NCBI GenBank assembly: GCA_945862195.1 | Contig: CAMAXR010000006.1 | Span: forward strand, 1 to 34,782 | DNA from: Hylemonella gracilis | Lineage (GTDB): Bacteria; Pseudomonadota; Gammaproteobacteria; Burkholderiales; Burkholderiaceae_C | Reading direction: 5' to 3' | DNA length: 34,782 bases | Notes under the pieces: model-generated | Seen by the model: only the letters and a program-made list of their open reading frames with translations | Databases searched by the model: none | Told to the model about the DNA's origin: nothing | Translations under genes and position numbers: made by a program | In this document: positions 1-34,782 of the stretch, in pieces | How positions within the stretch are numbered: position 1 is the stretch's first letter | Layout of the letters: each line of letters opens with the position of its first letter

Positions 1-1038
1 TTTGATCGGTTTGCTGGCCAGCAGCCCCTCCATTTGGGATTTGGCAATGTTGCGGGCTTGGTCAATTTTGTCTTGGGCAATGCCACTGGCGCTGCCGATA
101 GCCTGCAACCAGTCTTGGGTGCCGTCCATGCCCACAGGCGCTGAACCCACAACGGGTCGGCCAGCGGCCTCAAATTCGCGAATGCTTGCGGTGTAGAAAG
201 GATGAATGGCCGCCACCGTGACACAGTCAAACGCTGCATACAGCTCTCGCCACTCGCGGGTAGGCACTGTGGGGCCTACAGCCAAGCCCATGGGGGCTAA
301 CAAATTGGCAATGCCAATGGGGTCTGCAGGAAACATTTCACCCAGCAAGGCCACCGTGGGCAACTTATTGATGCCGTTGCGCGGCGCAGCGACCGGGCCG
401 CTTTGAATTTCTTTACGGGCATAACGCAACATGGCGCCCGACAACACGTCTTTGGCCTCGGCATGGGTGGGCACGCCAAACCCCGGCACATCAATACCAA
501 TAATGCGCACGCCATTGATTTCTTGGGGCAACAGCTGCAAGGGCACACCGCTGGCCGTAGGCACACACAGGTTGATGATGACGATGGCGTCTAGTTTTTC
601 GGGGTCAGCCTGGGCGTAGACGGCTTCACGGATGTCCTCAAACAACTTTCCGGTGACCAGCGTTTCGGAGTTAAAGGGCACATAACCCACGCTGCGGCGC
701 GCACCATAAAAGTGCGAGGTGAACGTGAGGCCATACACACAGCACGCTGAGCCGGACAAAATGGTTTGGGTACGGCGCATACGCAAACCCACCCGCAAGG
801 ACCCGAAAGCCGGACACATGCTTTGGGGTTGATCATGAGGGCCAGCCTCTTGATTGCGTGGATAGTCTTTTGCGTACTGCTGCAAGATTTCCGATTTACC
901 AGCGGTTTTGGCAGCCGCTAACATGGCCGATGCACCGGCATGACAACCCATGCCGTCACCCTCTAAGGCCGTGGGTACCGCCACCGATGAGGCAGCGGGC
1001 GCCTGGGCTTCAGGAACGATAGGAATAGTGCGCGCCAC
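1..1038 (-). CDS. bchY: Chlorophyllide reductase subunit Y (partial, runs off the left edge)
   Basis: Absent from the ORF track because it has no stop in the window. Reading the minus strand from GTG at 1038-1036, 4 nt after the bchX stop, gives VARTIPIVPEAQAPAASSVAVPTALEGDGMGCHAGASAML...QSMCPAFGSLRVGLRMRRTQTILSGSACCVYGLTFTSHFYGARRSVGYVPFNSETLVTGKLFEDIREAVYAQADPEKLDAIVIINLCVPTASGVPL..., which is BchY-like, open to base 1 and directly follows bchX. Confidence 0.95.
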   Translation of the reverse strand, partial: MARTIPIVPEAQAPAASSVAVPTALEGDGMGCHAGASAMLAAAKTAGKSEILQQYAKDYPRNQEAGPHDQPQSMCPAFGSLRVGLRMRRTQTILSGSACCVYGLTFTSHFYGARRSVGYVPFNSETLVTGKLFEDIREAVYAQADPEKLDAIVIINLCVPTASGVPLQLLPQEINGVRIIGIDVPGFGVPTHAEAKDVLSGAMLRYARKEIQSGPVAAPRNGINKLPTVALLGEMFPADPIGIANLLAPMGLAVGPTVPTREWRELYAAFDCVTVAAIHPFYTASIREFEAAGRPVVGSAPVGMDGTQDWLQAIGSASGIAQDKIDQARNIAKSQMEGLLASKPIK

Positions 1039-1042
1039 AGTT

Positions 1043-2047
1043 TCAGACCTCGTCGTAAACCACTTCGAGGCTGGGCTTGACCGTGTCGGTGCGGCCCACC
1101 ATGTCAAACAAGGTGGCTGGCTCTAAGACCACGTTGCGTCCGGTCACGTCAGAACTGAACAAACCCAGCAACTGGTCTTGGGTTTGGGGCTTAGGTCTCA
1201 CGGGCGGCGCCTCGGCCACATTTTTGGCCAACTCGGCAAACAAGGGGCCCCACTCGCCATCGGGCTTGCCAATGATTTCGTAGCTGGCACTCTTGCGACG
1301 GATGTCTTCGTGCGCAGGAATGGCCGCCAGAACCGGAATGCCTGTGTTGGCTGCAAAGGCTTGCGCCTCGCCAGTGCCATCGTCTTTATTAATCACCATG
1401 CCCGCCACGCCCACGTTGCCACCCAGCTTGCGGAAATACTCCACCGCCGAGCACACGTTGTTGGCAACATACAAAGACTGCAGATCGTTGCTGCCCACCA
1501 CAATGACCTTTTGGCACATGTCGCGCGCAATAGGCAAGCCAAAGCCGCCGCACACCACGTCGCCCAAGAAGTCGAGCAGCACGTAGTCAAAGCCCCAATC
1601 GTGGAAACCCAATTTCTCAAGGGTTTCAAAGCCGTGGATGATGCCGCGGCCACCACAACCCCGACCCACTTCGGGTCCACCCAGCTCCATGGCAAACACG
1701 CCGTCGCGCTTGAAGCACACGTCGCCAATGCTCACCGCTTGACCCGCCAACTTGAGGCGCGATGAGGTCTCGATGATGGTGGGGCAGGCTTTACCGCCAA
1801 ACAGCAAGCTGGTGGTATCGCTTTTAGGGTCGCAACCAATCAGCAGCACTTTTTTGCCCTGCTGCGCCATCATGTAGCTCAGGTTGGCCAGCGTGAAGCT
1901 TTTGCCAATGCCCCCCTTGCCATAGATGGCAATGATTTGGGTCTCTTTGGTGACTTCCCCTGTAGCCACCGTATCGGGCTCCATGGCGGCTTCTTTGCGA
2001 AGCGTTTCCACAAATTTCAAGGGTTGCTCGGTAGTCAATGTATTCAT
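1043..2047 (-). CDS. bchX: Chlorophyllide reductase iron protein subunit X
   Basis: 334 aa; NifH/BchL-like P-loop IAIYGKGGIGKSFTLANLSYMMAQQGKKVLLIGCDPKSDTT; bch gene context. Confidence 0.96.
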   Translation of the reverse strand: MNTLTTEQPLKFVETLRKEAAMEPDTVATGEVTKETQIIAIYGKGGIGKSFTLANLSYMMAQQGKKVLLIGCDPKSDTTSLLFGGKACPTIIETSSRLKLAGQAVSIGDVCFKRDGVFAMELGGPEVGRGCGGRGIIHGFETLEKLGFHDWGFDYVLLDFLGDVVCGGFGLPIARDMCQKVIVVGSNDLQSLYVANNVCSAVEYFRKLGGNVGVAGMVINKDDGTGEAQAFAANTGIPVLAAIPAHEDIRRKSASYEIIGKPDGEWGPLFAELAKNVAEAPPVRPKPQTQDQLLGLFSSDVTGRNVVLEPATLFDMVGRTDTVKPSLEVVYDEV

Positions 2048-2997
2048 GCGTTAGCACTCCAGTCCAAAATCATCTTCAGGCAATGGGCATCGTTAAATGC
2101 CACGTCATAAGCAGCAGGTGCTTGGTTCGGGCTTTGTGTATGCGTGATCAAGCCATCGAGCGAGAGACGCCCGTTGTGGACCAACTCGGTGACGGCCAGC
2201 AGGTCGGCACGCTTCCACTCGGCGGCAGTACGAATCTGTGCTTCGCGCATGAAGGCAGGCGCATAGGCGAAACTCAGGTCTTTGGTGTAAAAGCCAGCCA
2301 GCACCACCTCGCCACCGGGCTGTAAGCGCTGGATGAGTTGGTTTAATAAATTGGCGTCGCCACTGACGTCGTAAATGGCCCGATAGTCTCGGCGAGAGTC
2401 ATCGTCGGGGTGGATCACTTGATAACCCTCTGCCCCTTGGCTGCGAGCGCTTTGAGTTTCCCAAACCGTGGGGGCCGGTTCTCCGCTGGCTACAGCCATA
2501 CGGGCCAAAAGCCGCCCCATCACACCATGCCCCACGATGAGATCGGGTGCCGCAGCGGGTGCGCCGATGCCCCCTCTAGATACAGCGTGGTAGGCCGTGG
2601 CAGCCAATGCCAAGAGCACCGCTTTTTCTTTGAGCCATTCTTCAACCTTGACCACTTTGTCTTGAGACACCACCAAATCAGAAGCGGCACCACCAAAGAG
2701 GCTGCGCACTCCCCTGAAACAATTGGCTCCAGGTACAAACACGTAGTCGCCGACTTTGTATTTGCTTTGGGGCAAGACGTAACTGACCCTGCCAGCGGTT
2801 TCGTAGCCCGGAACCAAGGGATAGCCCATGCCCGGAAAGGCCGGCATGCTGCCATCCCAAAGCAGACGCTCGGTACCTGTGCTGATGCCGCTGTAAGTGA
2901 CTTCGACTTGAATTTGCCCGTCTTTTAGAAGAGGCAAGTCCAAAGACTGCAGGGCCAACGCCCTTGGATGGTTAAATACAACGGCTTGTGAATTCAT
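2044..2997 (-). CDS. bchC: Bacteriochlorophyllide a dehydrogenase (2-desacetyl-2-hydroxyethyl bacteriochlorophyllide a dehydrogenase)
   Basis: 317 aa zinc-alcohol-dehydrogenase-like protein (MNSQAVVFNHPRALALQSLDLPLL...); ATGA overlap with bchX. Confidence 0.94.
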   Translation of the reverse strand: MNSQAVVFNHPRALALQSLDLPLLKDGQIQVEVTYSGISTGTERLLWDGSMPAFPGMGYPLVPGYETAGRVSYVLPQSKYKVGDYVFVPGANCFRGVRSLFGGAASDLVVSQDKVVKVEEWLKEKAVLLALAATAYHAVSRGGIGAPAAAPDLIVGHGVMGRLLARMAVASGEPAPTVWETQSARSQGAEGYQVIHPDDDSRRDYRAIYDVSGDANLLNQLIQRLQPGGEVVLAGFYTKDLSFAYAPAFMREAQIRTAAEWKRADLLAVTELVHNGRLSLDGLITHTQSPNQAPAAYDVAFNDAHCLKMILDWSANA

Positions 2998-3000
2998 GGG

Positions 3001-3070
3001 TGTATTTTTTAACTTACATTGAAGGACGTCAACTTATATTTACAGATATTGATGTTTATCAGGGTAAACA
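3001..3070 (-). promoter_or_regulatory. Candidate PpsR/CrtJ operator array upstream of bchC (three boxes)
   Basis: TGTATTTTTTAACTTACA (3001-3018), CGTCAACTTATATTTACA (3027-3044, one mismatch), TGTTTATCAGGGTAAACA (3053-3070); two exact 8-bp spacers; motif TGT-N12-ACA. Confidence 0.85.
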
Positions 3071-4237
3071 CTTAGATTTGCGGCCAATCAGCACCCGAGC
3101 GTGTATGGGCATGGCGTTGGGCAGCAACTCCAAATGGCTCAATCCACTCTGAGCCATCAGATTCATCAACTCAGTAGGGGTGCGCAAGCGTCCGGACCCC
3201 ATGGCCAACAGGTAGTAGTGGAAATACGCATCTGCTAAGGGGGGCTGACCAGGCTCTTGGGCCATGGGTTCTGCAATCAACAAGGTACCGCCTAAAGGCA
3301 AGGCCTCAAAGGCTTTGCGCAAAATTTGCAGTACGACCGCATCAGAATGGTCATGCGCCACCCGAACCAGGGTGATCAAGTCAGCCCCTTTGGGTAGGGG
3401 GTCGCTTAAGAAACTGCCGGGGTGCAAACTCGCTCGGCTCAATAAACCTTGCGCCTTGAGCCCCACTTGGGCCAACTGCAGCACGGGCGCCAAATCAAAC
3501 AGCTGAATCTTGAGATGCCGCTCTTGTTGGGCCAGTTGGCTGATAAAACGCCCCTTACCCGCCCCCACATCCAGCACGCATTGGTGGTCGCTGAAGTTGT
3601 AGGTGCTCAGAATTTCACCGACCACAAAGTTTTGTGAGGCATCCATTAAGGCGGAATAGCGTGAGAAAGCGTCTTGTGCCTGGGGCACTTCAGCCGCGGA
3701 CTCTTTGCCGTGCGCGTACGGCCAATAGCCCGCCATATCGCCCCGCCAAGCGTCACGCAAAAAGGCTACCGGGTCTTGTAGATCCAAATACAACAGGTGG
3801 TTGTGTTCAACCATGGCGCGCACACCCTCGTGCGTTGCCACAGGCAAACCCAATGGGCCCAGCCCCACACGCCCTTGACTGCGGTGCTCCAACAGCCCCA
3901 ACGCAATAGCAGAGAGCACCAAGCGCTGCAAGCTGGCGGCGGGTACCTCCACCCGATGGGCCAAGTCTTTGACGGTCATGGGTGAAGCGCGCAGCAGCGC
4001 AAATACATTAAGGCGCACACAACTGATCAACACTTGGGTGTGCACAAAGCCACCCATGAGGTCGTAGAGTTGCTGGGTTCGCCTGCGGGCGACCCAACGT
4101 GTGAGCGGGTTGCTGATGGCCCAGCGGTAGACCACGGGGTCGGCCATCCAGCGCTCTAAGGTGGTGTGGATTTTTTCAATCCACCCCCAAGAGCCACCGT
4201 GCTTTGCCGCGGGTGGAGTGAAGTCAAGTTGATGCAC
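3059..4237 (-). CDS. crtF: Demethylspheroidene O-methyltransferase (hydroxyneurosporene methyltransferase)
   Basis: 392 aa SAM methyltransferase (VLDVGAGKGRFISQL) with N-terminal dimerisation/winged-helix region; between crtE and bchC. Confidence 0.93.
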   Translation of the reverse strand: MHQLDFTPPAAKHGGSWGWIEKIHTTLERWMADPVVYRWAISNPLTRWVARRRTQQLYDLMGGFVHTQVLISCVRLNVFALLRASPMTVKDLAHRVEVPAASLQRLVLSAIALGLLEHRSQGRVGLGPLGLPVATHEGVRAMVEHNHLLYLDLQDPVAFLRDAWRGDMAGYWPYAHGKESAAEVPQAQDAFSRYSALMDASQNFVVGEILSTYNFSDHQCVLDVGAGKGRFISQLAQQERHLKIQLFDLAPVLQLAQVGLKAQGLLSRASLHPGSFLSDPLPKGADLITLVRVAHDHSDAVVLQILRKAFEALPLGGTLLIAEPMAQEPGQPPLADAYFHYYLLAMGSGRLRTPTELMNLMAQSGLSHLELLPNAMPIHARVLIGRKSKCLP

Positions 4238-5153
4238 GGGTCACCTCTGCATGAATCTGGCGCTGTGTGGCTTGCCCAGCAGCTTTGCCAGAAGCCTCGA
4301 TGGCCGCACGGGGGACCAATCGCTCGGCCTCGAGCCGGACCAATTGCTTGAGCATGTCTTTGCAAGAGCAAGGAGGCACGCTGTCCACCGCCTGCTCAAT
4401 GAGCTTATTGAAATACGACAGCGCCCCCTCTAAGCCCAGCTGATGGGCCACGCTGGGTCTTTCGTGCAATTGGTCTTGACCAGCAGGCTTGCCCAGTTCG
4501 GCAGCCTGCATCACCACATCTCGAATGTCGTCGGCCACTTGGTAGGCCTCGCCCAAATTGGAGCCCAAGCCAATCCAAGGTCGGGCGTCGCTGGCAGAGG
4601 CCAAGGCCCCAGCGCAGGTGGCGGCCACAAACAATGCCCCGGTTTTGGCTCTTTGATACTGGCTTAAATCGGCCGCGGGCTCGCACTCCCAAGCCTGCCC
4701 TGCCACAATGCCGTGCGGTAAGCCGACACCTGTGCACAGGTTTTGCATCAACCCCACCAAGCGCATGGGATGCTCAGCACAGGCATTGGCAAGCACTTGA
4801 TAGGCCATGACAATCAGGGCATCACCGGCTAATAAAGCAAGCGGCTCGCCATACACCTTGTGCACCGTGGGGCGGCCACGGCGAATGTCGGCATCATCAA
4901 AAGCGGGCATATCGTCGTGAACCAAAGACGCGCAGTGCATCAATTCAAGCGATACCGCCGCCGCGTCCGATAAATTGGGTTGGTCGTCGCCACAGGCCAT
5001 GGCCACACTCAAACAAAGCTGCGGCCGAATGCGCGCCCCGCCTGAAAACACAGCGTGCCGCATGGCCTCCACCAATCGGGGCGGCGCCCCTAAACCCACG
5101 GCTTGATCAAAATGAACCCGCAAGGCTTTTTCAGCCCGATCCAGAAGACTCAT
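4224..5153 (-). CDS. crtE: Geranylgeranyl diphosphate synthase
   Basis: Polyprenyl synthase motifs DDMPAFDDADIRRG and DDIRD; overlaps crtF by 14 nt. Start set at internal ATG (MSLLDRAEKAL) behind GGAG; the ORF track extends to 5174. Confidence 0.94.
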   Translation of the reverse strand: MSLLDRAEKALRVHFDQAVGLGAPPRLVEAMRHAVFSGGARIRPQLCLSVAMACGDDQPNLSDAAAVSLELMHCASLVHDDMPAFDDADIRRGRPTVHKVYGEPLALLAGDALIVMAYQVLANACAEHPMRLVGLMQNLCTGVGLPHGIVAGQAWECEPAADLSQYQRAKTGALFVAATCAGALASASDARPWIGLGSNLGEAYQVADDIRDVVMQAAELGKPAGQDQLHERPSVAHQLGLEGALSYFNKLIEQAVDSVPPCSCKDMLKQLVRLEAERLVPRAAIEASGKAAGQATQRQIHAEVTRAST

Positions 5154-5206
5154 AAAAGCGCTCCATCTAGGCATCCGCTAAAGTCTTGATGAGACTCAAG
5201 CTGTAA

Positions 5207-5276
5207 TGTCAACATTTATTTACATATCATTATGTAAATGTAGTTAGATTTGCGGGTTTGTCAACCTAGGTTTACC
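5207..5276. promoter_or_regulatory. Candidate PpsR/CrtJ operator array shared by divergent crtE and adenylate cyclase
   Basis: TGTCAACATTTATTTACA (5207-5224, exact), TGTAAATGTAGTTAGATT (5233-5250, left half only), TGTCAACCTAGGTTTACC (5259-5276, one mismatch); two exact 8-bp spacers. Confidence 0.78.
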
Positions 5277-5290
5277 TGAGGAGGCGTTTT

Positions 5291-6655
5291 ATGGGCATTT
5301 GGATTGAGCTGGGGCTGGTTGTATTGCTATTGGCTTTTGGACTTTGGCAGATTAGAGGTGTGAAAAGAGAACGCGCCAAGCGTCACATGAATGTGACAAC
5401 GCTGCCCATGCAACCAACATCTTCCCAAGCAACAGCACCCTCCTGGCTGGATGCCTTGGAGGCGCGTCTTGTCAGAAAAAACGCCTCACCGGACGAGAGA
5501 CTCAAGAAGATGATCCTGATCATCTTCTTGGCGCTCGCGGTTGTCTTCTTTGGCGCCCACTCTGTGTTCTTTCTCATGGGAGGGGGATATCTCACAGCTT
5601 CACTCACTTTTGTCGGTTCTGTAGTCGCCGCAATTTGCGGGGCAGCTGTGATTCGAGCGATTGATCCCCTTCCGTTATGGCGTGTTTACACGGTGTTTCA
5701 CTTTGTATTGTTTTTCTTCATCAATCACTTTCAAGGGGGCCTGCAAAACGCCCAAGGCTCGCTGATCTATGTGCTGTTCTTCCCCTTGTTGACCTTTGCG
5801 GTCGATGGAATACGGGCAGCAGTGATCACGATGGTTGGAGGTGTCGGCATTTACCTTGCTTCAATTCTGGCGGCACCCTATGCACCGGTGGACCAGCTGC
5901 TGCCCGCTTGGATGTTGACTTCCCTAGGGCTTCAGAACATGTTGGGCACCACCTTTATTGGCCTCATTGCTGTTTACCTCTATGGTCGACAAAGTCAACT
6001 CCTGTCCTTACAGCTGGTCAAGGCGAAGGAAGCAAAAGCAGAAGAAACACAGGCTTTGCTGGAAAATATTCTTCCGCGAGAAGTGGCTGTGGAGCTTGCA
6101 AGAACAGGATCTGTCAACCCCGTGCGACACGAAGCGGTTTCGATCCTTTTTACGGACTTCAGCGGGTTCACTCAGGCGTCTGCCGCTATGCCTGCAGACA
6201 TGGTGGTCAGCCAGCTGAATGAAATCTTTGCTGCCTTCGACGACATTTGTGACGGCTGCGGCGTGGAAAAGATCAAGACGATTGGAGATGCATATATGGC
6301 TGCCGCAGGTGTTCCGCAGGGCTGTAGCGACCACGCACAACGTTGCGTCCGCGCTGCGCATGAGATGCTGAAGTTCATGCAGACCCGTAACGCGGCCTCA
6401 GCATTCAAGTGGGGCTTGCGGGTGGGTATTCACTCTGGCCCAGTGGTCTCGGGCGTGGTGGGAAAGCGCAAGTACGCCTTCGACGTTTGGGGCGATTCTG
6501 TCAACATCGCGGCACGAATGGAGGCCAGCGGAGAGGTGGGTCGGGTGAATGTTTCTGCCTACACCTGCCACTTGATACGCGATGAGTTCACTTGCGAGTA
6601 CAGAGGAAAGCTCGAGGTGAAGGGAAAGGGGCCCATTGACATGTACTTCGTTTAA
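5291..6655 (+). CDS. Membrane-anchored class III adenylate cyclase
   Basis: 454 aa; several N-terminal TM segments, then catalytic domain VSILFTDFSGFTQ...EKIKTIGDAYMAAAG...GLRVGIHSGPVVSGVVGKRKYAFDVWGDSVNIAARME. Lys in EKIKTIGD, Asp in FDVWGD and N...R in NIAARM match the ATP-specific pattern. SD GAGGAGG upstream. Confidence 0.92.
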   Translation: MGIWIELGLVVLLLAFGLWQIRGVKRERAKRHMNVTTLPMQPTSSQATAPSWLDALEARLVRKNASPDERLKKMILIIFLALAVVFFGAHSVFFLMGGGYLTASLTFVGSVVAAICGAAVIRAIDPLPLWRVYTVFHFVLFFFINHFQGGLQNAQGSLIYVLFFPLLTFAVDGIRAAVITMVGGVGIYLASILAAPYAPVDQLLPAWMLTSLGLQNMLGTTFIGLIAVYLYGRQSQLLSLQLVKAKEAKAEETQALLENILPREVAVELARTGSVNPVRHEAVSILFTDFSGFTQASAAMPADMVVSQLNEIFAAFDDICDGCGVEKIKTIGDAYMAAAGVPQGCSDHAQRCVRAAHEMLKFMQTRNAASAFKWGLRVGIHSGPVVSGVVGKRKYAFDVWGDSVNIAARMEASGEVGRVNVSAYTCHLIRDEFTCEYRGKLEVKGKGPIDMYFV

Positions 6656-6736
6656 GCGTTGAGCAAGTGGTTGGCCACGACTGTGTAATGAAACTCGCTT
6701 GACCATGATTCCATTCAAACCAAAAGGAGTCGCTGA

Positions 6737-7129
6737 ATGTTGAGGATCCTCACTCTAGTAATGCTATTGGCTTTGGGTTCAGGTGTGGCGCTCGCACAGC
6801 GCATGTACGACTCAAGTGGCCGACAAATCGGCCGTGTGGATGGAGAGCGTTATTACGACGGTTCAGGCCGTCAAATTGGGCGCGTTGATGGGTACACCGT
6901 TTACGACGGATCGGGCAGGCAGCTCGGGCGCATTGATGGCGAGCGTGTTTACGATGCTTCTGGTCGACAAATGGGACGCATTGACGGCGAGCGTCTGTAC
7001 AGCGCTTCCGGTAGCTCGATGGGCCGCATCGATGGTGAACGGCTATATGACGGGTCAGGTCGACAAATTGGCAGGGCTGATGGTTTGAGACGGATGCAGC
7101 TGATCGTCTTCTTTTATTTCTTTATGTGA
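6737..7129 (+). CDS. Secreted six-repeat protein (beta-flower-like, repeat YDGSGRQIGRVDGER)
   Basis: Signal peptide MLRILTLVMLLALGSGVALA-Q followed by six 16-aa repeats; SD AAGGAG upstream. Confidence 0.8.
   Translation: MLRILTLVMLLALGSGVALAQRMYDSSGRQIGRVDGERYYDGSGRQIGRVDGYTVYDGSGRQLGRIDGERVYDASGRQMGRIDGERLYSASGSSMGRIDGERLYDGSGRQIGRADGLRRMQLIVFFYFFM
6803..7090 (+). repeat. Six tandem 48-nt coding repeats (16 aa each)
   Basis: MYDSSGRQIGRVDGER / YYDGSGRQIGRVDGYT / VYDGSGRQLGRIDGER / VYDASGRQMGRIDGER / LYSASGSSMGRIDGER / LYDGSGRQIGRADGLR. Confidence 0.93.
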
Positions 7130-7294
7130 CCTTTACGTCCTGACTTTTTCGGGGGTTCAATCCCCCAGACGGGCGGGCAGCAAAGGCCGCCTCCGCTGCT
7201 TAAGCAGGTTGTGCCGATACTTTTTGCCAACTTGCGCTTTGGCGTCATTTCCATAAAATGACATCATCGATTCTTTTTGATGGTGATATACCAA

Positions 7295-7552
7295 ATGGCA
7301 AACGTGAATGTCAGAAACCTACCCGACGAAGTCCATCGGGCCATCCGAATCCAAGCCGCTCATCATGGTCGCAGCACCGAGGCGGAAATCCGCGACATCC
7401 TAGAACGGGCAGCTAAGCCGCCGGGGCGCGTGAAACTGGGCTCGCTCCTGGCGTCCTTCGCTCGCGAGGCTGGCGGCCTGACCGATGAGGAACATGCTTT
7501 ATTCGAGCGCGCGCGCATCAAGACTGCGGCGCGTGCTGCAAATTTTGAATGA
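7295..7552 (+). CDS. FitA/VapB-like antitoxin
   Basis: MANVNVRNLPDEVHRAIRIQAAHHGRSTEAEIRDILERA: ribbon-helix-helix FitA-like; ATGA overlap with downstream PIN gene. The track start at 7277 (TTG) is probably too far upstream. Confidence 0.88.
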   Translation: MANVNVRNLPDEVHRAIRIQAAHHGRSTEAEIRDILERAAKPPGRVKLGSLLASFAREAGGLTDEEHALFERARIKTAARAANFE

Positions 7553-7971
7553 TCCTGCTCGATACGAATGTGATATCGGAGCCGCAGCGCCTGGAACCGA
7601 ATGCCCGCGTCCTTGAATGGATCGACGCACAAGCGCTGGAAACGCTCTACCTGTCCGCGATTACGGTAGCCGAGCTGCGTGCAGGTATCACGCTAATGCC
7701 TGTCGGGAAGCGCCGGGACAGCCTCCATGAAAACTTGGAAAAACGCCTGCTGCCGATGTTTGCCAATCGGGTGTTATCGTTCGATATGGCTTGCACAAAA
7801 GCCTATGCCGAACTGGTGGCCAAGTCTCGCGCCGCAGGCTTGACGATCGAAACTGCAGATGCCTTCATTGCAGCCGTCGCTCTCGCTAACGGCTTCGCCG
7901 TTGCCACTCGCGACACCAGACCTTTTGAAGCAGTCTCGGTAATCGTCATCAACCCTTGGAATGGCGTCTAG
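7549..7971 (+). CDS. FitB/VapC-like PIN-domain toxin
   Basis: MILLDTNVISEP...SAITVAELRAGI...TADAFIAAVALANGFAVATRDTRPFE: PIN domain acidic residues. Confidence 0.92.
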   Translation: MILLDTNVISEPQRLEPNARVLEWIDAQALETLYLSAITVAELRAGITLMPVGKRRDSLHENLEKRLLPMFANRVLSFDMACTKAYAELVAKSRAAGLTIETADAFIAAVALANGFAVATRDTRPFEAVSVIVINPWNGV

Positions 7972-8195
7972 CCTTTGCCTTGAGCCGCACACCGCATCCT
8001 TACACATTTTTTTCATGCGTTAGCTGATCTCTGCTTTTGCACTGATGCGCCTATCTGGCAGCCTTATGGCACGACAAGCGGCACAACCAACGTCTTTGTC
8101 GTTCATTCTCAGAGTGCCGTCTACTATCAACATGGGTTTTGTCCTTTACCCCCATGGGGGTGAAACTTTGCAACACACCATGACACAGATTGAAC

Positions 8196-8231
8196 CCAAA
8201 AAAAGCCCGCATCAAGAGTGAAAGCGGGCTT
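8196..8231 (-). terminator. Rho-independent terminator of tRNA-Val
   Basis: Inverted repeat AAGCCCGC (8203-8210) / GCGGGCTT (8224-8231), T-run on the minus strand (AAAAAAA at 8198-8204 on plus). Confidence 0.85.
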
Positions 8232-8267
8232 ATGGTTACGAACCGAGTAGTAAATTGTGAGATAAAT

Positions 8268-8344
8268 TGGTAGGCGCGATTGGACTCGAACCAACGACCC
8301 CCACCATGTCAAGGTGGTGCTCTAACCAGCTGAGCTACGCGCCT
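8268..8344 (-). tRNA. tRNA-Val (anticodon GAC)
   Basis: Minus strand AGGCGCGTAGCTCAGCTGGTTAGAGCACCACCTTGACATGGTGGGGGTCGTTGGTTCGAGTCCAATCGCGCCTACCA; 7-bp acceptor, anticodon loop TTGACAT, encoded CCA. Confidence 0.95.
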
Positions 8345-8438
8345 GAGTGCCTAAGGGCGCAGATTGTACCCTCAACCTTTTGTTGGGCTCGAACATGCCA
8401 GCTTTGGCAGCTTGTGAGTGTTTCTACAATCTTGGTGC

Positions 8439-10316
8439 ATGGCCATACCCCAGTCCTTCCTACAAGAGCTCACAGCCCGAACAGACCTGGTTGAGCTGGT
8501 GGGCCGACATGTGCAGCTCAAGAAGGCGGGGGCCAACTATTCGGGGTTATGTCCCTTCCATGCGGAAAAATCACCGTCGTTCACCGTCAGCCCGGCCAAA
8601 CAATTTTTTCATTGTTTTGGGTGCGGCAAGCACGGGGATGCCATTGGTTTTTTGATGGAACACACGGGCGTGAGCTTTATGGAAGCAGTGCAAGATTTGG
8701 CGCAGCAATTCGGCTTACAAGTACCGGCAGAAGAGATCAGTCCCCAAGAGCGGCAACGCGCAGCCAGCCTCAAGCAGCAACAGGTCAGTTTGTCAGAGGT
8801 TATTGAAAAAGCCACTAAGGCCTACATCCAGCATCTTAAAAAAACACCCCACGCGGTGGCCTATTTAAAAAAACGTGAGGTTTCTGGAGAGGTTGCCAAA
8901 CGTTTTGCCTTGGGCTATGCGCCAGGCGGTTGGCGCAACTTGGCCAGTGTGTTTCCAGATTACAACGACCCGCGTTTGGTGGAAAGCGGTATGGTGATCA
9001 GCAATGCCGCGGATGCAGACGCGCCTCAGGGCTCTGAAGAAAAACGCTACGACCGTTTTCGTGACCGCATCATGTTTCCGATACGAAACGTCAAGGGCGA
9101 ATTCATTGGGTTTGGCGGACGTGTATTGGGTGACGAAAAACCCAAGTACCTCAACTCCCCCGAAACGCCCTTGTTCAGCAAAGGGTTGGAGCTGTATGGC
9201 CTGTTTGAAGGTAGGCACGCCATTCGCGACATGGGGTATGCCTTGGTTACCGAAGGGTATATGGACGTGGTGGCCTTGGCGCAGTTGGGCTTTGCCAATG
9301 CCGTAGCCACTTTAGGCACAGCTTGCACGCGCGAACACGCACAAAAACTGTTTCGTTTTACAGACTCCGTGGTCTTTAGTTTTGATGGCGATGTTGCTGG
9401 CAGACGCGCCGCCCGCCGCGCCTTGGAAGCAGCCCTGGGGTTTGCCACCGATGTTCGAAGCATTAAGTTTTTGTTTTTGCCAGAAGAGCATGACCCGGAC
9501 AGCTTCATTCGTGAACGCGGCGCTCAAGCCTTTGCACAATGTGTGAACGATGCCATGCCGCTGAGCCGTTTTTTGGTGGAGTCTGCCCGAGAAGGCTGCA
9601 ACCTCCAAGAGGCAGAAGGACGCGCCCTATTTGCCAACCACGCACAAAGTTTATGGAAAGCATTGCCTGAAGGTGTGTTGCAACGTCAGGTTTTAAAAGA
9701 CCTGGCCAACTTAATTCAGCTCACACCCGAGGCGCTGCAAGAACTTTGGACCCCGCGTTCAGAACGAGCGCCCAATTCAGCCTCTTTTGCATCGGTCAGA
9801 AGTGCTGTAAAACCTTGGCCAACCCAACCCAAGGCAACCAGAACCTCTCACGCGGCGATGGTGAGCCGTGAAGGTCGAGCCGTGTGCTTGTTGTTAAGTT
9901 TCAGCTCGCTTTGGGAGCAGCTCACGCCACACCAGCATCACGTCTTGGCGTCTTTGCCGCCGCCCTACGGTACCGTGGTGGCTTGGTTAGAGCGCATTCT
10001 TCAGGAACACGGCAGCCTGGAGTGGCCAACTATCAGCCAGCTGATGCAGGGGCAGCCGGTAGAAGCCCATGTTCAAGCGTTGATGGATACGACGATGGTG
10101 CAGGCCCGTGACGAGACTAGGGATGAGCTTGGGGACGTGCTTAAAGAGCTTCAACATGTGATGCACCGCATAGAAATTGACCAGCTCAAGGCTCAAGAGA
10201 CCTTGGCCATTCAACAGTCGGGGCAAGACCCCGATGGGCTGAAGACCTATCGGTCGATTCAAGCACAGCGCTTGGCATTAGAAGCTGCGCTTCAAAGCTC
10301 CAGCACCCCCGAATAA
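8439..10316 (+). CDS. dnaG: DNA primase
   Basis: MAIPQSFLQELTARTDLVELVGRHVQLKKAGANYSGLCPFHAEKSPSFTVSPAKQFFHCFGCGKHGDAIGFLM: zinc-binding and TOPRIM regions; directly upstream of rpoD. Confidence 0.97.
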   Translation: MAIPQSFLQELTARTDLVELVGRHVQLKKAGANYSGLCPFHAEKSPSFTVSPAKQFFHCFGCGKHGDAIGFLMEHTGVSFMEAVQDLAQQFGLQVPAEEISPQERQRAASLKQQQVSLSEVIEKATKAYIQHLKKTPHAVAYLKKREVSGEVAKRFALGYAPGGWRNLASVFPDYNDPRLVESGMVISNAADADAPQGSEEKRYDRFRDRIMFPIRNVKGEFIGFGGRVLGDEKPKYLNSPETPLFSKGLELYGLFEGRHAIRDMGYALVTEGYMDVVALAQLGFANAVATLGTACTREHAQKLFRFTDSVVFSFDGDVAGRRAARRALEAALGFATDVRSIKFLFLPEEHDPDSFIRERGAQAFAQCVNDAMPLSRFLVESAREGCNLQEAEGRALFANHAQSLWKALPEGVLQRQVLKDLANLIQLTPEALQELWTPRSERAPNSASFASVRSAVKPWPTQPKATRTSHAAMVSREGRAVCLLLSFSSLWEQLTPHQHHVLASLPPPYGTVVAWLERILQEHGSLEWPTISQLMQGQPVEAHVQALMDTTMVQARDETRDELGDVLKELQHVMHRIEIDQLKAQETLAIQQSGQDPDGLKTYRSIQAQRLALEAALQSSSTPE

Positions 10317-10560
10317 TCTTGCCTATTTTTTAGGCTATACAATTTTTGGCAGGTATAATCCAAAACTTCTTGGCAAGCGCGACAGCAGCACCTCCGGTTC
10401 GGCCACTTCAGACATCAGTTCTCAGGCCACCACACCGCAAGGACTTGCACACCAAATGTTCGCCCTCCCACTTGCCTGTGGTCTTAATGTCACCAGATCG
10501 GTTTGATCTGCCATTTAAGCCTTTCTCTCATTTTTTAGTTTTATCTAAGTTGAACTGACC

Positions 10561-12873
10561 ATGCCTGATCAAAAGTCCAAAAAGCCCGTAGCGCCCGCAA
10601 CCAAAGCATCCGGCCAGACCGCTGCAAAACCTGCCGCTAAAACAGCTGCAAAAAAAGCGCCTGCAACCCAACACGCTGTTAAATTAGCGGCCAAAGCAGC
10701 TGCACCCGCCAGTAAAGCGCTAGAGGTCAAAGCCCTAGCCAAGGGCCCCAAGGTTGAAAAAGTCGTCAAGGCTCCTGCCAAGGCTGAGGCCAGCGGGTCG
10801 GCTGAAGCCAAGCGTGGTCGCAAACCCAAGGCCTCTGCCAAATCCACTCAAGACGATGATGTGGTGGACTTAGAAGCTGAATTTGCCGAAGAAGCCGAAG
10901 CCGTCAGCACCGAAAAGGTCAAGCCGCTTCGAATGAAAATCAGCAAGGCCAAAGAGCGTGCGCTGATGAAAGAGTTTGGTTTGGACGAAACGGTTCTGTC
11001 TGAAGAAGACATGGCCAAGCGCCGCCAGCGTCTTAAGCTGCTGATCAAGCTGGGCAAAACCCGTGGCTACCTCACCCATGGCGAAATCTCTGACCACCTG
11101 CCCGATAAGTTGGTAGATGCCGAAACCTTGGAAGTTGTGATTTCCATGCTCAACGACATGGGCGTGGCCGTTTACGAGCAAACCCCTGACGCGGAGACCT
11201 TGCTGCTCAACAACACAGCGCCTACAGCTGCAACTGAAGAAGAAGCTGAAGAAGAAGCCGAGGCAGCTCTGTCCACCGTGGACTCCGAATTTGGGCGCAC
11301 CACTGACCCAGTCCGCATGTACATGCGTGAAATGGGCACAGTGGAACTGCTGACACGCGAAGGCGAAATTGAAATTGCCAAGCGTATTGAAGGCGGTTTG
11401 ATGGACATGATGGAAGCCATTTCGGCTTGCCCTGCCACCATTGCCGAAATCTTGCGTATGGGTGATGAAATTCGCGAAGGCAAGGTCGTCATCTCCACCG
11501 TGGTGGATGGTTTTGTGAATGCCAATGAAAACGACGACTATGTTGCCGAAGAAGACTTTGACGAATACGACGAAGCCGATGACGACGACGGCAAAGGCGG
11601 CTCCAAGGCTCTGACCAAAAAACTTGAAGAGCTGAAAACTCAAGCCCTAGAACGTTTTGACCGGTTGCGTGACCTGTTTGAAAAGGTCCACAAGGTCTAC
11701 GACAAAGAAGGCTACGGCACCCCAGCTTATGTGAAGGCCCAAAAGGGTTTATCTGAAGAGCTGATGACCATCCGCTTCACAGCCAAAACCATTGAAAAGT
11801 TGTGCGAAATGGTTCGCGGCCAAGTCGAAGATGTTCGCAAAAAAGAACGTGAATTGCGCCGCATCATTGTGGACAAATGCGGGTACCCACAGGACCTGTT
11901 TATTGCAGACTTCAGCGGTCGTGACAAACACAACCAAAGGGTGGCCTCTAACCTGCTCAACCTGAAGTGGATTGAAAAACAAGCTGCTTCAAGCAAGCCT
12001 TGGGCGCCCATCATGGCCCGCAACATCCCGCCGGTGCAAGACCTTCAGCAAAAACTGATGGATCTGCAGGCTCGGGTTGTGGTGCCTTTAGACGAACTCA
12101 AAAGCATCAACAAGCGCATGAACCAAGGCGAAGTGTCTTCACGCAATGCCAAAAAAGAAATGATTGAAGCCAACTTGCGCTTGGTCATTTCGATTGCCAA
12201 AAAATACACCAACCGCGGCTTGCAGTTCTTGGATTTGATCCAGGAGGGCAATATTGGTCTGATGAAGGCCGTAGACAAGTTTGAATACCGCCGCGGTTAC
12301 AAGTTTTCAACTTATGCCACATGGTGGATTCGCCAGGCCATCACACGATCCATTGCCGACCAGGCCCGCACCATTCGCATTCCGGTGCACATGATCGAAA
12401 CCATCAACAAGATGAACCGCATCAGCAGGCAACACTTGCAAGAGTTCGGCTTTGAGCCGGATGCGGGCATCTTGGCCGAGAAAATGGAAATTCCTGAGGA
12501 CAAAATCCGCAAGATCATGAAAATCGCCAAAGAGCCGATTTCCATGGAAACCCCTATTGGTGACGATGATGACAGTCACTTGGGCGACTTCATTGAAGAC
12601 ACCGCCAATACGGCACCCATGGATGCGGCTATGCAAGCGGGCTTGCGCGACGTGGTCAAAGAAATTTTGGACAGCCTCACCCCACGCGAAGCCAAAGTGT
12701 TGCGTATGCGTTTTGGTATTGAGATGACCAGCGACCACACCTTAGAAGAGGTGGGCAAGCAATTTGACGTGACCCGCGAACGTATTCGTCAAATTGAAGC
12801 CAAAGCGCTGCGCAAGCTCAAGCACCCCAGCCGCTCGGACAAGCTCAGAAGCTTTACAACCGACGGCGTTTAA
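10561..12873 (+). CDS. rpoD: RNA polymerase primary sigma factor RpoD (sigma-70)
   Basis: Region 1.1-4.2 motifs, e.g. [65 protein letters not shown]; Ala/Lys-rich N-terminal extension. Confidence 0.98.
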
Positions 12874-13640
12874 GCGGTTGACTCCAAGTAAGCGCTACGC
12901 AACTGCTCGCGCTTGCTTGGGTTTAAACCTATGGCCTGATCTAGGTATTGGTCCACAGTGCCGTAATGGGCTCGAATCGTGGTCAAAGACGCGTCTAGAA
13001 AATCAGACTGAACGCCCAGCAAAACGCGCTGCGCCTCTTCTGACAACACCTTTCCTAAACGGGGTGTGGCATTGAGCAGTTGGTTGGTGAGCAAGTAATC
13101 CTGCTCGATGGTGGCAGCATCCACTCCTAAGCTGTGCAACACCAACACGGCTGCCAAGCCGGTTCTGTCTTTTCCATAAGTGCAATGAAAGACCAGCGGC
13201 TCTGAATGACTCAGCAGCACATCAAACAACTGCTTGAAGCGCGCGCTGTTGTGCAGCACAAAGTTTTCGTAGGTTTCTCGCATGAAGCCGGTCACTTCTT
13301 CGGGGCCCATCACACCCCCCTGCCGGGCCCGTTCTTCAAGGCGGTAGTGCACCGTGGGCTCTATAGATAGAGCATGCAACTGCACATGGTCAAGTCCGCA
13401 GACTGCCGCAGCGCTTTCTTCCACGCCCCGAAAATCCAGCACATGCCGCACGCCCAATGACTGCAATTGGTGGCGGTCTTGTGCAGTGGCATGGGCCAAA
13501 TGCCCCGACCTGAAGATTTGCCGCCATTTGACGGAACGCCCCTCATGCCCAATGTAGCCGCCCAAGTCACGAAAATTTTGGATGCCTTGCAGGGACAAGG
13601 ATCGCGACCAAACAGGTGGTGGTGGAACAGGTTGACTCAT
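12870..13640 (-). CDS. Tyrosine/serine protein phosphatase-like protein
   Basis: [23 protein letters not shown] (CX5R signature) and [13 protein letters not shown]. Confidence 0.88.
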
Positions 13641-13693
13641 GAATTCATCCTACACAAAGCATGTGAAGGCCTGATTCTTGAGGTGTCCATGAA

Positions 13694-14419
13694 CTAAACG
13701 TTTAACCACTCCAGGAGCGCTTGGTTCACAGCCTGTGGCTGCTCCATGGTGCACATATGGCCACAATGTTCAATGATCACCAAGGCGACCTGAGCCAGAC
13801 CACCCGCCTTGAGGGCTTGGTACATCGCCTCGTGCTGCGCAGGCGGGCTCCACCCATCCTCACGACCACACAAGACCAAAGTGGGGCAAGTGATGGTGGA
13901 CAAAACAGGCGCCGCATCTGGCCGTGTGAGCAAGGCGTTGATTTGCGCTTCAAATTGCGCCGCACTGCCGCGCTCCAACATCTGGAGCACCGCCTCAAAG
14001 ACATCTGAATTGAGGCGACTGGGGTGCACCATGCCCTGCCCCCATTGTTGCCCCATAGCGCGCATGCCCTTTTGCTTGGCCAGATCTAAGAGCGCCATTC
14101 GGCCTTGGCGCTCCTTTTCGCCAGCAGCGCCAGCTGGCAAGGTGTGGGTACCTGTATCCAACAAAGCGAGTCGATCGATACGGTGAGGCGCCAACCGCAT
14201 CAACTCGCACGCCACTCTGCCTCCCATGGAGTGCCCAGCCACACCAAATGTTTCTGTGGGTGACAAGGCCAACACCTGCTCGGCCATGGCCTGAAAATTA
14301 TTCAGCACCCCCCAGTCAGGAATGATGCAGTGACAACGGTCTTGCAGTGCCTCGACTTGCAGCGCCCACACTGCGGCGTCGCAGTTCAGGCCTGGCAGCA
14401 GCATGAGGGTAGGTTTCAA
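13694..14419 (-). CDS. Alpha/beta hydrolase
   Basis: LLPGLNCDAAVW... VAGHSMGGRVACELM nucleophile elbow, C-terminal EHCGH. Confidence 0.88.
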   Translation of the reverse strand: MKPTLMLLPGLNCDAAVWALQVEALQDRCHCIIPDWGVLNNFQAMAEQVLALSPTETFGVAGHSMGGRVACELMRLAPHRIDRLALLDTGTHTLPAGAAGEKERQGRMALLDLAKQKGMRAMGQQWGQGMVHPSRLNSDVFEAVLQMLERGSAAQFEAQINALLTRPDAAPVLSTITCPTLVLCGREDGWSPPAQHEAMYQALKAGGLAQVALVIIEHCGHMCTMEQPQAVNQALLEWLNV

Positions 14420-15432
14420 TGCGGGGCCTTAGGGGCAAATGTTTCGGTATCCACTTCGATTTGCGACTGCGCGTTGTAACGGTCACCCGACACCGTACTT
14501 TGATTGATCAAAGCACCAGCTTGAGCCAACACCGAAGCGGGCAACTTCAGGTCTGCTGCGGCAAGGTTTTCAGACAAATGCTCCAAGCTGGTGGTGCCAG
14601 GTATCGGCACAATATCCACCCCCTGATGCAGCAGCCAAGCCAGCGCCAGCTGAGCAGGCGTGCATTGCGCTTCTTGCGCCAGTTTCTCAAAAGCTGGCAG
14701 CAGCTTGAGGTTTTGGGCGTAATGCTCAGGGTGAAAACGCGGCATGTTGTGCCGAATGTCTTTGGCCTCTAGGGTTTGCACATCGGATAAGCGGCCAGTT
14801 AAAAAGGCCCGGCCCACCGGCGAAAACGCCACAAAACCAATGCCTAGCTCTCGGCAGGTCTGCAACACCGCAATTTCGGGGTTTCGTGTCCACAGAGAAT
14901 ACTCAGTCTGAACAGCCGTGATGGGGTGCACCGCATGCGCTTTGCGAATGGTGGCCGCCGAAACTTCACTCAGACCTAAGGTTCTGACCCAGCCACGCTC
15001 CACCAAACGAGACAGTTCGCCCACACTGTCTTCAATAGGTACTTTTTTATCCCAGCGGTGCAGGTAATACAAATCGATCACATCGGTTTGCAGGCGCTTG
15101 AGGCTGTCCTCACAATTTTTTCGGATGGCTTCCGGGCGTCCGTCAATCACCCGCTTCACGCCATCGGGAAAACTCACGCCCGCCATACCGCCTTTGCTGG
15201 CTAAGGTGTAGCGTTGGCGGTGCGGCTTAAGCACGCGTCCCACCAGCTCTTCGTTGTTACCAAAACCATACAAAGCTGCAGTATCAAAAAAGTTGACGCC
15301 TGCATCCAATGCGGAGAGCAGCAAGCGTTCGCCCTGTTCGGCTGATGGCGGCACCCCGTAGGCGTAACTCAGGCTCATACAGCCCAAGCTGATGGCGCTG
15401 ACCTCAAAAGCCCCTAGTGTTCTGTAATGCAT
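14416..15432 (-). CDS. Aldo/keto reductase
   Basis: MHYRTLGAFEVSAISLGCMSLSYAYG...DAGVNFFDTAALYG...DVIDLYYLHRWD; ATGA overlap with the hydrolase gene. Confidence 0.93.
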   Translation of the reverse strand: MHYRTLGAFEVSAISLGCMSLSYAYGVPPSAEQGERLLLSALDAGVNFFDTAALYGFGNNEELVGRVLKPHRQRYTLASKGGMAGVSFPDGVKRVIDGRPEAIRKNCEDSLKRLQTDVIDLYYLHRWDKKVPIEDSVGELSRLVERGWVRTLGLSEVSAATIRKAHAVHPITAVQTEYSLWTRNPEIAVLQTCRELGIGFVAFSPVGRAFLTGRLSDVQTLEAKDIRHNMPRFHPEHYAQNLKLLPAFEKLAQEAQCTPAQLALAWLLHQGVDIVPIPGTTSLEHLSENLAAADLKLPASVLAQAGALINQSTVSGDRYNAQSQIEVDTETFAPKAPH

Positions 15433-15451
15433 GGAAACAATCTAAAAAAAA

Positions 15452-16411
15452 TCAGCTGTTGAGTTGCAACTCAAGCTCGTGCATGACTTGGTAACAAGGC
15501 AACACTTGCGCCACGCTGGAATTGGGCTCACGGCCTTCACGGATAGCGGCAAAAAATTCGCGGTCTTGAAGCTCAATGCCATTCATAGACACAGCAACTT
15601 GGCTCACATCAATTTTTTCTTGCTTGCCGTTGTACAAATCGTCATAGCTGGCAATGTAGGTGCCGGTGTCGCCGATGTAGCGGAAGATGGTGCCCAAGGG
15701 ACCATCGTTGTTGAACGACAAGCTTAAGGTGCAAATCGCGCCATTGGCCGCTTGAAGCTGAATGGACATATCCATCGCAATGCCCAAAACGGGGTGAATG
15801 GGGCCTTGCACCGCATGGGCCTTGACCACGGGGCTACCGCTTTGGTAGGTGAACAAGTCGATGGTGTGCGCGGCATGGTGCCACAGCAAGTGATCGGTCC
15901 AGCTGCGGGGCTGACCGGCAGCGTTCATGTTGGTGCGACGGAAAAAATAGGTTTGCACATCCATTTGCTGAATGTGCAACTCGCCTGAGCGCAAACGCTT
16001 GTTCACCCACTGGTGGCTGGGGTTGAAACGGCGTGTGTGGCCGCACATGGCCACCAAACCGGTCTTCTTTTGCAGCTCGACCAGTTCTTGGCCTTCTTTG
16101 AACACATCACACATGGGAATTTCCACTTCCACGTGCTTGCCTGCGAGCAAACAGGCCTTGGTTTGCGCTGCATGCATTTGGGTGGGGGTGCACAAAATCA
16201 CCGCGTCTACCTCTTTGATGGCCAGGCTTTCGTTCAAGTCCGTGGTCACATGGCCAATGCCGTATTTTTGGGCGATGTCTTTGGTTTTTTCTAATTCGCG
16301 GCCAATCAGGGACACGACTTCCACGCCCTCAATGTTGCGAATGCCTTCAATGTGCTTGATGCCAAAGGCACCTGCGCCAGCCAAAGCGACTTTAATAGGT
16401 TGACTCATCAA
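15452..16411 (-). CDS. ligC: 4-carboxy-2-hydroxymuconate-6-semialdehyde dehydrogenase (Gfo/Idh/MocA family)
   Basis: IKVALAGAGAFGIKHIEGIRNIEGVEVVSLIGRELEKTKDIAQKYGIGH; follows ligAB. Confidence 0.92.
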   Translation of the reverse strand: MMSQPIKVALAGAGAFGIKHIEGIRNIEGVEVVSLIGRELEKTKDIAQKYGIGHVTTDLNESLAIKEVDAVILCTPTQMHAAQTKACLLAGKHVEVEIPMCDVFKEGQELVELQKKTGLVAMCGHTRRFNPSHQWVNKRLRSGELHIQQMDVQTYFFRRTNMNAAGQPRSWTDHLLWHHAAHTIDLFTYQSGSPVVKAHAVQGPIHPVLGIAMDMSIQLQAANGAICTLSLSFNNDGPLGTIFRYIGDTGTYIASYDDLYNGKQEKIDVSQVAVSMNGIELQDREFFAAIREGREPNSSVAQVLPCYQVMHELELQLNS

Positions 16412-16439
16412 AACTCCTGCTTGAAATAGGTGGGTGTGT

Positions 16440-17765
<1,326 letters not shown>

Positions 17766-17779
<14 letters not shown>

Positions 17780-18704
17780 TTTGACCTCCCGCCAACTCTT
17801 CGGGCCAATACAAGCGCATGGGGTTGTCTACCAGCAACTTTTGGCGCAGCTCTGGGGTAGTTGCAATGTGGGGAATAAAGTCCACCAGCAAGCCGTCATC
17901 GGGCATGTGGTCTTTCAGGTTGGGGTGCGGCCAATCGGTCCCCCACAACACGCGGTCCGGAAAGCTGTCAACCAAACGCTTGGCAAACGGGATCACGTCA
18001 TGGTAGGCATGCCTCTGGCCATTTAAGGCGGGCGGGCCATGAACTGTAAGGCGCTCAGGGCAGGTGACTTTGCTCCACACATTGGGGTGCTGGCGCATGA
18101 ACTTTATAAACAACTCAAACTCTGGACCATCTACAGGCTGGGTGACATCGGGTCGACCCATGTGGTCCACCACCAAGGTCGCGGGCAATCCGGTAAAAAA
18201 GTCCCACAGCTCAGGCAAGTCGACGGCCTCAAAATAAATCACCACATGCCAGCCCAGCTTAGCCACACGTCCAGCAATCTCAACCAATTCATCTTTAGGG
18301 GTGAAGTCCACCAAGCGTTTGACAAAGTTAAACCGCACGCCGCGCACGCCCGCGGCATGCAAGGTGTGCAGTTCCGTGTCGGTCACGCTGCGCTTGACGG
18401 TGGCCACACCACGGGCTTGGCCGCCCGAGGCCTGCATGGCGTCCACCAGCGCACGGTTATCGGCACCATGGCAGGTGGCTTGCACAATCACGTTGCGCGA
18501 AAAGCCCAAGTGGTCGCGCAAGGCAAACAACTGCTCTTTGGTGGCGTCGCAGGGGGTGTATTTGCGCTCTTCGGCATACGGAAACACATTTGACGGGCCA
18601 AACACATGGCAATGCGAATCAACAGCGCCCTGGGGAAGTTTGAATTCCGGTTTGCTGGGACCTGTGTACCAATCCAACCAGCCTGGAGTTTTAGTGAATG
18701 ACAT
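17766..18704 (-). CDS. ligI: 2-pyrone-4,6-dicarboxylate hydrolase
   Basis: Amidohydrolase AVDSHCHVFGPSNVFPYAEERKYTPCDA...; ligI-like, overlaps ligA by 14 nt. Confidence 0.93.
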
Positions 18705-18721
18705 GGCTTTACCTTTAAAAA

Positions 18722-19417
18722 TCAGTCGATGTACTTCAGCCCCAATTTGGCCAAAGGTTCTCTGAAGTTGTACATATCCAAACCCAACACGCCCGAAGCC
18801 AGTTTGGCGCGTTTTTCACCTTCGTTGGACTCGCGAGCTTGCGCTGCATCGGCCACCGACTGGGCAAATTCTGCGGGCACGGCGACAACACCATCGTCGT
18901 CAGCCACGATCACATCTCCGGGGTTGAGGGTCACGCCTGCGCACACCACCGGAATGTTGACGGAGCCTAAGGTGGCCTTGATGGTGCCTTTGGCGCTGAT
19001 GGCGCGGCTCCAAACAGGAAAACCCATCTGTTTGAGTTCTTTAACGTCGCGGCAACCGCCTTCAATGATCAAGGCGCGAGCACCACGCGCTTTGAAGGAT
19101 GTGGCCAACAGATCACCAAAAAAGCCATCGGTGTTGTCGGCACTGCAAGCGGCCACCACAATGTCGCCAGGCTGAATTTGCTCAGCCACCACATGCAGCA
19201 TCCAATTGTCGCCGGGGTGCAAAAGCACGGTCACGGCGGTACCGCAAGCATGCGCATCCGGGTAAATGGGGCGCATGTAGGGCTTCATGAGGCCTACGCG
19301 CCCTTGAGCCTCATGAACGGTGGCCACGCCAAATTGAGACAGCTTTTCTACAGCAGCGGCATCCGCACGGACGATGTGGCGCTTGACGATTCCCATTTGA
19401 TGGACGGTGTTGCTCAT
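18722..19417 (-). CDS. ligK: 4-carboxy-4-hydroxy-2-oxoadipate aldolase/oxaloacetate decarboxylase
   Basis: RraA-like fold: VATVHEAQGRVGLMKPYMRPIYPDAHACGTAVTVLLHPGDNWMLH...; lig operon context. Confidence 0.94.
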   Translation of the reverse strand: MSNTVHQMGIVKRHIVRADAAAVEKLSQFGVATVHEAQGRVGLMKPYMRPIYPDAHACGTAVTVLLHPGDNWMLHVVAEQIQPGDIVVAACSADNTDGFFGDLLATSFKARGARALIIEGGCRDVKELKQMGFPVWSRAISAKGTIKATLGSVNIPVVCAGVTLNPGDVIVADDDGVVAVPAEFAQSVADAAQARESNEGEKRAKLASGVLGLDMYNFREPLAKLGLKYID

Positions 19418-19437
19418 AAATCAGACTCCTGAAAAAA

Positions 19438-20478
19438 TTATTGGCCTTTGGCCTTCAAGGCCGTATCCAACCTGGGGAACACCTTACGGGCATTGCCCTC
19501 AAACACCTTGAATCTTTGTTCGTCATTCAAGTTAGGGGTGGCATGCACATAGCGTTTGGTGTCATCGTAGTAATGACCGGTTTCGGGGTCTATGCCTCTG
19601 ACTGCACCAATCATCTCAGATGCAAACAAAATGTTGTCCACGGGAATCACCTTGGTCAGCAAATCAATGCCCGGCTGGTGATACACGCACGTATCAAAAA
19701 AGATGTTCTTTAAGACGTGATCGGTCAGCAAAGGTTTTTTCATTTCCTGGGCCAAGCCACGGAACCGCCCCCAGTGGTAAGGCACTGCGCCGCCGCCATG
19801 GGGAATCACAAACTTCAAGGTGGGGAAGTCTTTGAACAGATCGCCTTGAATGCACTGCATGACCGCCGTGGTGTCCGCATTTAAGTAGTGCGCGCCCGTG
19901 GTGTGAAAGCAGGCATTGCAACTGGTGGACACGTGCACCATGGCCGGAATGTCGTACTCCACCATTTTTTCGTAAATGGGGTACCAATGGCGGTCGGTTA
20001 AGGGGGGGCTGGTCCAATGGCCGCCGGAAGGGTCGGGGTTGAGGTTGATGCCGACAAATCCATACTCTTTGACGCACTTTTCCAATTCAGGAATGCAGGT
20101 GTTGGGGTCTACGCCCGGGCTTTGCGGCAACATGGCCGCGCCAATGAAATGGTCAGGAAACAGTTGGCTGACCCGAAAACACAACTCGTTGCAGATGGCC
20201 GCCCAAGTACTAGACACATTGAAATCGCCAATGTGGTGCGCCATAAAACTCGCGCGGGGACTGAAGATGGTCAGGTCGGAACCGCGCTCTTTCATCAGTT
20301 TGAGCTGGTTGGTTTCAATGGACTCTCGCAGTTCGTCGTCCGAAATTTTCAAATCAGCCACTCTGGGCATGGCAGACGGATCTTTGATGCCTGCAATCTG
20401 TTGGTTGCGCCAGTTTTCTAGAGCCTTGGGGGCGGTGGTGTAGTGCCCGTGGCAGTCGATGATGAGTGGTGGCTTCAA
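19438..20478 (-). CDS. ligJ: 4-oxalomesaconate hydratase (amidohydrolase family)
   Basis: LKPPLIIDCHGHYTTAPKALENWRNQQIAGIKDPSAMP...: LigJ-like. TTG start at 20478 preceded by AAGGAGA; the longer ORF to 20595 would overlap the upstream gene. Confidence 0.92.
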   Translation of the reverse strand: MKPPLIIDCHGHYTTAPKALENWRNQQIAGIKDPSAMPRVADLKISDDELRESIETNQLKLMKERGSDLTIFSPRASFMAHHIGDFNVSSTWAAICNELCFRVSQLFPDHFIGAAMLPQSPGVDPNTCIPELEKCVKEYGFVGINLNPDPSGGHWTSPPLTDRHWYPIYEKMVEYDIPAMVHVSTSCNACFHTTGAHYLNADTTAVMQCIQGDLFKDFPTLKFVIPHGGGAVPYHWGRFRGLAQEMKKPLLTDHVLKNIFFDTCVYHQPGIDLLTKVIPVDNILFASEMIGAVRGIDPETGHYYDDTKRYVHATPNLNDEQRFKVFEGNARKVFPRLDTALKAKGQ

Positions 20479-20530
20479 AAAAATCTCCTTCAAGTAAGTT
20501 GTGCTTTGGAACGGCCCTTTGGAACGGCGC

Positions 20531-21220
20531 TCAGGCAGGTTCCATACCTTGGCGGCGCTTGGCCTCGTCAGCAGCTGGGGACGCCAAAAATGCAATGAGC
20601 TCCATCACCATGGCAGCATGCTGAGACGTTTGGGCCACAGCGGCAGAAAAGGTGGTGGTGATTTGTATGGACTCAGGTAAGGGCTGGAGCACGGTCACCC
20701 CCCCAAGACTGATGAGTTCGCTCAGTTGCTGAAACCCTAAATCGGCCTCGCCTTTTGCCACCCAAGACCCCACAGGAATACCCGCAGGTGCTTGGAACAA
20801 ACGCCCAGCCAACTGCTGCGACACTCCCCAACGCTCAAACAACTGGAGCAAAGCGGTGCCGCTGGGGCCGGTGGAATAGCACACCCGTTGGGCGGCCAAC
20901 ACAGCTTGTTTGACAGCCTCTTCGGTTGAAATATCCGGCACGGCTGCACCCTTTGGCACCGCCATGGCGACGCTAGAGTGCACCAAATCCACCTTACTGC
21001 CCGCCAACAGCTGGCCCGAGGCCAAGAGCTTGTCGATGGCGTCAGACGCCAAAATGACCACATCAAACGCCTCACCGCTTTGCACCCGCTTGGCTGCATC
21101 GACCCCGCCCACGGCCTCTAGGTGCACGCTGTGCCCCGTTTGGTTTTGGAAGGCCTGCACCAACTCGGCCAAGACCAGCCGGGTGGCCATGGAAGAAATA
21201 CCTTGGATCACGGTGCTCAT
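20531..21220 (-). CDS. ModA-like type 2 periplasmic-binding-fold protein, apparently without signal peptide
   Basis: STVIQGISSMATRLVLAELVQAFQNQTGHSVHLEAVGGVDAAKRVQSGEAFDVVILASDAIDKL...; no hydrophobic leader at the N-terminus. Confidence 0.82.
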   Translation of the reverse strand: MSTVIQGISSMATRLVLAELVQAFQNQTGHSVHLEAVGGVDAAKRVQSGEAFDVVILASDAIDKLLASGQLLAGSKVDLVHSSVAMAVPKGAAVPDISTEEAVKQAVLAAQRVCYSTGPSGTALLQLFERWGVSQQLAGRLFQAPAGIPVGSWVAKGEADLGFQQLSELISLGGVTVLQPLPESIQITTTFSAAVAQTSQHAAMVMELIAFLASPAADEAKRRQGMEPA

Positions 21221-22119
21221 GGCTGCGCCTTTGGAAGTGCGGCCAATAACCGATCAGCGTAATCTTGCCAAGGGTCTTGGGCAGATACGCCTTCAAAGAC
21301 ACCCGTGGCCGCCAACTGCGCTACCCAGTCTTGCTTTTGGGCAATGGCCGAGGTGAGTGCTGCAGCAAACCCTGCTTCTTCCACCGTGCGTGCGGCCTCG
21401 CGCATTTCTTCGGCGCGGCGTTTGCCGTGCTGCACCACGCGGCTGAAAAAGTAAGACCCTTGGGTATTCCAGTCCAAGCCAGGAAAGGTTTCGTACAAGG
21501 TGGGGATCATGTGCGATTCAACGCCGTAAGCGCGTGCGGTGGCATAACTTTCAATCACCAAGGCCTCCAAGCCTTTGATCATGACGCTGCGGCACATTTT
21601 GATGGCCGATGCCACACCAATTTTGGGCGCCACCACCGTGATGTCCAAACCCATGGGCTCGAGCATTTGAGCCAACTGGGGCGCATAGGCACCGCCGAGC
21701 AACATGGGCACTTTAATGCCGTAGGGTGGCACAGAGGTCATGACACCTGCTTCCACGTAGTGGCCGCCAGCAGCGTCAATCAGTTCAGCGCACTGTTGTT
21801 TGGTGCCCGGGGAAGCCGAGTTCAGGTCCAGAAAAAAAGTGCCGGGTTGAATGTACTGAGCCACCTCTTGGGCTACCGCCAAGGTGTTGGACGCCGTCAC
21901 AGCTGAAATGATCAGACGGGCTTGCTGGCAAACCTGCTGCGCAGAGCTGCAGGCCTCTAGTCCGTGCTGGGTTGCAGATGCAAGCTCTTCAGCTTTTAAG
22001 CTGGGGTTGGCCAGCTTCAAGTCCCAAACCCCTACCCAGCCGCCACAAAGCGGCTTCAAACCTTGGGCAAAGGTTTTGCCCACCTCGCCATAGCCCACCA
22101 AGCCAATGTTGAGCTTCAT
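21217..22119 (-). CDS. NAD(P)-dependent oxidoreductase (6-phosphogluconate-dehydrogenase-like NAD-binding plus DUF1932-type C-terminal domain)
   Basis: MKLNIGLVGYGEVGKTFAQGLKP...LDLNSASPGTKQQCAELIDAAGGHYVEAGVMTSVPPYG; ATGA overlap with the ModA-like gene. Confidence 0.88.
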   Translation of the reverse strand: MKLNIGLVGYGEVGKTFAQGLKPLCGGWVGVWDLKLANPSLKAEELASATQHGLEACSSAQQVCQQARLIISAVTASNTLAVAQEVAQYIQPGTFFLDLNSASPGTKQQCAELIDAAGGHYVEAGVMTSVPPYGIKVPMLLGGAYAPQLAQMLEPMGLDITVVAPKIGVASAIKMCRSVMIKGLEALVIESYATARAYGVESHMIPTLYETFPGLDWNTQGSYFFSRVVQHGKRRAEEMREAARTVEEAGFAAALTSAIAQKQDWVAQLAATGVFEGVSAQDPWQDYADRLLAALPKAQP

Positions 22120-22128
22120 CGGGGCAGC

Positions 22129-23151
22129 TTATTGCTTGGCAATTTTGGCGCGCTCGATCACCTCGCCCCAGCGCTTGATATCGTTATTTAACAAAGCAGC
22201 AGCATCAGAAGGCGTGCCAGGGTTAGGCTCCACATTCAGTTCTTCTAAGCGCTTTTTGATGGCGGGGTCATTTAAAGCAGACACCACTTCTTTGTTCAAA
22301 CGGTCCACCACGTCTTTAGGTGTTTTGGCGGGCACGGCCAACCCGTTCCAAGAGGACGCGCTGTAGCCCTGAACCCCAGCTTCTCGGGCGGTAGGCACCT
22401 CCGGCATGACGCGGGAACGCTTGTCTCCCGTGACCGCCAAGGCCACCAAGGCTTTGGCTTTGATTTGGGGCAGCAGCGGGCCCAAAATGTCCACGCCCGC
22501 ATCAATTTGGCCGCCACGCAAGGCATTGATGACCGCAGGAGTTCCGTTAAAAGGCACAATTTGAATATCCAAGCCGGTTGAAGACTTGAACAACTCTGCT
22601 GCCAAGTTTTGGGTGGTGCCAATGTTGGGGGTGCCCACATTGAGCTTGCCTGGGTTGGCCTTAGACCAAGCGATCAAATCGGCCAAGGTTTTGAACCGGC
22701 CGCCCTCTGCCGCCACAATGACCAAGTCAAACGTGCCCAAAGGGGCCATGGGAATAAAGTCTTTGACGGTGTCAAAAGGCAAGCTTTTGAACAAACTCTC
22801 ACTGACCGCCGTACCGCTGGAAATCAGCAGCAGCGTATGGCCATCCGGCGCGGCCTTGGCCACCAGTTCGCCCGCCACCACGCCACCAGCGCTGGGCTTG
22901 TTGTCGATCACCACCGGTTGACCCAAGGTTTCGCTCAGGCGCTGGCCCACGGTGCGTGCGGTTAAGTCGGCAGCGCCTCCGGGGGCATTGGGCACCACGA
23001 TGCGGATGGGCTTGCTTGGAAAACTCTGCGCCTGAGCAGTTTGCAGACCACCCAGCGGTGCCAAACCCCATAGGCCCAACACAAGCCCCAAGCCCAGAAC
23101 CAAGGCACGATGTTGGGGCTGCATGGCGGTTTTTTTTAAGATCCTTTTCAT
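22129..23151 (-). CDS. Bug/TctC-family tripartite tricarboxylate transporter substrate-binding protein
   Basis: Signal peptide, then QSFPSKPIRIVVPNAPGGAADLTARTVGQRLSETLGQPVVIDNKPSAGGVVAGELVAKAAPDGHTLLL. Confidence 0.95.
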   Translation of the reverse strand: MKRILKKTAMQPQHRALVLGLGLVLGLWGLAPLGGLQTAQAQSFPSKPIRIVVPNAPGGAADLTARTVGQRLSETLGQPVVIDNKPSAGGVVAGELVAKAAPDGHTLLLISSGTAVSESLFKSLPFDTVKDFIPMAPLGTFDLVIVAAEGGRFKTLADLIAWSKANPGKLNVGTPNIGTTQNLAAELFKSSTGLDIQIVPFNGTPAVINALRGGQIDAGVDILGPLLPQIKAKALVALAVTGDKRSRVMPEVPTAREAGVQGYSASSWNGLAVPAKTPKDVVDRLNKEVVSALNDPAIKKRLEELNVEPNPGTPSDAAALLNNDIKRWGEVIERAKIAKQ

Positions 23152-23216
23152 TGGTTGGACTCCTGTTAATTCGTTTTGTGAAACGATGTGGTTATGGGGT
23201 TTGATCTGGGGTTTGG

Positions 23217-23933
23217 CTAACGGGCCACACCCAGCAATCGATCGAGCAGTTCGGGTTGGTCTAACAACTCTTGGGCAGCGCTGGAATGCACCGCAGAGCC
23301 ATGATCCAGCACCACGGCACGATCAGAAATTTTCAAAATGGCCTGTGGGTGTTGCTCCACGATGATGGCGGACATGCCCTCTTGCTTGGTTATTCGAGAA
23401 ATGGCTTGCAAAAGCTCTTGAACAATGATGGGAGCCAAGCCCTCAAGGGGCTCGTCCAAGAGCAGCAGTTTTGGGTTCAACACCAAGGCACGCCCCACAG
23501 CCAACATTTGTTGCTCGCCGCCCGAGAGCTGAGTGCCCAAATTGGTTTGGCGTTCTGCAAGGCGCGGAAACAACTCATACACACGGGCAGGCGTCCACGG
23601 ACCGGGGCGTGCCACAGCCGTGAGGTTTTCATCTACCGTGAGCGACTTGAAAATATTGCGCTCTTGCGGCACCCAACCTATGCCCGCACCGGCACGCTCG
23701 TGTGATGGCAAGGTGTGCAAAGCCACGCCATCCAATTCGATGGTGCCGCCATGCTGGCGCGTGGCACCCGCCAAGGTGTTGATGAAGGTGGTTTTACCTG
23801 TGCCATTGCGCCCCAGCAGCGCCAAGGTTTGCCCCTGTGGCAAGGACAATGACACCTGGTTCAACACCACGGCTTCGCCATAGCCCGCGCTGAGTTGGTG
23901 CACGTTAAGCAAATCAGCCATGCTGAGCTCCAT
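23217..23933 (-). CDS. livF: Branched-chain amino acid-type ABC transporter ATP-binding protein
   Basis: LLGRNGTGKTTFINTLAG, LSGGEQQMLAVGRAL, LLLDEPLEGLAP. Confidence 0.94.
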   Translation of the reverse strand: MELSMADLLNVHQLSAGYGEAVVLNQVSLSLPQGQTLALLGRNGTGKTTFINTLAGATRQHGGTIELDGVALHTLPSHERAGAGIGWVPQERNIFKSLTVDENLTAVARPGPWTPARVYELFPRLAERQTNLGTQLSGGEQQMLAVGRALVLNPKLLLLDEPLEGLAPIIVQELLQAISRITKQEGMSAIIVEQHPQAILKISDRAVVLDHGSAVHSSAAQELLDQPELLDRLLGVAR

Positions 23934-24717
23934 GGGTGTCGCCTTGCCCCAAGTACACGGCTTTCACTTGGGGGTCATTGGCAATTTGGTCAGGGTCGCC
24001 TTCGGTAAGCACCGTGCCATTCACCAATACCGTCATGCGGTTGGCAAAGCTGAACACCAAGTCCATGTCATGTTCAATCAGCAACACCGACACTTCTGGC
24101 GGTAGGGCGGCCACGGTTTGCAAAAGTTCTTCGCGCTCGCCAGCGGGCACGCCAGCCACAGGCTCGTCCAACAACAGCACTCGGGGCTCGCACGCCAAGG
24201 CAATGGCAATTTCAAGAAGGCGGCGCTTGCCATAAGGCAGCTCTCGGGTGGGTTGACTCATCACCTCGGTGAGGTGAAATTGGTCCAGTAAGGCTTCGCA
24301 GCGCTTCACCACCTGGGTGTTTTGGCCTAGTGGCTGCCACCAACGCTGCCCCAGGCCCATGTGCTGAGACACCGTCATGGCTAGGGTTTCCAGCGGTGAA
24401 AACGAATCAAATAATTGGTTGATTTGGAAGGTGCGCACCATGCCGCGGGCCACGCGCTCGTGGGGAGCCAGACGCGTGACGTCTTGACCTTCCAAAATAA
24501 TTTGCCCCTCGCTGGGCTCCAGCACTCCGGTCAGCAAATTGATGAGGGTGGTTTTGCCCGCGCCGTTGGGGCCAATTAGGGCATGGCGCGCGCCCTGCCT
24601 GAGTTCAAGGTGAACATTGCCCGTAGCCGTAATACCGCCAAACCGCTTGACCAAGCCCACTGCGGCCAACACCACGGGGCTGCTTGTGGGACTGCTCACG
24701 GGCGACCCTTCCACCAA
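23914..24717 (-). CDS. livG: Branched-chain amino acid-type ABC transporter ATP-binding protein
   Basis: LIGPNGAGKTTLINLLTGVLEPSEG...VRTFQINQLF; LLLDEPVAG. Confidence 0.94.
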   Translation of the reverse strand: MVEGSPVSSPTSSPVVLAAVGLVKRFGGITATGNVHLELRQGARHALIGPNGAGKTTLINLLTGVLEPSEGQIILEGQDVTRLAPHERVARGMVRTFQINQLFDSFSPLETLAMTVSQHMGLGQRWWQPLGQNTQVVKRCEALLDQFHLTEVMSQPTRELPYGKRRLLEIAIALACEPRVLLLDEPVAGVPAGEREELLQTVAALPPEVSVLLIEHDMDLVFSFANRMTVLVNGTVLTEGDPDQIANDPQVKAVYLGQGDTHGAQHG

Positions 24718-25667
24718 GTCCAGGGACGGATCAGACGGTCACGCCCCACCATCACCAGCACCACTAAAAACAGACCAATCCAAAAGGTCCAGTATTGCGG
24801 GGTGATAGAGGACAGCCAGTCTTGCATGAGCTTGAACACAATGGCACCGGTAACGCCGCCGTAAAGCCAACCTGTGCCGCCGATGACCAGCAACAACATC
24901 AGATCGGCAGAGCGGTGAAAGTCAAACACATCAATAGATGCAAAACTGGTGGTTTGGGCCAACAGTGCGCCAGCCGCACCCGCCACGGCCGCGGCCACGG
25001 TGTAAATGACCGCAATGCGCTGATGCACTGAAATACCTATGGCCATAGCGCGCAAACGGTTGTCTCGCGCGGCCTTCAGCGTGGCACCAAATGGCGAATG
25101 CACCAGCCGCCGCATGAGAACAAACAACACCAACAAGACGCACAAGGAGTAGGTGGCCGAGGTTTGACCATACAGGTCAAATTCAAACCGCCCCAGCACC
25201 GGCCCCATCACCACGCCTTGCAAGCCATCCGCTCCGCCAGTGAAGTCCAGTTTATTGGCCAACTCCATCAAAATAAGCGCCACTCCAAGGGTGACCATGA
25301 GGCGGGTGAGGTCGGTGCCGCGCATGATGGACAAAGAACAAAAAGCCCCCAGCAGCATGGAGACCGCAATGCCCACCAACAACCCCACCGTGGGGTCGGG
25401 CATAACGTGTTTGGCAAACAAAGCGGCGCTGTAAGCCCCAACGCCTAAAAACGCGGCATGCCCCAAGGACACAATGCCCGTGTAGCCCAGCACCAAATCT
25501 AAAGACACGGCAAACAAAGCCACGATGGCCACTTCATTGATGATGAGGGCATGCTCGGGCAGCGCCCAAGGGGCCACAAAGGCCAATACCCACAACACAG
25601 GCTCCCATGGCTTCCAACGGTGGGCCGACTGCAATGAGCGGTAGGCCGCCCCTGAATCCAAACTCAT
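24696..25667 (-). CDS. livM: Branched-chain amino acid-type ABC transporter permease
   Basis: GYTGIVSLGHAAFLGVGAYSAALF signature; start set at MSLDSG (ATGA overlap with livH). Confidence 0.93.
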   Translation of the reverse strand: MSLDSGAAYRSLQSAHRWKPWEPVLWVLAFVAPWALPEHALIINEVAIVALFAVSLDLVLGYTGIVSLGHAAFLGVGAYSAALFAKHVMPDPTVGLLVGIAVSMLLGAFCSLSIMRGTDLTRLMVTLGVALILMELANKLDFTGGADGLQGVVMGPVLGRFEFDLYGQTSATYSLCVLLVLFVLMRRLVHSPFGATLKAARDNRLRAMAIGISVHQRIAVIYTVAAAVAGAAGALLAQTTSFASIDVFDFHRSADLMLLLVIGGTGWLYGGVTGAIVFKLMQDWLSSITPQYWTFWIGLFLVVLVMVGRDRLIRPWTWWKGRP

Positions 25668-26539
25668 GGCTTGCCTCCCTGCCGCACAAACAAGCCCTGT
25701 GGCTTCCAAATCAAAATGGCGATCATCAAGACATACACAATAAAAGCACCAAATTGGGGAATAAAGTATTTACCCGCCACGTCTGCAATGCCCAGCAAAA
25801 GCGCTGCTAACAAAGGGCCGGTGATAGAAGACGTGCCGCCCACGGCCACCACAATCAAAAAGTAGATCATGAACTTGAGCGGGAACATAGGGTCCAGCCC
25901 CAGCACTTCAGCGCCTAGCGCGCCGCCCAAACCCGCCAAGCCAGAACCCACGGCAAAGGTGGACAAAAACACGCGGTTCACATTAATACCCAAACCAGCG
26001 GCCACCCGCTGGTCATCTACTGAAGCGCGCAAACGGCTGCCAAAACGGGTGCGCGCCAACACCAACTGCAGGACCACGGTTAAGGCGGCACAAATCAAAA
26101 TAATGAACAAGCGGTAGTGCCCCATACCCAGCATCCAAGCACCCTCACCTATTTCGGTGCGGCCTTTGAGCCATTCGGGCAATTGAATGATTTGCTGGCT
26201 GGACCCCACAAAATAGTCCATGGTGGCCACGGCCATAAACGTCAGTCCAATAGAAAACAGCACTTGATCCAAATGGGGTTTGCGGTACATGGGTCGGTAA
26301 AGCGTACGCTCCAAAACCGCGCCTAGCAAGGCCACCCCAAAGAACGAGGCGGGCAGGCACCATAAAAACGGCAATTGGAACTTCTGCATGAGCACCACGG
26401 TGATGTAGCCCCCCAGCATGGCAAATGCCCCGTGTGCCAGGTTGATGAAGTTCATCAACCCCATGGTGACGGCCAAGCCCACTGCCAAAATAAACAGCAG
26501 CATGCCGTAGGCCACACCATCAAAGAGAATCGTCAACAT
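25664..26539 (-). CDS. livH: Branched-chain amino acid-type ABC transporter permease
   Basis: MLTILFDGVAYGMLLFILAVGLAVTMGLMNFINLAHGAFAMLGGYI signature. Confidence 0.94.
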   Translation of the reverse strand: MLTILFDGVAYGMLLFILAVGLAVTMGLMNFINLAHGAFAMLGGYITVVLMQKFQLPFLWCLPASFFGVALLGAVLERTLYRPMYRKPHLDQVLFSIGLTFMAVATMDYFVGSSQQIIQLPEWLKGRTEIGEGAWMLGMGHYRLFIILICAALTVVLQLVLARTRFGSRLRASVDDQRVAAGLGINVNRVFLSTFAVGSGLAGLGGALGAEVLGLDPMFPLKFMIYFLIVVAVGGTSSITGPLLAALLLGIADVAGKYFIPQFGAFIVYVLMIAILIWKPQGLFVRQGGKP

Positions 26540-26636
26540 AGCGTGCGGATTGTACAAACCTCAATTCCATCGGACCGGCAAGTGGGCTTGCTAAGATCGA
26601 GCTCAAATTCTTATCAACCCGTTTTGGAGACTTTGT

Positions 26637-27764
26637 ATGACCCAACGCACCCAGCCCCCGTTTCGTGCCGACCATGTGGGAAGTTTTTTACGCCCCAAAT
26701 TTCTGCTGGACGCACGCGAGCAAAAAGCCAAAGGTGAAATCACCTCTGAGCAACTGCGGGCCGTGGAAGACAAGGCCATCTCCGACATCGTGAAGTTTCA
26801 GGAAGATGTGGGCCTTAAAAGCATCACTGATGGCGAGTTCCGCCGCACTTACTTTCACATTGACTTTTTGGAGCAGTTGGGTGGTGTCACGGCCGATATC
26901 CCGATCACCGTGCTGCGCCCTGATGGCGTGAAAGAGCTGGCTCCGCCCGTGATGAAGGTGGTGGACAAGGTCAAGCACGTGAAAGACATTCAGCGCGCCG
27001 ACTTCGAATACCTCAAGAGCCAAATGACTCCTGGCGGCGCTCGCGTGGCCAAAGTGACCATTCCCTCCCCCACCATGCTGCACTTCAGGGGTGGCCGCGC
27101 GGGCATCAGCAAAACCCATTACCCCGAGCTGGACCCCGAGTTTTATGACGACGTGGCCAAGGCTTATGGAGAAGAGCTGCAGTCTTTGGCCAACGCCGGT
27201 TGCACCTATGTGCAGATGGACGACACCAACCTTGCTTATTTGTGCGACGACAACATGCGCGAAGCTGCCCGCAAACGCGGTGATGACCCCAACGAACTGC
27301 CCCACCGCTATGCCCAGTTCATCAACAAAGTGGTGGCCCTGAAGCCCGCAGGGATGACCTTGGCCATGCACCTGTGCCGTGGCAACTTCAAAAGCACTCA
27401 CGCCGCATCGGGCAATTACGAGCCTGTCGCCGAGGCCTTGCTCTCAGAAATGAAGCTGGACGCCTACTTTTTGGAATACGACGACGACCGCAGTGGCGAC
27501 TTCCGCCCCCTGCGATTTATGCCCAAGGACAAAATTGTGGTGTTGGGCTTGGTGACCACCAAGTTTGGCAAGTTGGAGTCCAAAGACGATCTCAAGCGCC
27601 GTATTGATGAAGCGTCCAAGTATGTGGACTTGAATCAAATGTGCCTGTCACCCCAGTGCGGTTTTTCAAGCACCGTGCATGGCAACGACATTGCAGTAGA
27701 AGACCAGCGCACCAAACTGCGTTTGGTGATTGAAACCGCCCAAGAGGTATGGGGCGACGCTTAA
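26637..27764 (+). CDS. MetE-like (cobalamin-independent methionine synthase II family, YxjG/core-MetE type) methyltransferase
   Basis: FRADHVGSFLRPKFLLDAR...SITDGEFRR; candidate Zn ligands MHLCRGN and SPQCGFSS. Confidence 0.92.
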   Translation: MTQRTQPPFRADHVGSFLRPKFLLDAREQKAKGEITSEQLRAVEDKAISDIVKFQEDVGLKSITDGEFRRTYFHIDFLEQLGGVTADIPITVLRPDGVKELAPPVMKVVDKVKHVKDIQRADFEYLKSQMTPGGARVAKVTIPSPTMLHFRGGRAGISKTHYPELDPEFYDDVAKAYGEELQSLANAGCTYVQMDDTNLAYLCDDNMREAARKRGDDPNELPHRYAQFINKVVALKPAGMTLAMHLCRGNFKSTHAASGNYEPVAEALLSEMKLDAYFLEYDDDRSGDFRPLRFMPKDKIVVLGLVTTKFGKLESKDDLKRRIDEASKYVDLNQMCLSPQCGFSSTVHGNDIAVEDQRTKLRLVIETAQEVWGDA

Positions 27765-28057
27765 ACCTTTTGGCGGGGCGAGGCGCCTTTGGCTGTCCGC
27801 TCCGCCACAAAGCTGAAAGCAAAGTCCACCGCGTTTTCTAGTGCACGTTCGCCGTCTTGGCGCTCGTGCTGCGACATGAAAAACACCAAATCAATATCAA
27901 AACGCACATAGCGCGAAGGCAGTAAGTTCAATGCCACGCAAGCGGTGTCTGCCAACAAATCGGTATCAAACTCAGGGTACAAGTCCGCACGACGCATGAT
28001 TTCTGCGAACACTTGCTGTTCCCAGTAGTTGTGGACCTCATCAAAGGTAACGTTCAT
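27761..28057 (-). CDS. ComFB-family (late competence development) protein
   Basis: 98 aa; LLADTACVALNLLPSRYVRFDIDLVFFMSQHERQDGERALENAVDFAFSFV. Confidence 0.75.
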   Translation of the reverse strand: MNVTFDEVHNYWEQQVFAEIMRRADLYPEFDTDLLADTACVALNLLPSRYVRFDIDLVFFMSQHERQDGERALENAVDFAFSFVAERTAKGASPRQKV

Positions 28058-28145
28058 GGTCTTGGGTCTTTAGAATGGTGGATATTTCATAACATTCTAT
28101 GTCTGGCACGTGCCCCCTTGATGACGCGGGCCCCAGCAGCATCTC

Positions 28146-28565
28146 ATGAGTAAAACCGTAACCTTTGAAGTCCTTGTGCAGTTTGGCGACTGTGATCCCG
28201 CCCAAATTGTGTTTTTCCCAAATTACCTGAAGTGGATGGACGCTTCGTCCCTGAATTTTTTCAGGCAGTGCGGTGTGCCGTCTTGGCGAGACCTGTTGAA
28301 GACCACCGGCATCATTGGCTCACCCGTGCTGGAAATTCAAACCCAGTTCAAAAGCCCTGCCACCTATGGCGACACCCTGCACATTGCCACTTCGGTTCGA
28401 GAATGGCGCAATAAAGTGTTTATTCACCATCATGAGGTCAAGCGGGGCGACACGCTGATTTGCGAAGGCCTAGAAACTCGGGCGCTTTGCACTGTCCACC
28501 CAGAGGACCCCAACCGGCTTAAGGCCATCCCCATCCCCGAAGACATTCGGCTGATGTGTTCTTGA
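28146..28565 (+). CDS. 4-hydroxybenzoyl-CoA thioesterase-family (hotdog) thioesterase
   Basis: VLVQFGDCDPAQIVFFPNYLKWMDASSLNFF motif. Confidence 0.9.
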   Translation: MSKTVTFEVLVQFGDCDPAQIVFFPNYLKWMDASSLNFFRQCGVPSWRDLLKTTGIIGSPVLEIQTQFKSPATYGDTLHIATSVREWRNKVFIHHHEVKRGDTLICEGLETRALCTVHPEDPNRLKAIPIPEDIRLMCS

Positions 28566-28619
28566 TTTTTCTTAATTTTTGTTCTTAACCTTTACCAACT
28601 TCACTTTAAGGCCACTCAC

Positions 28620-28970
28620 ATGATCACCACCTCATCTGGACTGCAATACGAAGACACCGTTGTGGGAAACGGCGCTCAAGCCTCTTCGGGCCAGCGTGTT
28701 TCGGTTCACTACACCGGTTGGTTGTACGAAAACGAGGTTCAAGGCAACAAATTTGATTCCAGCAAAGACCGCAACGACCCCTTTGAGTTTCATTTGGGCG
28801 CGGGCATGGTCATTAAAGGCTGGGACGAAGGCGTTGCAGGTATGTGCATTGGCGGCACACGCACCCTCATCATTCCTGCGGCCTTGGGCTACGGCGCACG
28901 CGGTGCAGGCGGCGTGATTCCACCCAATGCCACTTTGAAATTTGAAGTCGAGCTGCTGGGTTTGGCTTGA
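28620..28970 (+). CDS. FKBP-type peptidyl-prolyl cis-trans isomerase
   Basis: VSVHYTGWLYE...FEFHLGAGMVIKGWDEGVAGMCIGGTRTLIIPAALGYGARGAGGVIPPNATLKFEVELL. Confidence 0.96.
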   Translation: MITTSSGLQYEDTVVGNGAQASSGQRVSVHYTGWLYENEVQGNKFDSSKDRNDPFEFHLGAGMVIKGWDEGVAGMCIGGTRTLIIPAALGYGARGAGGVIPPNATLKFEVELLGLA

Positions 28971-29007
28971 TTCAGGGTCTAGCTTTAATAAATTTACGCA
29001 AGTTCTA

Positions 29008-29033
29008 TTGAAAATTCAGGAGTGGGCCTCATA
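29008..29033 (+). promoter_or_regulatory. Candidate sigma-32 promoter of grpE
   Basis: TTGAAA (29008-29013) - N13 - CCTCATA (29027-29033); consensus CTTGAAA-N13/14-CCCCAT. Confidence 0.6.
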
Positions 29034-29076
29034 CCACTCTTGAATCTCTATTCTTACGTTCAATATTTGCCCCGAT

Positions 29077-29640
29077 ATGCCTGACAACACCCCAACTCAA
29101 GCCCATTCCACCGAGGAATATGTGAAAACCGAAGAGCACTCAGCCGAAGCTACCAGCACCCCCGTGGACCCTCTGGTTCAGGCCCAGACCGAACTGGCAG
29201 AACTCAAAGCCAAAAGTGCGGAGCTGGCCGACCAGTTCTTGCGTGCAAAAGCTGAGGCTGAAAATGCCCGACGCCGCGCTGAGGATGAAATTTCCAAAAG
29301 CCGCAAATTTGCGATTGAAAGTTTCGCCGAAAGCCTGCTGCCCGTGACCGACAGCTTAGAAGCGGGCTTGGCCATTCAAGACGCCAAAATTGAACAAATT
29401 CGTGAAGGAGCAGAGGCCACCTTGCGCCAGCTGCAAGCGGCGCTGGAACGGCACAAGGTCATCAAAATTGAGCCCGCCGCTGGCGCCAAGTTTGACCCCC
29501 ACCAGCACCAGGCCATTAGCATGGCGCCTGCAGAACCCTCACAAGAACCCAACACCGTGGTGAGCGTGCTGCAAAAGGGCTACATGATTGCCGACCGCAT
29601 TTTGCGCCCCGCCCTGGTCACGGTGGCTGCGCCCAAGTAA
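29077..29640 (+). CDS. grpE: Nucleotide exchange factor GrpE
   Basis: [45 protein letters not shown]; upstream of dnaK. Confidence 0.96.
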
Positions 29641-29703
29641 CAGGGCAGACCCTGCGCCGCCACACAAAGCTTGATTGAAATCAACTTGTATGCACGCAGA
29701 CGC

Positions 29704-29729
29704 CTTGAAATGTTTACAGGCGTCCACAA
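29704..29729 (+). promoter_or_regulatory. Candidate sigma-32 promoter of dnaK
   Basis: CTTGAAA (29704-29710) - N13 - CCACAA (29724-29729); weak -10. Confidence 0.45.
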
Positions 29730-29770
29730 CTAGTGCACATCTCAATATTTAACTGATTCAGGAGTAATTC

Positions 29771-31750
29771 ATGGGCAAGATCATTGGCATCGACTTGGGG
29801 ACCACCAACAGTTGCGTGGCCATCATGGAGGGCAACACCACCAAGGTGATTGAAAACTCTGAAGGCGCACGCACCACCCCTTCCATCATTGCTTACCAAG
29901 AAGATGGCGAAGTGCTGGTAGGCGCGTCGGCCAAGCGCCAAGCCGTGACCAATCCACGCAATACGTTGTATGCCGTGAAGCGCCTGATCGGCCGTAAATT
30001 TGAAGAAAAAGAGGTTCAAAAAGACATTGACCTCATGCCCTACACGATTGCCAAGGCTGACAACGGTGATGCTTGGGTGCAAGTGCGCGACAAAAAACTG
30101 GCCCCACCCCAAGTGAGCGCTGAAGTTTTGCGCAAAATGAAAAAAACCGCCGAAGACTACTTGGGCGAAGAAGTCACCGAAGCCGTGATTACCGTACCGG
30201 CTTACTTTAATGACGCCCAACGCCAAGCCACCAAAGACGCGGGCCGCATTGCAGGGTTAGACGTCAAGCGCATCATCAACGAACCCACGGCAGCTGCGCT
30301 GGCATTTGGCTTAGACAAGGGTGGCAAGGGCGACCGCAAAATTGCGGTGTACGACTTGGGTGGTGGCACTTTTGACGTGTCCATCATTGAAATTGCCGAC
30401 GTGGACGGCGAAATGCAGTTTGAAGTGCTCTCCACCAACGGCGACACCTTCTTGGGTGGCGAAGACTTTGACCAACGCATCATCGACTTCATCATCACGG
30501 AGTTCAAAAAAGACCAGGGCGTGGACCTGACCAAAGATGTGTTGGCCTTGCAACGTCTCAAAGAAGCTGCTGAAAAAGCCAAAATTGAACTCTCCAGCAC
30601 CACCTCTACCGATGTGAACCTGCCTTACATCACTGCAGACGCCAATGGCCCCCGCCACCTGAACATCAAACTCACCCGTACCAAGCTCGAAAGCTTGGTG
30701 GAAGATCTGATTGAACGCACCATTGCACCTTGCCGCACCGCGATTAAAGACGCGGGTGTGAACGTGGGTGATATTCAAGACGTGATTTTGGTCGGCGGTA
30801 TGACCCGCATGCCCAAGGTGCAAGACAAGGTCAAAGAGTTTTTTGGCAAAGAGCCCCGCAAAGACGTCAACCCCGACGAAGCCGTGGCTGTGGGTGCGGC
30901 CATTCAGGGCCAAGTGCTGTCTGGCGACCGCAAAGACGTGTTGCTGCTGGACGTGACGCCCCTGTCTTTGGGTATTGAGACTTTGGGCGGTGTCATGACC
31001 AAAATGATCACCAAAAACACCACCATCCCCACCAAGTTTGCGCAAACCTTCTCCACTGCAGAAGACAACCAACCGGCCGTGACCATCAAAGTGTTCCAAG
31101 GTGAGCGCGAAATGGCCACAGGCAATAAGCTCTTGGGCGAATTCAATTTGGAGGGCATTCCCCCATCTGCCCGCGGCTTACCGCAAATTGAAGTGACCTT
31201 TGACATTGACGCCAACGGCATCTTGCACGTGAGCGCCAAAGACAAAGGCACGGGCAAGGAAAACAAAATCACCATCAAGGCCAACTCGGGCTTGTCTGAA
31301 GACGAAATCCAAAAAATGGTCAAGGACGCAGAGCTCAACGCTGATGAAGACAAGAAAAAACTTGAAATCATTCAGTCGCGCAACCAAGGCGACGGCGCCA
31401 TGCACAGCGTCAAGAAGAGCCTGACCGAGTTTGGCGACAAGCTGGACGCAGGCGAAAAAGAAAAAATTGAAGCCGCTCTTAAAGAGCTTGAAGAAGTGCT
31501 CAAGGGCGAAAACAAGGCCGAAATTGACGCCAAAACAGAAGCACTTATGGCTGCCAGCCAAAAACTGGGCGAAAAAATGTACGCTGACCAACAAGCTGCA
31601 GCGGCGGCTGCGGGTGCAGCAGGCGGCATGGGAGGCGGGGCAGGCGCCGGTATGGGCGCAGGCAATGCCCCAGGTGCTGACACCTCCACCCACCGCCCCA
31701 ACGATGACAACATCGTGGACGCTGAAGTTAAAGAAGTTAAAAAGGGCTGA
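29771..31750 (+). CDS. dnaK: Chaperone DnaK (Hsp70)
   Basis: [20 protein letters not shown] ... full-length Hsp70, EVKEVKKG C-terminus. Confidence 0.99.
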
Positions 31751-31792
31751 TGCTTTTGGGATTTCAATCCCTGGGCAGCGCCCAAGAGCTGT

Positions 31793-31834
31793 GCCGCGAC
31801 CGAAACTTGTTACAAGTTGCCGTCGCGGCTTTTT
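31793..31834 (+). terminator. Rho-independent terminator of dnaK
   Basis: GCCGCGAC (31793-31800) / GTCGCGGC (31822-31829) followed by TTTTT; internal AACTTGT-T-ACAAGTT hairpin. Confidence 0.88.
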
Positions 31835-31859
31835 GCATCAACACCTCCTGAGTTGACTC

Positions 31860-32999
31860 ATGGCCAAAAGAGATTTTTACGAAATTCTGGGCGTTCCTAA
31901 AAACGCGTCAGATGAAGACATCAAAAAGTCTTATCGCAAATTGGCGATGAAGTTTCACCCCGACCGCAATCAGGGTGAAGCGACCAAAGCCGCAGAAGAA
32001 AAGTTCAAGGAAGCCAAAGAGGCTTACGAGATGCTCTCTGACCCGCAAAAGCGGACGGCTTACGACCAGTACGGCCATGCGGGCGTGGACCCCAACATGC
32101 GTCAAGGCGGCATGGGAGACGGTTTTTCGGGTGGGTTTGCTGAAGCTTTTGGCGATATTTTTGGTGACATGTTCAACCAAGGCCGTGCCCGTGGTGCGGG
32201 CGGACGGCAGGTGTACCGTGGCAGCGACCTCAGCTACGCCATGGAAGTTACTTTAGAAGAAGCGGCCAAGGGAAAAGACGCGCAAATTCGCATTCCCAGC
32301 TGGGACAGCTGCGAAACCTGCCGAGGCTCGGGCGCCAAACCGGGCACCCAAGTTAAAAGCTGTGCCACCTGTAACGGTGCAGGCGTGGTGCAAATGCGCC
32401 AAGGTTTTTTCAGTGTGCAGCAAACCTGCCCGCATTGCCAAGGCAGTGGCAAGGTCATACCCGAGCCCTGCACCACCTGCATGGGGCAAGGCCGCATCAA
32501 GCGGCAAAAAACGCTTGAAGTCAAAATTCCAGCGGGCATTGACGACGGCATGCGCATTCGCAGCGCAGGCAACGGCGAGCCCGGCACCAATGGCGGGCCT
32601 GCGGGCGACTTGTACATAGAAATTCGCATGCGCAAGCATGAGATTTTTGAGCGCGATGGCGACGACCTGCACTGCAACGTGCCCATCAGCATGGTCACTG
32701 CCGCATTGGGCGGCGAGATTGAAGTGCCTACCCTAACTGGCAAAGCCGCTATTGATATTCCAGAAGGCACGCAGTCTGGCAAGCAATTCAGGCTGCGCGG
32801 TATGGGCATTAAAGGTGTGCGCTCCAGCTACCCTGGGGATTTGTATTGCCACATCACCGTGGAAACGCCTGTCAAACTCAGCGAACACCAGCGCAAACTC
32901 CTGCGCGAATTGGAAGACTCGCTTAAAAAAGGGGGCGCCAAACACTCCCCCAGCGAAGACAGCTGGACCGACCGCCTGAAACACTTTTTCAGCAAGTAA
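31860..32999 (+). CDS. dnaJ: Chaperone DnaJ (Hsp40)
   Basis: J domain with HPD (KFHPDRN), Gly-rich linker, CXXCXGXG zinc repeats. Confidence 0.99.
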
Positions 33000-33007
33000 G
33001 TCTGGGC

Positions 33008-33021
33008 TTGATCCACATCAA
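33008..33021 (+). promoter_or_regulatory. FNR/Anr-type box
   Basis: TTGATCCACATCAA, exact match to TTGAT-N4-ATCAA, inside a longer perfect dyad GGGCTTGAT-CCAC-ATCAAGCCC (33004-33025). Confidence 0.8.
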
Positions 33022-33052
33022 GCCCTCCAAACTGCAGCGTCCTACGATGCCC

Positions 33053-33074
33053 CTAGGTCAACTCCTTGACCTAG
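33053..33074. repeat. Perfect inverted repeat upstream of the MBL ribonuclease start codon
   Basis: CTAGGTCA (33053-33060) - ACTCCT - TGACCTAG (33067-33074). Confidence 0.85.
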
Positions 33075-33086
33075 AACAGGGGTCTT

Positions 33087-34451
33087 ATGGGCGTCAGCAT
33101 CACATTTCTGGGAGGTACCAACACCGTTACTGGTTCTAAGTATTGGCTCCAACATGGCAAACATAACCTGCTGGTGGACTGCGGGCTGTTCCAAGGCTAC
33201 AAACTGCTGCGCCTGCGCAACTGGACGCCCTTACCTGTTCCGCCCAGCGACATTCAAGCGGTGGTGCTGACCCACGCGCACCTGGACCACAGTGGGTATT
33301 TGCCCATATTGGTCAGAGACGGCTTTAAAGGTCGGGTGTACGCCACCCCGGGCACTCGAGATTTGTGCGGCATTTTGCTGCCCGACAGCGGCCATCTGCA
33401 AGAAGAAGATGCCGCCTTTGCCAACCGCCATGGCTTTTCTAAACACAGCCCTGCGCAACCGCTTTACACGCGCCAAGATGCAGTCAACTGCCTGCACCTG
33501 ATTCACCCTAGAGCCTTCACACAAGTCTTTGAACCTTTGCCGGGTTGGCGCACGACATTTTTTCATGCAGGGCATATTTTGGGTGCAGCCAGCGTCTTGA
33601 TTGAGGTTGCAGGCCACCGCGTTTTATTTTCTGGCGACTTGGGCCGCACCGATGACCTGATGTTCAACCCGCCAGACCGTGCACCAGCAGCCGACACCGT
33701 GCTCATTGAATCCACCTACGGCGACCGCGAGCACCCTAAAGAACACTTGCTGGCTGAACTCGGGCCCGCCTTACAACGTTTGGCAGCCAGAGGCGGTGTG
33801 GCCGTGATTCCGGTCTTTGCCGTTGGGCGCGCGCAAGCTTTGTTACACGCCATCAACGAGCTCAAGCTTGCAGGTGCCATACCTCATGCGTTACCCGTAT
33901 TTTTAGACAGCCACATGGCCATCCACACCACGCAACTGGCACACAGCTACCCGGATGAACAACGGCTGAGCGCAGCACAACTCAAGGCGCTTACCCACTG
34001 CGCCACGATGGTCAACACGGCTGAAGAGTCCAAGGCCTTGGCCAAGCGACATGGCCCTATGGTCATCTTGTCTGCCAGCGGCATGGCCACAGGGGGACGT
34101 GTGTTGCACCACTTGGCGCTGTATGCCAGCAACAAGCGCAACATGATTGTGCTCACGGGCTTTCAAGCGCCCGGCACGCACGGGGCCAGTTTGTCCAACC
34201 ACACCTCACCCATTCGCATCCACGGGCGGCCGGTTGAAGTGCGTGCGGAAGTGGTGCAACTGCAGTCGGCCTCCGCGCATGCCGACGCCACACAGCTCAT
34301 GGCGTGGCTGCAAACCATGCCCGAGGCACCACGACAAACCTACATCGTGCATGGAGAGATGAATGCCTCAGATGAACTGCGCAAGCGCATCAACCACGAA
34401 TTGGGTTGGCGCGCCTTGGTGCCTGAGCACGGATCTACGTGGCCGCTTTAG
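33087..34451 (+). CDS. MBL-fold beta-CASP ribonuclease
   Basis: [17 protein letters not shown]...LVDCGLFQG...[13 protein letters not shown]...[15 protein letters not shown]...ASAHAD. Confidence 0.95.
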
Positions 34452-34782
34452 ACAACTCGGCAATCAGCTCAGGCACGGCGGTGAACAAGTCCGCTTCTAG
34501 GCCGTAGTCGGCCACGCTGAAGATGGGGGCCTCGGGGTCTTTGTTGATGGCCACGATGACCTTCGCGTCTTTCATTCCCGCCAAATGCTGAATCGCGCCA
34601 CTTATGCCGCAAGCAATGTAAAGCTGGGGCGCGACAATTTTTCCGGTTTGGCCCACCTGCCAGTCATTAGGGGCGTAACCCGCATCTACCGCAGCTCGGC
34701 TGGCGCCAATGGCAGCACCCAACTTGTCGGCCAGGGGCGACATGACATCGTTGAACTTTTCGCTCGAACCCAAAGCTCGTCC
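34435..34782 (-). CDS. etfA: Electron transfer flavoprotein alpha subunit (partial; C-terminal part)
   Basis: [88 protein letters not shown]; open to the right edge. Confidence 0.95.

Follow-up and report, generated by a model that had tools for sequence, protein, structure and literature searches.

Between crtE and a divergently oriented adenylate cyclase gene, the window (the whole stretch of 34,782 nucleotides of DNA analysed here, from Hylemonella gracilis, a freshwater bacterium that harvests light) contains three boxes related to the TGT-N12-ACA motif of PpsR, the repressor of photosynthesis genes; crtE itself is a carotenoid gene. Their arrangement raises the questions of whether the boxes form an operator, which of the two flanking genes it serves, and whether the third site has a part in it.

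Position, phasing and scores of the boxes

Direct reading of the window confirms what had first been noted there, as the boxes start at 5207, 5233 and 5259 in a period of exactly 26 bp, with 8-bp spacers, and 14 bp lie between the end of box 3 (5276) and the ATG of the divergent gene at 5291 (Table 1). Box 3 meets five of the six positions of the TGT-N12-ACA core. The array spans 70 bp (5207–5276) and lies inside an intergenic stretch of 137 bp, a length that follows from placing the crtE start at the ATG at 5153, which is more likely than 5174; the ATG at 5153 has a GGAG Shine-Dalgarno sequence, and homologues align from residue 1 there.

Table 1 Features of the window discussed in the text.
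Feature	Position	Strand	Description
bchC	2044..2997	-	TIGR01202, 428 bits
bchC array	3001..3070	.	boxes at 3001, 3027 and 3053
crtE (polyprenyl/GGPP synthase)	4224..5153	-	Pfam polyprenyl_synt
Box 1	5207..5224	.	TGTCAACATTTATTTACA, exact TGT-N12-ACA
Spacer 1	5225..5232	.	8 bp, TATCATTA; differs among relatives
Box 2 (middle)	5233..5250	.	TGTAAATGTAGTTAGATT, left half-site only
Predicted crtE -10 hexamer, TACATT	5237..5242	-	consensus scan; overlapped by box 2
Spacer 2	5251..5258	.	8 bp, TGCGGGTT; differs among relatives
Box 3	5259..5276	.	TGTCAACCTAGGTTTACC, one core mismatch
Predicted crtE -35 hexamer, TTGACA	5259..5264	-	consensus scan; equals left half of box 3
Divergent gene, class III adenylate cyclase	5291..6655	+	Guanylate_cyc domain

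The boxes were scored with a PpsR matrix derived from the bchC promoters of distant Burkholderiaceae (54 TGT-N12-ACA sites), with no crtE sequence in the training set. Boxes 1, 2 and 3 score 21.6, 5.0 and 17.1, respectively, against a matrix maximum of 27.2. Out of 20,000 dinucleotide-preserving shuffles of the 137-bp stretch, none attained the summed triple score of 43.7 at any period between 18 and 40, 26 included, and the best null triple at period 26 was 8.9; about 0.13% of shuffled positions score at least as high as the middle box. The exact phasing read from the letters is thus borne out. Throughout the window, triples above 20 occur at period 26 only. The bare TGT-N12-ACA motif is found in the window about as often as chance predicts (10 observed, 9.05 expected), so single sites prove nothing and the weight is carried by phasing and matrix scores.

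A search of the window's genome for the three-box pattern, allowing up to three mismatches in the 18 core positions, returned the crtE and bchC arrays and nothing else. The same pattern in 26 genomes of the genus gave matches at crtE or bchC only where bchC is present, along with a few scattered three-mismatch matches away from these genes. The sequence-only reading had itself proposed a genome-wide search as a check on the phasing, and the strict three-box pattern was accordingly run over a family set of 401 genomes, 60 of which have bchC above cut-off. Six genomes matched, four of them at crtE, and the reversed-pattern control gave zero matches; among the six, the match in G095 is a short tandem repeat and that in G341 lies away from recognised photosynthesis genes. 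A further three-box match, in a phototrophic relative (G420:C7, locus L166), has no adjoining photosynthesis gene recognised by an NCBIfam search.

The genome that carries the window also encodes the presumptive ligand of these sites. Its ppsR gene (G000:C22:21-1343) matches TIGR02040 at 421.7 bits against a cut-off of 275.4, the encoded protein has PAS and Fis-type HTH domains, and two B12-binding AerR/PpaA-like proteins are encoded as well. PpsR-type sites are present at hemC/hemA, pucC, bchI, bchF and ppsR itself. At hemC/hemA and upstream of pucC (L035, 8456-8499 and 9857-9900) these are two-box sites with no third box, and at bchI there is a single site (L035, 12966-12983). Together, the bchC-trained matrix, the presence of ppsR and the recurrence of the motif at PpsR regulon genes support the assignment of the boxes as PpsR-type sites.

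The predicted crtE promoter and conservation of the array

A consensus scan of the region found one promoter, on the crtE strand, with the form TTGACA-N16-TACATT and 10 of 12 promoter bases matched. Its -10 fits the consensus at four of six positions, where most relatives have TATATT. With the -35 and -10 taken as a consensus match read in the register of the boxes, and the transcription start set 7 nt beyond the -10, box 1 lies at +7 to +24, box 2 at -3 to -20 and box 3 at -29 to -46; boxes 2 and 3 thereby overlap the -10 and -35 of this predicted promoter.

We consider it highly probable that the crtE promoter has its operator in this 70-bp array, with PpsR on box 2 across the -10 and on box 3 across the -35, and with box 1 as a third, downstream site. 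PpsR dimers would occupy two 18-bp palindromes, 26 bp apart from centre to centre, covering the -10 (box 2) and the -35 (box 3), and would exclude RNA polymerase in the manner of CrtJ at the bchC promoter of R. capsulatus. Through box 1, which keeps the register and lies shortly after the predicted start, the cooperative complex would reach across the initial transcribed region as well. The right half of the middle box would fall between the -10 and the -35, where it may have been left to drift, and its left half would abut the -10, which could account for its being a half-site. We infer PpsR binding, cooperativity among the three sites and repression of crtE.

The distribution of the array among relatives agrees with a three-site arrangement in one lineage. 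The regions upstream of crtE and bchC were extracted from the 60 family genomes with bchC and from the eight genomes of the genus set that have it. In all four sets of offset profiles, the two-site offset of -26 is the top peak; peaks at +/-13 and +/-39 are partial self-matches of the palindrome and were rejected as real spacings. In a tree of crtE proteins, the high triple scores fall in one clade (support 0.999), which includes the window, Rhodoferax lacus (L016), a Limnohabitans MAG (L034) and others. With the bchC-trained matrix, the best triple is found at period 26 in 18 of the 19 crtE loci of this clade, and the mean best triple over the 19 loci is +37.0 at period 26 versus -7.2 at the next best, period 20, among periods 19 to 40. 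The exceptions within the clade are L139, with two boxes 50 bp apart, and L159, which has no box 1. The remaining 45 crtE regions, like the other bchC regions, have the two-box 26-bp step and no triple. The promoter is preserved along with the boxes: all 18 clade loci that keep the register have TTGACA-N16-TA(T/C/A/G)A(T/G)T in the same place, with the -35 matching at six of six positions and the -10 at four or more of six in every one. Upstream of crtE in other Burkholderiaceae (loci L096 to L138), there is mostly one PpsR box over a -10 (TATTCT) with TTGAC about 31 bp away, a register different from that of the window's clade.

Within the clade, the right half of box 1 and the left halves of boxes 2 and 3 are near-invariant, and the right halves of boxes 2 and 3 vary. 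When the window is compared with L002 and L161, variable columns number 2 of 54 in the boxes versus 8 of 16 in the spacers (Fisher p = 5e-5). The idea that the three sites form a functional architecture therefore gains support, as the array is kept over one clade with its boxes conserved and its spacers not. The degenerate middle box, which had been put forward as part of that architecture, is instead a trait of some lineages, since the middle boxes of L014, L034, L144, L147 and L149 are nearly complete.

The divergent gene, the third site and other readings

The array had also been described as shared by crtE and the cyclase, which makes the identity of the divergent gene important. With the 454-aa cyclase as query, most matches share only the first ~30 residues, and it is by this limit that the N-terminus was recognised as a separate small protein. 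The first ~33 residues of the cyclase belong to a small PGC-associated membrane protein (MGIWIELG...) fused to it in frame, and in most close relatives the gene facing crtE encodes a 36-59-aa protein of this kind alone (MGIWIELG-FxLxLAFGLWQI-DVKxxR), with one predicted membrane segment and no significant Pfam match. Among the loci examined, the fusion is found in the window and L002 only; L003 has a stand-alone cyclase of 76% identity with a start of its own, and DNA collinearity between the window and L013 ends at 5391. The fused gene is under purifying selection, as judged from a dN/dS of 0.20 between the window and L002.

Several further features were observed around this gene. At the fusion junction of the window (5380-5398) there is an inverted repeat, GTCACAT-GA-ATGTGAC, that is imperfect in L002 and is possibly a trace of the joining event. 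The small MGIWIELG protein is not specific to photosynthesis, since Hydrogenophaga MAGs (L017, L018) also encode it at places not adjoining crtE. A gene for a beta-flower protein and a VapC-like PIN gene occupy 6737-7971, between the cyclase and dnaG; L002 lacks this stretch, and in L013 the beta-flower gene has the inverted orientation.

A bidirectional operator that co-regulates crtE and the small membrane protein, here fused to the cyclase, would suit both the 14 bp that separate box 3 from the divergent start codon and the position of the small protein opposite crtE in most close relatives. However, the array is not tied to this neighbour: it is present at five loci that lack the small-protein gene (L034, L144, L147, L149 and L157), and L162 and L163 have the neighbour yet keep only the left half of box 3, the half that serves as the crtE -35. 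Moreover, a plus-strand promoter toward the cyclase was sought in the consensus scan of the region and none was found. Because the array persists where the small-protein gene is absent, we assign it, on this distribution, to crtE. The geometry would allow PpsR to control the cyclase, but as no conserved promoter pointing toward it was found, and as the cyclase is a lineage-specific fusion, we lean against a bidirectional operator while granting it a serious chance.

The place of box 1 in the crtE operator can be questioned too. If only an ordinary two-site operator (boxes 2 and 3) mattered, box 1 would be a relic or a weak auxiliary half-site, in keeping with the two-site, 8-bp-spaced operators usual for bchC and for most other crtE promoters, and with the loss of the left half of box 1 in L143, L145 and L148 and of the whole box in L159. 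It is difficult to reconcile a relic with the window, where box 1 is the strongest of the three, or with its identity in three species (window, L002 and L161) whose adjoining spacers have diverged; in addition, most of the clade retains the right half of box 1 at a place where no promoter element accounts for conservation. We therefore think it rather unlikely that boxes 2 and 3 alone matter, although the loci with a reduced or missing box 1 indicate that the third site may be dispensable.

Two other explanations fare much worse. Since the assignment to PpsR is based on motif and context, some other regulator with a TGTCAA-N6-TTGACA dyad might own the boxes, but the matrix was derived from bchC promoters, PpsR is encoded in the genome, and the same motif occurs at the standard PpsR regulon there, ppsR included, which makes another owner very improbable. 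Least credible is that the conserved half-sites are mere core-promoter elements (TTGACA, TATATT) with an incidental resemblance to PpsR sites. In its favour, the left half of box 3 reads TGTCAA, the complement of the crtE-strand TTGACA, at all 18 clade loci, stricter than a matrix that also allows the TGTAAA often used by box 2 and fitting for a sequence with double duty as the crtE -35. Against it, box 1, the half-site beside the -10 and the right half of box 3 all score high without matching a sigma-70 element, and box 1 by itself forms an exact palindrome that the closest relatives of the window preserve.

The bchC array and known PpsR and CrtJ operators

The array upstream of bchC had been taken as a second instance of the same architecture, with the middle box again the degenerate one. 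At bchC, however, the middle box, CGTCAACTTATATTTACA, scores 17.7, and it is the third box, TGTTTATCAGGGTAAACA, that is weak, with a score of 5.3. Two of the boxes, at 3001 and 3027, correspond to the pair common throughout the family, and the third (3053-3070) lies upstream of this promoter pair and overlaps the crtF stop codon. Its right half (GTGTTTACCC when read along the crtF strand) is conserved at -70 to -72 relative to the bchC ATG; as it is kept even where crtF ends before reaching it (L016, L139 and L145) and it is no longer coding, it is probably regulatory. The two arrays thus share their step length but not their architecture, as the third site is downstream of the predicted start at crtE and upstream of the promoter pair at bchC. 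The lower bchC box stands 4 bp before the ATG (2997-3018), as it does in several relatives, and the R. capsulatus geometry would here set the transcription start on the ATG, which suggests a leaderless bchC mRNA.

The 26-bp step with its 8-bp spacer is not in itself new, as it is the known two-site CrtJ/PpsR layout of R. capsulatus bchC. There, CrtJ palindromes lie at -4 to -21 and -30 to -47 (PMC5362033), and CrtJ binds the two sites cooperatively (PMC5362033 and its reference 14; Ponnampalam et al. 1998). Boxes 2 and 3 at crtE resemble this operator in having two TGT-N12-ACA sites 26 bp apart over the -10 and -35, and fall within 1 bp of its positions relative to the predicted start. They differ in belonging to a crtE promoter, in having only half a site at the -10, and in being joined by a third phased site downstream of the predicted start. 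Judged by this correspondence, boxes 2 and 3 are the known CrtJ/PpsR operator transplanted to crtE, and box 1 is a clade-specific addition. In the PpsR/CrtJ literature compared, the downstream third site, the restriction to one clade and the varying half-sites are undescribed.

Other systems share individual features. Rubrivivax gelatinosus, also of betaproteobacterial lineage, has paired, partly degenerate PpsR sites at crtI (8-bp spacer) and pucB (9-bp spacer) (PMC4452267), but only two in each case. In that species, 8-bp-spaced sites bind PpsR without redox dependence and redox-dependent binding needed the 9-bp spacing (PMC4452267), which is absent from the crtE array; for this reason, constant repression relieved by an antirepressor would be at least as likely here as direct redox switching. 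The available parts of the reports on R. sphaeroides and R. capsulatus give crtE as a direct PpsR target by ChIP-seq in the former (PMC4344238) and crtED as a CrtJ target in the latter (PMC5362033), so that control of crtE from a divergent intergenic region has parallels in crtEF/crtCD and crtED; in those species the divergent gene is a carotenoid gene, and the same parts of the two reports do not describe three-box phasing. The bchF/ppaA region of Dinoroseobacter shibae likewise has more than two PpsR sites in one divergent region, with four motifs, two of which, over the -10/start and the -35, were confirmed in function by mutation (PMC10890935), but a regular 26-bp phasing of three sites is not described there. 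Three PpsR boxes at or close to this register also stand upstream of bchC in other Pseudomonadota, in steps of 26 and 25 bp (L175, L176) or 26 and 26 bp (L192), although these are bchC promoters of other families; their presence indicates that extra phased sites arose more than once.

PpsR forms dimers, tetramers and octamers (PMC3949515). It is conceivable, although we regard it as unlikely, that PpsR assembles cooperatively along the DNA in 26-bp steps, and that such a series can grow downstream, as at crtE, or upstream, as at bchC. Boxes 1 and 3, which are 52 bp or about five helical turns apart, would then share one face of the DNA, and the middle half-site would lie on the opposite face. 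The AerR-extended CrtJ border, at +58 in R. capsulatus bchC, would represent two further 26-bp units, and the fused cyclase would have come under the same complex, so that cAMP synthesis would be tied to photosynthesis repression in the lineage of the window. The cyclase fusion clearly exemplifies the joining of a signalling gene to one that immediately adjoins a photosynthesis operator. A natural three-site operator with a fixed 26-bp step, conserved in one clade whose members differ in the half-sites they retain, offers a test series for how PpsR and CrtJ are arranged on DNA, both for cooperativity beyond two sites and for an AerR-type extended footprint at the downstream site.
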